Origin: Streptomyces sp. NBC_00459
Lineage (GTDB): Bacteria > Actinomycetota > Actinomycetes > Streptomycetales > Streptomycetaceae
Assembly: GCF_036013955.1 (NCBI RefSeq)
Contig: NZ_CP107903.1
Coordinates: 4,464,001-4,528,000, forward strand
DNA length: 64,000 nt
Direction of reading: 5' to 3'
In this document: in pieces, positions 1 through 64,000 of the stretch
How positions within the stretch are numbered: the first letter of the stretch is position 1
How the letters are laid out: the number at the start of each line of letters is the position of its first letter
The notes under the pieces: model-generated
Databases searched by the model: none
What the model saw: only the letters and a program-made list of their open reading frames with translations
What the model was told of the DNA's origin: nothing
Translations under genes and position numbers: made by a program

Positions 1-168
1 CTCCTCCAGGAGCACCTGGTGGGAGGCGCCGAGGAGTCTCAACTGGAGTTTTGCGTCCGCCAGTTCGAGGTCGAGGGTGGCGAGGGCGGGCAACGGCTCC
101 CGGCCCAGGGCCCAGGCCAGGTCGGCCGCGCGCGTGTCGGTGTAGGCGGTGTTCAGGGTCGTGAGCAT
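1..168 (-). CDS. DUF2617-like protein (N-terminal part, runs off the left edge)
   Basis: Only the first 56 codons are inside the window; the rest lies to the left. The start ATG (complement of 166-168) follows a CGGAG Shine-Dalgarno about 7 bases upstream. The visible sequence opens MLTTLNTAYTDTRAADLAW and contains LLGASHQVLLEE, which I recall as the beginning of the streptomycete DUF2617 family, proteins of unknown function. No signal peptide or membrane segment is visible. Family assignment is from memory of the N-terminus only. Confidence 0.55.
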   Translation of the reverse strand, partial: MLTTLNTAYTDTRAADLAWALGREPLPALATLDLELADAKLQLRLLGASHQVLLEE

Positions 169-210
169 GGATCGGCTCCGCTAGCACGCAAAGGGAGGGA
201 GGTCAGGCTG

Positions 211-270
211 AGCAAGGTGTGGACGAGCAAGGTGTGGAGGAGCGAGGTGTTGATGAACGAGGTGGGGGTC
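211..270. repeat. Four-copy 15-nt degenerate tandem repeat in a gene leader
   Basis: Four consecutive 15-base units begin at 211, 226, 241 and 256. The first two are AGCAAGGTGTGGACG and AGCAAGGTGTGGAGG; the third and fourth diverge (AGCGAGGTGTTGATG, AACGAGGTGGGGGTC). They lie 40-100 bases upstream of the DUF2617-like start. A 14-bp perfect palindrome (CCGGTGTACACCGG, 270-283) and a doubled GGTCGACAC (282-290, 292-300) follow directly. The rest of 169-492 shows no convincing gene. A role as a regulatory leader is possible but unproven. Confidence 0.55.
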
Positions 271-492
271 CGGTGTACACCGGTCGACACGGGTCGACAC
301 CGGAAGATCAGCCCAGTCAGAGGAACGTCCAGGGACAGGGGACGTCCGAGGGGCTGTGTTGGTGATGTAGAGGGAATCATGAACGGTGGCGCCGCCACAG
401 CGTTTTTACCCAACTTCGTGGGGTTTCCATCCCTCAGAGGGCTTCACAGCTCAATTGTTCAATCGCGGCGTACGCCCGAGCGTGCGAAGGAA

Positions 493-554
493 GCCCGCAA
501 GCGGGCGTACGAACGCCCGCCGGTACGACGTGTACGCACGTCGTACCGGCGGGC
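493..554. terminator. Compound hairpin with an 18-bp perfect stem
   Basis: A small hairpin (GCCCGC-aa-GCGGGC, 493-506) is followed by a perfect 18-bp stem, arms 515-532 and 537-554, closed by a TACG tetraloop. It lies just beyond the 3' end of the leftward gene ending at 609 and is most simply its terminator. No U-tract is needed in high-G+C actinobacteria. Confidence 0.75.
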
Positions 555-608
555 GCTCACCCCGCGGTCCGGATACGGTTCCCCCCTCCGGAGCTCAGCT
601 GCCCCGTG

Positions 609-914
609 TCAGCTGCCTCCACCGCATCCGCCCCCGCCTCCCCCGCAGGACGATCCGCCGCCACAGGACGAGCTTCCTCCGCAGGAGGAACTCGAACCGC
701 ACGACGAGCTGCTCCCCGAGTCACCGGAACTGCTGGAGCCCGCCGCTCCCCCGGCCCACCAGCTGTCGCTCCCCCGGCTCCGCCGCCCCCGCCGGTAGTG
801 CGCCGTCTGGACCCGCTGCCGGCTCCCCCGGGAAGCCCGGACCACCGCGGTCAGCACGCTCGCCGCGATGAACAAGCCCACCAGGATGACAAGGGCGATG
901 ATGGCTACGACCAT
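609..914 (-). CDS. Small single-pass membrane protein with Ser/Gly/Cys-rich tail
   Basis: 101 aa. ATG at 914 follows GGAGGG (complement of 921-927). Residues about 2-25 are one hydrophobic helix, followed by a basic stretch (about 26-48) and then a low-complexity tail rich in Ser and Gly with five regularly spaced Cys residues. The positive-inside rule suggests a short external N-terminus and a cytoplasmic tail, though the reverse cannot be excluded. Poly-Cys/Gly tails also occur on some actinobacterial TIGR04222-type membrane proteins, but the rest of that domain is absent. It diverges from the aminotransferase gene at 1044. Function unknown. Confidence 0.7.
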   Translation of the reverse strand: MVVAIIALVILVGLFIAASVLTAVVRASRGSRQRVQTAHYRRGRRSRGSDSWWAGGAAGSSSSGDSGSSSSCGSSSSCGGSSSCGGGSSCGGGGGGCGGGS

Positions 915-1043
915 GACGTCACCCTCCTTTCGTTCCCCCGAGGCGGCCCCCCGTGGGCACCTCGCCGTCTTGCGTGACGGGGGGATGCCCGCTCGTCTCA
1001 CCTGCCAAAGCAGAGTTGAGGAAGTCCAGAGCTTCGGCGCAGG

Positions 1044-2249
1044 ATGACGACCATGACCAGCAGCGCACGCCCCTTCCTCAACCGCCGGCTCGCCGAGTTC
1101 GGGACGACGATCTTCGCCGAGATGTCGGCGCTCGCCGTCGCCACCGGCTCGATCAACCTCGGCCAGGGTTTCCCGGACACCGACGGCCCCGAGGAGATTC
1201 GCGAGGCTGCCGTGCGGGCGCTGCGCGACGGCCGCGGCAACCAGTACCCGCCCGGTCCGGGCGTCCCCGAGCTGCGTACGGCGATCGCCGCGCACCAGCA
1301 GCGCCGGTACGCACTCTCCTACGACCCCGACCGCGAGGTCCTGGTGACGGCGGGCGCGACGGAGGCCATCGCGGCGACCCTGCTGGCGCTGCTGGAGCCG
1401 GGCGACGAGGTGATCGCCCTGGAGCCCTACTACGACTCCTACGCGGCGTGCATCGCGATGGCGGGCGCCGCGCGGGTGCCGGTCACACTGCGCCCGCACG
1501 AGGGCGCGTTCCGCCTTGACCTGGACGAGCTGCGGGCTGCGGTGACGCCCCGCACCCGTCTCCTCCTGATCAACACCCCGCACAACCCGACGGGCACGGT
1601 CCTGACCCGCGAGGAGCTGACCGCCATCGCGCAGCTCGCCGTGGAGCGCGACCTGCTGGTGGTCACCGACGAGGTGTACGAGCACCTGGTCTTCGACGAC
1701 GCCGGGCATCTGCCGCTGGCCTCCTTCCCCGGGATGCGCGAACGGACGGTCTCTATCGGGAGCGCCGGGAAGACGTTTTCGTTCACCGGTTGGAAAGTGG
1801 GCTGGGTCACATCCACACCGGACCTGGTCACGGCGGTCCGCTCGGCGAAGCAGTTCCTGACGTACGTGGCGTCCGGCCCGTTCCAGTACGCGGTGGCGGA
1901 GGCGCTGTCCCTCCCGGACACGTACTTCGAGGCGTTCCGCGAGGACATGCGGCACAAGCGGGACCTGCTGTCGACCGGCCTCACCGAGGCGGGCTTCAAG
2001 GTCTTCAACCCCTCGGGCACGTACTTCATCACCACCGACATCCGCCCCCTCGGCACCGCGCTGTCCGAAGGCGGCGACGGCTTCGCCTTCTGCCGCGCCC
2101 TACCGCAACGGGCCGGCGTGGTCGCCATCCCGAACGCGGTCTTCTACGACCACCGGGACGAGGGCGCACCGTTCGTACGGTTCGCGTTCTGCAAACGGAC
2201 AGACGTTCTCGACGAGGCTGTAGCCCGCCTCAAGAGGCTCGCCGCCTGA
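1044..2249 (+). CDS. Class I/II pyridoxal-phosphate aminotransferase (YbdL/DapC-like)
   Basis: 401 aa, full length for fold-type I aminotransferases. Visible signatures are the early INLGQGFPD segment, NTPHNPTG near residues 176-183, DEVYEHL, and the PLP-lysine segment SAGKTFSFTGWKVGW with the Schiff-base Lys near residue 242, followed by the conserved late Arg region (FVRFAFCK). The family includes methionine/glutamine aminotransferases (YbdL) and succinyldiaminopimelate aminotransferase (DapC), so the substrate is uncertain. An alternative ATG at 1053 has better-spaced ribosome-binding bases (AGGA). A hairpin terminator follows at 2278-2299. Confidence 0.9.
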   Translation: MTTMTSSARPFLNRRLAEFGTTIFAEMSALAVATGSINLGQGFPDTDGPEEIREAAVRALRDGRGNQYPPGPGVPELRTAIAAHQQRRYALSYDPDREVLVTAGATEAIAATLLALLEPGDEVIALEPYYDSYAACIAMAGAARVPVTLRPHEGAFRLDLDELRAAVTPRTRLLLINTPHNPTGTVLTREELTAIAQLAVERDLLVVTDEVYEHLVFDDAGHLPLASFPGMRERTVSIGSAGKTFSFTGWKVGWVTSTPDLVTAVRSAKQFLTYVASGPFQYAVAEALSLPDTYFEAFREDMRHKRDLLSTGLTEAGFKVFNPSGTYFITTDIRPLGTALSEGGDGFAFCRALPQRAGVVAIPNAVFYDHRDEGAPFVRFAFCKRTDVLDEAVARLKRLAA

Positions 2250-2277
2250 GATCGCGCCGACCAAGGTCTCCACCGCC

Positions 2278-2299
2278 GCCCACCGCCGCAAAGGTGGGC
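2278..2299 (+). terminator. Hairpin terminator after the aminotransferase gene
   Basis: GCCCACC, 8-base loop, GGTGGGC: a perfect 7-bp stem 28 bases after the aminotransferase stop. Between here and 2581 I see no convincing gene. Confidence 0.6.
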
Positions 2300-2581
2300 T
2301 TATGACTGAATTGCGCCCGTCGTCGCAGCAGCGGGGAAGACTCATTCAAGCCAGGCAATGCGAAGGCAAAGTGACCCCAAAGGGGCTTCTCCGCAGGTCC
2401 GACCGCAGGGACGGACGTGAGCCCGCTCTCCCTGTTGGCCAATTCCATGACGGCCGAGCAGTCCACATGGTGGTCAAGTGATCGATTTGAAGATAGTGTG
2501 CAGGCGTGCCGGGCACTCGAAGACCGAGTGGCCAAGCATCATCGGATTCCCCATTGACCGTGAGGAATCCGGAAGAAGTTC

Positions 2582-2724
2582 TGTAATCGGGGGAAAGAAG
2601 TCCGGGGGGACCTTTCGGTTTCCACGCCTGTGCAGGTCGCCCACATGGGCTCCGCCCCCTTGCGACGACGCAAGGCAAGGTGTAATTCGAATGAATCGCA
2701 ATACTCTGCGAATGGCGGCGGTTT
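2582..2724 (+). repeat. Direct repeat copy A (leader plus first codons of the secreted-protein gene)
   Basis: This block recurs imperfectly at 3574-3709. Shared landmarks are TCGGGGGAA, CCTTTCGGTTTCCACGCCTG, CCCCCTTGCGA-GACGCAA and ATGAA-CG. It covers the upstream leader and roughly the first ten codons of the gene at 2691. The strongest conservation is in the non-coding part, so it probably carries promoter or leader signals. Confidence 0.7.
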
Positions 2725-3119
2725 CGGCCGTCACCGCCGTCACTCTCGGCGGGGCCGCCGGCCTGGCCCAGGCCTCCGAGGCCCGTGCAGCCACGCCTCA
2801 GACCGTCTCGGTCACGCAGCAGGTCGAGGCCCAGCAGGCCGCACGCAGCCTGCTGGCGAGCCCGCTGGCAGTCGACCTCACGGCCGCCGAGCGGACCGCG
2901 CTGAACGCGATTGCCAGTGGTGAGCGCGCGGAGACCCGCATCAGCTGGAGCGCCATCAGGGCCGCCTTCAGCAGGGTCGCCGGCTTCGCCAGGGCCATCG
3001 CGGGCACGTACACGAAGTTCAAGGAGTGGCACGACGCCCTGTCCTGGTGGCAGAAGGCCCCGCTGAGGGCCATCACCCCGGGTCTGACGCTCCTTGACAT
3101 CTACAACGCCCTCCACTGA
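2691..3119 (+). CDS. Small secreted protein with amphipathic C-terminal half
   Basis: 142 aa. The start ATG is the one at the conserved position of the duplicated leader, with AAGG about 9 bases upstream. Residues 1-34 form a signal peptide (MNRNT..., hydrophobic core, ASEARAA cleavage region). The mature part is Gln/Ala-rich, then predicted helical with a Trp-rich stretch (KEWHDALSWWQKAP) near the end. No known domain is recognised. It heads a cluster with a small membrane protein (3251), a truncated copy of itself (3674) and an ABC exporter (3763-5540), so a secreted bioactive peptide exported or resisted by that transporter is a reasonable guess only. Confidence 0.75.
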   Translation: MNRNTLRMAAVSAVTAVTLGGAAGLAQASEARAATPQTVSVTQQVEAQQAARSLLASPLAVDLTAAERTALNAIASGERAETRISWSAIRAAFSRVAGFARAIAGTYTKFKEWHDALSWWQKAPLRAITPGLTLLDIYNALH

Positions 3120-3187
3120 CGACAGCCGATCAGGGGACTCTTTCACTCGCACTCTCTGACCGAGTGATCTGACCGAGTGAGTGGCGT

Positions 3188-3217
3188 GGGTGGGGTTCGC
3201 CCAGGTGGACCCCACCC
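3188..3217. terminator. Possible hairpin terminator
   Basis: GGGTGGGGT (3188-3196) pairs with ACCCCACCC (3209-3217) across a 12-base loop, 70 bases after the secreted-protein stop. Just upstream (about 3157-3180) CTGACCGAGTGA-like sequence is repeated twice. Confidence 0.45.
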
Positions 3218-3250
3218 GCGTGAGGCCAAGGAAACGATGGAGCATCAAGG

Positions 3251-3526
3251 ATGACCGACAGTAAGCCCCCCCGGGCCATCACCGAAGGCGCGTGGGCGCT
3301 GCCCCTTCTGACTCTCGCGCCATTGGCCGCCATCAGGCTCCTCGCGGACCCTTCCACGCCATGGCTCACCATTTCCTGGGGGATATTTACTCTGTCTGTC
3401 CTCTTGGTGGCCATTGGATGGACGACGGTGTTCCGTCGCGGAATGCGCGGGTCCGCAGCATGGGGCACGTGCATTCTTGTGCGCGTCGTTCTGGTCTGGC
3501 AGCTCATTTCTCTCGTGCGGCAATAG
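3251..3526 (+). CDS. Small integral membrane protein
   Basis: 91 aa starting at ATG 3251, preceded by GGAG and AAGG within 15 bases. Hydropathy suggests three membrane-spanning stretches: about 14-32, 39-59 and 70-88. No family recognised. Placed between the secreted-protein gene and the ABC exporter and on the same strand, it could be an accessory or immunity-type protein of that cluster; this rests on position alone. Confidence 0.6.
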   Translation: MTDSKPPRAITEGAWALPLLTLAPLAAIRLLADPSTPWLTISWGIFTLSVLLVAIGWTTVFRRGMRGSAAWGTCILVRVVLVWQLISLVRQ

Positions 3527-3573
3527 GCCAGGACCGGCACAATCGCGCACTTTCGCCACACAGCCAAAGAAGG

Positions 3574-3709
3574 TGTATCGGGGGAAGAAGCCCGGAGGGC
3601 CTTTCGGTTTCCACGCCTGTTCAGGCTCTCGTGCGGACTCCCTCCCCCTTGCGATGACGCAATAGAAGCGTACATGAACCGAAGCAATCTGAGTACGGCT
3701 GCTTTTTTT
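3574..3709 (+). repeat. Direct repeat copy B (truncated duplicate leader)
   Basis: Imperfect copy of 2582-2724. It keeps the TCGGGGGAA, CCTTTCGGTTTCCACGCCTG and CCCTTGCGATGACGCAA blocks and the first codons of the secreted-protein gene, then diverges in a run of seven T residues around 3703-3709. Confidence 0.7.
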
Positions 3710-3766
3710 GGTCAAGGCTCCACCGACCGGCCGGTTGGCCGACCGTTTGAAGGATTCACGCAGTGA
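3674..3766 (+). pseudogene. Truncated paralogue of the 2691 secreted protein, translationally linked to the ABC transporter
   Basis: A 30-codon reading frame starts MNRSNLSTAAFFGQG, aligning with MNRNTLRMAAVS of the full gene for about ten residues and then losing all similarity, including the signal-peptide core. Its stop TGA (3764-3766) overlaps the GTG start of the ABC ATPase (3763) in a GTGA junction. It may be a remnant after duplication and deletion, or may now serve as a short translated leader that couples ribosomes into the transporter gene. Confidence 0.55.
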
Positions 3767-4677
3767 AGAAGGGTGACGCACTCGTCGAGGCCAAGAGCCT
3801 CGGTCTTTCCTTCGGGTCCAAACGGGTCGTGGATGACGTCTCGCTGACCCTGCGCGCCGGTGAGGTGACCGGCTTCGTCGGAGCCAACGGAGCGGGCAAG
3901 ACGACGACGATCCAGCTCATGCTGGGCCTCTTGCGGGGCGAAGGGCAAACCCTCTTCCTCGGCAGACCGCTGCACGAGTGGGGCGCACCCGGGACTGTCG
4001 TCGGCGCGGTACTGGGAGGTGTTGCGGGCCATCCCCAGCACCGCCTGCGCGCACATCTGCGCATGGTGGCCGCCGGATCAGCGGTGCCGGATGAACGCGT
4101 CGACGAGTTGCTGGAGACTGTCGGACTGGCCGATGCCGCCCGGCTGAAGCTGTCCGAACTGTCCCTGGGTATGGCCCAGCGCGCGGGCATCGCGCAGGCA
4201 CTGCTGGGTGATCCGCCCGTGCTGGTTCTCGACGAGCCCGCGAACGGACTCGATCCCCATTCGATCCGCTGGCTGCGGGAGTTCCTGCGTGATCAGGCGG
4301 CGCAGGGCCGGGCGGTGCTGGTGTCCAGTCACCTTCTCGGGGAGATGGAACAGTTGGCCGATCAGGCGGTGGTGCTGAGCCTTGGCCGGGTCGTGGCAGC
4401 CGTGCCGATGACCGAGGTGCTGGAACGGGCCGCCGGCCAACGTGTGGTGATCATAGAGGCGCCAGAACTGCCCGCACTGACCCGGCTGCTGGCAGAGCAC
4501 GGCGGGCGTCTCTCTCCCACCGGCGGACAGGGCGCGACCGTCACGGGGCTGGACCGTGTGCAGATCGGCACGCTCGCCATGAAAGCCGGGGTTCCGCTGT
4601 ACTGGCTGCAAGAGGAAAAGCCATCTCTGGAGGACTTCTATCTGGGCGTAGCGGAAGAGGAGTTCAGGATCTCGTGA
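3763..4677 (+). CDS. ABC transporter ATP-binding protein (ABC-2 exporter type)
   Basis: 304 aa. Walker A GANGAGKTT near residues 46-54, signature LSLGMAQR around residue 131, Walker B VLVLDEPANGLD about 147-158, then the H-loop SSH. The C-terminal hundred residues match the extra domain of drug/peptide-export ATPases of the CcmA/DrrA group. The GTG start overlaps the truncated leader ORF, and the 3' end overlaps the permease start at 4674, so the two are coupled. It powers the 4674 permease at the inner face of the membrane; substrate unknown, perhaps the small secreted peptide upstream. Confidence 0.9.
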   Translation: MKKGDALVEAKSLGLSFGSKRVVDDVSLTLRAGEVTGFVGANGAGKTTTIQLMLGLLRGEGQTLFLGRPLHEWGAPGTVVGAVLGGVAGHPQHRLRAHLRMVAAGSAVPDERVDELLETVGLADAARLKLSELSLGMAQRAGIAQALLGDPPVLVLDEPANGLDPHSIRWLREFLRDQAAQGRAVLVSSHLLGEMEQLADQAVVLSLGRVVAAVPMTEVLERAAGQRVVIIEAPELPALTRLLAEHGGRLSPTGGQGATVTGLDRVQIGTLAMKAGVPLYWLQEEKPSLEDFYLGVAEEEFRIS

Positions 4678-5540
4678 CATCTGTCGTACTGAAGGCTCCG
4701 GTTGTCGTCCGGCCCGTTGAAGCGTTTCGCAGGGCATGCCGGTATGAATGGCGGCATCTGACCGAATTGCGCTCGACATGGATCCTGCTCGGCGTGGTGG
4801 CGTTCCTGAGTCTGCTGACCGGGATCACGGTCCTGCTCGACCTGCGCGGACAAAACACGGTCAGCTCCGCGACCGTGGCGGACACGATCGCGTGGACCCC
4901 GCTGGCGACGCAGATCCCGGCCCTGTGCTTCTTCGTGCTGGTGCTGGGTACCGGGCCGGTCTCGACCGACCTGTTGTCGGGCGCCGGACGGACAACCTGG
5001 CTGACTGTGAACGGGCGTCGCACCGCATATGCGGCAAAGTGCGCGGTCGGCTTCACCGTTGGCTCCGGTGTGGCCGCCATCAGCGCACTGACGGGAGCGC
5101 TCTCCTGCGCGGTGACCCTGGCGGTGGCCGGTGCCCCCCAGCCGGCATGGACAGAGATCCTCGCGCCTGCCGCACGGTTCGTCGGGTGGATGGGGTGCTG
5201 GGCGCTGCTCTGCATGGCCCTGGTCGCAGTGCTGCGAAGCCGTATCGCCTCTGTCCTGTTCCTGGTCCTGTGGCCACTTCTCGGTGAGCGCCTCACCGGC
5301 GCACTGCTCGGATACGTCCCGGGGCTGGAGAGCGTGAAGGACTGGCTGCCGTTCGCGGCTGGGCGAGCGATGCTCACCGATCTGTCGACCGTCTCGGGCG
5401 AGGACAAGGCCTTTGCGCAAGCACTGGTCGGCTCCCACCTGTCCACGCCGGTCGCTGTAGCCGTGTTCTTCCTGTATACGGCGGCCCTTACGGCTGCGGG
5501 GCTGTGGGCGTACTGCCGGAGAGACGCCCGAGCGGGCTGA
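4674..5540 (+). CDS. ABC-2 type transporter permease
   Basis: 288 aa starting at a GTG that overlaps the ATPase stop (GTGA). Six hydrophobic segments are visible: near residues 37-57, 80-98, 125-148, 167-190, 193-212 and 260-280. This is the usual six-helix ABC-2 permease pattern. It forms the membrane channel with the 3763 ATPase. The next gene is on the opposite strand. Confidence 0.85.
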   Translation: MTSVVLKAPVVVRPVEAFRRACRYEWRHLTELRSTWILLGVVAFLSLLTGITVLLDLRGQNTVSSATVADTIAWTPLATQIPALCFFVLVLGTGPVSTDLLSGAGRTTWLTVNGRRTAYAAKCAVGFTVGSGVAAISALTGALSCAVTLAVAGAPQPAWTEILAPAARFVGWMGCWALLCMALVAVLRSRIASVLFLVLWPLLGERLTGALLGYVPGLESVKDWLPFAAGRAMLTDLSTVSGEDKAFAQALVGSHLSTPVAVAVFFLYTAALTAAGLWAYCRRDARAG

Positions 5541-5667
5541 CTGGATCTTCCGTCCCGCGGCGCGCCGACAGAGATCGATTTTCGCTACGCCACCGGACGA
5601 CCACCGCGGACGAACGACCCGGCATCCGCTCGCTCAGAGAAGCCGGGCCGTTTCCCCAAAGGACTGA

Positions 5668-6017
5668 TTACTCGGTGTCTTTGGGATGCCTGGTCGATGC
5701 GTAGACGAGGACGACAGTCGAGGCCTCCGGGCTGACCAGGTATCGCACCCTGCCGCCACTCGTGATCTCGTACTCCCACTGTTCCAGACGGAGCCCTTCC
5801 ATTCCCTGGTGGCGTGCCTGCCGCGAAGCTGGTGCTGACGGTTCCAGTTGGCACGCGACAGCGGGTCCGTGCGAAGGGCTTCCAGGCAGCGATGCGCGTT
5901 CGGCAACGCCACCCGACACAACTCCTCCCAACCGGTCGCGGCCTCCGTCGTTCCGTGGACGACGTTCCAGCCGCTCAGCGGAGGGACGCTGACCCGGTCG
6001 CCTTTCTTCGGGCTCAC
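5668..6017 (-). pseudogene. Frameshifted RelE/HigB-like toxin remnant
   Basis: Reading from ATG 6017, MSPKKGDRVSVPP...WEELCRVALPN...NRQHQLRGRHATREWKG resembles a streptomycete RelE/HigB-type family. The family's expected C-terminal half (LEQWEYEITSGGRVRYLV...VYASTRHPKDTE) continues in a different frame and ends at 5668. From ATG to that stop is 350 bases, one short of whole codons, so a single-base indel near 5795-5803 would explain it. Its start overlaps the stop of the upstream partner at 6014, as in TA operons. Either the toxin is dead or the base call is wrong. Confidence 0.55.
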
Positions 6018-6367
6018 CCGTGCACCTCGACCGGGCCGAGGTCGACGTCACCAAGCGGACGGAGGGCTTGCCTGAGCTGGTCAGGGTCGGCGTTGATGCG
6101 GGCGGTTGCCCGCCACGAGACGATCGCTCGGTGCACAGCCTCCCTGGCACCCAGCTCAGCGGCGTCGGACAGTGCGTCCAGGAGTTCGACGGTGAATTCC
6201 CGGACTTCTTCGTCGTCCAGGTGACGCACCCATGGGAACACCTCGGGCAGCGCGAGCAGAAGCGACCTGGCACCACCGTCCTGCTTCATCAGGGCAAGGA
6301 ACAGCCGGGACGCGGTGGTCAGGTTCTCCTCGCTGCGCTCGGCGTGTATGGCGGTGGTCAGCACCAT
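6014..6367 (-). CDS. Probable antitoxin partner, possibly 5'-truncated
   Basis: 117 aa from ATG 6367; acidic, helical (TVELLDALSDAAELGAREA), with no known DNA-binding motif recognised in the ORF. It overlaps the toxin start by 4 bases. In frame upstream of the ATG, about 30 more codons are open (including LGCLRVTHRDAPD) back to a stop near 6460. I recall that segment as part of the family, so the real N-terminus may have been lost or an unusual start may be used. Antitoxin role is inferred from position. Confidence 0.5.
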   Translation of the reverse strand: MVLTTAIHAERSEENLTTASRLFLALMKQDGGARSLLLALPEVFPWVRHLDDEEVREFTVELLDALSDAAELGAREAVHRAIVSWRATARINADPDQLRQALRPLGDVDLGPVEVHG

Positions 6368-6628
6368 GTCGGGCGCATCTCGATGCGTGACACGCAGGCA
6401 TCCCAGGGCGGCAGCCCTCGCGGCGACCGCCTTCGGGTTCCGGGATGCCCGGCGGCCTCAGGGGCGGTGGCGGCCGACCTTCAACTCACCTATGAACGCG
6501 GGGCAGGACGGTATGGGCGGGGTGCGCCAGCAATCCGTAACGTCGCGGAGTCACAGCATTCAGCCCCGCTGGCACAGTCGCTTCCCGAAGCGGGGGCCGG
6601 ACGGCGCCCCGTGCCGAGAGGAGCCATC

Positions 6629-7060
6629 GTGCCCACAGCTACGAAGAGCAGATTCGGTCTGGCCCTGCTCGCCACCGGTGCCGTTGTCGCCGGCACACTC
6701 GCGCTCGCGCCGCCGGCAGGCGCCGCAGGCGGCTCGTGCTCCGGGCCAGGACCGACGGTAAACGGATACGCGACGGTCTACTGCGACACCTACGTCACTG
6801 CCAGTGTCACCCAGGGCAGCACTCCCTACGAGGGCGACTCCCGTGAGGTCGGCATCCTCTACGCGGGCCACAACTGGTTCGTGTGCCAGATCAAGGGCCG
6901 GGAGAACCCGGTGATCCAGGGCGCCCACAACAACTGGTGGCTGGAGACCCTGGCCGATGTCGTCACGCGTCCCGGCGCCTCCGGGTGGGGCTCCTTCCCC
7001 GCCACCGCCGTGGTCCAGGGCGGCGACTGGGAGCCCGTCCCCGGCGTGCCCATCTGCTGA
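6629..7060 (+). CDS. Small secreted protein of unknown function
   Basis: 143 aa from GTG 6629, preceded by GAGAGGAG. Signal peptide residues 1-33 ending PPAGAAG. The mature protein of about 110 aa has four cysteines (GSCSGP, YCDTY, FVCQIKG and the terminal IC), probably two disulphides, and a compact aromatic-rich core (HNWFVCQ, HNNWWLE). It resembles small secreted beta-rich proteins of streptomycetes but I do not recognise a family. It is monocistronic, with a terminator at 7111-7133. Confidence 0.75.
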   Translation: MPTATKSRFGLALLATGAVVAGTLALAPPAGAAGGSCSGPGPTVNGYATVYCDTYVTASVTQGSTPYEGDSREVGILYAGHNWFVCQIKGRENPVIQGAHNNWWLETLADVVTRPGASGWGSFPATAVVQGGDWEPVPGVPIC

Positions 7061-7110
7061 CCGGAACGGGACGGGCAGGCCCAGAGACGGGTAGGCCCGG
7101 AAACGGCGAG

Positions 7111-7133
7111 AGCCCGGCCTTCCCGGCCGGGCT
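7111..7133. terminator. Hairpin terminator between converging genes
   Basis: AGCCCGGCC, 5-base loop, GGCCGGGCT: a perfect 9-bp stem between the rightward secreted-protein gene and the leftward YbjN gene, probably acting in both directions. Confidence 0.75.
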
Positions 7134-7168
7134 CCTCCATGCACACATACACAGCCGTACAGACAGGA

Positions 7169-7702
7169 CTACTCCGCGTCGTCCTCGGGCTTCTCGTCGG
7201 CGTCCTCGGCGTCCGGCTCCAGGCCGAGCTGCTCGACGAGCCACTTGTCGAACTCGATCGCGGCGCGCACCCAGCTCACCGTCGATGACACGAAGTGCTC
7301 CAGGCTGACGCCCGTCCCGATCAGCATCTGTGCCTCGCCGATCAGGCGGACGGTGCCGTCGTCGTGCGTGTGGCTGTACACCTTGGGCCACAGGGTCCGG
7401 CGGTTCCAGTCGTCGATCGACTCAAGAAGCGCGGGCTTCTCCTCGATCGGGTGGGACCGGTCGTAGAACGTCCGCACCGAGAAGACCTGCTGGTCACCCT
7501 CGCCACGGAACATGAAGTACGTGCGGAACTGCTCCCACGGCGCCGCGAGGTCACCCTCGTCGTCGACGACGTACTTCAGCTCCATCTGTTCCAGGAGCTG
7601 CTTCACAAGGTCCTGGTCCGGGACGACGGGGCCTGCCGGTCCTTGCTGCTGCGGCTCGGGCTGGCCCCCGAAGTTCGGAATCGAGGACGGGTCGATGGTC
7701 AC
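7169..7702 (-). CDS. YbjN domain-containing protein
   Basis: 177 aa. I chose GTG at 7702 (VTIDPSSIPNF) because AAGGGAA lies 7 bases upstream; the frame stays open to 7783 but that extension is Pro/Gly/Arg-rich and unlike the family. The core (YVVDDEGDLAAPW ... FMFRGEGDQQVFSVRTFYD ... LIGTGVSLEHF) matches the YbjN fold, related to type III secretion chaperone-like proteins, of unclear role in actinobacteria. The last 20 residues are acidic. It lies 103 bases downstream of clpB on the same strand and may be co-transcribed. Confidence 0.8.
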   Translation of the reverse strand: MTIDPSSIPNFGGQPEPQQQGPAGPVVPDQDLVKQLLEQMELKYVVDDEGDLAAPWEQFRTYFMFRGEGDQQVFSVRTFYDRSHPIEEKPALLESIDDWNRRTLWPKVYSHTHDDGTVRLIGEAQMLIGTGVSLEHFVSSTVSWVRAAIEFDKWLVEQLGLEPDAEDADEKPEDDAE

Positions 7703-7804
7703 CGTGAATTTCCCTTCGTACGGATCCCGCCATCCTCTCCCATGCGGGGCGGGGGGTGGCAACCCCCGCCCCCGACGGTTCACCGATGGTTGGCGTAATT
7801 CAGC

Positions 7805-10402
7805 TCAGAGCGTTTTTTCACTGGCCGGACCCACGATCAGGCCCTCCCCGAACGTGTCCACCCGGACCGTGTCGCCATCCTTGACCTCGCCCGCCAGGAT
7901 CTCCTTGGCGAGGCGGTCGCCGATCGCCGTCTGGATGAGGCGGCGGAGCGGGCGGGCGCCGTAGGCCGGGTCGTTGCCCTCGTCGGCGAGCCAGGCCAGG
8001 GCGGCCGGGGTGATGTCCAGGGTCAGACGGCGTTCGGCCAGGCGCTTGGCGAGACGGTCGATCTGGAGGCCCGCGATGCGCTCCAGTTCCTCCCTGTTCA
8101 GAGCGGAGAAGACGACCATGTCGTCCAGGCGGTTCAGGAACTCCGGCTTGAAGGAGGCCCTGACCACCTCCAGCACCTGCTGCTTCTTCTCCTCCGCCGA
8201 GGTCAGCGGCTCGACCAGATACTGGCTGCCGAGGTTCGACGTCAGGACCAGGATCGCGTTGCGGAAGTCGACGGTCCGGCCCTGGCCGTCCGTGAGGCGG
8301 CCGTCGTCCAGGACCTGGAGGAGGACGTCGAAGACCTCCGGGTGGGCCTTCTCGACCTCGTCCAGGAGCACCACGCTGTACGGGCGGCGCCGCACCGCTT
8401 CCGTCAGCTGGCCGCCCTCCTCGTAGCCGACGTAGCCGGGAGGCGCGCCGACCAGCCTGGCCACGCTGTGCTTCTCGCCGTACTCCGACATGTCGATGCG
8501 GACCATCGCCCGCTCGTCGTCGAAGAGGAAGTCGGCCAGCGCCTTCGCCAGCTCCGTCTTGCCGACGCCCGTCGGGCCGAGGAAGAGGAAGGAGCCGGTG
8601 GGGCGGTCCGGGTCGGCGATACCGGCCCTGGTCCGCCGTACGGCGTCCGAGACCGCCTGTACGGCCTCCGACTGGCCGATCAGGCGTCGACCCAACTCCT
8701 CCTCCATACGCAGGAGTTTCTGGGTCTCGCCCTGCAGGAGACGGCCGGCCGGGATGCCGGTCCAGGCGCCGACCACGTCCGCGATGTCGTCGGGGCCGAC
8801 CTCCTCCTTGACCATGGTGTCCCTGGAGGCCTCCACCTCGGCTTCGGAGGCTTCCTCCAAGTCCCTTTCCAGGGTGGGGATCTCGCCGTAGAGGAGTTTG
8901 GAGGCGGTGTCGAAGTCGCCGTCGCGCTGGGCCCGTTCGGCCTGGCCACGGAGTTCGTCGAGCTTCTCCTTCAGCTCGCCGACCCGGTTGAGGGACTGCT
9001 TCTCCTTCTCCCAACGGGCCGTCAGACCGCGCAACTCCTCCTCCTTGTCGGCCAGATCACGGCGCAGCCGTTCCAGCCGCTCACGCGAGGCAGGGTCGGT
9101 CTCCTTCTCCAGCGCGAGTTCCTCCATCTTCAACCGGTCCACTGCGCGCTGGAGTTCGTCGATTTCCAGAGGGGAGGAGTCGATCTCCATACGGAGGCGT
9201 GACGCCGCCTCGTCGACCAGGTCGATCGCCTTGTCGGGGAGGAAGCGGGAGGTGATGTAGCGGTCGGAGAGGGTCGCCGCGGCCACCAGGGCGCTGTCGG
9301 CGATGACGACCTTGTGGTGGGCCTCGTAACGGCCCTTGAGGCCGCGCAGGATCGCGATCGTGTCCTCGACGGAGGGTTCCGCGACCAGGACCTGCTGGAA
9401 GCGGCGCTCCAGGGCGGGGTCCTTCTCGATCCGCTCGCGGTACTCGTCGAGGGTCGTCGCGCCGACCATGCGCAGTTCTCCGCGCGCCAGCATCGGCTTC
9501 AGCATGTTGCCGGCGTCCATCGCGGAGTCGCCGCCGGCGCCCGCGCCGACGACCGTGTGGAGTTCGTCGATGAAGGTGATGATCTGGCCGTCGGAGCCCT
9601 TGATCTCCGCCAGGACCGTCTTCAGCCGCTCCTCGAACTCCCCGCGGTACTTCGCCCCGGCGACCATCGCACCGAGATCCAGCGACACCAGCCGCTTGTT
9701 CTTCAGGGACTCCGGTACGTCGCCCTTGACGATGCGCTGGGCGAGGCCCTCGACGACGGCCGTCTTGCCGACGCCCGGCTCTCCGATGAGGACCGGGTTG
9801 TTCTTCGTACGCCTGGACAGGACCTGGACGACCCGGCGGATCTCCTGGTCACGGCCGATGACCGGGTCGAGCTTGCCCTCCCGGGCGGCGGCCGTGAAGT
9901 CCGTCCCGAACTTCTCAAGGGCCTTGTACTGGCCCTCGGGGTCGGCTGTGGTCACGCGGCGCCCTCCCCTGCTCTTCTGGAACGCGTCCAGCAGCTTCTT
10001 CGCATCGGCGCCCTGCTGGGAGAGTACGTCCCTGGCGGGGCCGCCCTTCGCGGCGATGCCGATGAGGAGATGCTCGGTGGAGAGGTACTCGTCGCCGAGC
10101 TCCTTCGCCCGTTCGGCCGCATCGGCGATGACCGAAAGAAGTTCCCGGTTGGGCTGCGGGGGTGCGACGGTCGAGCCGGTCACGCTGGGCAGGCTCGCGA
10201 GGACGCGCTCGGCGCCCGCGCGTACGGCCGCCTGGTCGGTCCCGGCAGCGACCAGCAGGTCGACGATGTTCTCGTTGTCCTCCCCCGCGAGCAGCGCCAG
10301 CAGCAGATGCGCGGGGGTCAGGTCCGGGTGCCCCCCGGACACGGCCCTGCTGGTGGCCGCGTTGATCGCGTCCCGGCTCCTGTTGGTCAGCTCGGCGTCC
10401 AC
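7805..10402 (-). CDS. clpB: ATP-dependent chaperone ClpB
   Basis: 865 aa, the usual ClpB length. The N-terminal Clp repeat domain (about 1-145) is followed by AAA-1 (Walker A GEPGVGKT, Walker B IIFIDELH-like ITFIDELHT), a coiled-coil middle domain rich in Glu/Arg/Leu (about 410-520), and AAA-2 (Walker [16 protein letters not shown], Walker [13 protein letters not shown]). It is a cytoplasmic hexameric disaggregase working with DnaK-DnaJ-GrpE. GTG start with GGGAG upstream. A HAIR-like operator at 10459-10479 implies repression by HspR (24225), as known for streptomycete clpB. Confidence 0.97.
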
Positions 10403-10458
10403 AGTCGCTGTCTCCCTTCCCTGTCCCGGTCGTGACTGACACAGCTAGCGTACACAAA

Positions 10459-10479
10459 GTTGAGTCTATTCCACTCAAG
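10459..10479. promoter_or_regulatory. HAIR-like operator for HspR upstream of clpB
   Basis: GTTGAGT-N7-ACTCAAG matches the HspR inverted repeat CTTGAGT-N7-ACTCAAG with one mismatch, 57 bases upstream of the clpB start. HspR binding to such sites is established in streptomycetes; occupancy here is inferred. Confidence 0.85.
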
Positions 10480-10508
10480 GTGGGAGGGAGTGGCTGGGCA
10501 GACCAAAA

Positions 10509-10538
10509 ACCGCCCATCCCCAATGACGGATGGGCGGT
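10509..10538. terminator. Hairpin upstream of the clpB promoter
   Basis: ACCGCCCATCC, 8-base loop, GGATGGGCGGT: a perfect 11-bp stem that insulates the clpB promoter from the leftward genes upstream. Confidence 0.65.
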
Positions 10539-10635
10539 GCAGGGAGAACCGGCGTGCGATTACTTTCGGCCAAGCGAGCGGGCGCGGTACCCACTCCAGG
10601 ACACCCTCAAACCCTGATATTTCGGCAGAAATAGC

Positions 10636-10672
10636 AGCGGCGTCACCGTGTTCAGGTCACGGTGACGCCGCT
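10636..10672. terminator. Strong hairpin terminator after the Rieske-like gene
   Basis: A 15-bp perfect stem (AGCGGCGTCACCGTG with its complement, arms 10636-10650 and 10658-10672) around a 7-base loop, 46 bases beyond the stop of the leftward gene ending at 10719. Together with 10509-10538 it forms a double terminator. No gene is seen in 10480-10718. Confidence 0.75.
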
Positions 10673-10718
10673 ACTGGGGGGAAGCACCTGAGCGATCTAC
10701 TGCGACGGGGGAATCGCG

Positions 10719-11072
10719 TCAGGCACTGCGGGGGGTGGCTGAGATGGTCTGTACGTCCTGGAAATCGGGGAGATCCGGGATGTCGGGGTGGTCCAGCCGG
10801 TGGTCGCGCTGGTCCAGGTTCACAAAGATCATTCCGTACCGAATCGCACACCGTACTGGCTGCGGCGCCCCCCGAGGCCGCCGCAGACACCGGTATGCCC
10901 TAACGTCCTCTTCGTCGTCCCGCGTCACGACGACCGGCTCTCCGAACACGGTCACCATCAGCGAGTCACCGCTGTGGGGGATGGCGGTGACCAGGTCGAT
11001 GAAGTGCCAGCCGGAGCGGTAGGCGGTGGCCATTTCGCGACGGAAGGAACGGTCGTCGGGTGGAGTTGTCAT
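10719..11072 (-). CDS. Rieske-like small protein lacking the cluster ligands
   Basis: 117 aa from ATG 11072 (MTTPPDDRSFRREM). The pattern GWHFIDLVTAIPHSGDSLMV..GEPVVVTRD..EDVRAY resembles the N-terminal Rieske region of ring-hydroxylating oxygenase alpha subunits. Where CxH and CxxH ligands should follow, it reads RCLRRPRGAP and then jumps to GMIFVNLDQRD. With no CxH or CxxH pair it should not bind a 2Fe-2S cluster, and the catalytic domain is absent. Its start is 1 base from the stop of the upstream small gene, so they form one unit. It could be a repurposed sensor-like or decayed protein. Confidence 0.6.
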   Translation of the reverse strand: MTTPPDDRSFRREMATAYRSGWHFIDLVTAIPHSGDSLMVTVFGEPVVVTRDDEEDVRAYRCLRRPRGAPQPVRCAIRYGMIFVNLDQRDHRLDHPDIPDLPDFQDVQTISATPRSA

Positions 11073-11073
11073 G

Positions 11074-11274
11074 TCAATCCCACGTGCTGTCAAACGGAGC
11101 GTTGGGGGACTGCGTGACACTGTCACCAGCAATCACGGAGTGCGTGGTCAGCGGCGGCCAGCTACTGTCCGCCCTACTGTCACCATCCGCGCCGGACAGG
11201 CCACTCAGTGCTCCGAAAACCAGGACGGCAGAGAAGGCTGCGACAAGCACCCAGCGAAGCATTTTCTTACTCAT
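11074..11274 (-). CDS. Small membrane-anchored or secreted protein
   Basis: 66 aa from ATG 11274 (MSKKMLRWVLVAAFSAVLVF), with GAGGA about 10 bases upstream; a GTG at 11292 would add six residues. Residues 4-27 form a hydrophobic helix followed by GLSGADGDSRADSSW, a possible signal-peptidase site, and a Ser/Thr/Pro tail of about 40 residues. It ends 1 base before the Rieske-like gene start. It diverges from the LuxR-type regulator at 11412, which may control it. No family recognised. Confidence 0.6.
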   Translation of the reverse strand: MSKKMLRWVLVAAFSAVLVFGALSGLSGADGDSRADSSWPPLTTHSVIAGDSVTQSPNAPFDSTWD

Positions 11275-11411
11275 ATTCGGCTTCGTCCTCACTTGAAGGT
11301 CCCTCTTTCCCCCGTCGAGTAAGACGATGGCTCATTCGGGCACGTCATGGCCACACAATCGGTGCATCATGTTCCTGCACGTTCAGGACCCTGGGGGGTG
11401 GAGATTTGGTG

Positions 11412-12395
11412 ATGAATGGGACTAAAGCGACACATCCCCATGCGGTGACCGAGTTGTGCGAGGAGGGCAGCCGTCTTTATGCGGCCGCCCTGCGCACCGG
11501 ACGCATCGCTCGCTCAGACGTTTCGAACACGCCATGTCTGATGGAGTTCGTCCTCCTCCAGCCCGACCCTGACGATCCCGCCTGGCTGCGACCAGTACCC
11601 CCGTCGGTGGCTCTTACCCAGTGGCTGAGCCCGATAGAGCGCGAGATCAGCGAACGCCGAAGGCGCTCGATCGAGCTGGTCGATTCCTTCGAACCGTTTA
11701 TGGCCCTCACCACCCAGCCGGCGGAGAGCATGCACGCGATCACCGTGCTGGAGGGCAACGACCGGATCAACGCCGCTCTCAACCTCGCCACGGCCCAGTG
11801 CCAGACCGAGATGCTCACCGTCCAGCCCAGCCAGGGCGGCGCCCGCCCCGAGCGCAGTCTCCTCCAGGCGCTGCAACGCGACCGCCCGCTGATCGAACGT
11901 GGTGTGAAGCTGCGCACGCTGTATCAGCACACGGCCCGCTACAACCCCGAGCGTCTCGCGTACGTGGACCAGTTCGGCGACGGCAAGGTGGAGTACCGCA
12001 CGATCGACGAGCTGGTCGAGCGACTCATCATCTGCGACGAAACGGTTGCCTTCCTCCCCGTGCGCGACGACCGGCAGGTCGCCCTGGAGCTGAGGCACAC
12101 GGGTCTGGTCCGCTACCTCATCAAGGTGTTCGAATTCATGTGGAACCGCGCGGTCCCGCTGAGCGCCGGTGCCCCCTACGAAACCGCGCCCGACGGCCTC
12201 ACCGACATCCAGCACTCCATCGCCAAGCTCCTCATCGAAGGCCATGTCGACGAGGCCATCGCCCGCCGCCTCGGGATGAACGTACGCACCTGCCGCGCCC
12301 ACATCGCCAAGCTGGCCACCGCCCTGGGCAGCGGCAGCCGCGCCCAGCTCGGGTTCCTGATCGCGCAGTCGGGGATCCTCGACCAGGGTCACTGA
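11412..12395 (+). CDS. LuxR-type HTH transcriptional regulator, paralogue 1
   Basis: 327 aa; ATG 11412 with GGAG about 9 bases upstream (GTG 11409 is an alternative). Residues 1-270 lack a receiver domain and contain an LxLTVQP motif near residue 135 and a segment that ends DETVAFLP..DDRQVALELRH, reminiscent of the phospholipase-D/TrmB-like sensor fold. The C-terminal 60 residues are a LuxR HTH (IAKLLIEGHVDEAIARRLG, VRTCRAHIAKL). It diverges from the 11274-10719 pair and is followed 15 bases later by a paralogue. Confidence 0.8.
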   Translation: MNGTKATHPHAVTELCEEGSRLYAAALRTGRIARSDVSNTPCLMEFVLLQPDPDDPAWLRPVPPSVALTQWLSPIEREISERRRRSIELVDSFEPFMALTTQPAESMHAITVLEGNDRINAALNLATAQCQTEMLTVQPSQGGARPERSLLQALQRDRPLIERGVKLRTLYQHTARYNPERLAYVDQFGDGKVEYRTIDELVERLIICDETVAFLPVRDDRQVALELRHTGLVRYLIKVFEFMWNRAVPLSAGAPYETAPDGLTDIQHSIAKLLIEGHVDEAIARRLGMNVRTCRAHIAKLATALGSGSRAQLGFLIAQSGILDQGH

Positions 12396-12410
12396 GGAGA
12401 GAACCGCCCA

Positions 12411-13445
12411 GTGACCCCGTCCCCCCATCCCGAGCACGGACCGGACGACCTCTGCGAACCGGCATCGGCTCTGTACCGGCGCGCCCTGCTCGAAGGCCAT
12501 GTACGCGGCGCCGACGCCGAAGACGCTCCCTGTCTGATCGACCTCGGCCTGCTGCACCCGGCCGTCGACGACCTGAGCCGGCTGGAGCCCGTCGCCCCGT
12601 CGGTCGCCCTGCACCGGCTGCTGCGCGGCGCGGCGGAGCGCATCGTGGCCGAGCGACGGCACGAGGAACGGCTGGCCGAGCTGTTCGAACCTCTGCTGCG
12701 CGTGGAGACGCCAGCCATGCGGACCGAGGCACCGACGATCAGCGTCCTGCTCGGCAGCAAGCGGATCAACCACGCCATAACCGAGGCCATGGCCACCGCC
12801 ACCCGGGAACTTCTCTCCGTCCAGCCGAGCATCGAGTACGCCAAGGGGCTCAGCGGGCAGGCGCATGCCGTGGCCATGGATCGCGACCAGGCACTCCTCG
12901 ACCGGGGGGCCCGCATCCGCACCCTCTACCAGGCCACGACGCGCCACCAGCCCCTCGTCTTCGACCGCTACGAGAAGCTGCGCGGGGACGCGCAGGCCCG
13001 TTTCCTCGACGAGGTCACCGACCGGATCCTCGTCATCGACCGCACTGTCGCCTTCGTACCCGACCGGACAGGCCCGGCGGCCTCCGACGTCGCCCTCGAG
13101 GTACGCCACCCCGCCCTGATCGCGTACTTCGTCACCGCCTTCGAGGGGCTGTGGCAGCTGGCCACCCCGATGTACCCACAGTCCGTCCAGCTACCGTCCC
13201 TCAACGGCGTCACGCCCCGCATGCGGGCCATCGCCGCCCTGCTCGTCGAGGGCCACACCGACGCCGTCATCGCGACCCGCCTCGGCATGAACATCCGTAC
13301 CGCCCGCGTGCACATAGCCAAGCTCGCCGCCACCCTCGGGAGCGGGAGCCGCGCCCAACTCGGTTATCTCATCGGGCAGTCGGGGATTCTGGAGCAGGAG
13401 CCGGGGCGGCGGCCCCCGGCGGAACCGTCGGCGCCGGAAGACTGA
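12411..13445 (+). CDS. LuxR-type HTH transcriptional regulator, paralogue 2
   Basis: 344 aa from GTG 12411, 15 bases after paralogue 1. Same architecture: LCEPASALYRRALLEG opening, LLSVQPSIEY in the middle, RTVAFVPDR, and a C-terminal HTH (IAALLVEGHTDAVIATRLG, RTARVHIAKLAATLGSGSR). Similarity to paralogue 1 is high throughout the HTH. The last 77 bases overlap, in the opposite direction, the 3' end of paralogue 3. Probably transcribed with paralogue 1. Confidence 0.8.
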   Translation: MTPSPHPEHGPDDLCEPASALYRRALLEGHVRGADAEDAPCLIDLGLLHPAVDDLSRLEPVAPSVALHRLLRGAAERIVAERRHEERLAELFEPLLRVETPAMRTEAPTISVLLGSKRINHAITEAMATATRELLSVQPSIEYAKGLSGQAHAVAMDRDQALLDRGARIRTLYQATTRHQPLVFDRYEKLRGDAQARFLDEVTDRILVIDRTVAFVPDRTGPAASDVALEVRHPALIAYFVTAFEGLWQLATPMYPQSVQLPSLNGVTPRMRAIAALLVEGHTDAVIATRLGMNIRTARVHIAKLAATLGSGSRAQLGYLIGQSGILEQEPGRRPPAEPSAPED

Positions 13446-14508
13446 GCGCCACGCCGCCGCCCGGCGCGGCGACCGCCGACGGGCCGTCCAGGCCCGCCTG
13501 TGCGATCCGTACCCCCAGCTGCGTCCGGCTGACCGCCCCCAGCGTCTCCGAGAGCCGGGCGATGTGCGCGCGGCAGGTGCGGACGCTGATGCCAAGACGC
13601 TCCGCGACCACCGCGTCCTGGTGGCCCTCGGCGAGCAGTGCGGCGATGGACCGCTCGCGGTGCGAGATGCCCTCGATGCCCGTGTCGGGGAGCGGGGCAG
13701 TCAGCGGGGCGGCCAGGCGCCACAGGCGGTCGAAGACCGTGCCGAGGTACTGCACCAGCGCCGGGTGGCGGATCTCCAGCGCTACCGTCCGCTCCGCGTT
13801 CGCCGGGATGAAGGCCACCGTGCGGTCGAAGAGGATCAGCCGCTCGACCACCTCGTCGAGGGTGCGCGCCTCGGCGGCTCCGCCCACCAGTTCGAGGTAG
13901 TTGAGCAGTCCCTGACCGTGCCGGGCCACATGGTTGTACAGGCCGCGCATCCGTACGCCGCGTCCGCGCAGTTCGAGCGCCCGGTGCAGGCCCTCGGAGA
14001 GTTCGTACTCGCGGCGGATGCCGCCGGGCTGGACGGTGAGCACCTCGGTCGTGCACGCCTGGGTCGCCTCGTCCATCGCGGTCTGGATGCGGGCGAGACC
14101 GTCCAGGACACGCAGGGCCGTGCCCTCACCGGAGCCGAACCCGAACCCGTGGCCGGGGCCACCACCGCCGGCTCCTGAGCCGGAACCGGCGTACTGGCTC
14201 TGCTCGCCGAGGGCGGTGTACCGCTCGAAGGCCGCGACCGCCGAGCCCACCCGGCCCTGGCTCGCGCTGACCTCGTCGTAGACGCCGCGCAACAGCCGGG
14301 TCATGACCTCCTGCGGGGAGGTCGGCACCAGCCAGGCCATGTCGTCGGGGTCCGGGTGCAGGAGGGCGAGTTCGAGCAGACACGGGACCGCCTCGGCGTC
14401 CCGGCGCTGCACACGGCCCCGCCGTACGGCCCGGGAATACACGCGATCCCCGGCCTCGCACAGTCGGTCAGCACCGTGTGGATGCTCGTCCGTCCCGTGC
14501 CCGGCCAT
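13369..14508 (-). CDS. LuxR-type HTH transcriptional regulator, paralogue 3
   Basis: 379 aa from ATG 14508, transcribed against the other two. It has the same opening (LCEAGDRVYSRAVRRG), the EVLTVQPGG motif, DRTVAFIPANAERTVALEIRH, and the HTH (IAALLAEGHQDAVVAERLG, RTCRAHIARLSETLG). It differs by a Gly-rich insert near residues 108-128 and a Pro/Ala-rich tail of about 45 residues that overlaps paralogue 2. The divergent gene is the ATP-grasp operon at 14913, a possible target. Ligand and targets unknown. Confidence 0.8.
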   Translation of the reverse strand: MAGHGTDEHPHGADRLCEAGDRVYSRAVRRGRVQRRDAEAVPCLLELALLHPDPDDMAWLVPTSPQEVMTRLLRGVYDEVSASQGRVGSAVAAFERYTALGEQSQYAGSGSGAGGGGPGHGFGFGSGEGTALRVLDGLARIQTAMDEATQACTTEVLTVQPGGIRREYELSEGLHRALELRGRGVRMRGLYNHVARHGQGLLNYLELVGGAAEARTLDEVVERLILFDRTVAFIPANAERTVALEIRHPALVQYLGTVFDRLWRLAAPLTAPLPDTGIEGISHRERSIAALLAEGHQDAVVAERLGISVRTCRAHIARLSETLGAVSRTQLGVRIAQAGLDGPSAVAAPGGGVALSLPAPTVPPGAAAPAPAPESPTAR

Positions 14509-14912
14509 CGCCCCATCCCACTACTGGTTCCAGCTCTTTGCAGCGCCACTATGCGCGGCCCGGACGTGGTCCGCAACACGGCAGGGTCCGTCTCGCGCCC
14601 CCAATCCCCTTACTATGTCCGACTTTCGCCCCTCCTCCGCCCGTGTCCCTGCAACAAGCTGACGGTGGTGGGACGTTGCTCCCGGCGGCATTGTGGATGG
14701 CGCTTCCCAAGGGCGTGACGGGGGCGCCGCGAGGCGCGAACGGGGGAACGCCCGAAGCGGCCCCGGCAGGATGCCCCCCATCCGGCCGGGGCCATCGGCT
14801 GCCCCGCACGGCGCGAGGCGACCGGAGTGAAAGCGCGTGCCACACCTTTCGCGCAAGCTCCCGGAAACCACTCGGAGATCGTCCCGTTACGTCCCGCCCC
14901 TACCGTCAGGCC
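14509..14912. other. Divergent intergenic region
   Basis: 404 bases between the leftward LuxR-type gene and the rightward ATP-grasp operon. I see no gene, no strong hairpin and no recognisable operator; it must hold the two promoters. Confidence 0.5.
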
Positions 14913-16460
14913 ATGGCGGACATATTTGACGCATACGCGTTGGCCGACGCGTGGGACGAGATGTTTGTGCGGCCGGGTGAGGTCAGGACCGCCTACGAGC
15001 CGGTACTGGCGGCACTCCAGCCCATCGAACCGACCGAACTGCGCTTCCGGGCCGACCAGATGGCCCGGGCGTTCACCGACCGCGGGGTGACCTACGCCTT
15101 CGCGGGTGAGGAGCGACCCTGGCCGCTGGACCTCGTACCGAGGATCCTCGACGCGCTGGAGTGGGATCTCATCCAGCGCGGGGTCGCCCAGCGGGTACGG
15201 GCCCTGGAGGCCTATCTCGCGGACGCCTACGGGCCCTGCCGGGCCTTCGAGGACGGTGTCGTGCCATGGCGGCTGCTGCTCAGCTCGCCGCACTTCCACC
15301 GGGCCGCCCAGGGCATCGAGCCGCCGGGCGGGGTACGCATCCATGTCGCCGGCATCGACCTCGTCCGGGACGAGGCCGGGGACTTCCGGGTGCTGGAGGA
15401 CAACGTCCGGGTGCCGTCCGGGGTGTCCTACGTCATCGAGAACCGGCGGGCGATGACCCGCGTCTTCCCGTCCCTCTTCGCCGAGCAGCACGTCGTCCCC
15501 GTCGACGGCTACGCGCAGCGCCTGCTGGCCGCGCTGCGCGCCGCCGCGCCCGCCGGGGTCACCGATCCGCGGGTCGTGGTCCTGACCCCCGGTCCGAGCA
15601 ACGCCGCCTACTTCGAACACGCCCTGCTGGCCCGGCTGATGGGCGTGCAACTGGTCGAGGGGCACGATCTGGTGTGCCGTAAGAACCGGGTGTGGATGCG
15701 GACCACGCGCGGTGAGGTACCCGTCCATGTCGTATACCGACGGCTGGACGACGACTTCCTCGACCCGCTCCACTTCCGGCCCGACTCGGTGATCGGCTGC
15801 CCGGGCATCCTGAGCGCCGCCCAAGCGGGCACCGTCACCCTCGCGAACGCGGTCGGCAACGGCATCGCGGACGACAAACTGCTCTACACGTACGTACCCG
15901 ATCTGATCCGGTACTACCTCTCCGAGGAACCGATTCTTCCGAACGTGGAGTCGTTCCGTCCGGATGAGCCGGGGCAACTTGAGGCCGTCCTCGACCAGAT
16001 CGACCAGCTGGTCATCAAGCCGGTCGACGGTGCCGGTGGCCAGGGCATCGTCATCGGGCCGAAGGCCGACCGGGAGACCCTGGAGCAGTGCCGGGCGGCG
16101 GTGGCCGCCGATCCCCGGGGCTGGATCGCGCAGCGCCCCGTCGCACTGTCCACCTCACCCACCCTGGCCGGCGAGCGGATGGCGCCGCGCCACATCGACC
16201 TGCGGCCGTTCGCCGTGAACGACGGCAGCGAGGTCTGGGTCCTGCCGGGCGGGCTGACCCGTGTCGCCCTCCAGGAGGGCAACCTCATCGTCAACTCCAG
16301 TCAGGGCGGCGGCTCCAAGGACACCTGGGTGCTCGCCGAGGGGCCCGCCGAGACCCCGGACCCGGTACCACCGGCCGGCGCACCGCCCGAGGTCGCCCCG
16401 CGCCAGCACGGACCCGACGGCAACCTCACCCTCGTACAGGAAGGGGCGCAGCAGCAGTGA
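14913..16460 (+). CDS. Circularly permuted ATP-grasp protein (COG2308-type)
   Basis: 515 aa from ATG 14913; the frame is open further upstream but conserved sequence starts here (MADIFDAYALADAWDEM). Visible motifs include DLVRDEAGDFRVLEDNVRVPSG near 148-170, the acidic/Asn metal-binding region typical of this group, VIKPVDGAGGQGI near 368-380 (ATP-binding glycine loop) and DLRPFAVNDG. COG2308 proteins occur in conserved operons with alpha-E and transglutaminase-like proteins and are predicted amide-bond ligases (work of Iyer, Aravind and colleagues). Substrate unknown. First gene of a three-gene overlapping operon. Confidence 0.9.
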   Translation: MADIFDAYALADAWDEMFVRPGEVRTAYEPVLAALQPIEPTELRFRADQMARAFTDRGVTYAFAGEERPWPLDLVPRILDALEWDLIQRGVAQRVRALEAYLADAYGPCRAFEDGVVPWRLLLSSPHFHRAAQGIEPPGGVRIHVAGIDLVRDEAGDFRVLEDNVRVPSGVSYVIENRRAMTRVFPSLFAEQHVVPVDGYAQRLLAALRAAAPAGVTDPRVVVLTPGPSNAAYFEHALLARLMGVQLVEGHDLVCRKNRVWMRTTRGEVPVHVVYRRLDDDFLDPLHFRPDSVIGCPGILSAAQAGTVTLANAVGNGIADDKLLYTYVPDLIRYYLSEEPILPNVESFRPDEPGQLEAVLDQIDQLVIKPVDGAGGQGIVIGPKADRETLEQCRAAVAADPRGWIAQRPVALSTSPTLAGERMAPRHIDLRPFAVNDGSEVWVLPGGLTRVALQEGNLIVNSSQGGGSKDTWVLAEGPAETPDPVPPAGAPPEVAPRQHGPDGNLTLVQEGAQQQ

Positions 16461-17398
16461 ACGACGTGATCCTCTCCCGGATAGCCGAGGCCCTGACGTG
16501 GACGGGCCGTTACGTCGAGCGGGCCGACGCCACGAGCCGCATCCTGGACGCCTATCTGCACCGCCTGCTGGAGGACCCCTGGCGCGACGAGGACGCGGCC
16601 TGCCGCTCCCTGTACGCCATCCTGGGCGTCGACGCGGGCGGCCAACCCGTCGACATGCAGCAGGTGTTGGACCAGCTCGCCTTCGATGCCCGCTCGACGT
16701 GCGCGATCGAGGGCGCGCTCGGGGCGGCCCGGCTCAACGCCAGAAGCGCCCGGGAAGCCGTCTCCTCGGAGATGTGGGAGTGCCTCAACTCGACCTGGCA
16801 CGCCCTCGCCGACCAGCGGCTCGCGGCCCGACGCACGGGCCCGTACGCCTACTTGGAGCTGGTGCGGCGCAGGTCCGCGCTCTTCTTCGGCCTCGCGGAC
16901 TCCACCATGAGCCGGGACGACAGCTGGCGTTTCGTGGTGCTGGGGCGCAGCCTGGAGCGGGTGGACATGACCGTACGGCTGCTGTCGGTACGGGTGTTGG
17001 ACGCCGCCCACGCCCCGGACTGGCCGACCCTGCTGAGCGCGAGCGGCGCCGACGAGGCGTACGCGCGGGTGTACGGCGGTTTCGGCGACACCCCGAGAGT
17101 GGCCGAATTCCTGCTCCTGGACCGGGACTTCCCGCGCTCGGCGCTGCACGCGCTGACCACGGCCGAGGAGTGCCTCGCGGCTCTGGGCCGCCCGCGCCAG
17201 GACCCGGCCCGACGCCCGATCGGACGGCTGCGCACCCGCCTGGAGTATCTGGACTCACAGGCCATGGAAGACCAACTCCCTGTGCTGCTGCGGGACTTGC
17301 AGACCGCCTGTATGGCCTCGGCGGAGGCGGTCGCGGAGAAGTTCTTCCCGTACCAGGGGCCCGTGGAGTGGGCCCAGGAAGGAGCGCGAGCAGTATGA
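16457..17398 (+). CDS. Alpha-E domain protein (COG2307-type)
   Basis: 313 aa from GTG 16457, overlapping the ATP-grasp stop (GTGA). It begins ILSRIAEALTWTGRYVERADATSRILD, the signature opening of alpha-E proteins, and is helical throughout. The function is unknown but it is almost always encoded with the COG2308 ATP-grasp and a transglutaminase-like peptidase, so it probably assists the ligase. The stop overlaps the next start (ATGA), so all three genes are translationally coupled. Confidence 0.9.
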   Translation: MNDVILSRIAEALTWTGRYVERADATSRILDAYLHRLLEDPWRDEDAACRSLYAILGVDAGGQPVDMQQVLDQLAFDARSTCAIEGALGAARLNARSAREAVSSEMWECLNSTWHALADQRLAARRTGPYAYLELVRRRSALFFGLADSTMSRDDSWRFVVLGRSLERVDMTVRLLSVRVLDAAHAPDWPTLLSASGADEAYARVYGGFGDTPRVAEFLLLDRDFPRSALHALTTAEECLAALGRPRQDPARRPIGRLRTRLEYLDSQAMEDQLPVLLRDLQTACMASAEAVAEKFFPYQGPVEWAQEGARAV

Positions 17399-18339
17399 GC
17401 AGCAATGGGACGGGCAGCATGGCGAACAGTGGGTCGAGCGGCGGGGCGAGTGGCGGGGCCGGTCGCATGGCGATCAACGCGCCGACGAACTCGGCGATGA
17501 CCCGCCGGCTCCGTATCCGGCATGTCACCCGGGTCGCGTACGCGCAGGCCGCGGTCTCCTCGCACAACGAGGTCCGGATGACCCCGCTGACGCTCCCCAA
17601 CCAGACGACGCTGGACGCCCGGGTGACCGTGAACCCGACGACGCCGACCTGGTCGTACTGGGACTACTGGGGCACGCAGGTCACGGGTTTCGACCTGATG
17701 GACCCGCACGCCGATCTCACGATCACCGCCCAGAGCCTGGTGGAGACGGCCCCGCCGGGCCCCCTGGAGCCCGCGCCGAGCTGGGCCGAGGTGGCCGACC
17801 GGACGGCGAACTCCCGGCTGCTGGAGTACGCGACGGCGACGGGCCGGACGACGGTGCCGCCCGAACTGGTGGCACGGGCGCGCGAGGTGGCCGTGGGCCT
17901 CGACCCGCACGAGACGGCGACGGCGGTGTCGTCGCTGGTCGCGGACCGGGTGTCGTACCTGCCCGGCACGACGGGCGTGAACACCTCGGCGGCGGAGGCG
18001 TGGGAGCAGGGCGCGGGCGTCTGCCAGGACATCGCGCATGTGACGATCGCGCTGCTGCGGGGTCTGGGCCTGCCCACCCGCTATGTCTCCGGCTACCTCC
18101 ACCCCGAGCGGGAGGCGGAACTGCACCGCCCGGTGGCCGGCCAGTCCCACGCCTGGGTCGAGTACTGGGCGGGCGACTGGTGCGGCTACGACCCGACGAA
18201 CCGGACGCGCGCCGACGAGTCCCATGTGGTGGTCGGCCGGGGGCGCGACTACGACGACGTGACACCGCACAAGGGCGTGTACCGGGGGGTGGCCGGGGGG
18301 CCGCCGGAGGTGACGGTGGAGTTCACGCGGGTGGCCTGA
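17395..18339 (+). CDS. Transglutaminase-like cysteine protease
   Basis: 314 aa from ATG 17395; the first 34 residues are Ser/Gly/Ala-rich, and MTRRLRIRHVT is an alternative start nearer the family's usual N-terminus. The bacterial transglutaminase N-terminal beta domain (HVTRVAYAQAAVSSHNEVRMTP) precedes the catalytic triad: Cys in GAGVCQDIAHV (about 214), His in QSHAWVEYW (about 253) and Asp in GYDPTNRT (about 267). It likely hydrolyses or transfers amide bonds on the product of the upstream ligase. Final gene of the operon, followed by a strong terminator. Confidence 0.9.
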   Translation: MSSNGTGSMANSGSSGGASGGAGRMAINAPTNSAMTRRLRIRHVTRVAYAQAAVSSHNEVRMTPLTLPNQTTLDARVTVNPTTPTWSYWDYWGTQVTGFDLMDPHADLTITAQSLVETAPPGPLEPAPSWAEVADRTANSRLLEYATATGRTTVPPELVARAREVAVGLDPHETATAVSSLVADRVSYLPGTTGVNTSAAEAWEQGAGVCQDIAHVTIALLRGLGLPTRYVSGYLHPEREAELHRPVAGQSHAWVEYWAGDWCGYDPTNRTRADESHVVVGRGRDYDDVTPHKGVYRGVAGGPPEVTVEFTRVA

Positions 18340-18357
18340 AACGGCCGTATGAGATGT

Positions 18358-18393
18358 GCGCGCCCCGGGGCAGGTCGGTGCCCCGGGGCGCGC
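18358..18393. terminator. Strong bidirectional hairpin terminator
   Basis: A perfect 15-bp stem (GCGCGCCCCGGGGCA and complement) around the 6-base loop ggtcgg, between the rightward transglutaminase operon and the leftward sugar-binding gene ending at 18509. The remainder to 18508 is pyrimidine-rich, with repeated ACTTAC words. Confidence 0.85.
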
Positions 18394-18508
18394 GCCCGTA
18401 CCGGCGGGCGGGGTGCGGCTACGCACACCCACCTACGCCCACTTATGACTACTTACAACTACTTACATACACTTGCACCTGTTTACGGCAACTTTCGGGC
18501 GTTGTCGG

Positions 18509-19672
18509 CTACTTCAGGCCGAGCGCCTCGCACTCGTCCTCAAGCTTCGGGGTGCAGATCTCGGCGAGCTTGTAGATGCCGTCCTCGATGACCGTGCTCT
18601 TGATGTTGGCCTTCGTCAGGGCCACGACGCTCACCAGCTGGGAGGGGACGTCCTTGTTCGTGGGGCTGTCGACCTTGTCCCGGGTGAGGGCGTCGAACTG
18701 GATGTCGCGGCCCTGGATGCGGGCGACGGCCATCTCGGCCGCCGTCTGGGCCTCCTGCGGGTACGACTTGTAGACGCTCATGTACTGCTCGCCGGAGATG
18801 ATCCGCTGCACGGCGGCCAGTTCGGCGTCCTGCCCGGTGATCGGCGGCAGCTTGGTGACGCCCGCGGCCTCCAGGGCGTTGATGATGCCGCCCGCCATGC
18901 CGTCGTTGGCGGAGTAGACGCCGGCGATGTTGTCCTTGCCGATGGCGGCGATGGCCTTCGTCATGTTCGCCTGGGCGTTCTCCGGCTTCCAGTCCTTGGT
19001 GTCGAAGGACTGCGCGATCGTCACCTTGCCGTTCAGCTCGGAGAGGGCGCCCTCCTTGAACTGCGCGGCGTTCGGGTCGGTCACCGACCCGTTCATCATG
19101 ACGATCTTCTTCGACTCGCCGACATCACCGCCGAGCGCCTCCAGGAGGGAACGTCCCTGCACCTCGCCGACGAGTTCGTTGTCGAAGGAGATGTACGCGT
19201 CGATGGGGCCCTCGGCCAGCCTGTCGTACGCGATGACCGGGATCCCGGCGTCCTTGGCCTTCTTGACCTCGCCCGCGATGGCGTGCGCGTCCACGGCGTC
19301 GAGGAGCATGACGTCGACCTTGTCGTCGATCATCTGCTGCATCTGGCGGGCCTGCTTGGCCGCGTCCGCATCGGCGTTGGCGTAATCGACCTTGCCCTGG
19401 CCGCTGGTGAGCGACTCGACCTTGCTCTTGATGATCGGGTAGTCGAACTTGTCGTAACGGGTGTTCGCCGTCTCCGGAAGCAGCAGCCCCACCGTGATGT
19501 CGTTGCCCTTGGCGGGCGTCGCCTCGCCGGCGTCCCCGCCGGCGTCGAGGGTGCCGCAGCCCGCGGCAAGGGAGACCGCGACGGCGGTGGCGGCCACGGC
19601 GGTGGCGGAACGACGCAAACGAGCCACACGACTCATGTGAATCGGACGAGCCGGACGAGTCAGACGAAACAT
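18509..19672 (-). CDS. Sugar ABC transporter substrate-binding lipoprotein (orphan)
   Basis: 387 aa if started at ATG 19672 (MFRLTRPARPIHMSR); ATG 19636 would give 375 aa with a compact lipoprotein signal. The signal peptide ends SLAAGC, a lipobox, so the mature protein is lipid-anchored outside the membrane. The type-1 periplasmic binding fold is evident: ITVGLLLPE, two-lobed repeats, DVMLLDAVDAHAI, GIPVIAYDR and GVYSANDGMAGGI. It resembles xylose/ribose-type (XylF-like) binding proteins. No permease or ATPase lies next to it, so its partners must be elsewhere. Confidence 0.85.
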   Translation of the reverse strand: MFRLTRPARPIHMSRVARLRRSATAVAATAVAVSLAAGCGTLDAGGDAGEATPAKGNDITVGLLLPETANTRYDKFDYPIIKSKVESLTSGQGKVDYANADADAAKQARQMQQMIDDKVDVMLLDAVDAHAIAGEVKKAKDAGIPVIAYDRLAEGPIDAYISFDNELVGEVQGRSLLEALGGDVGESKKIVMMNGSVTDPNAAQFKEGALSELNGKVTIAQSFDTKDWKPENAQANMTKAIAAIGKDNIAGVYSANDGMAGGIINALEAAGVTKLPPITGQDAELAAVQRIISGEQYMSVYKSYPQEAQTAAEMAVARIQGRDIQFDALTRDKVDSPTNKDVPSQLVSVVALTKANIKSTVIEDGIYKLAEICTPKLEDECEALGLK

Positions 19673-19902
19673 TCGGGTGCTCACTTCAGGTGCTTTCCGG
19701 ACGTGGACGCAGCAGTGCGGCCCATGTGTCTGAAAAGACAACGCGGGCGAGCCCACAGGCGTCAAGCGGAACTACTCATCCGGAGTGCAACGTCACACTC
19801 CGTCGCCAGCGTGAAGAAGTGGCGGAAGCCTGCACAAAAGGCCTTCGCACAGCCTCCATGAAGTGCCCGGCCAGAGTGCGAACAGACCCATCCAAGATCC
19901 GT

Positions 19903-19928
19903 ACAACCAAGCGCATACCTCACGAGTC
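19903..19928 (+). promoter_or_regulatory. ECF-like promoter A (ACAACC-N17-GTC)
   Basis: ACAACC (19903-19908), 17 bases, GTCCTG (from 19926), 104 bases upstream of the first PA14-FN3 start. The same spacing recurs at 22097, 32123 and 35066. AAC-type -35 and GTC-type -10 elements are typical of ECF sigma factors. The rest of 19673-20032 shows no gene. Confidence 0.55.
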
Positions 19929-20032
19929 CTGATCATCGACGGCTCGATTCCGCCGTTCTCGACGAACGCGCATGGATACGACGCCTGGATACGACGACGG
20001 ATGCCAAGGACGCCAAGGATGCGAAGGACCGA

Positions 20033-22048
20033 ATGATCTCAGCCAGTCGCACGACGGCCGCGGGGACCGCGAGGGCCACCGCCGCGACCGCTGTCGTGCT
20101 CGCCACCGCCGGCGGCCTGCTCACCGCTGTCGCCGCCACACCCGCCTCGGCGGCCACGGTGACGTGCGCCTCTCCCACCTACAAGCGTCAGATCTTCGCG
20201 AACACCACCTTCTCCGGCACCCCGAGGAAGACGGACTGCGATGCCGCCATCGCCGAGAACTGGGGCGCCAAGGCCCCCGCCACCGGCCTCCCGAAGGACA
20301 ACTTCGGCGTCCGCTGGACCGTGACGCGCGACTTCGGCTCGGGCGGCCCCTTCGCCCTCACCGCCGCCGCACAGGACGGCATCCGCGTCTACATGGACGG
20401 CGTCCGCAAGATCGACCTGTGGAAGAACGTCACCGCGACCCGCACCAAGACGGTCAACGTCACGATCCCGTCCGGCACACACACCCTGCGCGTCGACTAC
20501 GCCGCCTGGACGGGCAACGCGAACGTCAACTTCACCTACCCGCCCCGCACTTCGGCAAGCGTCGACAAGGTCAAGCCACTCGCCCCGACAGGTCCCACCG
20601 TCACGTACGACACAACAACGGGCAAGGCCAAGCTCACCTGGGCGAAGAACAAGGAGCTGGACCTCTCCGGCTACCGCATCTACCGCCGCCTGAACGGGAG
20701 TTCGTTCGGCAGCACCCCCCTCGCCACGACCACCGCCACCACGTACACGGACTCGGCCGTCCCGAACACCGGTGAGACGTACGCCTACGAGATACGCGCG
20801 TACGACAAGGCAGGCAACCAGTCCGCCGGCAGTGCCGACGTGACCGCGACGACCGTCGACAAGACGCCGCCGGTGCAGGTCACCGGGGTCAAGGTGACCG
20901 TGACGGCGTCCAACCTCCGCCTCGACTGGAACCCCGTCCCCGACGCGTTCTCCTACAGCCTCTACCGGGCGAGCGCGCCGCAGGGCCCGTACACCCGGAT
21001 CAACTGGGCGATCGGCGACACCTTCATCTACGACAACACGGGCGACATCAAGCAGCGCGCGTACTACCGGGTCACGGCCGTCGACAAGTACGACAACGAG
21101 TCCGTCCCCTCCGCGACCGTCGACCCCGGCGTGCCGGACACCACCGCGCCCGACCAGGTCACGGGCCTGACGGCACAGGGCACGACAGCGGGCAACGCGG
21201 TCCGCTGGCAGGCGTCCTCGGCCGACGTGGAGCGGTACCAGGTGTGGACGTCCACCGCGGGCCAGGCCGACCCCGACGGCCCGGACATCGCCCTCGACAC
21301 CTCCTTCAACGACCAGGTGGCGGAGCCCGGCGTCCCCGTCACCTACACGATCCAGGCGGTCGACGCGTACGGGAACATCTCCCCGGTGTCGGAGACGGTG
21401 ACCGCGACCCGCCCCGCGCCCGGTGAATCGGCGGTGCCGACGAACCTGTCGGGCACGCTCCACGACAGCGACACCGAACTCGACTGGGACTACCCGACGG
21501 ACAACGCCCCCTCCGACTACCGGGTCTACCGCCGCACGGGTACGAACGACGCCTGGACGCGGATCAGCGAGGGCGACGACCACTGGACGCGGTACAGCCG
21601 GAACGGGCTGACGTTCGTCCGCTACGCCGACACCGCCGCCCCGATCGGCCGCGCCTCGTACTACCTGGTCGCCCTCGACCAGCACGGCGACGAGTCGACC
21701 CCCACGGGGATCGTCACGGTGACCCGGGGAACCCCGGCCACCGCCACCGCGCCCGCTCCGCCGACGATGGCCCTGTCCGCCCCGTACACGGAATGCACGG
21801 CCAACGACTGCGTGGCGCACGGCGGTTCGAACACTCCCCTCACCATGACCCTGACTCCGGACCCGGACCGGCTGATCTGGGGCTACGAGTACAGGTTCAC
21901 CGGCGACAGCGGCTACACGAGAACCCCGGACGCGACCATCACCTGGACACCCCCGGCTTCCGGCACGTACACCTTCGAGGTGCGTGCGGTGGACTACTAC
22001 GGGGACCGGACGGGCGCGGCGGCCACGATCCTGTTCAAGGTCGGCTGA
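20033..22048 (+). CDS. Secreted PA14-like/fibronectin type III repeat protein, copy 1
   Basis: 671 aa from ATG 20033 with GAAGGA upstream. Residues 1-41 are a long signal peptide (ending PASAA). A PA14-like domain follows (about 45-178: NWGAKAP, DNFGVRWT, DGIRVYMDG, DLWKNV, HTLRVDYAAW), a carbohydrate-binding or protein-interaction fold. Then come about four FN3 domains (about 180-470), each with WN/TW and YRxYR-type strands, and a last domain of about 100 residues with C-x4-C. No catalytic domain is visible. Likely extracellular adhesion or polysaccharide binding. It is 72% or more identical by eye to copy 2 over the first 270 residues. Confidence 0.85.
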   Translation: MISASRTTAAGTARATAATAVVLATAGGLLTAVAATPASAATVTCASPTYKRQIFANTTFSGTPRKTDCDAAIAENWGAKAPATGLPKDNFGVRWTVTRDFGSGGPFALTAAAQDGIRVYMDGVRKIDLWKNVTATRTKTVNVTIPSGTHTLRVDYAAWTGNANVNFTYPPRTSASVDKVKPLAPTGPTVTYDTTTGKAKLTWAKNKELDLSGYRIYRRLNGSSFGSTPLATTTATTYTDSAVPNTGETYAYEIRAYDKAGNQSAGSADVTATTVDKTPPVQVTGVKVTVTASNLRLDWNPVPDAFSYSLYRASAPQGPYTRINWAIGDTFIYDNTGDIKQRAYYRVTAVDKYDNESVPSATVDPGVPDTTAPDQVTGLTAQGTTAGNAVRWQASSADVERYQVWTSTAGQADPDGPDIALDTSFNDQVAEPGVPVTYTIQAVDAYGNISPVSETVTATRPAPGESAVPTNLSGTLHDSDTELDWDYPTDNAPSDYRVYRRTGTNDAWTRISEGDDHWTRYSRNGLTFVRYADTAAPIGRASYYLVALDQHGDESTPTGIVTVTRGTPATATAPAPPTMALSAPYTECTANDCVAHGGSNTPLTMTLTPDPDRLIWGYEYRFTGDSGYTRTPDATITWTPPASGTYTFEVRAVDYYGDRTGAAATILFKVG

Positions 22049-22096
22049 GCCCCACCTGCCCCTCTCTTACCTTTCGAACAAAATCACACCAGCCGT

Positions 22097-22122
22097 ACAA
22101 CCAATTCACACCTTCGCCGGTC
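22097..22122 (+). promoter_or_regulatory. ECF-like promoter B (ACAACC-N17-GTC)
   Basis: ACAACC (22097-22102), 17 bases, GTCCTGATC (from 22120), 56 bases upstream of the second PA14-FN3 start. The flanks CCGTACAACCAA and GTCCTGATC match promoter A, so this region was duplicated with the gene. Confidence 0.55.
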
Positions 22123-22163
22123 CTGATCGTCAACGGCCCACTTCTCGTCGTTGACGATCAGGA
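22121..22163. promoter_or_regulatory. 15-bp perfect inverted repeat at the promoter/leader of copy 2
   Basis: TCCTGATCGTCAACG (22121-22135) pairs perfectly with CGTTGACGATCAGGA (22149-22163) across 13 bases. The left arm overlaps the putative -10 GTC; the right arm ends 15 bases before the start codon. Copy 1 keeps a diverged left arm only. It may be an operator or a 5'-UTR hairpin. Confidence 0.6.
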
Positions 22164-22177
22164 CTCGAAGGACCGCT

Positions 22178-23896
22178 TTGAACCCAGCCAGACGCACGAC
22201 GCAGGCAGCCACCACCGCCCTCGTGCTCGCCACCGCCGGCGCCCTGCTCAGCACCGCAGCCCCGGCCGCCTCCGCCGCTACGACGTGTGTCTCTCCCGTC
22301 TACAAACGGCAGTTCTTCGCGAACACCACCTTCTCCGGCACCCCGAAGAAGACCGACTGCGATGCCGCCGTCGCCGAGAACTGGGGCGCGAATGCCCCGG
22401 CCGCCGGCCTCCCGAAGGACAACTTCGGGGTGCGATGGACTGTGACGCGGGACTTCGGGTCCGGCGGGCCGTTCGCGTTCACGGTCGCCACGCAGGACGG
22501 CATCCGCGTCTACCTCGACGGCACGGTCAAGGTCAACCTCTGGAAGAACGTCACGACGACCCAGAAGCAGACCGCCAACCTCACCATCCCGTCCGGCAAA
22601 CACACCCTGCGCATCGACTACGCAGCCTGGACAGGCAACGCGAACGTCAACTTCACCTACACGCCCCGCACTTCGGCGACCGTGGACAAGGTCAAGCCCC
22701 TCACCCCGACGGCACCCACCGTCACGTACGACAAGACAACAGGCAAGGCCAATCTCACCTGGGCGAAGAACCAGGAGATGGACCTCGCGGGATACCGCAT
22801 CTACCGCCGCTTGAACGGAAGTACGTTCCCCACCAAGCCCCTCGCGACGACCACCGCCACCACGTACACCGACACCAGCCTCCCGGTGACCGGCGCCGAC
22901 ACCTACTACTACGAGCTCCGCGCGTACGACAAAGCAGGCAACGAGTCCGCCGGTACGGCCGAGAAGCCCGTCACCACCGTCGACCGCACCGCCCCCGCCG
23001 CGCCCACCGGGCTGGAGACCGCTCTCTCGTTGTCCGGGATCTGGATCGAATGGACCGCGGTCACGGGTGCGTCGTCCTACCGCGTGTACCGGGCGCCGAG
23101 CGGAAGCAGCTCGTACGTCAGCATCGGGAACATGACCACGGCCTCGTATCTGGACACCTCGGCGGTCGAGGAGAGCACCTACACCTATCAGGTGACCGCC
23201 CTCGACACGGCCGGCAACGAGTCCGCCCGCTCCGCCGCCGTCAAGGCCACCCGCCCGGACGCCACCGCTCCGCCCGCGGTGACCGGGCTGAAGGTCACGC
23301 CGACCGAGTACGGCTTCTCGCTGACCTGGGATCCGAACCCGGCGCCCGACCTCGGGCGGTACCTCGTCTACCGGGGTGAACTCCGGGGCGGCGACGAGGA
23401 GAAGGTCTGCTCCGTGCACGAGGTGGAGTGGCTGTCCGCCGACACTACGTCGTACGAGTACGCGACTCTGCCCGACGGCGAGGAGGCCTGCCTCTTCGTG
23501 GACGCGTACGACGACAACTGGTGGTCCGCCTGGAGGATGACCGGCGACGCCGACATCGTGGTGGCGACCGAGCTCGACGTGACGCCGAGCGTTGCCACCC
23601 CGGAGGGCTCCCCGCTCGAACTGGACGCATCCGGAGCGGAGAGCGACGAGGGCAACCACCTCGACTGGAACTGGAGCTCCGTTTCCCAGGTGACGACAGG
23701 CTTCCGCGTCTACCGCTGGAACCCCGCCGCCGGGACGTACGAGAAGATCGCCGACCTCGGCTCCGACGTCACCGACTACTACGACACCGGCGCCCGGCGC
23801 GGCACCACGTCCTTCTACTGGGTGACCACCCTGGCCGCGGACGGCACCGAGTCCGTGCCGGCGGGCGACTGGGCGGCCACCGCGCCCGCGAACTGA
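22178..23896 (+). CDS. Secreted PA14-like/fibronectin type III repeat protein, copy 2
   Basis: 572 aa. I place the start at TTG 22178 (LNPARRTTQAATTALV) because AAGGACCGct-TTG aligns exactly with AAGGACCGa-ATG of copy 1; a TTG at 22151 would add nine residues. It has a signal peptide (to about residue 35), a PA14-like domain (NWGANAP, DNFGVRWT, DGIRVYLDG) and about four FN3 domains. It is shorter than copy 1, lacks copy 1's last domain, and diverges after about residue 270. A 16-bp terminator follows. Tandem paralogue, probably the same surface-binding role. Confidence 0.85.
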   Translation: MNPARRTTQAATTALVLATAGALLSTAAPAASAATTCVSPVYKRQFFANTTFSGTPKKTDCDAAVAENWGANAPAAGLPKDNFGVRWTVTRDFGSGGPFAFTVATQDGIRVYLDGTVKVNLWKNVTTTQKQTANLTIPSGKHTLRIDYAAWTGNANVNFTYTPRTSATVDKVKPLTPTAPTVTYDKTTGKANLTWAKNQEMDLAGYRIYRRLNGSTFPTKPLATTTATTYTDTSLPVTGADTYYYELRAYDKAGNESAGTAEKPVTTVDRTAPAAPTGLETALSLSGIWIEWTAVTGASSYRVYRAPSGSSSYVSIGNMTTASYLDTSAVEESTYTYQVTALDTAGNESARSAAVKATRPDATAPPAVTGLKVTPTEYGFSLTWDPNPAPDLGRYLVYRGELRGGDEEKVCSVHEVEWLSADTTSYEYATLPDGEEACLFVDAYDDNWWSAWRMTGDADIVVATELDVTPSVATPEGSPLELDASGAESDEGNHLDWNWSSVSQVTTGFRVYRWNPAAGTYEKIADLGSDVTDYYDTGARRGTTSFYWVTTLAADGTESVPAGDWAATAPAN

Positions 23897-23908
23897 CCGC
23901 ACACGCAC

Positions 23909-23947
23909 GAAGGGGGCCGGGAGGCAGCTCACCTCCCGGCCCCCTTC
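23909..23947 (+). terminator. Strong hairpin terminator after the PA14-FN3 pair
   Basis: GAAGGGGGCCGGGAGG, 7-base loop, and its exact complement: a 16-bp perfect stem 12 bases after the stop. From 23948 to 24224 I see no gene. Confidence 0.85.
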
Positions 23948-24224
23948 CACGTTCGACGACGCTCCTCAGCCGCGCTTCGGCCCCGTGATCGCCTCACCGA
24001 CGACGAAGCCCGCAGTGGGTCGACTTCCTTGCGGCGATGAAGGACGGAGACCTCCCCTCCCTCTGAACTCTCCGCCACCTTCTCCTGTGGGCGGGCTCCC
24101 CTGTGGCGCCTGTGTGGCCCTGGCTCCCCAGCCCGAGTAGGGCCCGGAGTACAGCGAAGGGCCCGCAAGCCGACAACCCAATCCGTCGACTTGCGGACCC
24201 CTCAAGCGTGTTGAGCTCGCCTGC

Positions 24225-24683
24225 TTACTTCTCCGGCGCCCGCTTCGGCCGCCAAACCACCAACGCACTGGTCTGCTGCACTTCCTGATACGGCACCAAG
24301 TCCCGCCGATACGAGGCATGCACCGCCGCCTCCCGCTGCTGCATCGCAGCCGCGGCCCCGTCCAGCGCGGACTCCATCTCCGCCACCCGTGACTGCAGAG
24401 CAGCCACCTGGTTCTCCAGCTCGATGATCCGCTTGATGCCGGCCAGGTTGATGCCCTCGTCCTGCGACAACGCCTGCACCGTGCGGAGCAGTTCGATGTC
24501 GCGGGCCGAGTAGCGGCGGCCCCGGCCGGCGGTGCGGTCGGGGGAGACCAGGCCCAGGCGGTCGTACTGGCGCAGGGTCTGCGGGTGCAGGCCCGAGAGC
24601 TGGGCCGCCACCGAGATGACGTAGACCGGGGTCTCCTGCGTCAGTTCATACGGATTGCGTCGACGACCGTCCATCTCGGTCAA
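24225..24683 (-). CDS. hspR: MerR-family heat-shock repressor HspR
   Basis: 152 aa; ATG 24683 overlaps the dnaJ stop (ATGA); MDGRRRNPYEL nine bases on is an alternative start. MerR-type winged HTH: YVISVAAQLSGLHPQTLRQYD, then RGRRYSARDIELLRTVQ; then a coiled coil with regular Leu/Val spacing (about 75-110, LENQVAALQSRVAEME). HspR binds HAIR repeats and, with DnaK as co-repressor, represses the dnaK operon and clpB (established in Streptomyces). It is the last gene of dnaK-grpE-dnaJ-hspR and so represses itself. Confidence 0.96.
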   Translation of the reverse strand: MTEMDGRRRNPYELTQETPVYVISVAAQLSGLHPQTLRQYDRLGLVSPDRTAGRGRRYSARDIELLRTVQALSQDEGINLAGIKRIIELENQVAALQSRVAEMESALDGAAAAMQQREAAVHASYRRDLVPYQEVQQTSALVVWRPKRAPEK

Positions 24684-25867
24684 GCTCCCTTCGCTGCCTC
24701 GAACAGCTCCGCCCGCGGATCCTCGTCCACGGTCGCCTCGCGATACGCCTCCAGTGCGTCACGAGCCTTCCCCGTCAGCTCCGTCGGGACACTCACCTCG
24801 ACGGTGACCAGCAGATCGCCCCGGGTGCCGTCCTTGCGGACCGCGCCCTTGCCCCGCGCGCGCATCGTGCGCCCGTTGGGCGTGCCCGGGGGCAGCTTCA
24901 GGGTGACCGGCGGGCCGCCCAGGGTCGGGACCCTGACCTCACCGCCGAGTGCGGCCTCGGCGAACGTCACCGGAACCGTCACCGTCAGGTTGTCCTCCCT
25001 GCGGCCGAACACCGGGTGGGTGTCGACATGGACGGTGACGTAGAGGTCGCCCGCAGGGCCACCTCGCTCGCCGGGCGCTCCCTTGCCGCGCAGGCGGATG
25101 CGCTGGTTGTCCGCCACCCCGGCCGGGATGCGCACCTGCATCGTCCGGGAGGACTTGGCGCGCCCGGAGCCGCTGCACACCAGGCAGGCGTGCTCCGCGA
25201 TCAGGCCCCGGCCCTTGCAGTCCGGACAGGGGTCCGTGAGCGAGAAGCCGCCGCCCGAGCCGCGAGCCACCTGGCCGGTACCGACACACGTCGGGCACAC
25301 GCGCGGTGTGCCGTTCTTGTCGCCGGTGCCCGAGCACGCCTTGCACGGCGACTGGGACGTCATGCGCAACGGGACCGTCGCGCCGTCCACCGCCTCCGTG
25401 AAGCTGAGCGTGACCTCGGTGTCGATGTCCTGGCCGCGCCTGGGCTGCGTACGGGTGGTCCCGCCGCTCCGGTTGAACAGGCCGCCGAAGACGTCTCCGA
25501 TGCCGCCGCCGAAGCCGCCCGCGCCGGAACCGCCGGCGCCCCCGCCCTGGGCGCCGCCTCCGAAGAGGTCACCCAGGTCGAAGTTGAAGGAGCCCCCGCC
25601 CGCTCCGGGGCCGGGGCGGAAGCCACCGTTGCCGAAGAGGGCACGGGCCTCGTCGTACTCCTTGCGCTTCTTGGGGTCGCCGAGGATGTCGTTCGCCTCG
25701 GAGATCTCCTTGAAGCGCTCCTCGGCCTTGGCGTTGCCCTTGTTGGCGTCCGGGTGGAACTCACGGGCGAGTTTCCGGTACGCCTTCTTGATCTCGGCCT
25801 CGGTGGCGTCCTTGGGGACGCCGAGGACCTTGTAGAAGTCCTTCTCGATGAAGTCCTTGGTGCTCAT
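24680..25867 (-). CDS. dnaJ: Co-chaperone DnaJ
   Basis: 395 aa, full length. J domain (1-75) with the HPD motif in EFHPDANKG, Gly/Phe-rich region (about 80-140), a zinc domain with four CxxCxGxG-type repeats (CKACSGTG, CPTCVGTG, CPDCKGRG, CLVCSGSG) and the C-terminal substrate-binding domains. It stimulates DnaK ATPase and delivers unfolded clients. ATG 25867 follows GGGAGGGACG. It lies 36 bases after grpE and overlaps hspR by 4 bases. The operon position and the MSTKDFIEKDFYKVLGV opening mark it as the HspR-controlled DnaJ. Confidence 0.97.
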   Translation of the reverse strand: MSTKDFIEKDFYKVLGVPKDATEAEIKKAYRKLAREFHPDANKGNAKAEERFKEISEANDILGDPKKRKEYDEARALFGNGGFRPGPGAGGGSFNFDLGDLFGGGAQGGGAGGSGAGGFGGGIGDVFGGLFNRSGGTTRTQPRRGQDIDTEVTLSFTEAVDGATVPLRMTSQSPCKACSGTGDKNGTPRVCPTCVGTGQVARGSGGGFSLTDPCPDCKGRGLIAEHACLVCSGSGRAKSSRTMQVRIPAGVADNQRIRLRGKGAPGERGGPAGDLYVTVHVDTHPVFGRREDNLTVTVPVTFAEAALGGEVRVPTLGGPPVTLKLPPGTPNGRTMRARGKGAVRKDGTRGDLLVTVEVSVPTELTGKARDALEAYREATVDEDPRAELFEAAKGA

Positions 25868-25903
25868 CCCCGACGTCCCTCCCTTCCTGCGTCAATGCTC
25901 ACG

Positions 25904-28425
<2,522 letters not shown>

Positions 28426-28436
28426 TTAAGCAATGA

Positions 28437-28457
28437 CTTGAGTGGAACAGGCTCAAG
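28437..28457. promoter_or_regulatory. HAIR operator 1 for HspR at the dnaK promoter
   Basis: CTTGAGT-N7-GCTCAAG: one mismatch to CTTGAGT-N7-ACTCAAG, 35 bases upstream of dnaK. Confidence 0.88.
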
Positions 28458-28488
28458 TGTGCATCACTCCTGCCGCGTGGTCAACAGA

Positions 28489-28509
28489 GCTGAGTCGACC
28501 ACACTCAAC
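28489..28509. promoter_or_regulatory. HAIR operator 2 for HspR at the dnaK promoter
   Basis: GCTGAGT-N7-ACTCAAC: a weaker match (three differences) with the correct N7 spacing, 32 bases beyond HAIR 1. Multiple HAIR sites at dnaK are known in Streptomyces. It ends 3 bases from the stop of the next gene. Confidence 0.65.
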
Positions 28510-28511
28510 TC

Positions 28512-29585
28512 TTATCCGTTCCTTACACGCAATGCCGCTCTGACCTGCGCCGATTGCTCGGCAGGAGGCCTCCGGAGCCCGTACACGGGAACTCTCAGCA
28601 GCCCCAGTACGACCATCCCGGCCACCCCCACCACCCACCACGGCCCCGATTCGCCGGCCCATCCGGCGTGCGCGAGCACCCCCGTCAGCACCGCCCCGAA
28701 GGCACCCGCGCCGAGCAGTACGGCCGCCCCGCGCGGGGTGAGCCCCAACCGCCGCAGCCGGTGCGCGAGATGATCGGGTCCGCCACGCAGCAGGGGCCGC
28801 CCGGCCAGCCGCCGCGACACCACGACGAGCACGGCGTCCGCGCCGGCCACGGCGGTGAGCGCGAACAGCACCCCCGCGCTGGACGCCGGTTCGTGTCCGG
28901 TCCGCACGACCACCGCCGCCGAGGCCAGCACGAACCCGGTGAACAGGGACCCGCACGCGCCGAGGGCGATCCGCGCGGGATGCCAGTTGTGCATGAGGAA
29001 CCCGGTGAGCGCGGCGGCCAGCACGCTCAGCAGCACGGCGAGCCCGTCGAGCACCTCGACGGCGGCGCACGCGGCGACCCCGAAGGCGGTCAGCACCCCG
29101 ACCGTCCCCACCAGCCCGTCGGCATGGTCGAGGGCCCGGAAGGCGAGGGCGACGAACACGATCCAGACGGCGGCGAGCAGCCCGACCCCGAACCCCAGCT
29201 CCCCGTACGGCACGACGAACGCGGCGGCAACGGCCGTACCGACGACAAGGAAGCGCGCCTTCACCCGCCGTACGTCGGCCACGAGCCCGAGTGCGCCGAC
29301 GCCCGCCCCGGCGACGAGCAGTTCACCGACGCCGTCCCCGAGGGGGGCGTACCCGGTCCACTCCCCCGCCCCCGCGACCAGCCCCGTCGCGAGCACGACG
29401 GCGAGCCCGCCGAGCAGTGGCAGGGGGCGCGCCCGGCGCCGGTCGAGCACGCCGAGGCGCAGGGCGAGTGTCCGCAGGAGGGCGGCTAGGACGGCGGCGA
29501 GGAGAAGGGCGGCGGTGGCGGCGATGATCCCGTAGAGCACAGGCTCACGGTAGGCGGAAACGTAACAATTCTGTACGAATAACAC
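28512..29585 (-). CDS. WecA/MraY-family membrane protein with altered active-site residues
   Basis: 357 aa from GTG 29585; a GTG at 29540 (VLYGIIAATAA) is an equally plausible start nearer the first helix. About ten hydrophobic helices as in polyprenyl-phosphate GlcNAc-1-phosphate transferases, and the family's landmark loops are recognisable: GLVADVRRVKARF (normally DD), ALDHADGLVG (normally N-x-x-DGLDGL) and HPARIALGACGSLFTGF (normally GDxGS). The first Asp pair, the Asn and the GD aspartate are all changed. The enzyme is probably inactive or has another function. It is convergent with nothing and ends just beyond the dnaK operators. Confidence 0.75.
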   Translation of the reverse strand: MLFVQNCYVSAYREPVLYGIIAATAALLLAAVLAALLRTLALRLGVLDRRRARPLPLLGGLAVVLATGLVAGAGEWTGYAPLGDGVGELLVAGAGVGALGLVADVRRVKARFLVVGTAVAAAFVVPYGELGFGVGLLAAVWIVFVALAFRALDHADGLVGTVGVLTAFGVAACAAVEVLDGLAVLLSVLAAALTGFLMHNWHPARIALGACGSLFTGFVLASAAVVVRTGHEPASSAGVLFALTAVAGADAVLVVVSRRLAGRPLLRGGPDHLAHRLRRLGLTPRGAAVLLGAGAFGAVLTGVLAHAGWAGESGPWWVVGVAGMVVLGLLRVPVYGLRRPPAEQSAQVRAALRVRNG

Positions 29586-29624
29586 GACTTAACATCGTCT
29601 GATCCGATCGGCTTCGATCTACGA

Positions 29625-29640
29625 CTCAGGCAAGCCTGAG
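29625..29640. promoter_or_regulatory. Perfect palindrome in a divergent promoter region
   Basis: CTCAGGC-aa-GCCTGAG, 7-bp arms, between the divergent WecA-like and Fe-S oxidoreductase genes. Operator-like; the regulator is unknown. Confidence 0.4.
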
Positions 29641-29712
29641 CGATCCAGATCACTCCGCCCCTGACTACAGTGCGGGCCAAGATGTTGGGTAGTCTCTGAC
29701 AGACTGCCTAAG

Positions 29713-29726
29713 TTACCGCTTAGTAA
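29713..29726. promoter_or_regulatory. TTAC-N6-GTAA operator-like palindrome before the Fe-S oxidoreductase
   Basis: TTACCGCTTAGTAA, 27 bases upstream of the ATG at 29753, overlapping a second repeat CTAAG-N6-CTTAG (29708-29723). It has the size and symmetry of a TetR-type site. The target gene's likely role in fatty-acid oxidation makes a lipid-responsive repressor plausible. Confidence 0.4.
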
Positions 29727-29752
29727 TACGCGCAGGCCTGAGGAGCCCTCCC

Positions 29753-32035
29753 ATGCAACTCGCCGCGATCATCGTGTCGCTCGTCCTGACCGTGATCGGC
29801 GTCGCGCTGCTCGCACGCGCCATCGGTCAGTTCGTCCGGTTCTTCAAGCTCGGCCAGCCGGTCCCGGCCGGCCTCCGGACGGACAATCCGTACCAGCGCA
29901 GTGTGACGCTGGTGAAGGAGTTCCTCGGCCACACCCGGATGAACCGGTGGGGCATCGTCGGCTTCGCCCACTGGTTCGTGGCGGTCGGCTTCCTGACGCT
30001 GCCGCCGACCCTGGCGCAGGCCTTCGGCCAGCTCTTCTCGGCGGACTGGACGCTGCCCGTCATCGGAGGCTTCCTGCCGTTCGAGCTGTACATCGAGTTC
30101 ATCGGCGTGATGACGATCCTCGGCATCGCCGTGCTGATCGTGATCCGCCTGCTGAACCTGCCCTCGCGCCCCGGCCGCAAGTCCCGCTTCGCGGGCTCGA
30201 AGGCGGGCCAGGCGTACTTCGTCGAGTACGTCATCCTCACCATCGGCCTCGCGATCTACACGCTGCGCGGCCTGGAGGGCGCGATCCACCACGTCGAGCA
30301 CTACGAGGCCGGTTACTTCGCCTCGTACCCGCTCGTCCTGGCCTTCAAGGGCCTGAGCGTCGGCACACTCCAGAACCTCATCTACTTCACCGCGATGGTG
30401 AAGATCAGCACGTCGTTCGTCTGGATGATCGTCGTCTCGCTGAACACCAACATGGGCGTCGCCTGGCACCGCTTCCTCGCCTTCCCGAACATCTGGTTCA
30501 AGCGCGAGGCGACCGGCGGCACGGCCCTGGGCGCCCTCCAGCCGATGACGTCCGGCGGCAGGCCGATCGACTTCACCGACCCGGGCGAGGACGACGTCTT
30601 CGGCGTCAGCCAGGTCGAACAGTTCTCCTGGAAGGGCCTGCTCGACTTCTCCACGTGTACGGAGTGCGGTCGCTGCCAGTCGCAGTGCCCGGCCTGGAAC
30701 ACCGGCAAGCCCCTCTCCCCCAAGCTGCTGATGATGTCGCTGCGGGACCACGCCCACGCCAAGGCCCCGTACCTGCTGGCGGGCGGCGGCAAGACGGCGG
30801 AGGGCGAGGAGAAGGCGAGCGAGGAGCAGCTCAAGGACGTCCCCGCCGCCGCCCTCGCGGAGGCCGAGCGCCCGCTGATCGGCACCCTCGAAGAGAACGG
30901 CGTCATCGACCCGGACGTCCTGTGGTCCTGCACCACCTGCGGTGCCTGCGTCGAGCAGTGCCCGGTGGACATCGAGCACGTCGACCACATCGTCGACATG
31001 CGCCGCTACCAGGTGATGATCGAGAGCGCCTTCCCCTCCGAGGCGGGCACGATGCTCAAGAACCTGGAGAAGAAGGGCAACCCCTGGGGCCTGGCGAAGA
31101 AGCAGCGCCTGGAGTGGCTCAAGGAGCTCGACTTCGAGGTGCCGGTCGTCGGCAAGGACATCGAGGACCTCACCGAGGTCGAGTACCTGTACTGGGTCGG
31201 CTGCGCGGGCGCGCTGGAAGACCGCGCCAAGAAGACGACGAAGGCCTTCGCCGAGCTCCTCCACATCGCGGGCGTCAAGTTCGCGATCATGGGCGGCGAC
31301 GAGAAGTGCACCGGTGACTCGGCCCGCCGTCTCGGCAACGAGCCCCTGTTCCAGGAACTGGGCATGGAGAACGTGGCCGCGCTGAACATGGCGTTCGGCG
31401 AGGATGACGAGGACGAGTCGACGAAGAAGCCCAAGTCGGCCAAGAAGATCGTCGCGACCTGCCCGCACTGCCTGAACACCATCGGCAACGAGTACCCGCA
31501 GCTCGGCGGCGACTACGAGGTCATCCACCACACCCAGCTGCTCCAGCACCTCATCGACGACGGCAAGCTGCTCCCGGTCACCCCGGTCGAGGGCCTCATC
31601 ACCTACCACGACCCCTGCTACCTGGGCCGGCACAACAAGATCTACACGCCCCCGCGCGAGATCATGTCGGCCGTCCCCGGACTGCGCCAGCAGGAGATGC
31701 ACCGCCACAAGGAACGCGGCTTCTGCTGCGGCGCGGGTGGCGCGCGGATGTGGATGGAGGAGCGGATCGGCAAGCGCATCAACAACGAGCGCGTCGACGA
31801 GGCCCTGTCCCTGAACCCCGACATCGTGTCCACGGCCTGCCCCTTCTGCCTGGTCATGCTCACCGACTCGGTCAACGGCAAGAAGAACGACGGCAAGGCG
31901 AAGGAGTCCATCACGGTCGTGGACGTCGCCCAGCTGCTCCTGGAGTCCGTGAAGACCCCGGTCACGGACGACGACGAGCCCCCGGCGGGCGAGACGGAGT
32001 CGGAGAGCGCACCCGAGCCGCAGCCCGTGAAGTAG
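29753..32035 (+). CDS. Membrane-bound (Fe-S) oxidoreductase, EtfD-like
   Basis: 760 aa; ATG with GAGGAG 7 bases upstream. The N-terminal quarter has about six membrane helices with His residues typical of a cytochrome b-like NarI fold. Then come two 4Fe-4S motifs (CTECGRCQSQCP about 301-312, CTTCGACVEQCP about 393-404) and paired CCG domains of heterodisulphide-reductase type (HDPCYLGRHN about 620, GFCCGAGG about 657, ACPFC about 693). The architecture matches mycobacterial Rv0338c/EtfD, which passes electrons from ETF in beta-oxidation to the quinone pool. That role is inferred by homology. Confidence 0.85.
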   Translation: MQLAAIIVSLVLTVIGVALLARAIGQFVRFFKLGQPVPAGLRTDNPYQRSVTLVKEFLGHTRMNRWGIVGFAHWFVAVGFLTLPPTLAQAFGQLFSADWTLPVIGGFLPFELYIEFIGVMTILGIAVLIVIRLLNLPSRPGRKSRFAGSKAGQAYFVEYVILTIGLAIYTLRGLEGAIHHVEHYEAGYFASYPLVLAFKGLSVGTLQNLIYFTAMVKISTSFVWMIVVSLNTNMGVAWHRFLAFPNIWFKREATGGTALGALQPMTSGGRPIDFTDPGEDDVFGVSQVEQFSWKGLLDFSTCTECGRCQSQCPAWNTGKPLSPKLLMMSLRDHAHAKAPYLLAGGGKTAEGEEKASEEQLKDVPAAALAEAERPLIGTLEENGVIDPDVLWSCTTCGACVEQCPVDIEHVDHIVDMRRYQVMIESAFPSEAGTMLKNLEKKGNPWGLAKKQRLEWLKELDFEVPVVGKDIEDLTEVEYLYWVGCAGALEDRAKKTTKAFAELLHIAGVKFAIMGGDEKCTGDSARRLGNEPLFQELGMENVAALNMAFGEDDEDESTKKPKSAKKIVATCPHCLNTIGNEYPQLGGDYEVIHHTQLLQHLIDDGKLLPVTPVEGLITYHDPCYLGRHNKIYTPPREIMSAVPGLRQQEMHRHKERGFCCGAGGARMWMEERIGKRINNERVDEALSLNPDIVSTACPFCLVMLTDSVNGKKNDGKAKESITVVDVAQLLLESVKTPVTDDDEPPAGETESESAPEPQPVK

Positions 32036-32055
32036 GCCGGAGAGCAGGGTTGTTC

Positions 32056-32090
32056 GAGCGGGGCCGACGCCGGTGGCGTCGGCCCCGCTC
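32056..32090 (+). terminator. Strong hairpin terminator
   Basis: GAGCGGGGCCGACGCC, 3-base loop, and exact complement: a 16-bp stem 20 bases after the Fe-S oxidoreductase stop. Confidence 0.85.
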
Positions 32091-32122
32091 GGCTTCATCG
32101 CTCGGTTTCATCGAACTCCCGT

Positions 32123-32148
32123 ACAACCATTGCCCGTTGTCGCGGGTC
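32123..32148 (+). promoter_or_regulatory. ECF-like promoter C (ACAACC-N17-GTC)
   Basis: ACAACC (32123-32128), 17 bases, GTCTTC (from 32146), 41 bases upstream of the first FG-GAP gene. CCGTACAACCA is identical to the copies at 19900 and 22094. Confidence 0.55.
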
Positions 32149-32188
32149 TTCTCATCGCCCCGGCGATCACCACACTCCTGGAGACCCC

Positions 32189-33586
32189 TTGCGCTCCCGT
32201 GCCTCCCTCCTGGTCACGGCCCTCCTGGCCGCCACCCTGAGTCCGCTGACCCTCGGCGCCCCGGCGTCGGCCGCGCCCGCCAAGCACGTGGACGACTTCA
32301 ACGGCGACGGCTACCGCGACCTCCTGCTCGGCGACCGGACCGCGACCGTGGCCGGGAAGCGGAACGCGGGCGCAGTCGTCGTCATCTGGGGCTCGGCGAC
32401 CGGGCTGAACACCGCCAGGCGCTCGGTGATCACCCAGAACAGCCCCGGCATCGATGGCGGCGCCGAGGCGAACGACGGCTTCGGCGCGAAGGTCACCTCG
32501 GCCGACCTGAACAAGGACGGTTACGCCGACGTCGTCGCCAGCTCTCCCGGCGAACTGCACGCCGACCGCCACGGCACGCTCACCGTTCTCTGGGGCTCCC
32601 GAACAGGCCTGACCAAGGGCAGCATCTACGCGTCCCCCGGCAGCAAGGCGGAGCCCTTCGGCCTGGACGCCGCGATCGGCGACTTCAACGCCGACGGCCA
32701 GTTGGACATCGTCTCCGTGGACGGCGACTTCGTCTGGTTCCTGCGCGGCCCGTTCACCAAGGCGGGCGGGCGCGGCAAGGCCACCAACCTCGACCCGTGG
32801 GACGGCGAGAACATCAAGGCCGAGCTGGTGGTGGCGGGCAAGGTCACCAAGGACGGCACCGCCGACTTCGCGCTCATCGGCTACGACGTGGACACCAACA
32901 GCAACCGCGTCTGGTTCTACAAGGGCGGCAGGAACGGCCCCGCCAAGCCCTGGAAGCGCACCCTGCCCGCCACCCCCGAGCTCAACGGCTCCAGCGCGGT
33001 GATCGCCGACTTCGACCGCGACGGCTACGGCGACCTCGCGATCGGCGCCTCCCGCTCGGGCCGGGGCGGCACGGTCCGCGTCCTGCCCGGCACGGCCACC
33101 GGCCCCTCGGGCAGGCTCCTCGCCCTCACCCAGAACACGGCGGGCGTCCCCGGCAGCGTGGAGGACGGCGACTACTTCGGGTACGACGTCTCGGCCGCCG
33201 ACACCAACGGCGACGGCTACCCGGACCTGGCCGTCGGCGCCCCCTACGAGGCGATCGGCACCAGCCCCTGGGCCGACGGCTCGATCACCGTCCTGCGCGG
33301 CGGCTCCACCGGCCTCACCGGCAGGAACGCCCGCCAGTACGACCGCACCACCCCCGGCCTGCCCAACGTCTCCCCGGACAACGCCTGGCTCGGCGCGTCC
33401 CTCCTCCTGCGCGACTTCAACGGCGACGGCCGCGCCGAGCTGATCGCCACGGCCAACGAGGGAGGCCGCCTCCACATCCTGCCCGGCACCTCGGCCGGCC
33501 CGACGGGCACGGGCTCCCGGACGCTCACCGTCCCGCAACTGGGCCTGGGAGCAAGGGCGTTCATGGGCGCGGAACTGGCGGACTGA
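32189..33586 (+). CDS. Secreted FG-GAP/integrin alpha-like repeat protein 1
   Basis: 465 aa from TTG 32189 (RBS GGAG, 6 bases upstream). Signal peptide 1-31 (ASAAPA). At least six FG-GAP repeats follow, each with the calcium-binding DFNGDGYRDL type loop (DDFNGDGYRD near 36, ADLNKDGYADV, GDFNADGQLDI, ADFDRDGYGDL, ADTNGDGYPDL, RDFNGDGRAEL), the pattern of a seven-bladed beta-propeller. Exported, probably cell-wall or matrix binding, calcium-dependent. First of three similar genes in tandem, each apparently with its own promoter. Confidence 0.88.
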   Translation: MRSRASLLVTALLAATLSPLTLGAPASAAPAKHVDDFNGDGYRDLLLGDRTATVAGKRNAGAVVVIWGSATGLNTARRSVITQNSPGIDGGAEANDGFGAKVTSADLNKDGYADVVASSPGELHADRHGTLTVLWGSRTGLTKGSIYASPGSKAEPFGLDAAIGDFNADGQLDIVSVDGDFVWFLRGPFTKAGGRGKATNLDPWDGENIKAELVVAGKVTKDGTADFALIGYDVDTNSNRVWFYKGGRNGPAKPWKRTLPATPELNGSSAVIADFDRDGYGDLAIGASRSGRGGTVRVLPGTATGPSGRLLALTQNTAGVPGSVEDGDYFGYDVSAADTNGDGYPDLAVGAPYEAIGTSPWADGSITVLRGGSTGLTGRNARQYDRTTPGLPNVSPDNAWLGASLLLRDFNGDGRAELIATANEGGRLHILPGTSAGPTGTGSRTLTVPQLGLGARAFMGAELAD

Positions 33587-33687
33587 TCGCCGTACCCGTC
33601 GGGCACCCCTGTGTCGCGTTCCGCACCGGCACGGGGGTGTCTTCGCCTCTCGAACACGTGCATCATTGCTGAGCTGAGTCGTTGTCA

Positions 33688-35028
33688 ATGGGGTCAATGG
33701 TCCGGGCGGGGTACAGGGTGCGCGTGCGAAGAGGCGGTCGCGGTACGGCGGCCACCAGCGGGTTGGTGGCCCTCGGCGCCCTGGTGGCGCTCACCGCCTG
33801 CGGCCCGCTGTCCGGCGACGACCCGGAAGCCGCCGACCGGACCCCCGTCCGGGTCGCCAAGGCCCCCGCCCAGCGCCCGATACCGCAGGGCGACGGCAGC
33901 AAGATCCCCGACGACTTCAACGGTGACGGGCACCGCGACCTGGTCCTGGGCGACCTCGTCAAGGACCAGCTCCACACGGACGACGCCGGTATCGGCATCG
34001 TCTACGGCTCCCCGGGCGGACTCGTCCCGGGCGCCCGGCAGTTGCTGAGCCCCGCGCGGCAAGCCGCCCGTACGAAGGGCCAGTTGCCGGCGGTCTTCGA
34101 CGCGGAGGCCACCTGCGACCTCGACGGGGACGGTTTCACCGACCTGGTCGTGTCGACGGACCCGCCCTACAACGGCCAGGGACAGCCCCCGGTACCCCTC
34201 CAGCTGCTCTTCGGCTCCCCGGACGGCCTCACCGGCCGCGCGGTCGCCCTCACCATTCCGGCACAGGCCCGGGCCGGCAACGACTGGCCCGACCAGCCGG
34301 TGTGCGGAGACTTCGACGGCGACGGCGCCCAGGATCTCGTCGTCCACGCATCGGACGTCCAACTCAGCTATCTGCGCGGCCCGTTCACCCGCAAGGGCGT
34401 CCCGCGCAAGGCCGGTGCGCCGATCCCCGCCCCCGGCAACGTCCCCACGGGCCCGGCCGCCGACGTGAACCATGACGGATACGACGACCTCGTCGTCCGT
34501 ACGGCGGACGGCACCGCGAAGTCGGCGGTCGTCCTGGGCGGCCCGGACGGCCCGACGCGCACCGGAACCGTGCTGCCCGAGGGCATCGACGTCACGCTCG
34601 GCCGCTTCGGCAAGGGGCGCGGCCTGGACGCGGCGGTGGGCACGATGGGCGAAACGTCTCTGCGCTACGACCTACCCGACGCCACCACCGGCACCCTCGC
34701 CTCGCCCGGCTCGATGCTCGACACCGGCGACTTCGACGGCGACGGCCGCGACGAACTCGTCTCCAGCGGCTCCCGGTTGCGGATCTTCCGGGCGCCGACA
34801 GCGGCGGCCGGGCTCTCCACGGCGGGCATGGTGACCGTCGCACCGCCCGCCCACGGCACGACCCGGGTCCTCACGGTCGGGGACTTCGACGGCGACGGAC
34901 GGGCCGACCTGGTCGTACGGACCTACCGGGGCGAGACCTGGGACGAGGTGGCCGTCTATCCCGGGAAAAAGGGCGGGACGGTCGCGGCTGAGCCGTCGGT
35001 GACGTTCTCCAGTTCGGAGTTCCTGTAG
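33688..35028 (+). CDS. FG-GAP repeat lipoprotein 2
   Basis: 446 aa from ATG 33688; TTG 33682 and ATG 33697 are alternatives and none has a strong Shine-Dalgarno. The signal peptide ends in a lipobox (LVALTAC), so it is a membrane-anchored lipoprotein. FG-GAP repeats with DFNGDGHRDL, DLDGDGFTDL, DFDGDGAQDL, DVNHDGYDDL, DFDGDGRDEL and DFDGDGRADL make a propeller like the neighbours. It lacks the ACAACC promoter of the two flanking FG-GAP genes. Function unknown; a surface-anchored member of the cluster. Confidence 0.85.
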   Translation: MGSMVRAGYRVRVRRGGRGTAATSGLVALGALVALTACGPLSGDDPEAADRTPVRVAKAPAQRPIPQGDGSKIPDDFNGDGHRDLVLGDLVKDQLHTDDAGIGIVYGSPGGLVPGARQLLSPARQAARTKGQLPAVFDAEATCDLDGDGFTDLVVSTDPPYNGQGQPPVPLQLLFGSPDGLTGRAVALTIPAQARAGNDWPDQPVCGDFDGDGAQDLVVHASDVQLSYLRGPFTRKGVPRKAGAPIPAPGNVPTGPAADVNHDGYDDLVVRTADGTAKSAVVLGGPDGPTRTGTVLPEGIDVTLGRFGKGRGLDAAVGTMGETSLRYDLPDATTGTLASPGSMLDTGDFDGDGRDELVSSGSRLRIFRAPTAAAGLSTAGMVTVAPPAHGTTRVLTVGDFDGDGRADLVVRTYRGETWDEVAVYPGKKGGTVAAEPSVTFSSSEFL

Positions 35029-35065
35029 AGGCTTGTGGGGGAACACGCCATCCGCGATCTCCCGG

Positions 35066-35091
35066 ACAACCGCTGACCCTCACCGGCGGTC
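35066..35091 (+). promoter_or_regulatory. ECF-like promoter D (ACAACC-N17-GTC)
   Basis: ACAACC (35066-35071), 17 bases, GTCTCC (from 35089), 69 bases upstream of the third FG-GAP gene. The flanks are otherwise unlike promoters A-C, so the shared hexamer, spacing and GTC are unlikely to be simple recent duplication. Confidence 0.5.
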
Positions 35092-35159
35092 TCCCACGAC
35101 GTACTCACGGACCGACCACCACACCGACACACGCACACGCACAAACGGGGAGACCACTC

Positions 35160-36545
35160 ATGCGACGCGACCGCACCATCACGACGGCCCTCGCCGCCAC
35201 CTTGCTCGCCACCGGTCTGGCGCCGCTGGCCCTCACCACGCCCGCCGCCGCGGCCACCGCCAAGTTCGCCGACGACTTCAACGGCGACGGCTACCGCGAC
35301 TACGCCGAGTACTCCTACGGCGCCGACGACGCGGTCCCGGGGGGCGCCGTCAAGGTCACCTTCGGTACGGCGAACGGGCCGGGCACCAGGATCCAGTACA
35401 TCAGCCAGAACAGCCCCGGCGTCCCCGGTTCCGACGAGGCGGACGACCTGTTCGGCGAGGTCAGGGCAGCCGCCGACTTCAACGCCGACGGGTACGGCGA
35501 CCTGGCCGTCGCCGCCACCGGCGAGGATGTCGCAGGGCGGGAGAACCAGGGCACGGTCACCGTCCTGTGGGGCAGCAGGAACGGCCTGTCCGGCGGAACC
35601 AACATCCCGGCGCGCTCGAACACCTCGTACGGCCGCATGGGCGCGGACCTCGCGGTCGGCGACTTCAACGGGGACGGCAAGAAGGACCTGGCCGTCGTCG
35701 CGGGCGGCAAGGCGTGGGTCTACCGGGGCTCCATCTCCCGCTCGGGCGTATCCGGTTCGGTCACCGCCCTGGACCGGGACGGGATCTTCTTCGAGGTAAC
35801 CGGACTGGTCGCGGGCAACGTGACCGGCGACAACAAGACCGACCTCGTCGTCATCGGCGACATCGTCACCGACACCTACATCGCCTCGGACGCCTGGTTC
35901 GTCAAGGGCGGCAGCAAGCTGGTCCCCGGCCGCACGCTCCGCCTGGAGCGCAAGAACGGCAGCGGCGGCGAGAGCGAGCGCGGCGGCGACGGTGTCATCG
36001 CCGACTTCAACAAGGACGGCAAGGGCGACATCGCCATCGGCACCCCCCTCTTCTCCTCCCACCGCGGCGAGGTGAGCGTCTGGTACGGCGCCGCCGCCGG
36101 CCCCGCCAGGTCCGCCCGCTTCACCCAGAACACGGCCGGCATCGCGGACACCGCGGAGACGTACGACTCCTTCGGCGAGAGCATCGCCGCCGGCGACATC
36201 AACGGCGACGGCTACCGCGACCTCGCGATCGGCGCGGAGGGCGAACGGATCGGCAACAAGCCGTACGCCGGTGCGGTCCACGTCCTGTACGGGCGTGCCG
36301 GGGGCCTCTCGACCGCGGGCTCGCAGTTCTTCGCCCGCAACTCGGCCGGCATCCCGGGCGACGTCACCGACGGCGACGTGTTCGGCATGACGGTGCGCCT
36401 GCGCGACGGCAACCGCGACGGCAAGGCCGACCTGTACGTCCGCGGCCTCTCGGGCTCGCTGCGCCTGCTCGGCTCGGCGTCGGGCATCAGGACGGCCGGG
36501 GTCACGGCGGTGCCGGAGGTCCTGGTCGAAGGCATGCTCCCGTAA
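35160..36545 (+). CDS. Secreted FG-GAP/integrin alpha-like repeat protein 3
   Basis: 461 aa from ATG 35160 with GGGGAG upstream. Signal peptide 1-33 (PAAAATA). Repeats include DDFNGDGYRDYAEY, ADFNADGYGDL, GDFNGDGKKDL, GNVTGDNKTDL (degenerate), ADFNKDGKGDI, GDINGDGYRDL and DGNRDGKADL. It is the closest relative of the 32189 protein, with the same propeller layout. Exported, probably adhesive or ligand-binding; no enzymatic motif seen. Its promoter-like site D matches those of the 32189 gene and the PA14-FN3 pair. Confidence 0.88.
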   Translation: MRRDRTITTALAATLLATGLAPLALTTPAAAATAKFADDFNGDGYRDYAEYSYGADDAVPGGAVKVTFGTANGPGTRIQYISQNSPGVPGSDEADDLFGEVRAAADFNADGYGDLAVAATGEDVAGRENQGTVTVLWGSRNGLSGGTNIPARSNTSYGRMGADLAVGDFNGDGKKDLAVVAGGKAWVYRGSISRSGVSGSVTALDRDGIFFEVTGLVAGNVTGDNKTDLVVIGDIVTDTYIASDAWFVKGGSKLVPGRTLRLERKNGSGGESERGGDGVIADFNKDGKGDIAIGTPLFSSHRGEVSVWYGAAAGPARSARFTQNTAGIADTAETYDSFGESIAAGDINGDGYRDLAIGAEGERIGNKPYAGAVHVLYGRAGGLSTAGSQFFARNSAGIPGDVTDGDVFGMTVRLRDGNRDGKADLYVRGLSGSLRLLGSASGIRTAGVTAVPEVLVEGMLP

Positions 36546-36677
36546 CGGAGAGATACGGGATGCTTCCCTAGGGGAAATCTGAGGGCCCCTTAGGGGATGT
36601 AACAGCTGGGCAGCAAAGCGTGGTCCGAAAGCCCGGGCCCCACGCGTCACTCTCCGGGACCAGGTACGTTCGATGAC

Positions 36678-37637
36678 GTGGCTGGATTCAGGATCGGACG
36701 GGGCAGCCGGGACAACCGCGCCCCGCAAGCGCGACCGCAACAACAACCGCGGCAGCAGCCGTACGGCCAGCAGCCCCCGCAGGGCGGCCCGTCGTACGGC
36801 TACCCGTCCGCGCCGCAGCAGCAGCCGTACGGCGGCTCGGGCGGCGCCGGACGGCCGTGGCCCCCGCAGGCGACCGCCGGCGGCGGTTACGGCGCACACG
36901 GCTCGCACGGCGGGCACGGTGAGCCGGAGTACTTCGGCGACGACAGACAGGGACACGGGCCCGGACACCCGAACGCCCCCGTGGACCCGTACGCGGCCAA
37001 CAACCCTGGTCACACACAGGCGTTCACGGTCGACGACGACCCGTACAGCCAGGGCGACACCTACCGCGCCGGCTCCGCCTCGGCCCCGCCGGCCGGTCCG
37101 CGGCTGCGCTGGAAGGAACTGCTGCGGGGCATCGTGACCTCGCCCGACCGCACGTTCCTCCAGATGCGCGACTACCAGGTGTGGGCGCCGGCCCTCGTCG
37201 TCACGTTCCTGTACGGCCTGATCGCCGTCTTCGGGTTCGACGACACCCGCGAGGACACGATCAACGCGACGCTCAGCAACGCGATCCCGATCGTGCTGAC
37301 GACGGGCGTGGCGATGGTCCTGAGCGCCTTCGTCCTGGGCGTGGTCACCCACACCCTCGCCCGCCAGCTCGGCGGGGACGGCGCCTGGCAGCCGACGGTC
37401 GGCCTCTCCATGCTGATCATGTCCATCACGGACGCCCCCCGCCTGCTCGTCGCGATGTTCGCGGGCGGCGACGCCCCCTTCGTGCAGATCCTGGGCTGGG
37501 CGACCTGGGTCGCGGCAGGCGTCCTGCTGACCGTCATGGTCCGCCGCTCCCACGACCTCCCGTGGCCGAAGGCCCTGGGCGCGTCGGCGATCCAGCTGGC
37601 CGCCCTGCTGTCGATCGTGAAGCTGGGGACGTTCTAG
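36678..37637 (+). CDS. Yip1-family membrane protein with Pro/Gln/Gly-rich N-terminus
   Basis: 319 aa from GTG 36678. The first 140 residues are low-complexity (QQQPRQQPYGQQPP, repeated PYG and HGxHG), probably disordered and cytoplasmic. The rest starts RWKELLRGIVTSPDRTFLQMRD, the usual opening of bacterial Yip1 domains, and has about five helices (171-190, 207-235, 245-270, 272-290, 300-317). Role unknown in bacteria; it may organise membranes or couple to other proteins through the tail. Ends with a strong terminator. Confidence 0.8.
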   Translation: MAGFRIGRGSRDNRAPQARPQQQPRQQPYGQQPPQGGPSYGYPSAPQQQPYGGSGGAGRPWPPQATAGGGYGAHGSHGGHGEPEYFGDDRQGHGPGHPNAPVDPYAANNPGHTQAFTVDDDPYSQGDTYRAGSASAPPAGPRLRWKELLRGIVTSPDRTFLQMRDYQVWAPALVVTFLYGLIAVFGFDDTREDTINATLSNAIPIVLTTGVAMVLSAFVLGVVTHTLARQLGGDGAWQPTVGLSMLIMSITDAPRLLVAMFAGGDAPFVQILGWATWVAAGVLLTVMVRRSHDLPWPKALGASAIQLAALLSIVKLGTF

Positions 37638-37695
37638 AAACCTCCGGAACACCGGAACACCGGATCTCTGGGACACCGGGACACCCGGACACCGA

Positions 37696-37735
37696 CGGGA
37701 GGGCCCCGGCCGCGCGCCGGGGCCCTCCCGTTTCA
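37696..37735 (+). terminator. Strong hairpin terminator with short T-run
   Basis: A perfect 15-bp stem (CGGGAGGGCCCCGGC and complement, arms 37696-37710 and 37716-37730) followed by TTTC. Between the Yip1 stop and the stem are repeated GGAACACCGG/GGGACACCGG words. Confidence 0.88.
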
Positions 37736-37763
37736 TCGCCTTCTGTGATCTCTTTGGTCAAAT

Positions 37764-37780
37764 TAGACCCAAGAGGTCTA
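37764..37780. promoter_or_regulatory. Operator-like palindrome before the PNGase A-like gene
   Basis: TAGACC-caaga-GGTCTA, perfect 6-bp arms with a 5-base spacer, 35 bases upstream of the ATG. Possible repressor site; regulator unknown. Confidence 0.4.
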
Positions 37781-37815
37781 GGCCACCCAATGCCCGCCGG
37801 TGTTCACTGCGCCGC

Positions 37816-39438
37816 ATGACGATTCCCCACAGCGCCCGGAGAGCGGGACGGACGATCACCCTCGTCTCCACCGCCCTCGGTCTCGCCCTCGCGGCCGCCA
37901 CCACGGCCGCCGGGGCCACCACCACCGTCCCGTCGGAGTTCGGCACCGACTACCACGACCCGGTGACGGCCGCCCCGCCCATATCCACCCCCCACACCAG
38001 GTCCTGCGAAGTGACCGTCGCCCAGGCGAAGTTCAAGGACTTCACGCCCTACACGGGCACCTACACCCCGCCCACCGCCTGCGGCACCCCGGGCCGCTGG
38101 TCGAAGGTGGTGCTCCGCCTCGACGGCAGCGTCGCCGGCCGTCAGTTCGACCGCCTCGGCTACCTCGACATCGGCGGCGTCCAGATGCTCCGCACCTCGA
38201 CCCCCGAGCCGTCGCAGGACGGCATCGACTGGTCGGTGGAGAAGGACGTCACGCGGTACGAGAAGACGCTGAGCAAGAGCCGGTCCGTGGACATGCTCAT
38301 CGGCAACGTCGTCGACGACACCTACACCGGCGTCCTCGACGTCAAGGTCACCCTGACGTTCTACGCCCCCGAGCCCGGAACCCGGCCCGCCAGGGCCGGT
38401 GGCTCCGCCCCCGACCAGGTCATCCCGCTGAGCGACGGCAACAGCGTCACCACGGGCGCGAAGCTCACCACCCCGCGCAACTCCGAGCGCATCCTGGCCG
38501 AGGTGTACGCGACCGGCTCGGGCGGCGGCTGCGAGGAGTTCTGGTACTCGGCGGTCACCCCGTCGGCGTCCTACTCCTGCCAGGGCGGCGACGACGGCCC
38601 GTACCGCGAGGTCCAGGTCACGATCGACGGGAAGCTCGCCGGGATCGCCTCCCCCTACCCCAACATCTGGACGGGCGGCTGGTCCCCGTACCTCTGGAGC
38701 GTGATCCCCTCCCCCACCGCCTTCGACGTACGCCCCCTGGACTTCGACCTCACCCCCTTCGCCGGTCTCCTCAACGACGGCAAGGCACACACGGTCGACG
38801 TGACGGTGGCCGGCGTCCCCGCGGGCCAGACCGGCTGGAGCGCGCCGACCAACATCCTGGTCTGGCAGGACGCCCACAAGTCGGTGGTGACGGGCGCCCT
38901 GACCTCGTACAAGGCGACCGACCCGGCCGTCACGAACACGTACACGGACGGCGCCACCCGCACCCTGGACACGAGCGGCAAGCGCCGTCTGACGGTGAGC
39001 GGCTACCTGAACACCTCGCACGGCCGCGTGACGACGACGGTCGACCGACGCCTGACCACGGCCATCACACACACCTGGACCCCGGACGAGACCACGGACA
39101 ACCAGCAGGGCCGCTGGACCGACGACCAGACGGTCCGCCGGGCCGGAGCGACGTCCCGCACCAACCGCACCTACACGCTGGACGGCCGCTCCACCATCGA
39201 CGCGGACAACCGCCTCCGCGTGCTGATGTCCTTCGGCGACCACGCCCGCATCGACGGCGTCCGCCTGGACGACACGTACGACGGCGACGCGACCTTCACC
39301 CTCGGCGTGCCCCGCGACCAGCGCCACGCGGTCGCGACGACCACCGAGCACTACCGTCTGCGCGGCCCGGGCCTGTGCTACGACCGCACACTGGGCACGG
39401 AGCAGGGGGTGCTGACGAAGGACGGGCAAGGATGCTGA
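37816..39438 (+). CDS. Secreted PNGase A-like protein (peptide-N4-asparagine amidase A family)
   Basis: 540 aa from ATG 37816. Signal peptide 1-34 (TTAAGATTT). The two-domain beta-rich core reads VLRLDGSVAGRQFDRLGYLDIGG, WSVEKDVTRYEKTL, IGNVVDDTYTGVLDV, then GGCEEFWYS, DGKLAGIASPYPNIWTGGWSPYLWSVI and LTPFAGLLNDGKAH. This is the pattern of plant and streptomycete PNGase A proteins that release N-glycans from glycopeptides. Activity is inferred. Four Cys (SCEVT, ACGTP, GCEEF, SCQGG) suggest disulphides. It converges on the phosphoribosyltransferase gene with only 6 bases between stops. Confidence 0.85.
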   Translation: MTIPHSARRAGRTITLVSTALGLALAAATTAAGATTTVPSEFGTDYHDPVTAAPPISTPHTRSCEVTVAQAKFKDFTPYTGTYTPPTACGTPGRWSKVVLRLDGSVAGRQFDRLGYLDIGGVQMLRTSTPEPSQDGIDWSVEKDVTRYEKTLSKSRSVDMLIGNVVDDTYTGVLDVKVTLTFYAPEPGTRPARAGGSAPDQVIPLSDGNSVTTGAKLTTPRNSERILAEVYATGSGGGCEEFWYSAVTPSASYSCQGGDDGPYREVQVTIDGKLAGIASPYPNIWTGGWSPYLWSVIPSPTAFDVRPLDFDLTPFAGLLNDGKAHTVDVTVAGVPAGQTGWSAPTNILVWQDAHKSVVTGALTSYKATDPAVTNTYTDGATRTLDTSGKRRLTVSGYLNTSHGRVTTTVDRRLTTAITHTWTPDETTDNQQGRWTDDQTVRRAGATSRTNRTYTLDGRSTIDADNRLRVLMSFGDHARIDGVRLDDTYDGDATFTLGVPRDQRHAVATTTEHYRLRGPGLCYDRTLGTEQGVLTKDGQGC

Positions 39439-39444
39439 CGGGTC

Positions 39445-39954
39445 TCAGAGCGCATCCTTCGAGGGAGTGACCGGCTCCCCCGACTTACGTACCGGAGGCA
39501 TGACACTCCACGGGAAGTTGATCCAGTCGTCGGTCCGCTTCCAGACGTACTCGCACTTGACGAGGCTCTGGGACTTCTCGTATATGACGGCCGAGCGCAC
39601 CTCGGCGACGTGGTCGAGACAGAAGTCGTGTACGAGCTTCAGCGTCTTGCCTGTATCGGCCACGTCGTCGGCGATCAGCACCTTCTTGTCGGTGAAATCG
39701 ATCGCGTTGGGAACGGGGGCCAACATGACGGGCATGTCGAGAGTCCGGCCCACGCCGGTATAGAACTCGACGTTGACAAGGTGGATGTTCTTGCAGTCGA
39801 GGGCGTACGCCAGCCCGCCCGCGACGAACACACCCCCGCGCGCGATGCTGAGCACGACGTCGGGCTCGTACCCGTCGTCGGCGATGGTCTGCGCGAGCTC
39901 GCGGACGGAGACGCCGAACTGTTCGTAGGAGAGTTCCTCGCGTACGACCGTCAT
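39445..39954 (-). CDS. Phosphoribosyltransferase domain protein
   Basis: 169 aa from ATG 39954, which overlaps the dcd stop (ATGA), so the two are coupled. The type I PRTase fold is recognisable: [16 protein letters not shown] near 31-46 and the PRPP loop [15 protein letters not shown] near 92-106 (two Asp, DTGKT). It resembles purine salvage enzymes (xanthine/hypoxanthine type); the base specificity cannot be read. With dcd it suggests a nucleotide salvage/pyrimidine supply unit. Confidence 0.88.
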
Positions 39955-40526
39955 ACCTGCGTCCGGTGGAAGTTGAGGAAGGACCGCGAGGCCGTGGGCC
40001 CGCGCTGCCCCTGGTACCGGGAGCCGTACCGCTCGCTGCCGTACGGGAACTCGGCCGACGAGCTCAGCTGGAACAGACACAGCTGGCCGATCTTCATACC
40101 GGGCCAGAGCTTGATGGGCAGCGTCGCGAGGTTGGAGAGTTCGAGGGTCACGTGTCCGGAGAACCCGGGGTCGATGAACCCGGCGGTGGAGTGGGTGACG
40201 AGGCCGAGGCGCCCGAGCGAGCTCTTGCCTTCGAGGCGCGAGGCGAGGTCGTCGGGAAGCGTGATGACCTCGTACGTGGACGCGAGCACGAACTCCCCCG
40301 GGTGGAGGATGAACGGCTCGTCGCCCTCGGGCTCGACCAGGCGCGTCAGATCCGCCTGCTCGATGGAGGGGTCGATGTGGGGGTAGCGGTGGTTCTCGAA
40401 CACCCGGAAGAAGCGGTCGAGGCGCACGTCGACGCTCGACGGCTGCACCATGGATTCGTCGTAGGGATCGATCCGCACTCGCCCGGAGTCGATCTCGGCC
40501 CGGATGTCCTTGTCTGAGAGAAGCAC
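39951..40526 (-). CDS. dcd: dCTP deaminase
   Basis: 191 aa, full length. Dcd signatures are clear: [13 protein letters not shown] at the start, [24 protein letters not shown], the active-site segment [33 protein letters not shown] (Arg, Ser and Glu in place) and the C-terminal [10 protein letters not shown]. The homotrimer converts dCTP to dUTP for thymidylate synthesis, in the cytoplasm. Translationally coupled to the downstream phosphoribosyltransferase. The ATG is 12 bases downstream of a GAGG-like site. Confidence 0.97.
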
Positions 40527-40635
40527 GCCCCGAGGATACGCAAGGCGCGCGAACCCGACACCATCGGCCGGTTCCGCGCGCCTGCTTCTCTCTCTACGTC
40601 TGCTTCCGCTTCACATGTCTGCTTCTACTTCTGCT

Positions 40636-40818
40636 TCACTTGCTGCTGGTGCTCCGCTGCGGCTGCTCCAACGCCACCGGCACCACACTGCGGAGCCGCG
40701 CACAGCGCGGACACCGGACCAGCCGGCCGGGGCCGAGCCGCTCGGCCTGCTGCATCGGGAACGAAGCGGTGCTGAACACGTGCCCTTCGGCACAACGGAC
40801 GACGGTGCGCTCGATCAA
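40636..40818 (-). CDS. Small zinc-ribbon-like protein
   Basis: About 60 aa. The conserved-looking part begins IERTVVRCAEGHVFSTASF and includes VRCPRCARLRSVVP, giving Cys-x-x-x-His and Cys-x-x-Cys pairs that could bind one zinc. I set the start at TTG 40818, but its GAGGA is only 1 base away, so GTG 40857 is also possible. I recall such 55-60 aa proteins in streptomycetes without a known function. The 359 bases from here to the tRNA gene show no other gene. Confidence 0.55.
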   Translation of the reverse strand: MIERTVVRCAEGHVFSTASFPMQQAERLGPGRLVRCPRCARLRSVVPVALEQPQRSTSSK

Positions 40819-41177
40819 GTCCTCAGAGTCCCTTCCCCAAGAGCCGTCGCCGGTCACTGTCGAGACCGACGAGGAAAGCCACATTACGGGACGAAAAGGG
40901 CGACCCTCCAGGCGGCACTCCGATCCCGCCCAGCCCCTCTTCCGCGCCCCCACCGTACGCCCCAACTCCGGCCCCTCACAGCCGGGTCGCACCGCGAAAA
41001 CGCGTCCGGTTCACGCCTGATCCCCACTCGATTCACGCCCCGTTCCCGCCGGGCTCCCGCCCGGAACACCCCCGGAATCTCCTGGAAACGGAGGCAGGCC
41101 CCACGGCTTCGATGCCGGGGGCCTGGCGTACGGTAGAGTGACTGAGCGTTCGGACACCGGTCGTACCGGCGTCTTAC

Positions 41178-41248
41178 GCGGGTGTAGTTTAGTGGTAGAA
41201 CATCAGCTTCCCAAGCTGAGAGTGCGAGTTCGATTCTCGTCACCCGCT
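41178..41248 (+). tRNA. tRNA-Gly (anticodon CCC)
   Basis: 71 nt plus encoded CCA (41249-41251). Acceptor GCGGGTG pairs with CACCCGC; D-arm AGTTTAGTGGTAGAA; anticodon stem TCAGC/GCTGA with loop TTCCCAA (anticodon CCC); T-arm GAGTTCGATTCTC. The 3' part from 41205 is duplicated at 56531, so the gene is the integration target of the AICE and remains complete because the element supplies its 3' end. Confidence 0.97.
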
Positions 41249-41249
41249 C
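41205..41249. repeat. Left attachment repeat (45 bp) within tRNA-Gly
   Basis: Identical over 45 bases to 56531-56575, from AGCTTCCCAAGCTGAG to the base after the discriminator. Contains the anticodon arm, variable region, T-arm and acceptor 3' strand, the usual AICE att core. Confidence 0.95.
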
Positions 41250-41255
41250 CATGAC

Positions 41256-41286
41256 AAAGGCCCAGGTCAGAGACCCGGGCCTTTTT
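41256..41286. terminator. Element-borne terminator behind tRNA-Gly
   Basis: AAAGGCCC...GGGCCTTT with inner GGTC/GACC pairing, followed by TT. It serves the tRNA gene after integration and also the leftward int gene ending at 41301. Confidence 0.85.
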
Positions 41287-41300
41287 GCTGTCGTCGTCGA

Positions 41301-42503
41301 CTACTCGCCTCGTGCCAGATTCGTGCCAGAACGCTGATCGGCGGGTTCGCCGAGTAGGTCATCTGGCACGGTTGCAGGTTCCTGTACTTCCTGGCGTGCC
41401 TTGCGCACGGTCGCGTCGAGCCCGGCAGCAACTTCCTGCTGTCGGTCGTCGTCGGAGTGCTGATAGATCAGCGCAGCCTTCTCGGAGGACTGGCCGGCGC
41501 GGACCATCGTGTCTTTCAGCGTGGCGCCTGAGCGTGTCGACAGGGTGTGTCCGGTGTGACGAAGGTCGTAGAACCGGAAGCCCTCAGGCACGCCGACGAC
41601 TACACGCACCCGACGCCACTTCCGGCCGAAGGAGCTGCGTCGGAAGGCGGCGCCCTTCTCCCCGAGGAAGACCAGCCCATCGGGCCCTTTGCCCGCGAAC
41701 AACTCCATGTGGATGCGCAGTTCCGGGCGGAGGAACTCAGGCAGGAACACGGCTCGGGTGCCCGCTTCCGACTTGGTCTCACCGGGTGCACGGCGACCGT
41801 TCGTGCGTTCCGGCTCGGCGATACGCACGGTGACCTTCAGCGCCTGGACGTCGATGTCCCGGCGGCGGAGACCGGCCAGCTCTTCGGGGCGGAGGGGACC
41901 GTACGCACCGAGGTAGACCATGAGGCGCCAGCGAGGGCCGATAGCGTCGGCGAGCGCGTCGACCTGGGCCACTGTGGCGATACGACGCTCAGCAGCCTTC
42001 TCCTTTCCTGCACCCTTGATCCGGCACGGGTTGCGCTTGATCAGGTCGTCATCCACGGCCGTCTCCATGATGCTCTTCAGGAGGCGGTACGCCTTGGCGA
42101 TCGTTGTTCTCGCCTTGGTCGTGCGGAGGCGTTCGGCGCGCCATTCGCGGACGAGGGGTGCAGTGATCTCGTCTAGGTCCGATTCGCCGAAGGTGGGAAG
42201 GATGTGATCGTCCAGGAGGTAGTGGTACAGGTCCTCGCTGAGGACAGACAGCTCACGCTCTTCCACCCACTTCTCCGCGTAGACCTTGAAGTTGACCGAC
42301 CCCGCCTCGGGGTCACGCCAGTCCCCACGCCGGATGTCGGTTTGCTTCTCGGCGAGCCAGTCGTCAGCGTCCGCGATCGTCTCGAAGGTTTCCGGGGCCG
42401 GGCGCATCACACCGTCGGGGCCCGGATAGCGCGCCTGATAGCGGCCGGACGGAAGCTTCCTGATCGCCCCGAACCGGCGGCGCCTGCCTTTGCCGTTGGC
42501 CAT
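41301..42503 (-). CDS. int: AICE tyrosine integrase
   Basis: 400 aa. N-terminal SAM-like/arm domain (about 1-170) and catalytic domain with the first Arg in YGPLRPEELAGL, the box II segment FYDLRHTGHTLS (Arg present; the preceding box II His is Tyr, as in many actinomycete integrases) and the nucleophilic Tyr in ALIYQHSDDDRQ. It recombines the 45-bp att core. The gene points at attL, 52 bases away, and its start overlaps the xis stop. Confidence 0.95.
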   Translation of the reverse strand: MANGKGRRRRFGAIRKLPSGRYQARYPGPDGVMRPAPETFETIADADDWLAEKQTDIRRGDWRDPEAGSVNFKVYAEKWVEERELSVLSEDLYHYLLDDHILPTFGESDLDEITAPLVREWRAERLRTTKARTTIAKAYRLLKSIMETAVDDDLIKRNPCRIKGAGKEKAAERRIATVAQVDALADAIGPRWRLMVYLGAYGPLRPEELAGLRRRDIDVQALKVTVRIAEPERTNGRRAPGETKSEAGTRAVFLPEFLRPELRIHMELFAGKGPDGLVFLGEKGAAFRRSSFGRKWRRVRVVVGVPEGFRFYDLRHTGHTLSTRSGATLKDTMVRAGQSSEKAALIYQHSDDDRQQEVAAGLDATVRKARQEVQEPATVPDDLLGEPADQRSGTNLARGE

Positions 42504-42715
42504 CAGGCAGCCCTTCCGTAGCGCGGGCGAGGCCGCCTCAGCGGCTGCACCGTGCGGGACCGAATGAACTCATCAAGCGCGCTCTCCGGGATGCGCACGT
42601 GCCGGCCGACCTTCACGTACCGGATGCGTCGCTCCTCGATGAGCCGCCGAGGGAAGCGGGCGGTCGTGCCCAGCAGCTCGGCGACCTGGTCGACGGACAG
42701 GTAGCGGTCGGTCAT
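42503..42715 (-). CDS. xis: Excisionase (MerR/AlpA-like HTH)
   Basis: 70 aa. A winged-helix excisionase of the DNA-binding type: YLSVDQVAELLGTTARFPRRLIEERRIRYVKVGRHVRIPESALDEFI. It bends att DNA to drive Int towards excision. The stop shares a base with the int start and its own start overlaps the RepSA-like stop (42712), so rep-xis-int are one operon read towards attL. Confidence 0.9.
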   Translation of the reverse strand: MTDRYLSVDQVAELLGTTARFPRRLIEERRIRYVKVGRHVRIPESALDEFIRSRTVQPLRRPRPRYGRAA

Positions 42716-44001
42716 GCGGTTGGCTCTCCTTCCGTTCCGGGAGCGGGTTCGAGGGATGCGGCAAGCCAGGCTTCGCTGTCGGACAGGCCGATTCCGGCGA
42801 AGACCCAGGAGGCGAGGACGTATGTCGTCTCCGCCTCGGGGCCGTTCGCTGCTGCCTGTTCTCGGCGCCAGTCGGCACGAGCGGTGCGCAGGGCGCCGAG
42901 GGTGGTGGAGTAGCGGCGGGATTTGGTGGAGAAGTGGCCGCGGAAGCCGAGCATGTGGGCCCAGGCGCGCAGGCGGAGGTGTTCGAGGTCCTTGCGTGCG
43001 CCGAGGGTCCAGGCGGTGCGGATGAGTCGGCGGGCGTGGTCGCTGATGTCGAGTTGGGCGAGTTCGGCGGCGAACTTGAGCGGCCGGTCGAGGGCGCCTG
43101 TCGCGGCTTCGGCGCCCTTGGTGGCGTACTTGGCGATGTACGCGGCTACGGCTCGGTCAGTGAGTTCCTGGCCGCCGTCGAAGTCCTTGCTGCGGATGGT
43201 GCGTACGTCGAGTTGGCGACCGAAGGTGAAGGTGTGGTTGCGACCGTCGATAACCGGGCCGTCCACGTGGACGTGGGCAGCGGCGGCCTTGATGGCATCG
43301 GTGAGCAGTTCGGCAGTGGCCCAGGCCGGGGGCGGGGTGTCGCCGCCGTTTGGGCCGTCGATGCGTATGACGGCGTGGAAGTGGACCGCGCCGCGCTTCT
43401 GGTACTCGGCGACCTTCGCGAAGGAGACCCGGGCGTACTGGCGGAACGCGCGCTGTGGGAGTCCGGCCCGCTTGGCGACCTCGCGGCGTAGGTAGGTGGA
43501 GAAGCGGCGCCAGAGCGGACCGGCGTGGGCGTTCCAGAGCACGGCAGCTTCGTAGTCGTACGTGTCCGGGTTGAGCGGCGTGCCGAGTGCGGCGTCGACC
43601 TGGTCGTGGTGGACACCGCAGCGGCAGCGGCGGACCGAACCGGCGGGGCCGGTAGGGCGGTTGTGAACCGGGCCGAAGCTCGGAGCAGTGAAGGTGGCGA
43701 AGACCCGGGGGTGTGCGGCGACGTGTTCCGGGATGCCCTTGCCACCGCGCAGGCCGGAGGTGATCAGGTGGAAGGTGTCGCGGCGGTAGACCTCGGAGCA
43801 GGCCGCACAACGGGTCGTACGGCGGTTGTTGCAGCGGACGAGGAGGTGACCGGCCGGGAGGGTGGAGGAGTCGAGGCGGTGGAGGACGTTGCCGATTTCG
43901 CCGGTTCGGGTATTCACGTCGTACTCGGTGCGGTGGCCGTCGAGGCGGATTGGGTGCGTGCAGCCGCCGAGGCCGGAGAGCTGGCGGACAAGTCCGGGCA
44001 T
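42712..44001 (-). CDS. RepSA-like replication initiator
   Basis: 429 aa from ATG 44001. Rolling-circle initiator of pSAM2 type: zinc-binding cysteines (CNNRRTTRCAACSEVYRRD), the HUH-like HFHAVIRIDGP motif near 200, and the Tyr region VAAYIAKYATKGAE near 280. It replicates the excised circle before transfer. The open frame continues upstream: 21 codons before the ATG there is an ATC (44062-44064) 6 bases after AAGGAG (complement of 44071-44076), with no ATG, GTG or TTG between. So the real start may be this unusual codon. Confidence 0.88.
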   Translation of the reverse strand: MPGLVRQLSGLGGCTHPIRLDGHRTEYDVNTRTGEIGNVLHRLDSSTLPAGHLLVRCNNRRTTRCAACSEVYRRDTFHLITSGLRGGKGIPEHVAAHPRVFATFTAPSFGPVHNRPTGPAGSVRRCRCGVHHDQVDAALGTPLNPDTYDYEAAVLWNAHAGPLWRRFSTYLRREVAKRAGLPQRAFRQYARVSFAKVAEYQKRGAVHFHAVIRIDGPNGGDTPPPAWATAELLTDAIKAAAAHVHVDGPVIDGRNHTFTFGRQLDVRTIRSKDFDGGQELTDRAVAAYIAKYATKGAEAATGALDRPLKFAAELAQLDISDHARRLIRTAWTLGARKDLEHLRLRAWAHMLGFRGHFSTKSRRYSTTLGALRTARADWRREQAAANGPEAETTYVLASWVFAGIGLSDSEAWLAASLEPAPGTEGEPTA

Positions 44002-44165
44002 GGTGCCGAGCGAGGCCAGCTCAGCGAGTTCGGGCAGCGGAGCCGGGGTGGAGCGGGTGATGATGACTTTCTCCTTCTGGCTTCGGTCAGGAGGGGTAGG
44101 GCCCCCGGGGCGGCGGATGCTTGGCGGTATCGAGGCCGCCCCGGGGGTCTGCTGATCAGCGGCTG

Positions 44166-44414
44166 TCAGCGGCGGTGCTGTTCGCGGAGCATCGAGCGCA
44201 GGACCACGGCGGCGATGGCGACCGATATAGCCGTGACGGCGACGGCCGCCAGGAGCGCGGTCAGGACGACTCCGCCGACGAGGACGGCCGCGACCGTTCC
44301 CGTGCTGATCGAGAGCTGCGGGGCCGCACGCCGAACGGGTGCGGTCGGGCCGGCCGGGGTGTGCGTGTGCGCGGCCGGAGGGGTGGGGTTCTCGGGGTAC
44401 TTGGGCAGGAACAC
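44166..44414 (-). CDS. Small membrane spread protein (Spd-like)
   Basis: 82 aa from GTG 44414, chosen because AAGGAG lies 9 bases upstream; an ATG at 44447 would place the Shine-Dalgarno inside the gene. A Pro/Thr/His-rich head (YPENPTPPAAHTHTPAGP) is followed by two hydrophobic helices (about 38-75) and a basic end. Such proteins help plasmid spread between mycelial compartments. It is about 165 bases upstream of the RepSA-like gene. Confidence 0.65.
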   Translation of the reverse strand: MFLPKYPENPTPPAAHTHTPAGPTAPVRRAAPQLSISTGTVAAVLVGGVVLTALLAAVAVTAISVAIAAVVLRSMLREQHRR

Positions 44415-44430
44415 AGCGAAGCTCTCCTTA

Positions 44431-44446
44431 TCTACTCGTCTAGTCA
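44431..44446. promoter_or_regulatory. KorSA-like operator site 1
   Basis: TCTACTCGTCTAGTCA; on the other strand CTAGACGAGTAG. The word CTAGACGAGT recurs at 48519-48526 (with neighbours) and variants at 47553 and 47633, all at likely promoters in the element. Confidence 0.5.
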
Positions 44447-44634
44447 TGTGTGCCGTTTATGACGTCCACTCCGTCGCGCGTGCCGGAGTCGATGGCCGGG
44501 GCCATGAAGGTGCGCGAGAGCAGGAAGCCGAACAGGGCGATCACTACGACGATCCAGGTGCGGACGCCGAGGAACTTGACCGCTCCCCAAGCGATGAGTC
44601 CGAGGACGAGGACGAGCGGCAGGCTGACGGTCAC
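44440..44634 (-). CDS. Small membrane protein (spread-type)
   Basis: 64 aa from GTG 44634, with AAGGA 12 bases upstream. Two hydrophobic helices (about 3-20 and 26-46) and a short polar tail. It is placed like the SpdB/SpdC-type genes in pSAM2-like elements, immediately before the other small membrane gene. Confidence 0.6.
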   Translation of the reverse strand: MTVSLPLVLVLGLIAWGAVKFLGVRTWIVVVIALFGFLLSRTFMAPAIDSGTRDGVDVINGTHD

Positions 44635-44650
44635 GGTGTGCGGGGTCCTT

Positions 44651-44842
44651 TCAGCGGACGGGGCAGGTGTGGGTGCGGGCGGCGAGTTCGGCGGCGGCGC
44701 GGCTGTCGTAGTCGGCGGAGAACCCGCAGCGGGGGGCGGTGCAGGCGGCGGTGTGCTTCTCGCGGCCCCGACCGTCGTAGGACGTGGCGACCTGGACGGG
44801 GCCGATGCGGGTGACGTTGCGGAAGCGTCGGTTGGCTGGCAC
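44651..44842 (-). CDS. Mobile element transfer protein (small Cys/His protein)
   Basis: 63 aa from GTG 44842 with AAGGAAGGAAACC upstream. RRFRNVTRIGPVQVATSYDG followed by CTAPRCGFSADYD and a final HTCPVR. This is a well-conserved AICE protein of streptomycetes, annotated as a mobile element transfer protein. Three Cys and two His could bind zinc. Role in transfer is by association. Confidence 0.8.
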   Translation of the reverse strand: MPANRRFRNVTRIGPVQVATSYDGRGREKHTAACTAPRCGFSADYDSRAAAELAARTHTCPVR

Positions 44843-44894
44843 AGCCGGTTTCCTTCCTTTGTTCGCTTGTCTGGGGGCGCGCGGACGTGTGTAA

Positions 44895-45086
44895 ATGACC
44901 GGCATGTCACAAGGGGCGCGGCAGCTGGCCGCAGTCGGTACGGCCGCGTTGATACTCGGGCTCGCGTGTGCCGGGGGAAGGTGGTGGTTGGGCGAGTCCT
45001 GGGCCACCGTGATCACCACGTGCTGCCTTGAAGTACTGATCATTTCGGCCGTCATCGGAACACGGCGACTGATCCGGAAGCGGTAA
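44895..45086 (+). CDS. Possible small membrane protein on the opposite strand
   Basis: 63 aa from ATG 44895, or 60 aa from the ATG at 44904. Two hydrophobic segments (about 10-28, 34-53) and a basic C-terminus (GTRRLIRKR). It fills the gap between two leftward AICE genes but is on the other strand and has no convincing Shine-Dalgarno. May be real or chance. Confidence 0.35.
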   Translation: MTGMSQGARQLAAVGTAALILGLACAGGRWWLGESWATVITTCCLEVLIISAVIGTRRLIRKR

Positions 45087-45108
45087 AGCCTCCCGGCAGG
45101 GCCCGCCT

Positions 45109-45735
45109 TCAGAGTTGGGCGGCGATGGCGTCGGCCATGTGGGCGGGGACGCCGAGGCGGGCGCGGAGGGTGGGGGTGTCGATGGGTGCTCCTGTGCGGG
45201 TGTGGTGTTCGGCGGCGACCTTGCGGGCGTGTTGGACCAGGGCGGCCGGGACGGGTACGGCGGGTTGTTCGGGAGCCGGGTTCAGGGCCGGTTGGGCCAG
45301 CGGCTCGGATGAGGGTTCGGGCGTGTGCTCTTGGTCCACGATGGCCTCGGCGTCGTTCTCGGATGTCGCCGCCGGTGCGGAGTGCGCGAGGAGTGTTCCG
45401 CCGAGGAAGGCGACCGCAGGCCAGCCCGCGACGAGGATGCGCAGCCAGGCCGGCACCTGGTCCAGGTCGAGGAGTCCGGCGGTGGCGACATTGGCGCCGA
45501 GGGACGCGGCGAGCGCGATGACGAACCAGCACCAGGCACTCGCTTTCGTGTGGCCGGACCGCAGTCGGCGCCAGGCGACGACGAGCAGCAGGTCGACCGA
45601 GACGGGATACGCCCACGCCTTCCACCCGTCCTGTCCGGCCGCCGAGGCGACGTCGTGCAGGTGGGCGAAGGACAGTGCGGCGGCGATGAGCGCCTGTACA
45701 AGTACCGCGTCGATGCGGGCCAGTTGGGCGCGCAT
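45109..45735 (-). CDS. DUF2637 membrane protein (SpdB-type)
   Basis: 208 aa from ATG 45735, preceded by GGAAGGAG 7 bases away. Four helices in the first 110 residues (ALIAAALSFAHLHDVA, YPVSVDLLLVVAW, CWFVIALAASLGANVATAG, AGWPAVAFLGGTLL) form the DUF2637 domain found in AICE spread proteins. The second half is Pro/Ala/Glu-rich and ends in a helix-turn-helix-like segment (RAGAPIDTPTLRARLGV region) that may bind DNA. It lies downstream of traB. Confidence 0.85.
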   Translation of the reverse strand: MRAQLARIDAVLVQALIAAALSFAHLHDVASAAGQDGWKAWAYPVSVDLLLVVAWRRLRSGHTKASAWCWFVIALAASLGANVATAGLLDLDQVPAWLRILVAGWPAVAFLGGTLLAHSAPAATSENDAEAIVDQEHTPEPSSEPLAQPALNPAPEQPAVPVPAALVQHARKVAAEHHTRTGAPIDTPTLRARLGVPAHMADAIAAQL

Positions 45736-45807
45736 GGTGTCGCTCCTTCCGGGTTCAGGCATGGGAGGAGTAGGGAGTCGGCGACAGGAGTTGGGCGGGG
45801 AGGAGTG

Positions 45808-47184
45808 TCAGTCGGTCACGGGGCGCGGCTGGAGAGCCGGGGCCGGTGCTTCCACGACTGGTACGGGCACGTCGGGCTGGAAGGGCTTGAGCGCGGGCAG
45901 GTCGGGCACCAGGTGGGCCGACTCGCGGCAGATCTCGGCGGCGTCGCCGAGGGAGAGGTACGGGGTGCGGATGCGGGACCAGCCGCCGGAGGTGTCACCG
46001 GCCACGGCGAGGCCGGGGCGTTCGGCAGCGATGGCGCAGGCGGCGCCGACGGCTTCGGGGGCGATGTCGCCGAGGGCCATTTTGGCGGAGGCTTCGTCGT
46101 TGACGCGGTGGCAGACCCGGCCGGTGAGCTGGGCGCGGAGCATGGTGGCGCCCTTGCCGAGTTCGGCGCCGAAGCGCTGTCCGCAGACCTCCAGGTAGAT
46201 GCCGGCGGCGCGGCCGAGTTGGGCGAGGCGGATGAGCTGGGTGACCATTTCGTCGCGTCGTTCCTCGTCCTTCTTCGTGGCGACGAGGAAGAGTTCGGCA
46301 ACCTCGTCGACGAACAGCACGATGGGCACGGGGCGTTGGTTGTCGGGCAGGCCCCAGATGTCCGAGGTGATCTCCTCGTCCGGGGTGCCGGGGGCGATGC
46401 CCTGGCGGGCCTTGATCAGGTCGTATCGGTCCTCCATTTCCTTGATGAGCGCGGGCAGCAGCTCGGCGGCCTGGTCGGGGTCGGTGGCGAGTGCGGAGAG
46501 CCGGGCGGCGAAGGGTGCCAGTTCGACGCCGCGCTTGCAGTCGATGCCGACCAGGGAGACAGGTTGGCGGGCGAGTCCGGTGACGAGGTGGCGCAGGTAC
46601 ATGGACTTGCCTGACAGGGTTGCGCCGAGGGTGAGTTGGTGCGGAACGGTCCGGTAGTCGCGTACGAACGCGGTCGCGTCCTCCCGCAGCGCCACAGGAA
46701 CTTTCAGGAGCCCGGTATCGGACTTGCGGGGCATCCGTACCCGGCGCAGTACGTCGAAGCCGACGAGCCGCAGTTCGACGACGCCCGGCTTGACGGTCGT
46801 GACGTACACGGCGTGAACGCCCCAGGCGTGCCGCAGCCGTTCGGCCGAGGCGGCGACGTCGGCGGGTTCCTGCCCCGGGGCGAGCCGCAGTCGGATCCGC
46901 AGCCCGGTCGAGGTGGGCCGGATGATGCCCCGGCGCGGTGGTACGGGCCGGACCTCACGTCGGGTGGTGGCCTTCACGGCCAGTACCCGCAGCCGGGAGG
47001 GAGCCACGGTCAGGCCGCACGCCTCCATGACCGAGGTGTACGAGCCGAGCAGGCGGGCGGTGGAGATCGGCAGGCCGACCGTGGACCAGTACGCCGCCGG
47101 GTGTTTGGCCCGGGTGTAGGCGGCCCCACCGCCGAGCGCGGCGAGGGGACCACCCACTTCCAGAAGCGTCGCCAGGTCGCTCAT
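45808..47184 (-). CDS. TraB/FtsK-SpoIIIE-like DNA translocase
   Basis: 458 aa from ATG 47184, which overlaps the stop of the upstream regulator gene. One helix-like region near the N-terminus, a central P-loop ATPase with Walker A GATLSGKSMYL (about residue 190) and Walker B VPIVLFVDEVAELF (about 285), and a C-terminal part with QLTGRVCHRVNDE typical of FtsK-like motors. It is the single conjugation motor of AICEs: a hexamer that moves double-stranded DNA to the recipient mycelium. A target-recognition (clt) site was not identified. Confidence 0.92.
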   Translation of the reverse strand: MSDLATLLEVGGPLAALGGGAAYTRAKHPAAYWSTVGLPISTARLLGSYTSVMEACGLTVAPSRLRVLAVKATTRREVRPVPPRRGIIRPTSTGLRIRLRLAPGQEPADVAASAERLRHAWGVHAVYVTTVKPGVVELRLVGFDVLRRVRMPRKSDTGLLKVPVALREDATAFVRDYRTVPHQLTLGATLSGKSMYLRHLVTGLARQPVSLVGIDCKRGVELAPFAARLSALATDPDQAAELLPALIKEMEDRYDLIKARQGIAPGTPDEEITSDIWGLPDNQRPVPIVLFVDEVAELFLVATKKDEERRDEMVTQLIRLAQLGRAAGIYLEVCGQRFGAELGKGATMLRAQLTGRVCHRVNDEASAKMALGDIAPEAVGAACAIAAERPGLAVAGDTSGGWSRIRTPYLSLGDAAEICRESAHLVPDLPALKPFQPDVPVPVVEAPAPALQPRPVTD

Positions 47185-47540
47185 CAGGCGGTGGCCCCTA
47201 TCGCGGCGGGGAACGCGGCCGGGGTGACAGCGGCGGCGCGGAACGCGATGCCGTGACGCTGCTGCCCGTTGAACACGCTCTCCCACGGCCGGGCGACGAG
47301 CCCCGGCAGCGAGACGGGCGCCCCGAGCGCGAGCCCCTCGGAGACACCGCCCTCGGGAACGGTGACCTTGATCAGCGACGACTCGCCGTCCTGGATGTGG
47401 ACGACACCGATCGTCATCAGTGCCTCACCGCTGACGGCGTCCTTGGCGATCTCGCCCGTCTGCCGGTCGCGGACCTTGGGCTCGGGGGCTTCGGTCAGCA
47501 GGATCGTCGCGGCTGAGGTCTCAACACGGATGGTACGCAA
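47184..47540 (-). CDS. SCO3933-like AICE regulatory protein
   Basis: 118 aa from TTG 47540 with GTAGGAG 7 bases upstream. It begins LRTIRVETSAATILLTEAPEPKVRDRQTG and is conserved next to traB in many streptomycete elements, where databases call it an SCO3933-family regulatory protein. No HTH is visible. The stop shares a base with the traB start. The leader contains an operator-like site (47553-47571), so it and traB are probably repressed by the GntR protein. Confidence 0.8.
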   Translation of the reverse strand: MRTIRVETSAATILLTEAPEPKVRDRQTGEIAKDAVSGEALMTIGVVHIQDGESSLIKVTVPEGGVSEGLALGAPVSLPGLVARPWESVFNGQQRHGIAFRAAAVTPAAFPAAIGATA

Positions 47541-47552
47541 GACAGTTCTCCT

Positions 47553-47571
47553 ACCTAGTCATCTATACAAG
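47553..47571. promoter_or_regulatory. KorSA-like operator site 2 at the transfer operon
   Basis: ACCTAGTCATCTATACAAG, 12 bases before the SCO3933-like start, combining CTAGTC of site 1 with CTATAC of site 3. Probable repressor site for traB expression. Confidence 0.45.
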
Positions 47572-47632
47572 ATGCGTGATGCGAGCCCGACCTTCCGGGC
47601 TCACGTGGATCACTCTGACACACAACTTGCCC

Positions 47633-47648
47633 ACTCGTCTATACGAGT
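47633..47648. promoter_or_regulatory. KorSA-like operator site 3
   Basis: ACTCGT-CTAT-ACGAGT, a perfect 6-bp inverted repeat about 100 bases upstream of the SCO3933-like gene. The half-site ACTCGT recurs at 44435 and as ACGAGT at 48521 and 49064. Confidence 0.6.
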
Positions 47649-47709
47649 ATGCCTGTTGGGGTGTACGAGTTCGGAGAAGGAGCCCCGCGCACCACCGCAC
47701 GTCATGCAC

Positions 47710-48498
47710 TCACGTCGCCGGGAGCTGGTACGACAGGACGTAGGCGTCCGCCGCCATGACGGTGTCGCAGACCTCCACTGCCCGCCCTTCGGTGTCGTAC
47801 GCGGTACGGATCAGGTGGATCACGGGCACACCGGAGGCCAGCCGCAGCGTCTTGACCTCAGCCGGCGCAGGCATCCGGGCCCGGATCTCCTCCTCGAAGT
47901 GGTCGAGGCGGTGGCCGAGTTCTTCAAGACGGGCGTAGATACCGCCGGGCCCGGGGTTGGGTTCGGCAATCGCGGTACCGCGAGCGATGTCGAGCGGGAG
48001 GTAGGAGGCAGCGAACTCGACCGGCTTCCCGTCGAGGAGATACCGGCGCCGCCGGGCGAGCACCCGCCGTACCGAGCCGAGGCGGGCGGAGATGTCCTGA
48101 CTGGCTTTCTCCTCCTTGACCTCAAGGCTGTCGACCTGGGGGTGACTGCCGGCGGCGTCGGCTTCGACGATGAACGCGGACTTCCCCTGCTCTCGGTGCC
48201 GCCGGGCGAACCGGTCGGAGGCGAGCCGCCGCACGGGTGGCCGGGGCCGTACGAACACGCCCTTGCCGTGCTCGGCGTGTACGAGTCCCTCCCCCTGGAG
48301 GATGGAGAAGGAGTTTCGGACGGTCATCCGGGAAACTCCGTAGTGCTCGACAAGCTCAGCTTCGGAGGGCAGCTTGGCGCCCTCGGTGAACCGCCCACGG
48401 TCGATGGCCTCGCGCAGCTGGTCGGCGATCTGCCGGAAGACCGCACGATCGCTCGTGGGGTCGAGATCACCGAGCAAGCCGGATGGGAGTGAGGACAC
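47710..48498 (-). CDS. GntR-family repressor (KorSA-like)
   Basis: 262 aa from GTG 48498, with AAAGGAG 6 bases upstream. N-terminal winged HTH (QIADQLREAIDRGRFTEGAKLPSEAELVEHYGVSRMTVR) and a C-terminal UTRA domain, as in the HutC branch. KorSA of pSAM2 is of this type and keeps the element integrated by repressing transfer and activation genes. ACGAGT-containing sites lie just before its own start and before the transfer genes, consistent with autoregulation. Confidence 0.92.
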   Translation of the reverse strand: MSSLPSGLLGDLDPTSDRAVFRQIADQLREAIDRGRFTEGAKLPSEAELVEHYGVSRMTVRNSFSILQGEGLVHAEHGKGVFVRPRPPVRRLASDRFARRHREQGKSAFIVEADAAGSHPQVDSLEVKEEKASQDISARLGSVRRVLARRRRYLLDGKPVEFAASYLPLDIARGTAIAEPNPGPGGIYARLEELGHRLDHFEEEIRARMPAPAEVKTLRLASGVPVIHLIRTAYDTEGRAVEVCDTVMAADAYVLSYQLPAT

Positions 48499-48513
48499 GA
48501 GTACTCCTTTAGG

Positions 48514-48526
48514 TATCTAGACGAGT
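48514..48526. promoter_or_regulatory. KorSA-like operator site 4 between gntR and nudix genes
   Basis: TATCTAGACGAGT, directly upstream of the GntR start and 56 bases before the divergent Nudix gene. It shares CTAGACGAGT with site 1. Confidence 0.55.
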
Positions 48527-48581
48527 GGGCGAGTGTTGTTGCTACGGTGGAGAGCCTAGCCACCTGAGAGGGCCGAGGACC

Positions 48582-49013
48582 GTGAGCACTGACCGTCCGC
48601 ACTCCGTGAGCGTCGCCGGAGTCATCGTCGACGACCAGGGCCGCGCTCTGTTGATCCAGCGCCGCGACAACGGCCAGTGGGAACCCCCGGGCGGCGTCCT
48701 CGAACGCGAGGAAACCATCCCTGAGGCCCTGCAACGCGAGGTCCTCGAAGAAACCGGCATCACGATCACAGTTCCGGCGACCCTCACCGGCGTCTACAAG
48801 AACATGACGGGCCTGATCGTCTCGCTGGTCTTCCGCTGCGAGGCCGACAAAGGCACCCCCACCACCGGAACCGAGACCCGCGCGCTGCGTTGGGCCACCC
48901 GTGAAGAAGTCTCCGAGCTTGCCGACGAGGCGTACGCGATCCGCGTCCTGGACGCACTCGACGCCATCTCCCCGCCGGCCGTCCGCGCCCACGACGGCGT
49001 GAAACTCGTCTAG
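48582..49013 (+). CDS. Nudix hydrolase
   Basis: 143 aa from GTG 48582 (GAGGA 4-5 bases upstream). A complete Nudix box GGVLEREETIPEALQREVLEETG near residues 34-57 gives the metal-binding glutamates. Nudix genes sit next to korSA in pSAM2-like elements and are thought to act in element maintenance; the substrate is unknown. It diverges from the GntR gene and is followed 46 bases later by the ATPase-fold gene. Confidence 0.88.
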   Translation: MSTDRPHSVSVAGVIVDDQGRALLIQRRDNGQWEPPGGVLEREETIPEALQREVLEETGITITVPATLTGVYKNMTGLIVSLVFRCEADKGTPTTGTETRALRWATREEVSELADEAYAIRVLDALDAISPPAVRAHDGVKLV

Positions 49014-49059
49014 CCCGAACCCGCTGCACATGGCGGCCTACCAGCACGAAGGAACTTGT

Positions 49060-49488
49060 ATGCACGAGTATACGAGCACTGCGCGGGTCTGGGGACTCAC
49101 TTGCCCAGGTTTCCCAGAAGAGATCAGCCGGGCCCGCCGCTGGACCCGCGACATCCTGAACGGCTCACCCCTGGCCGACGACGCCGAACTGATCGTGAGC
49201 GAGCTGAGCACGAACGCCGTTCTCCATACGGCCAGCGGCCTGGAGACCGGAAGCTTCCATCTGGCTCTCGCTGTCTCGGCGCAGGTGATCGCTCTGTCGG
49301 TCACGGATGACGGGGGTACGGGTACGGCCCCGAAGGTCGAGCACCGGGACCAGGAGGCGGAGCACGGCCGGGGCCTGGGCATGGTCAGCGCACTCGCTCA
49401 CCGGGTCGTGGTCCACGACAGCCACGGCGGCTACACCGTGACCGCGGAACTCTTCACCGGTTCCCGTCCGGGAGGCCACTCGTGCTGA
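49060..49488 (+). CDS. HATPase-fold (RsbW/anti-sigma-like) ATP-binding protein
   Basis: 142 aa from ATG 49060, with AAGGAA 6 bases upstream. GHKL ATPase motifs: LIVSELSTNAVLHT (N box, Asn), LSVTDDGGTG (G1 box) and GRGLGMVSALAH (G2 box). Such proteins are common in streptomycete genomes as anti-sigma-factor-like kinases; here it is part of the element. An ACGAGT-containing site overlaps its first codons (49064-49076). Its stop overlaps the next gene's start. Confidence 0.85.
   Translation: MHEYTSTARVWGLTCPGFPEEISRARRWTRDILNGSPLADDAELIVSELSTNAVLHTASGLETGSFHLALAVSAQVIALSVTDDGGTGTAPKVEHRDQEAEHGRGLGMVSALAHRVVVHDSHGGYTVTAELFTGSRPGGHSC
49064..49076. promoter_or_regulatory. Operator-like word inside the start of the ATPase-fold gene
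   Basis: ACGAGT-AT-ACGAG, a direct half-site pair of the ACGAGT type, covering codons 2-6. May be a fifth GntR site or chance. Confidence 0.3.
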
Positions 49489-49889
49489 CGAACGGACCCC
49501 GCAGGGGCTACTGGTGCGAGTGCTGGACCGAGGACCTCACCGAGGCGCAACAGCCGGTGCTCCGGGCGTCTTTCGACGCATACTCGGCGCCCCAGGCGGA
49601 CAGATGGATCGCCATCGCCCTGCGCACCATCTCACCGGCACTCGACTCGGACGCCTCCGACGAGGCGTGGGCCTGGCTGTACGAGGGACGCATCGAAACA
49701 CGGAGAGCGCTGCTGCACGCGAACCCCTGCACGGTGTCCGTCACCCACGCCGACACCCGCATCACATGGACGGTCCGACCGACACTCTTCCTACCCCTCG
49801 CACACCGACACGGAGTCGAACTCCCAGCCTGCGCACACGACTTCAAAGCCCCTACCAGCCACAGAACCGAGCCCCAGCAGACCGACTGA
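49482..49889 (+). CDS. Hypothetical AICE protein
   Basis: 135 aa from GTG 49482, overlapping the previous gene by 7 bases and so probably translated with it. Trp- and Cys-containing start (YWCECWTEDLTEAQ), with a soluble alpha/beta composition and no recognised domain. The last gene of the element core on this strand before the cargo. Confidence 0.65.
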   Translation: MLTNGPRRGYWCECWTEDLTEAQQPVLRASFDAYSAPQADRWIAIALRTISPALDSDASDEAWAWLYEGRIETRRALLHANPCTVSVTHADTRITWTVRPTLFLPLAHRHGVELPACAHDFKAPTSHRTEPQQTD

Positions 49890-49940
49890 GTTACAACTTT
49901 CTCTACTGGTTCAAGGCGGCTCGCTCCGCTCCCCGCGCGC

Positions 49941-49961
49941 GGCCCGGCCCCCGGCCGGGCC
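49941..49961. terminator. Hairpin after the element core operon
   Basis: GGCCCGGC, 5-base loop, GCCGGGCC: a perfect 8-bp stem 52 bases after the stop. Confidence 0.55.
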
Positions 49962-50088
49962 TGCGCTCCTGTCTCCGCCCCGCTGCAGCCCGGCCGGCGC
50001 CCGTGCCGCGCTCAGAGCCATTCGCCGCCTGATGCCAGAGAGGGGTACGACGTGACTGGGGCGGTCGGCTCCACGGCTTTACGCAGCC

Positions 50089-50142
50089 GCTTTGGGGCGA
50101 GCCTCGAAGATCTTGGCCCCAAAGCAGCTCCAGCCCCAAAGC
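50089..50142. repeat. One inverted and one direct copy of a 10-mer at the core/cargo border
   Basis: GCTTTGGGGC (50089-50098) is the exact complement of GCCCCAAAGC, which occurs twice (50116-50125 and 50133-50142). Two mutually exclusive hairpins are possible. It sits 28 bases beyond the nuclease stop at 50170, in a spacer of 280 bases (49890-50169) with no gene. Confidence 0.6.
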
Positions 50143-50169
50143 CGCTCCACCGACCTGAAGCGACTATTC

Positions 50170-51249
50170 TTACGCCCGACTAGGGCTCGAAGCTCTGCCA
50201 ATTCGAGGCTCACAAAAGCAACGAATCGGGTCGGCTATGTCACTTCGCGCCACCAGGTCGCGGTCGAAGACTATGTGGGCATCCTGATACTTCCACGCGT
50301 CCTGATGGGAGAGCGTTCGACTATCAGGTTTCACTCGGGCCCGACGGCCATCGAAAATGAACAAGAATCCGCGACGGTCATATGTAGCAGCTCGATCTCT
50401 GGTCCGATCCAGATATTCGGCTATTTGACGCAAACCCTCATGCGCCCGACTTTCGGCATGTCTTCCCGTTATGCGCGGCTTGTCCCCCAGGACACCACTG
50501 AGCCCCAACCACTTAATTTCGATCATGCCGATCCGGTTCGAATTCTCCCACTTCACTTCGATGTCCACTGGGTTGCGTTCATCGACGTTACTTTCGGGCC
50601 GAATATCTGGGTTCCCCTCGCGTAGGCTGCTCACCAGATGCTGAACGAGCGAATCGCGCATCGTATTTTCGGGTGCAGCCTTCCACATGATTCGCTCATC
50701 TTCGCGCCACAGGCCAGCCAATATGCGGCATTGACTAGGTCTCGCGAGCTTTAGAGCGTAATGTTCTAGACAGTCGGCAAGATCGTCAAATTTCGAAATT
50801 CCAAAGATTCGCGCGAACCCAACAGAGGGCGGCACATCGCCAAGCTCACCATTTACCCAGAACTCCTCCACCCTCCCTGGAACATAATGGTAAACAACGG
50901 CGTCGTGAGCCAGTTCAGCTGGTTCGTACTTCTCTTTCCAGACCCAAAAATCCCCGCCCGCACCAACTTCGACGGTCAAGACACCATCATTATGGAGCGC
51001 GAGTCTTCCAGCATCTGTAACCTTGTACGCTTGGCTATGGTCGAGTGGCTTCTTATCAGGATTCGTTCGATAGAAGACCGTTAGAGCCACATTGATCGAC
51101 TCGTAATCAACCGCCCGGTGAATTTCCTTCAACCGGGGAAGAAAATTACGCAAGATAACCGGCGCTGATTGCCCAAGGCTTTCCGAGGCTACATGAATGT
51201 AGTGCCCTCGAGCCATTTCGGCAAGTCGTTCCTTGTCAGCCTCGTTCAC
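50170..51249 (-). CDS. PD-(D/E)XK nuclease-like effector of the cargo defence module
   Basis: 359 aa from GTG 51249 with GGAGGGGG upstream. The C-terminal third has a PD-(D/E)XK pattern: ESNVDERNPVDIEVKW (Asp) followed about 13 residues later by MIEIKWLG (Glu-x-Lys), then an Arg/Glu-rich helix (HEGLRQIAEYLDRTR). The N-terminal 200 residues are of unknown type and may be the sensor or ATPase-docking part. It is 11 bases downstream of the middle gene, in an ATPase-middle-nuclease operon. Base composition is far more A+T-rich than the chromosome. Confidence 0.7.
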   Translation of the reverse strand: MNEADKERLAEMARGHYIHVASESLGQSAPVILRNFLPRLKEIHRAVDYESINVALTVFYRTNPDKKPLDHSQAYKVTDAGRLALHNDGVLTVEVGAGGDFWVWKEKYEPAELAHDAVVYHYVPGRVEEFWVNGELGDVPPSVGFARIFGISKFDDLADCLEHYALKLARPSQCRILAGLWREDERIMWKAAPENTMRDSLVQHLVSSLREGNPDIRPESNVDERNPVDIEVKWENSNRIGMIEIKWLGLSGVLGDKPRITGRHAESRAHEGLRQIAEYLDRTRDRAATYDRRGFLFIFDGRRARVKPDSRTLSHQDAWKYQDAHIVFDRDLVARSDIADPIRCFCEPRIGRASSPSRA

Positions 51250-51260
51250 GCTACCCCCTC

Positions 51261-51860
51261 CTAGCGCTCTACTCTAGTAGCCTGCTCCAATAGGAAACTG
51301 AGCCAGACTACGGCCGGCACCATGTAGTCAGGAATATCACTGCCTAGAGTAGCCTTAAGCACAGAGAATTGATCATAAACCTGCTTCAAATTGGCGTCCT
51401 CAAGCAGTTCCTGAGGGACATCCAACTCAACTGCACGAGCCAAATGCGGCTCACGAGACACACCTGCTTCGACGGAAGATACCGGCATAGCAGCTGATGC
51501 CCCTGTGGCCCCCCGTAGATAGGGCGCACGATCCGAGAACCGCCCCAGCCTCATCCACAGCTCCAACTCCTTCTTGCCGGTTGGAGTCAGCCGAAGTTTC
51601 TCCTCGTCAGCCGCAAGTAGGCGTTTCGACTTCAGCCATTCCACGGCGTTATAGAGCTCCATGCTCCAGGGCGATGACGCAGGAGTGGATAGGAATTTGT
51701 AGCCCCAACTCGCTACAGGCTTCTTGTCGTAAAGACCCAAAAGGCAAGCGAGGTAGATAAAGATCTGAACGGCACTGAGGGTAACTTCTTCGCCCTCCCT
51801 GGAGAGTTCAGATGCAACAAAGAGCGCGTCGAAAGAAGCCTCAGGTGCGGCCTGACTCAA
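51261..51860 (-). CDS. Middle component-like protein of the cargo module
   Basis: 199 aa; the ATG overlaps the ATPase stop (51857-51860), so it is coupled to it. A helical N-terminal half resembles a winged-helix (LTPTGKKELELWMRLGRF at about 91-108 reads like the wing of a DNA-binding HTH). The central and C-terminal parts are acidic and helical. Small proteins in this position, between an SMC-like ATPase and an effector, are the middle components (MC) of ABC-three-component systems and LmuC in Lamassu. Family not recognised from sequence. Confidence 0.6.
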   Translation of the reverse strand: MSQAAPEASFDALFVASELSREGEEVTLSAVQIFIYLACLLGLYDKKPVASWGYKFLSTPASSPWSMELYNAVEWLKSKRLLAADEEKLRLTPTGKKELELWMRLGRFSDRAPYLRGATGASAAMPVSSVEAGVSREPHLARAVELDVPQELLEDANLKQVYDQFSVLKATLGSDIPDYMVPAVVWLSFLLEQATRVER

Positions 51861-53824
51861 AACATTCTCCCATCCAAGCTAGCCTGAATAGCGGCATACG
51901 ACTGATCGAAGAGTTCCTCAGCTTGAGCCTGCACCTCACTCAGAATTGACCAATTAGTCATACGCTCCACATGCATGGTTTCCCTCCCGCACACCCGTGC
52001 CAGCTCCAGCACCAGCCTGTTGGAATTAAGGTTCGCGGTCATGATGAGCCTGTTGTTGCGACGGACAAATTCTCCGAACATTTCCCCGGCGCGACTTTCA
52101 TATGCGATGTCGAGGGATCCTTCAGGTGTATCAATGAGAAGACAAGCCGGCGAGCGCCCACCTAGCATGTGCTCGGTCAAGGCCATTCGTAGAGCTATGT
52201 CAATAAAGTAGCGCTGACTTTCGGAGAGAGCGTCGTGCTCGCGACGAGTCTGTCCATTGACTGTCACGATAAGAAGCGGCCCCCGGGCACGCTGCTCGAG
52301 GCGACAATGGAGATCCATGCCAAGGAAAGCACGAGCCAAACTCTGGAAGCGTGGCAGGAACTCAGTCTCAGCTTCCGCATAGGCTTCCGCTAGCTCTTGC
52401 GCTACAGGAGCCACGAGGGCCTGGTATTCGTCACGCTTTTCCCGGAACTTATCGCGGCGCTCTTCAGCGCTCCTCTGCTCTGCTTCCAATTGTTTAATTA
52501 CGTCGGAAATGCCAGAGTTCGCGGTCCTGTTCCGGATCCATTCGGAATTATCTTTCTCGAATTCATCTAGGACTCGAGTAGATTCGCGGAGCTCATCCTG
52601 TGCTTCGGTCAGTCGCTCCGTTGCCCTATCAAGATTCTCCTGGGCAGACTTGAGATGCGTGCTGCTTTCTTGGAGTTGCTGATCGAGCTCCCTCAAAGTG
52701 TCGAAATCTTCGTCGCCCTCTTGCTCGATCACATGACTGCGGCACAGCGGGCACTGATGAGAATCCAGAAACTCGGTGACTACCTTAACGTCAGCAACGT
52801 CCGAGGTGCCACATACACCACAATCTCGCTCATGCAGCAGCCGCAGGATTAGCGGATGATCGCTCATGCCGCTCTCTGGACTCAGGCGATCATTGAACAC
52901 GCGGTTGTACTGAATCGTGAGTGCATGATGATCAGCAGCCGCAATTCCAACGGCCAGTCGCGCATCCTTCTCTTGCACGACCCTTCTGTCGACAACTTCT
53001 ACACAGCCGTCGCGAACCTCTGTCAGTCGCCGCTGCTTCTCTTCCAAGTCTTCGTTGTACTCAATGGGAGAACCACTTCTCTCCAGCAAGTCACGGATTT
53101 GTGATCTGGCGGACGTCGCTTGGTATTGTGCGTTTCTTGCTTGAGACTCCAAGCGGTCTGCTTTCCTCTGCCACTCACCCGCTGCGTCTGCTCGGGCCGT
53201 ATCCAGACCAAATGCAAGAAAGAGAGAAAAGCGAGTCACTTCTGGATCCCAGAAGAGCAAATGACGTCGCTCATCAAATGTTACGAGGAAGTGTTGAATA
53301 TAGACCAATTGATCAAACTTCGCCAAACCGCAATGCTGCACGACGTTGGCTTCGAAGAGTTCGAGGAGCTCCTCGCCCTCCAGACTCTCATCGACATCGA
53401 CTGACTGCTCTATCTGCACGTCGGGGCCTTGGATTCTCAGATACTTGAGCTCGCCAAGCTGAAAAAATCCGCGAGTGACCTTGTAGTCATGAGAGCCGAC
53501 ACTGAACTCGATCGTTACATCGGCAATGTCTCGATCTGCTTCGGAAATTCGGCCACGAAAATAATCTGGAGTGTTTTTTACTGCGCGCTTTCGATACTCG
53601 GCGAGCGACTGCACCTTAGGGTCAGGGTGAGCGACCGCGCCCGTCAGCGAGTAGTTCAAAATAGCCAGGAATGTCGACTTGCCGAGACCATTAGCCCCGG
53701 ACAAGCAGAAAACACCCTTGTCAAAACTAACTACATTGTGGCTGCGATTTCTGTAAAGCGAAAAATGGGAAATCGTCAGCCGCTTGACTTGCGGCAACAC
53801 GATCCCGCGCGAGCCCTCACTCAT
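51857..53824 (-). CDS. SMC/Rad50-like ABC ATPase of the cargo module
   Basis: 655 aa; start ATG 53824 chosen for its GGGAGG 5 bases upstream (the frame is open 24 codons further). Walker A GANGLGKST at 43-51, coiled coil either side of a four-Cys zinc knuckle (CGVC about 332, CPLC about 357), signature LSESQRYF near 532 and Walker B LLIDTPEGSLD near 558, followed by a Thr/Asn-rich switch region (MTANLNSN). The coiled coil is only about 100 residues each way, shorter than Rad50. Members like this drive ABC-three-component and Lamassu defence. Confidence 0.8.
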   Translation of the reverse strand: MSEGSRGIVLPQVKRLTISHFSLYRNRSHNVVSFDKGVFCLSGANGLGKSTFLAILNYSLTGAVAHPDPKVQSLAEYRKRAVKNTPDYFRGRISEADRDIADVTIEFSVGSHDYKVTRGFFQLGELKYLRIQGPDVQIEQSVDVDESLEGEELLELFEANVVQHCGLAKFDQLVYIQHFLVTFDERRHLLFWDPEVTRFSLFLAFGLDTARADAAGEWQRKADRLESQARNAQYQATSARSQIRDLLERSGSPIEYNEDLEEKQRRLTEVRDGCVEVVDRRVVQEKDARLAVGIAAADHHALTIQYNRVFNDRLSPESGMSDHPLILRLLHERDCGVCGTSDVADVKVVTEFLDSHQCPLCRSHVIEQEGDEDFDTLRELDQQLQESSTHLKSAQENLDRATERLTEAQDELRESTRVLDEFEKDNSEWIRNRTANSGISDVIKQLEAEQRSAEERRDKFREKRDEYQALVAPVAQELAEAYAEAETEFLPRFQSLARAFLGMDLHCRLEQRARGPLLIVTVNGQTRREHDALSESQRYFIDIALRMALTEHMLGGRSPACLLIDTPEGSLDIAYESRAGEMFGEFVRRNNRLIMTANLNSNRLVLELARVCGRETMHVERMTNWSILSEVQAQAEELFDQSYAAIQASLDGRMF

Positions 53825-54121
53825 CGCACCTCCCTGATGGGCCGTCATGAAGACGTACTGTAGTAGCGCAACGTCCCACCCGCTAGATAGACTCACTCAT
53901 CCAGACCGGGCCTCAACCATCGCTCGCTGAAGTGTGACTGACGCACGCCTGGGCTGAGCGCTCCTGTTTTCCACAGCAGAGAGCGCGCTTCGTGATACCG
54001 TTTCGCAGTTGTGTGGCTCACACTTGCCTTGCGGCCTCGCCCATCGTGTCCGTCACCTGCGCGACCAACGGAGCCGCGCCCCACAGATCTGATGAGCCAC
54101 GAGGACCCACGAGGAGTACCC
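53825..54121. other. Divergent promoter region of the cargo module
   Basis: 297 bases between the leftward ATPase operon and the rightward methyltransferase. No operator or hairpin was recognised. Confidence 0.4.
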
Positions 54122-55453
54122 ATGGCTCAGGCCGGCGCGAGCGCGCTGACCTCTCACTACCGCCGCTTGCAAGGTAGCTGGAAGGTGTCCAGCAGCACCC
54201 AATACCAGCGTCTCGTGGTGCCCAATGGAAATGCCTCCCAGCCATTTCATCGCTGGTTTCATCTGAAAGAGGCCTACTCTTCGCAGCTGTTGTCCCAACT
54301 TATGGCCGACAGCTCTTATGTTCCAAACGAAAATCTGGCTGTCTTCGATCCATACAGCGGCAGTGGCACAACTTTGTTGAGCGCCTTGGATATGGCTACC
54401 AACCATGGAATTCCGGCTCAAGTTAAGGGCGTCGAGAGAAATCCGTTCCTCTGGGAGCTTTCTCGCGCCAAGGTCTATGGCCGAATCTGTGGCCGAGAAG
54501 CAGCTAAGGCATTCGACGTTGCCCTAGATTCTGTGGCTGATGCGTTTCATAGTTCCAGCAGAGAATCTCTACCTATTCCGGATCAGAGTACTCTCCAGAA
54601 TGAGGCCTATTTCCCGAGGCAGAACGTACGGGATCTGGTAGCTATCCGGAGTTCCATTGATTCGTGCACCGATGGCGAAGTTCGCTCTCTCCTCAGAATT
54701 TGTCTCGCCGCAGCGGTAGAGGGCTGTGGGCGTTTGCGCAGGGACGGCCGCGCCTTGCGGTTCGCTCCTAACCGGCAGCCGAAAGACGCTTGGAGCTCAT
54801 TTAGCGAACGTGCGGGCGCCGTGCTCCAAGACCTCCTTCTCACTGAACCGATTGAAAGTTCCGGAGAAGTGTTTTTCGGCGATGGTAGAGAGGGAGTAAA
54901 TGAGACAGCAGTATTTGACTGGATCGTCTTCTCTCCCCCTTACCCGAATAATATTGATTACACTGAAGTCTACAAAACTGAGGCATGGATGCTGGGATGC
55001 TACGAGACTCCCGCTGAAATGCGTGCACAGAGACAGCTAACGGTGCGCAGCCATCCAAGTATTCGGTTTAATCAAGACTACGCATTTTTGGCCAGTGACG
55101 TATCCAGAGAAGTTCAGTCTGCGATCGACCCAATTTTGGAATCAGTTCCTGATGATCGTTATAGCTCCGGTCGCGTGGAGCTTATAAAGGGATACACGGA
55201 CGACATGCTTCTAACCTTGCAGAAATGCAGGCAGAACATTTCTCCCGATGGGCACCTCGCCTTCATTGTTGGGAACTCGGCGCACGGCGCGGGAGACGAT
55301 TCATTCGTTATCGCAGCCGATGTCCTAATGGGTACCTTGGCCGAACTGGCGGGCTGGCGAGTCGAGGAAGTGCGAGTCGCAAGACAACTGAGTCGTCGAA
55401 CTTCCGACAATGAGTTTCTTCGAGAGAGCGTGGTTCTTCTAAGGCCGGCGTAA
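54122..55453 (+). CDS. SPPY-type DNA methyltransferase of the cargo module
   Basis: 443 aa; ATG 54122 preferred (GAGGAG 6 bases upstream) over ATG 54092. N-terminal PFHRWFHLKEAYSSQLL, then SAM-binding motif I FDPYSGSGTT at 75-84 and catalytic motif IV SPPY at 271-274, an order (I before IV) of the alpha/gamma-like amino-methyltransferases; SPPY favours N4-cytosine but N6-adenine is possible. The target-recognition part lies between or after these motifs and the sequence cannot be read. Composition is A+T-rich (25 G+C in 60 bases at 54901-54960). Presumably it modifies self DNA and so protects against the divergent ATPase-nuclease. Confidence 0.8.
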   Translation: MAQAGASALTSHYRRLQGSWKVSSSTQYQRLVVPNGNASQPFHRWFHLKEAYSSQLLSQLMADSSYVPNENLAVFDPYSGSGTTLLSALDMATNHGIPAQVKGVERNPFLWELSRAKVYGRICGREAAKAFDVALDSVADAFHSSSRESLPIPDQSTLQNEAYFPRQNVRDLVAIRSSIDSCTDGEVRSLLRICLAAAVEGCGRLRRDGRALRFAPNRQPKDAWSSFSERAGAVLQDLLLTEPIESSGEVFFGDGREGVNETAVFDWIVFSPPYPNNIDYTEVYKTEAWMLGCYETPAEMRAQRQLTVRSHPSIRFNQDYAFLASDVSREVQSAIDPILESVPDDRYSSGRVELIKGYTDDMLLTLQKCRQNISPDGHLAFIVGNSAHGAGDDSFVIAADVLMGTLAELAGWRVEEVRVARQLSRRTSDNEFLRESVVLLRPA

Positions 55454-56530
55454 ATCGGGAAGTACGCTATAGCATCCACTGAACTCGACCTTACGTGACG
55501 CAGTAGGAGTGCGGGGGGACCGGATAGCCACGGCCGGATCACTTGTCGTTTCGAGCCGTGGACCAGCGGTGGAATGCGCTACTGCGTCAGTCTGGTTGCG
55601 ACTCTCTGACCAGTGAGTACACAGGGGGCCGCAACCCGCCGGAGCCGTGTTCTCAGGTTCGGGTCTTACTGGGGGTGATCAGCATGAGATGCCTAATGAC
55701 GCCGTCACCAGCGGAAGCGTTGAGGTCTGGGTCTTCGTGTGTGTGCAGGCGTATGCGGCGCTGAGCGGTCCCATGGCGGGGCCTATGGACTATTTGTGAC
55801 CAGGGTTTCGGTGCGTCGACGTAGGTCAGCCCACTATTTCAGCGATGCCCTTCATCCGGCGTCGGGCCACTTTGTAGAAGCGGTAGGACGGCTCAAGCTT
55901 CTTCAGTTGATCGGCCTCCCCGCAGGCTTGTGGACCACGGCGCAGGTCCGCCAGGACGGTCGCCGTACACCATCATCCAGAGGGGCTGAGAAGGATCCGC
56001 TTCGACCATGTAGCGGAGACCGGAGGGGCAGAAACTTCAGCAGCCTGCGCGCCCCAAGTTCAGCGTTTGTGATGGCTCTTGAGGTTAGCTCCTGCGCCGC
56101 TGGGTGACTTCAGGTAGTTATTCTCTGCCTCCGTCTCCGTCAACTTGGAGTACAGATGCTGGCGTCCAGACAGCGACCCCAAGGGCGGCGACGGTCAGAA
56201 TCTCAGCCACAACCAGAGCCGCTTCCGTCGGCAAGACTCGCTCTGGTCTACGACATGGCAGCGTGGCTGAGGCCGGTGGGGGTGCAACGAGGCACACGCG
56301 CACCTGCACGGTCGGCTGACCCGCCATCGTGGCGGGCTGTCGTCGGCTGAGGCTCAGACACTCCGGGGCCCAGCTCTTCCAAGGCACGTTCGAGGCGAAG
56401 GGACCATGCCATTCGCGTGCCAGATCCTGCGGGGAACCACGGGGAACCACGGGAACTCGTCCCGGGTGCGGCCAGGGCTCCAACACCGCTCCGCCGCAGG
56501 TCAGCTCAGCGACCGCCGCCAAAAGACCCG
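55454..56530. other. Right-end spacer of the AICE without a recognised gene
   Basis: About 1.1 kb. Short open frames exist, the best being 55689-55799 (36 codons, MPNDAVTSGSVEVW), which reads like a remnant. I cannot support any protein. The final 180 bases contain GGGGAACCAC repeats leading into attR. Confidence 0.4.
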
Positions 56531-56575
56531 AGCTTCCCAAGCTGAGAGTGCGAGTTCGATTCTCGTCACCCGCTC
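56531..56575. repeat. Right attachment repeat (45 bp)
   Basis: Exact copy of 41205-41249, the tRNA-Gly 3' end. Here it is not preceded by the 5' half of a tRNA, so it is the att remnant. Confidence 0.95.
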
Positions 56576-56579
56576 TTTT

Positions 56580-56608
56580 CAAGCCCTAGGTCAGCGACCT
56601 GGGGCTTG
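56580..56608. terminator. Chromosomal terminator of tRNA-Gly displaced by the AICE
   Basis: CAAGCCC...GGGCTTG with inner AGGTC/GACCT pairing, 4 bases after attR. It is a second version of the hairpin at 41256-41286 and likely the original tRNA-Gly terminator. Confidence 0.7.
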
Positions 56609-56857
56609 TCTGTTGCCAGGGGTTCCTCGACAGTTCTGGCCCTCCAGGCGTGCGAATTCAGGGCACTCGGCGGGCACGGGGGCTCAGGTGGTGACCTCGG
56701 GCCCGACGCCTCCCTCCCCGTCGTAGAGGGGGAGCCGGTCACAGCGGTGGGCCTTTCAGGACTGCAGGCCGTGTCGAGGGCCTGGGCGAGGTCGGCGATG
56801 AGAAGTCGGCGCGTCGCTCGGAGTGGTCCAGCGCCCCGGTGACAGCCGCAACGCCCC

Positions 56858-57155
56858 GAGCACGCGGGCTGGTTCAAAGCCCATGACGGTCAGGACAACC
56901 TCTCGCCCCACAAGGCACGCGTGATGGCGGAATGCGCCCGCGTCCTGCGCCCCGGCGGACGCCTCCTCGCCCGCGCCGGCTTCCAGGACATCCAGCGGGT
57001 CCACCGCCCCCCTCCATCGACGACTGCGCCCTGGACCCGCTCTTCGACGCCGACACCATCGCCCTCATGACGCCTTCATGCGGTGCCTCGTACCGGACGC
57101 GAGGCAGGACGCGGTCGCCGTGGCGGTCGTCGTCCGCGCCCGCAAGACCGCCTGA
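56858..57155 (+). pseudogene. SAM-dependent methyltransferase remnant
   Basis: The frame from 56858 gives AGWFKAHDGQDNLSPHKARVM and ECARVLRPGGRLL (motif post-I of class I methyltransferases, as in arsenite/quinone methylases). The C-terminal piece (VAVAVVVRARKTA, ending at 57155) is in another frame. No start and no motif I are visible. Most of 56609-57333 is similar decayed or non-coding sequence. Confidence 0.55.
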
Positions 57156-57333
57156 AGGACGACTGCCGCCACCCGTGGCTCGGTGTCGAGGCCGCTCCTG
57201 CCAAGGGCGTAGAGCTCATCGGGCCGGCAGGCATGGGAATGTGCGCCGAGACCTTCGCGAAGAACTGCCCGGACCAGCTCGCGCCGAGGGCGGGGAAATG
57301 CTCTCCTGGAAGGAGCCGCAGGAGAACACGCCG

Positions 57334-58170
57334 ATGCGTCACAGCCGGGGTTTCGCTCTCACAGCCGGCCGGTCGGTCGCCCCGACCGGAACGGGTGGGG
57401 GGTTGCTGCCCACGCGGGATCTCGCGGCCGCCTGGTTCCTCGTGGTGCTGATCGCCGTCCCCGCGTGGGTGCTGACGATCGGCCAGGCCCAGGACATGGG
57501 GGTCGAGCCCGGCACGATGGGGATGGCGCTGCCGCTGTTCCTGGTGCTCTGGGTGACGATGATGGCGGCCATGATGCTGCCGTCCATGGCGCCGGTGGCC
57601 ATCACCTGGGTCCGGGGCATCGGCCGACAGTCCTCCGGCTGGGCCCGGACCGTCCGCACCGTCGAGTTCGTCGCCGGATATCTGCTGGTGTGGACGGCGT
57701 TCGGGCTGCTCGCCTACGCCGGGCTGGCCCTCTCCGGCAGCCTCGTGGACGACCACCCCAGAGCCGGTAGCTGGATCGGCTCGGTCGCCTTCCTGCTCGC
57801 GGGCCTCTACCAGCTCGGCCCCTTGAAGCACGTCTGCCTGCGGCACTGCCGCGACCCCCTGGGCCATCTGGTGCGCTACTCCGGCTTCCGGGGGCCGACC
57901 CGCGACCTGCGGGTGGGCCTCCACCACGGTGCCTACTGCGTCGGCTGCTGCGCCGGGCTGATGGTCGTCCTCGTTCCGCTGGGCGTGATGAACGTGGCGG
58001 CCATGGCGGGGCTGGCCTTGGTGATCTTCCTGGAGAAGCTGTCGCCCCGGGGTGTGCTGCTGGGGCGCGTCGTGGGCGTGGCGTTCCTCGTCCTGGCCGT
58101 GCTCGCGCCCTTCCAGGACTGGCTGCTGCCCGGCCTGCAGGACTCGATGCCGTCGATGGACGACATGTGA
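57334..58170 (+). CDS. DUF2182 membrane protein
   Basis: 278 aa from ATG 57334 (AGGAG about 10 bases upstream; the frame is open further back but unlike the family). DUF2182 is a predicted metal-binding membrane protein; the conserved WVTMMAAMMLPSMAP lies near residues 72-86 and HxxxxCVGCCAGLM near 196-208. Six or seven helices. Followed by a DUF1326 gene, the usual genomic partner, suggesting a joint function in metal or respiratory cofactor handling that is not established. Confidence 0.88.
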   Translation: MRHSRGFALTAGRSVAPTGTGGGLLPTRDLAAAWFLVVLIAVPAWVLTIGQAQDMGVEPGTMGMALPLFLVLWVTMMAAMMLPSMAPVAITWVRGIGRQSSGWARTVRTVEFVAGYLLVWTAFGLLAYAGLALSGSLVDDHPRAGSWIGSVAFLLAGLYQLGPLKHVCLRHCRDPLGHLVRYSGFRGPTRDLRVGLHHGAYCVGCCAGLMVVLVPLGVMNVAAMAGLALVIFLEKLSPRGVLLGRVVGVAFLVLAVLAPFQDWLLPGLQDSMPSMDDM

Positions 58171-58315
58171 TCCCTGCGCGTAACCGGGTTCCGCTCAGGG
58201 GGGCGGGAGGTGCAAGCTGGAAGGGAGACCGTGTCCCGTCCCCGGGACCGGGCTCGGCGCACGCGGTCTCGCCACTCCGAGTGAGCTCCCTGGAGCTCGG
58301 CAGGAGGGAAGCGAG

Positions 58316-58972
58316 ATGACAGAACAAGCCACGACTGCGACGCGCTGGCATCTGACCGGCGACTGGTTCGATGTGTGCAAGTGCGCCATCCCCTGTCCGT
58401 GCACCTTCGCACAACCCCCGACCTACGGCGACTGCGAAGGCATCCTGGTCTGGCACATCCGGGAGGGCAGCTACGGCGACGTCCGGCTCGACGGCCTCAA
58501 CGTCCTGATGCTCGGCTCCTTCACGGGCAACGTCTGGGCCGGCGAGCACAGCGACCCCTACGCCGCGGTGTTCCTCGACGAACGCGCCGACGAACAGCAG
58601 CGCGGTGCTCTCGGGGCCGTCTTCGGCGGCGAGGCGGGCGGCTGGCCCGCGCAGTTCGGGGAGATGCTCCACCCCGAGATGCGCGGGATGGATGTCGCTC
58701 CCATCCATGTGGAAATAGACGATGACCTCGCCACCTGGCGGGCCGAGGTACCCGGCCGGGTCACGGCGGTCGCCGAGGCACTCACCGGCCCGACCACCAC
58801 CGAGGGCGGGCGCGTCCAGGTCCACAACGCCCCGGGCGCCGAGGTCGGACCGGGCCAGGTCGCCACCTGGGGCCGGGCCACCGTCGACCAGGCGAACGCG
58901 TTCGGCTTCTCCTGGGATCGCTCCGGCAAGTCGAGCAAGCACTTCCCCTTCGACTGGAGCGGCCCCGACTGA
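58316..58972 (+). CDS. DUF1326 domain protein
   Basis: 218 aa from ATG 58316 with GGAGGGAAGC upstream. Begins WHLTGDWFDVCKCAIPCPCTF, the conserved Cys-containing opening of DUF1326 (three Cys at about 21-29). Soluble, acidic, ends FPFDWSGPD. Its family partners DUF2182 proteins (here 145 bases upstream), so both are probably expressed together. Function unknown. The 288 bases downstream to 59260 show no gene. Confidence 0.9.
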   Translation: MTEQATTATRWHLTGDWFDVCKCAIPCPCTFAQPPTYGDCEGILVWHIREGSYGDVRLDGLNVLMLGSFTGNVWAGEHSDPYAAVFLDERADEQQRGALGAVFGGEAGGWPAQFGEMLHPEMRGMDVAPIHVEIDDDLATWRAEVPGRVTAVAEALTGPTTTEGGRVQVHNAPGAEVGPGQVATWGRATVDQANAFGFSWDRSGKSSKHFPFDWSGPD

Positions 58973-59260
58973 CGCGGGCCTGCGGCGAAGGGGCTGCTCC
59001 GAGCCGCCTCCGCCCCGAGTTGTTCGGCCCCCTGGACGACCTGTGGGACAAGTCCGACCGCTGCCGTCGGGCACGGGCAGGGGCACGGGCAGGCGATCAT
59101 CGGCGAAGTCGTACGCCGGGCGGTCTCGTCCAAGGGTTGAATGCGCCCTGCGTGTCCTTTGTCGGCCCGACCCGCCGAAGCCGACTGTGGCAGCCCCTCA
59201 CCTCGAACCACTGCCGGACTGCGGGAAGGGGACCACGATCACCCTCGTCGCAGCCGGAAT

Positions 59261-59635
59261 CTAGGGCTTGAGCACCGCCAGTACATCGTCGAGCGAAACG
59301 TCGGTGGGGTCACTCATATCGGAACCATCGAACGTCTGCCAGATATAGGACGCCGTCCCGCTCTCCCGCAGGGGATGCAGGTCGGCCAATTCCGGATCGT
59401 CGCGGAACCTGTTGAACGCCTCTTCGGACTCCCATTCAACGAGGAACAGGACCTGCCGTGGCGCGAGGTCACCAGCCACGTTGTCCCGGAAGCGACCAAA
59501 TGCCACCATCCGACCGCCGTACCGCGGAGCCGCTTCCGGCAGGCGGCTGAAATACGCAAGGTATTTCTCCACGTCGACCACATCGAACATATTCAGGGCG
59601 TAGAACTTCTTATTCACTGAATAATTCGCACTCAT
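59261..59635 (-). CDS. DUF1330-like protein
   Basis: 124 aa from ATG 59635 with GAGAGGG 9 bases upstream. A dimeric alpha/beta barrel type: FYALNMFDVVDVEKYLAYFSR..GGRMVAFGRF..VLFLVEWESEEAFNRFRDDPE, consistent with DUF1330 and the antibiotic-monooxygenase-like fold. No cofactor motif. It is 58 bases downstream of the SDR gene and likely co-transcribed with it under the TetR operators. Confidence 0.75.
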   Translation of the reverse strand: MSANYSVNKKFYALNMFDVVDVEKYLAYFSRLPEAAPRYGGRMVAFGRFRDNVAGDLAPRQVLFLVEWESEEAFNRFRDDPELADLHPLRESGTASYIWQTFDGSDMSDPTDVSLDDVLAVLKP

Positions 59636-59693
59636 TGCCCATACCCTCTCCGGTGAGTTGTGGTTGGCGGTGAGGCCCCGCCGGGGATCCGGT

Positions 59694-60398
59694 CTACTTG
59701 GCGGGGAGCTGGTCGTACAGGCCGGCCAGTTCGCCGGACAGGCCCGCCTTGACCTGCCGTGAGATGTCATCGGCGAGCACCTCGTACGCGCCCGTCTCGA
59801 CGCCGTCGAGGGCCAGGGCGGCGACGTCACGCGGGTCGGACTTGGGTGCCTCGACGCCCGCCGCCAGGTCCGTGTCGACGTAGCCGACGTGAAGTCCGGT
59901 GACGGCGATGCCGCGCGGCTGCAGCTCCAGGCGCAGGGAGTTGGTCTGCGACCACAGGGCGGCCTTGGAGGCGCTGTAGGAGCCGCCGAGCGCGATCCAG
60001 GAGAGCACGGAGTGCACGTTGAGGAGGTGGCCGCCGCCGTTGCGCTCGATGACCGGCACGAAGGCGCGGGTGAGAAGCAGCGGACCGTAGAAGTTGGTCT
60101 CGAACTCCCGGCGTACGTCGTCGACCGGGGAGTCGAGGAAGGACGCGCCGACCGCGGCACCGGCGTTGTTGATCAGCACGGTCACGTCCTGCGCCTGTGC
60201 GGCGGCAGCCGCCACGGAGGCCGGGTCGGTGACCTCCAGCGCCACCGGGACCGCGTCGGGGTGCGTCACCGTGCGCGGGTCGCGGGCCGTGGCGTAGACC
60301 TTGCCGGCGCCGCGTGCGTACAACTCCTCCACCAGGGCCTTGCCGATGCCTCGGCTGCCGCCGGTGACGAAGACGTTGGCGCCCTTGAGTGCGGTCAT
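59694..60398 (-). CDS. Short-chain dehydrogenase/reductase (SDR)
   Basis: 234 aa from ATG 60398 with GGAGGCAGCC upstream. TGGSRGIG (GxxxGxG, residues 12-19) for NAD(P), NNAGAA near 84, catalytic Ser at about 133 and YSASKAAL (Tyr/Lys) about 145. A classical SDR of unknown substrate, in the cytoplasm. Expression is most probably controlled by the TetR repressor at 62887 through the paired AAACCGATCGGTTT sites directly upstream. Confidence 0.92.
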   Translation of the reverse strand: MTALKGANVFVTGGSRGIGKALVEELYARGAGKVYATARDPRTVTHPDAVPVALEVTDPASVAAAAAQAQDVTVLINNAGAAVGASFLDSPVDDVRREFETNFYGPLLLTRAFVPVIERNGGGHLLNVHSVLSWIALGGSYSASKAALWSQTNSLRLELQPRGIAVTGLHVGYVDTDLAAGVEAPKSDPRDVAALALDGVETGAYEVLADDISRQVKAGLSGELAGLYDQLPAK

Positions 60399-60431
60399 GG
60401 CTGCCTCCACGAGATGAGATCCACAAGGTGG

Positions 60432-60471
60432 GAAACCGATCGGTTTCGCATCACCGTAAACCGATCGGTTT
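60432..60471. promoter_or_regulatory. Operator pair for the TetR regulator (SDR side)
   Basis: GAAACCGATCGGTTTC (60432-60447) and AAACCGATCGGTTT (60458-60471), perfect palindromes with centres 25 bases apart, 34-73 bases upstream of the SDR start. Confidence 0.8.
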
Positions 60472-60543
60472 TCAAGCGCAAGTCCAACAAGGGGCTTGAT
60501 CGACGACCCGAAGGCGAGGCCCGCCACTTGGACTTGCGCACAG

Positions 60544-60581
60544 AAACCGATCGGTTTACGGTGGTGAAACTGATCGGTTTC
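60544..60581. promoter_or_regulatory. Operator pair for the TetR regulator (60626 operon side)
   Basis: AAACCGATCGGTTT (60544-60557) and GAAACTGATCGGTTTC (60566-60581, one change), 45-82 bases upstream of the reductase-like gene start. Confidence 0.8.
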
Positions 60582-60625
60582 TCGCCGTGCAGGCGAGCCT
60601 GGAACCCGCATCCCTGGGAGCACGG

Positions 60626-61387
60626 ATGACTGCCGCGCGCGACGCCGAGGGGCAACCCGTTCCTCCCAGGCTTCCGGCGAAGCCGGCGGCCCACCCGTCG
60701 GTGCAGGCCGTACTCGCCCGGCGCGGGACCGGCGGTATCGCGCGTCCGTCGGCGGTGATCGACACGGAATGGCTGCGCGAACTGTGCCTCGCGGCCGGCG
60801 CGGACGACACCGCCGCGGTCAGCGTGGATCACCCGGACCTGTCCGGCGAGCGCGAGCACGTACAGTCCGCGCTGCCCGGCACCCGCACCCTGATCGCGAT
60901 GGCGGTCCGGATGAACCGCGACAACTGCCGCTCCCCGGCCCGCAGTGTGGCCAACCAGGAGTTCCACCAGACCGACGAACAGGCCAACCACACCGCCCGC
61001 AGCGTCACCCGGGCGCTCCAGGACTCCGGCTACCGCGCCCTCAACCCGTCCGTCGGCTACCGCTCCCGGGTCACCGATTCCGAGAGCGCCTCCATGTGGC
61101 AGAGCCTGTCCTCACCCCCCGGCTACAAGTGCGGCTACCGCCTTGCCGTCCGCCCCGCCGGAGAGGACGTCCTGGGCCCGTACCTGGACGACCGCAAGAA
61201 CTTCATGGACTGCGTGCTGCGCCCGTTCCAGGTCAAGAAGGAAACCCTGTACGTCCTGCTGGGCTCCCACGCGCAGGAGTACGCCCGGCGCCGCTTCCCC
61301 CACAAACCCGCCAAGGAAGTCACCGGTGGCTGGCAGCCCCCGGCGAAACGCTCCGCGTCCCCCGACCGAGAGACACGTACATCATGA
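60626..61387 (+). CDS. Epoxyqueuosine-reductase-like protein with an internal deletion
   Basis: 253 aa from ATG 60626 (GGAG 6 bases upstream). The N-terminal part (WLRELCLAAGADDTAAVSV, GTRTLIAMAVRMNRDN) and the C-terminal part (YRSRVTDSESASMWQSL, LAVRPAGEDVLGPYLDDRK) match the two ends of a streptomycete 4Fe-4S reductase family I recall at roughly 340-400 aa. The middle, with its two ferredoxin Cys motifs, is absent, and the residual CLAVCPAGED-type Cys are Arg. Catalysis by an Fe-S cluster is therefore unlikely. The reading frame is intact. Confidence 0.6.
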   Translation: MTAARDAEGQPVPPRLPAKPAAHPSVQAVLARRGTGGIARPSAVIDTEWLRELCLAAGADDTAAVSVDHPDLSGEREHVQSALPGTRTLIAMAVRMNRDNCRSPARSVANQEFHQTDEQANHTARSVTRALQDSGYRALNPSVGYRSRVTDSESASMWQSLSSPPGYKCGYRLAVRPAGEDVLGPYLDDRKNFMDCVLRPFQVKKETLYVLLGSHAQEYARRRFPHKPAKEVTGGWQPPAKRSASPDRETRTS

Positions 61388-62682
61388 GCGGCATCACCCC
61401 CTTCCGCGTCCTGCGCGCCAAGCCTCTGTGGATCGCGAACGGCGTCATCACAGGCGTACTCGCGCTGCTGTTCGCCGTGTTCTATGTCGGCGCCAACATC
61501 GATCCGGCCGATCACCTGACCAAGCTGCCCGTCGGGCTGGTCAACGCCGACAAGGGAACCGCTGTCGGCGGCAAGCAGGTCAACCTGGGGACCCGGATCG
61601 CCGAGTCGATCACGAAGTCCACCGCGGGCGGGGACAGGATCGACTGGAAGGTGCTGGGCGAGAGGGAGCTGAAGGAGGAACTCGGCAAGGGCAAGCTGTT
61701 CGGCGCGCTCGTCGTGCCCGCCGACTTCACCTCCTCGGTCACCGCCCTGACCGGTACCACGGCCGCCGGAACCCCGGCCCGTCCGACACTGACGGTGCTG
61801 ACCAACCAGTCCGCCGGCAGCATCGGCTCCGGCCTGGCCCGGACGGCGACGACCCGGGCGGCCGAGAACGCCTCGCTCCAGGTGGGCAAGGAGATGACCG
61901 CCCGGATCGGGACCGCGCAGGCGAAGCTGCCCGCCGCGGCACGCGTCCTGCTCGCAGACCCGGCCGCCGTCATCGTCGAGGACGGCCATCCCCTCGACCC
62001 GCACAGCGGTCTGGGCCTGACGGCGTTCTACTATGCGCTGGTCCTGGTGGTCGTCGGCATGCTCTCCGCCAACGTCATCAGCGGCCAGGTGGATCACGCT
62101 CTGGGCTACACCCACAACGACCTGGGACCGCTGCGCCTGCACCGCCCGCTGATCCGGGCCACCCGGGTGCAGACCCTCACCATCAGCAGCACCCTCATGG
62201 CCGGACTGTCCCTGCTGACGGGCACCCTCGTCATGGCCGGCGCGGTCGGCATCATGGGCATGGACGCCTCCCACCTGCCGCTTCTCTGGCTGTACTCGGT
62301 GTGCGCCATCGCGGTCTCGGGGATCGGCGCACTCAGCCTCCTCGCGGTCTTCGGCACGCCCGGCATGCTGCTGGTCACGCTGGTCTTCATCGGGATGGCG
62401 GTACCCACCGCCGGCGCCACCACCCCCATCGAGGCGCTGCCCGGCTTCTACCGCTTCCTCGCGGAGTTCGAGCCGCTGCGGCAGATCACCGGCGGCATCC
62501 GCTCGATCCTCTACTACGACGCCCAGGGCGACGCGGGTCTGACGCGGGGCTGGGTCATGATGGCGGCCGGACTCGTGGCTGCCGTGCTGTTCGGCTTCGG
62601 CGTACTGGGGTGGTACGACCGCAAGGGACTGCACCGCATCCCGGCGGAGACGAAGCCCGAGAAGACCGCCGTCCCGGCGTGA
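61384..62682 (+). CDS. YhgE/Pip-like (DUF3533) membrane protein
   Basis: 432 aa from ATG 61384, overlapping the upstream stop (ATGA). One N-terminal helix (about 18-40), a large outside domain (about 40-210; LPVGLVNADKGTAVGGKQ, ALVVPADFTSSV) and five or six C-terminal helices. DUF3533/YhgE-Pip proteins are related to ABC-2 export permeases and are often under TetR control, acting in efflux or stress. No ATPase gene is adjacent. It is part of the TetR regulon with the reductase-like gene. Confidence 0.85.
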   Translation: MSGITPFRVLRAKPLWIANGVITGVLALLFAVFYVGANIDPADHLTKLPVGLVNADKGTAVGGKQVNLGTRIAESITKSTAGGDRIDWKVLGERELKEELGKGKLFGALVVPADFTSSVTALTGTTAAGTPARPTLTVLTNQSAGSIGSGLARTATTRAAENASLQVGKEMTARIGTAQAKLPAAARVLLADPAAVIVEDGHPLDPHSGLGLTAFYYALVLVVVGMLSANVISGQVDHALGYTHNDLGPLRLHRPLIRATRVQTLTISSTLMAGLSLLTGTLVMAGAVGIMGMDASHLPLLWLYSVCAIAVSGIGALSLLAVFGTPGMLLVTLVFIGMAVPTAGATTPIEALPGFYRFLAEFEPLRQITGGIRSILYYDAQGDAGLTRGWVMMAAGLVAAVLFGFGVLGWYDRKGLHRIPAETKPEKTAVPA

Positions 62683-62788
62683 CGGCAGGTCGCCCAGGAC
62701 GGGCCACCACTCGGAGCGGCCCCGGCCCCGGTGCGGTGTGTGTCGCCCTGCCGGGGACGACAGGCGCGCGCACACCGTCATCGCTCGG

Positions 62789-62815
62789 CGACGGCCCCTT
62801 CCCCCCGGGCCGTCG
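62789..62815 (+). terminator. Hairpin terminator after the YhgE-like gene
   Basis: CGACGGCCC, 9-base loop, GGGCCGTCG: a perfect 9-bp stem. Confidence 0.65.
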
Positions 62816-62840
62816 TCGAGCCCCTCCCCGGACCTCCCGG

Positions 62841-62854
62841 AAACCGATCGGTTT
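62841..62854. promoter_or_regulatory. TetR auto-operator
   Basis: AAACCGATCGGTTT, 33 bases upstream of the TetR start, identical to the palindromes at 60434, 60458 and 60544. Confidence 0.8.
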
Positions 62855-62886
62855 TCATTTCGTCCACTTCGGGTTAACCTCGCGGT

Positions 62887-63456
62887 ATGACCACCGAAGT
62901 GAAGCGGAGCCCCAGGGAGCGGTTGCTGGAGGCGGCAGCCGCGCTCACGTACCAGGACGGCGTCAGCATCGGCGTCGAGGCACTGTGCAAGGCGGCGGGG
63001 GTGTCGAAGCGCTCCATGTACCAGCTGTTCGAGAGCAAGGACGAGCTCCTGGCAGCAAGTCTGAAGGAGCGCGCCGCCCCCTACGCGGCGACTCTCCTGC
63101 CCGCGGCGGACGACGGCCGCTCCCCCCGCGAGCGGATCCAGCACGTCTTCGCGCAGGTGGAATCGCAGGCCGGCGCCCCCGAGTTCCGCGGCTGCCGGTA
63201 CCTGGCCGTACAGATCGAACTCAAGGACCAGGGTCACCCCGCGAGCCGGGTCGCCCATCAGGTCAAGGCGAACCTGACCGCATTCTTCCGCGCCGAGGCC
63301 GAGCAGGGCGGGGCGGGCGATCCCGATCTGCTGGCCCGACAGCTCATCCTGGTCTTCGACGGCGCCAGTGCCCGCGCGGGAATCCAGGCCGACACCCTGG
63401 CCGGGCTCATCGCACCCACGGTGACCACCTTGCTCGACGCGGCAGGCGTACGCTGA
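62887..63456 (+). CDS. TetR-family transcriptional repressor
   Basis: 189 aa from ATG 62887. N-terminal TetR HTH: RERLLEAAAALTYQDGVSIGVEALCKAAGVSKRSMYQLFESKDEL; a helical ligand-binding C-terminal domain follows with EFRGCRYLAVQIELKD and a dimer interface. With its own operator in front and four related sites between the divergent SDR and 60626 genes, it is almost certainly the local repressor. Inducer unknown. Confidence 0.94.
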   Translation: MTTEVKRSPRERLLEAAAALTYQDGVSIGVEALCKAAGVSKRSMYQLFESKDELLAASLKERAAPYAATLLPAADDGRSPRERIQHVFAQVESQAGAPEFRGCRYLAVQIELKDQGHPASRVAHQVKANLTAFFRAEAEQGGAGDPDLLARQLILVFDGASARAGIQADTLAGLIAPTVTTLLDAAGVR

Positions 63457-63660
63457 CGCATCGCCCGTCCGACCGACCGCCCGACCGCCCATCCGTCCGC
63501 CCGCCCGCCCGTTTCCACCGGCAGCAACATTCCTGCGGTGAGGCGGGAACCTCAGGACGCCCGACTGCGTTCATGTCACTGACGGCCGGACGAGCGGAGC
63601 CGTCGGTTCACAGAGTCAACTGCTGATTCCGTACGACGACTTGGCCGGGGGGCAAGAGGC

Positions 63661-64000
63661 GTGCAGCAGCACCGCGCACACTCCACGCGCCCCGCCGCCG
63701 TCGTGCTCTCCGCGCTGCTCGCGGTCCTGACCTTCCTCATGCCGGTGTCGGCCAAGTCGGCGCCGGTGTCCCGCCCGTCCTCGACTGGCACGGCCGCGGC
63801 GGCGACCGCGCACGCGACCGCGACCGCCGACTCGCAGCGACCCGTCACCGTGGCGCGCCCCGTGCTCGGCCACGCCGACGCCGTGCCGTACCCGTTCCAC
63901 CCTTTCCTGGGCCCCGGCACCGGGGCCGCGGCCCCGCACCGCGCTGTCGGCGGTCCCGCCGCGGCCGTTGCGGTCGCGGCAACAGGAGCGAGCCGGGGCG
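63661..64000 (+). CDS. Secreted protein (N-terminal part, runs off the right edge)
   Basis: 113 codons from GTG 63661, open to the end of the window. A signal peptide (VQQHRAHSTRPAAVVLSALL..FLMPVSA, about 1-31) is followed by an Ala/Thr/Pro-rich stretch (AAATAHATATAD) and a Pro/His-rich segment (YPFHPFLGPGTGA). GGGGGGC and AGAGG precede the start. No domain visible in the part present. Confidence 0.6.
   Translation, partial: MQQHRAHSTRPAAVVLSALLAVLTFLMPVSAKSAPVSRPSSTGTAAAATAHATATADSQRPVTVARPVLGHADAVPYPFHPFLGPGTGAAAPHRAVGGPAAAVAVAATGASRG

Follow-up and report, generated by a model that had tools for sequence, protein, structure and literature searches.

A duplicated structured RNA leader in a candidate bacteriocin-like operon of Streptomyces

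In Streptomyces sp. NBC_00459, a structured RNA leader is present in two copies within one operon. The first copy, leader A, ends at the start codon of a secreted peptide gene, and the second, leader B, lies before the genes of an ABC exporter. The homology of the copies, their two-copy arrangement, the covariation of their helices, the selective conservation of leader B and the lack of a candidate promoter element before it are all computed results. The best explanation is probably, though by no means securely, that the leaders belong to a new family of cis-acting RNAs in a Sec-type bacteriocin-like operon, and that their duplication would have brought the exporter under the same post-transcriptional control as the peptide.

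The window, the whole stretch of DNA analysed, is 64,000 nt long and covers positions 4,464,001 to 4,528,000 of the forward strand of NZ_CP107903.1 (genome size 9.76 Mb). L-numbers denote the loci compared (L046, L047, L013 and so on) and G-numbers denote genomes (G443, G317 = L084 and so on). The operon order in the window is peptide, 91-aa membrane protein, leader B, ABC ATPase, ABC permease, and leader B lies approximately 50 nt downstream of the membrane-protein gene. The features are as follows, in window coordinates.

2478-2486, plus strand: conserved DNA element GTGATCGAT upstream of leader A, a candidate promoter or operator part
2543-2571, plus strand: P0 hairpin with a loop around TTGACC; its arms vary across species yet stay complementary
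2585-2693, plus strand: leader A, structured RNA (P1, P2, apical core, P4) with covariation; 92.8 bits with model R1; ends at the peptide start codon
2617-2628, plus strand: apical core GGUUUCCACGCC of leader A, columns invariant or nearly invariant
2658-2675, plus strand: P4 of leader A, hairpin CCUUGCG-ACGA-CGCAAGG, adjoining the ribosome-binding region
2691-3119, plus strand: secreted peptide gene, 142 aa, with a signal-peptide-like N-terminus and a C-terminal 60-aa helical domain
3251-3526, plus strand: 91-aa membrane protein with three hydrophobic segments, a candidate immunity protein
3576-3676, plus strand: leader B, the second copy of the structured RNA; 102.6 bits with R1; mean identity 77% against 32-43% in its flanks
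3606-3617, plus strand: apical core GGUUUCCACGCC of leader B, identical to that of leader A
3674-3766, plus strand: 30-codon frame 3' of leader B, not conserved among relatives
3703-3709, plus strand: run of seven T (T7); L046 has five T and then C at the same place
3749-3754, plus strand: GAAGGA, the ATPase's own candidate ribosome-binding site, which also precedes the ATPase in L046, L013, L015 and L083
3763-4677, plus strand: ABC ATPase, 304 aa, GTG start (PF00005, 3.2e-25)
4674-5540, plus strand: ABC permease, 288 aa, with several hydrophobic segments (PF12679 at 0.0011, below cutoff)

Two copies of one structured leader

Leaders A and B are 82% identical over 89 nt (E 4e-16). Their common blocks of 35 nt (89%) and 22 nt (91%) share a single offset of 989 nt, and the first ten or so codons are recognisably similar (MNRNTLRMAA and MNRSNLSTAA). 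The first-pass annotation, which had described a duplicated leader carrying the start of the gene at 2691, is borne out by this alignment. There is no third copy in this genome. A 20-nt core, allowing up to 3 mismatches, has two sites in the 9.76 Mb, both at this locus, and covariance model R1, at E up to 10, matches these two places alone. With two genomic sites the blocks are not the widespread unrelated repeat that would have told against the annotation, and the likeness of A and B is neither a dispersed repeat nor chance. The complement of the 20-nt core, as a long trans antisense RNA would carry it, has no site with 3 or fewer mismatches in the same genome. In the leader tree, the B copies form one group (local support 0.839) apart from the A copies, with low support along the backbone. 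Because of this grouping, the duplication probably predates the species.

The leaders of the relatives fold into a long hairpin formed by P1 (GGGGGA.GAAGUCC / GGGCUUC.UCCCCC) and P2, with the apex GG-UUUCCACG-CC, followed by the second small hairpin, P4. The apical motif GUUUCCACGCC on the long hairpin is nearly invariant, and at copy A, P4 sits at the ribosome site. In alignment A3 (MAFFT, 14 leader sequences), 90% of cells are paired and 7 of 28 pairs are changed on both sides, compared with 3.2 ± 1.2 in shuffled alignments (1 of 500 shuffles is as high). Further pair types in A3 are not above the shuffles (17 versus 17.8). In alignment A6, a model-fitted alignment of 23 sequences that is biased towards the structure, both-sided changes occur in 17 of 28 pairs and 44 cells, compared with 6.8 ± 1.7 pairs and 9.8 ± 2.5 cells in shuffles. 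When the partners are slid by 1-3 columns as a control, at most 6 pairs and 8 cells are changed. P4 corresponds to helix 5 of this model-fitted alignment (columns 140-144/159-163), in which 97.3% of cells are paired. The helices of the structured RNA duplicated in leaders A and B covary, and like riboswitch-type elements the leaders have the form of a conserved structured 5' RNA.

The stems in the window are weaker than those of the relatives. When the 3' arm is shuffled, z is -1.3 and -1.4 for the two window copies and -2.3 to -7.4 for 15 of 16 relatives' leaders (L013_B has -1.7). Leader A of the window, taken whole, folds no better than shuffled sequences (z -0.34). Since the stems of both copies are weak, the RNA element may be in decay in this strain. 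The calculated accessibility of the ribosome site at A is uneven across type-1 leaders (0.01-0.97 unpaired), and its inclusion in an alternative helix is plausible there though uneven; at B, a GG-containing ribosome sequence is absent in six of seven genomes. A pairing between the apical loop and the ribosome site, judged by eye, fails in type-2 leaders and was set aside. On inspection, leader B has no intrinsic terminator in the form of a GC hairpin with a T run directly behind it. The sequence TTGCGATGACGC lies 3' of the P1 arm at leader B in the window, and inspection finds close variants in six genomes.

Rfam 15 has no family matching at its gathering score, either in the window or in the leaders of L016, L017 and L048-L053. 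In permissive Rfam scans, the window has one 6-nt edge overlap with a minus-strand Ms1 match (12.9 bits against 162), the type-2 leader of L050 has no match, and three microRNA models overlap the L083 leaders with 18.5-21.7 bits, their cutoffs being 97-268. In kind, the element belongs with the cis-acting leader RNAs, here of a bacteriocin-like operon. The family of the RNA, that of the peptide and the placing of a leader copy mid-operon appear to be new, and a search of open-licence papers found none on this leader, peptide and exporter system.

Conservation of leader B and its surroundings

Eight Streptomyces genomes carry both leaders: the window, L046, L047, L013, L014, L015, L083 and G443. 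In seven of these, the full order of peptide, membrane protein, copy B, ABC ATPase and ABC permease is present. G443 was located later, through a peptide profile search; its leaders score 76.4 and 71.1 bits, the peptide and membrane protein are present, and no ABC match occurs in the 3 kb fetched beyond leader B. A 19-codon frame lies 3' of leader B in G443 (L103, about 3031-3450 of the reverse complement).

Between seven genomes, mean identity is 77% for leader B and 83% for leader A. The 100 nt upstream of leader B have 32% identity, and the spacer to the ATPase has 43% among six genomes, with L014 omitted because its ATPase frame starts at the leader-B codon itself. Over their first 300 nt, the genes of the peptide and the ATPase likewise have a mean identity of 77%. 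Given the conservation of leader B between such divergent flanks, the RNA seems to be what is selected. G317 encodes the peptide together with the ABC pair (73% and 71% identity) and a 90-aa hydrophobic protein that is unrelated; a single leader was identified there, and leader B was not detected. Its ATPase N-terminus, VPKGDVLVEA, aligns with VKKGDALVEA of the window read from GTG 3763, and leader B was therefore probably inserted ahead of a pre-existing ATPase start. Permease relatives of at least 68% identity are found in 2 of 101 (the own genome and G083), and 10 further matches are weak (25-33%).

Because the same leader stands before both genes and both copies are kept in seven other genomes, shared control of the peptide and the exporter is plausible. 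To this extent the co-regulation proposed in the first-pass annotation stands; sharing at the promoter level does not. The element GTGATCG[AT] stands 192-227 nt ahead of the peptide start in seven of the eight two-copy genomes and before B in none of the eight, so that the 'same leader signals' of that proposal do not include a promoter. In all eight, a hairpin centred on TGACC or CGACC lies 123-136 nt upstream of the peptide start (z -1.6 to -4.7). Similar segments at the single-copy loci L084, L085, L016 and L017 are weaker (z -0.1 to -1.8), and the bare TGACC/CGACC word occurs before B in one of the eight. The GTGATCGAT element before A is probably transcriptional. As the candidate promoter signals lie before A and not before B, shared control is most likely exerted on RNA and not on transcription initiation.

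The 30-codon frame at 3674-3766 is present as annotated, with its TGA (3764-3766) overlapping the GTG (3763-3765) of the ATPase, and the run of seven T lies within it at 3703-3709. Among relatives the frame does not behave as a conserved coupling device. In four of the seven exporter-bearing genomes (L046, L047, L014 and L015), the codon 3' of leader B shares the reading frame of the ATPase. The ATG is lost in two: in L013 the codon is CTG, with a stop 12 codons later, and in L083 it is CCG. A short ATG frame with the GTGA overlap is found in the window only. A GG-containing ribosome sequence lies beside the leader-B codon only in L014 (GGAG); the window, L046, L047 and L015 have only AGAA. 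The slippage envisaged at T7 yields no fusion in any frame, since TGA 3748-3750 interrupts the ATPase frame before GTG 3763 is reached, and translation past T7 in the third frame would end just inside the ATPase gene (all three frames were read). In L046, TTTTTC stands in place of T7 and the frame is open without slippage.

Distribution of the leader and products of the operon

Model R1 has matches in 20 of 392 Streptomyces genomes (E <= 0.01), comprising 10 with full-length sites of at least 70 bits, 4 with weaker full-length sites and 6 with partial or palindromic sites. The matches in G137, G064, G139, G280 and G296 (26.8 bits) cover model positions 21-57 only and were set aside, as was that in G127, a palindrome taken as chance. 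Apart from the R1 matches, L018/G152 was dropped as a chance match inside a TetR-like gene. The five partial R1 matches (L071-L075) consist of one and the same GC hairpin; its apical sequence, CUUCGCUUUCCACGGCUG, resembles the core with its closing pair swapped, and the hairpin is possibly a terminator or chance.

Model R2 has 23 sites in 17 of 392 Streptomyces genomes (E <= 0.02). Twenty-one of these end within 3 nt of a start codon, a count that is partly built in since the start codon is included in the model; the fit holds outside the seed in G213, G084 and G443, the sole independent tests. Sixteen sites precede secreted-protein frames (that of G084 is only 32 aa) and six are leader B copies. 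No recognised metabolic gene lies downstream of any of the 23. One site, in G349 (L088, minus strand, leader 5698-5790), precedes a peptide gene without a signal sequence, and after this gene comes one for a protein related to the 91-aa membrane protein (43% identity). In G284 (L087, leader 2867-2974) it is a 315-aa secreted protein that the leader precedes, and in G263 a 176-aa one, both unlike the peptide by eye. The G284 protein seems unrelated to the peptide, so the leader is not confined to a single protein family.

Leaders of a second type, alike in architecture, are found at the peptides of L048-L053. The type-2 leaders of L048-L052 have a related loop, GUGUCCAAGCC, and that of L053 is more divergent. 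When run without filters on 62 kb, R2 recovers L048-L051 at E 2e-5 to 4e-4; on whole genomes it finds L052 and L053. At L054 it scores 26.2 bits, compared with 21.0 on the opposite strand; at L055 it has no match, and at L056 it has only a chance-level match elsewhere in the locus (E 0.9). Taking the tests together, a leader is present in 14 of the 16 genomes carrying peptide relatives. The Rfam sRNA scr4677 matches near the type-2 leader peptide gene of L048 (5487-5713, minus strand, 55.6 bits). L104 and L105, from other genera of the family, have no R2 leader within 8 kb around each (chance-level E >= 0.2). The C-termini of the L104 and L105 peptide relatives are strongly cationic.

Of 295 Streptomyces genomes, 16 encode a relative of the peptide, counting the own genome. 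The peptide matches no Pfam or NCBIfam family above cutoff. It has a hydrophobic N-terminal segment at residues 8-26 followed by AxA, and A26 and A28 are invariant among 19 sequences. The AlphaFold model of the whole peptide has a pLDDT of 72.6 with a helical mature part, and the C-terminal 60 residues folded alone form five helices at a pLDDT of 94.4. The last 60 residues contain 8 K+R, 3 D+E and 4 W, and the part after residue 28 contains 12 K+R and 9 D+E. A signal peptide and a short cationic helical mature part, the marks of a Sec-dependent bacteriocin, are both predicted in silico, and the peptide is probably a Sec-type secreted, bacteriocin-like (antibacterial) product. Neither the full peptide nor its C-terminal 60 residues has a convincing PDB relative by fold or sequence; the best VIA-align Z is 3.8, and because VIA-align was fed Foldseek's own candidates alone, this negative excludes nothing. 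The peptide is found in no phage record and in four plasmid records, all from Streptomyces and below 60% identity.

The hydrophobic segments of the 91-aa membrane protein span residues 14-32, 37-62 and 68-90, and it has no Pfam match. Its relatives lie beside the peptide at 7 of 17 loci and also at L083, L088 and L103; L050, L084, L085 and L086 have a different small hydrophobic protein 3' of the peptide, as judged by eye. The best NCBIfam match of the ATPase is TIGR03740 (lantibiotic protection ABC), at 149.6 bits, below the curated cutoff of 309.75.

The closest comparisons are with leaderless bacteriocins. The operon of lactolisterin BU, which is aureocin A53-like, encodes the peptide, an ABC ATPase, a permease-like accessory protein and a membrane immunity protein, and the operon described here likewise joins a peptide, ABC genes and a membrane protein (PMC6249370). 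In both, a hairpin lies between the structural and ABC genes; that of lactolisterin BU is a rho-independent terminator (PMC6249370). Control is proposed to be translational in lactolisterin BU, as it is here, with translational coupling in lactolisterin BU only inferred (PMC6249370). Unlike the present peptide, lactolisterin BU is leaderless and has no signal peptide; its gene order differs, and the text available reports no duplication of the peptide leader (PMC6249370). Lacticin Q (lnqBCDEF) is similar in its cationic helical peptide, self-immunity ABC transporter (LnqEF) and accessory proteins, and differs in being leaderless (PMC4155820). Streptomyces is among the carriers of aureocin A53-like peptides of Actinomycetota, and these have a short helical core, as here; their core has a mean length of 55 and no leader, whereas the core described here follows a signal-peptide-like and linker region (PMC11580447). 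No match between the peptide and leaderless bacteriocins was found by sequence or fold (Foldseek, VIA-align and profile searches), an absence that does not amount to exclusion. Membership of the aureocin A53-like leaderless bacteriocins is not claimed, as the N-terminal segment 8-26 and AxA are present here. The likeness to aureocin A53 and lacticin Q is a resemblance in the Trp-containing cationic helical core, the ABC pair and the membrane protein. Tandem or repeated riboswitches also repeat an RNA control element in one regulated region, but the leaders described here lie before different genes approximately 1 kb apart in one operon (PMC12452182).

Proposed control of the peptide and the exporter

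Under post-transcriptional control of both genes, a leader copy with the peptide's first codons would have been placed ahead of the exporter genes at a time when at least eight Streptomyces lineages had yet to split. Afterwards the RNA fold would have been retained, and the ribosome site, start codon and frame copied along with it would have decayed or fused into the ATPase. Each copy would work at the level of the mRNA, and neither as a promoter. The fold at A may gate ribosome access, with P1 and the outer P4 pairs competing for a C run. Formation of P1 would free part of the ribosome site, with which the accessibility calculation is only loosely consistent. This mechanism is not simply transferable to B, because leader B is without a GG-containing ribosome sequence in six of seven genomes. 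At B, the same factor or ligand would most likely determine how stable the exporter segment of the mRNA is, or how it is processed or translated. The peptide and the exporter would then rise together.

The main rival at B, given G443 and the lost start codons, is a 3'-end role for the peptide message. Leader B would serve the peptide-immunity message as a 3' or processing element, halting decay or marking where that message is cleaved from the exporter part, with only a secondary effect on the exporter. Hairpin B is indeed kept where the ATG (2 of 7) and the GG-containing ribosome sequence (6 of 7) are lost, G443 keeps leader B at 71.1 bits with no exporter within 3 kb, and the approximately 50 nt between the membrane-protein gene and leader B in the window suit such an element. 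However, what copy B repeats is a 5' leader, its start codon and first codons included, the L014 ATPase frame starts at the leader-B codon with GGAG before it, and G443 may have lost its exporter recently; a 3'-end role is unlikely on this evidence. That leader B is a decaying, functionless relic would agree with the weakened stems of both window copies and the broken frame. It is made quite improbable by the 77% identity of leader B against flanks of 32-43%, and by the strong stem of a B copy that has no start codon (L083_B, z -7.4).

A metabolite riboswitch of a new class is likewise unlikely. Its apical motif would bind a ligand, and the switch between P1 and P4 would control translation of the peptide and also the exporter. 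The conserved apical motif on variable stems, the ribosome-site hairpin overlapping P1 and the use of the leader before at least two other kinds of secreted protein are consistent with it. Many known riboswitches are located on genes of their ligand's metabolism, but the 23 R2 sites include none in front of a recognised metabolic gene, and a protein-binding hairpin would look identical. The model of the first-pass annotation, in which translation of the 30-codon leader peptide drives the ATPase through coupling at the GTGA overlap, with T7 slippage, retains the overlap and T7 themselves, and GAAGGA before GTG 3763 would favour re-initiation. It is nonetheless very improbable, given a codon in frame in four of seven genomes, the ATG lost in two of seven, only AGAA at ATG 3674 and no fusion by slippage. 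Hardest of all to credit is duplication of a promoter or operator at the DNA level with no RNA element. Upstream blocks are often operators, and GTGATCGAT before A is probably transcriptional, but compensatory pairs extend across long arms, the conserved loop is asymmetric and the candidate promoter element was left out of the duplicated part.

Beyond the favoured post-transcriptional reading, a more specific and tentative proposal is that the leaders form a new cis-regulatory RNA class specific to Streptomyces secreted bacteriocin-like peptides, which would sense a signal through the apical motif. Copied mid-operon in one lineage, a single sensor could set both the toxin and its exporter or self-protection from one transcript. 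If this is true, the leader pair would be an RNA-level device for balancing a toxic peptide. How producers match the dose of a membrane-active peptide to its exporter or self-protection is an open practical question. With an RNA element before both genes and natural variants to hand, the balance between peptide and exporter is testable with reporters. These variants include genomes with both leaders (eight genomes), with the ABC pair and no detected leader B (G317), with the ATG lost (L013 and L083) and with no exporter within 3 kb of leader B (G443). The leader motif also flags secreted peptides that have no Pfam annotation.

Two other small proteins are encoded near the operon. At 6629-7060 of the window there is another small secreted protein with a GTG start and no Pfam or NCBIfam match. 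At approximately 609-914, on the minus strand, there is a small membrane protein with a C-terminus made up almost entirely of Ser, Gly and Cys (repeated SSCGG).
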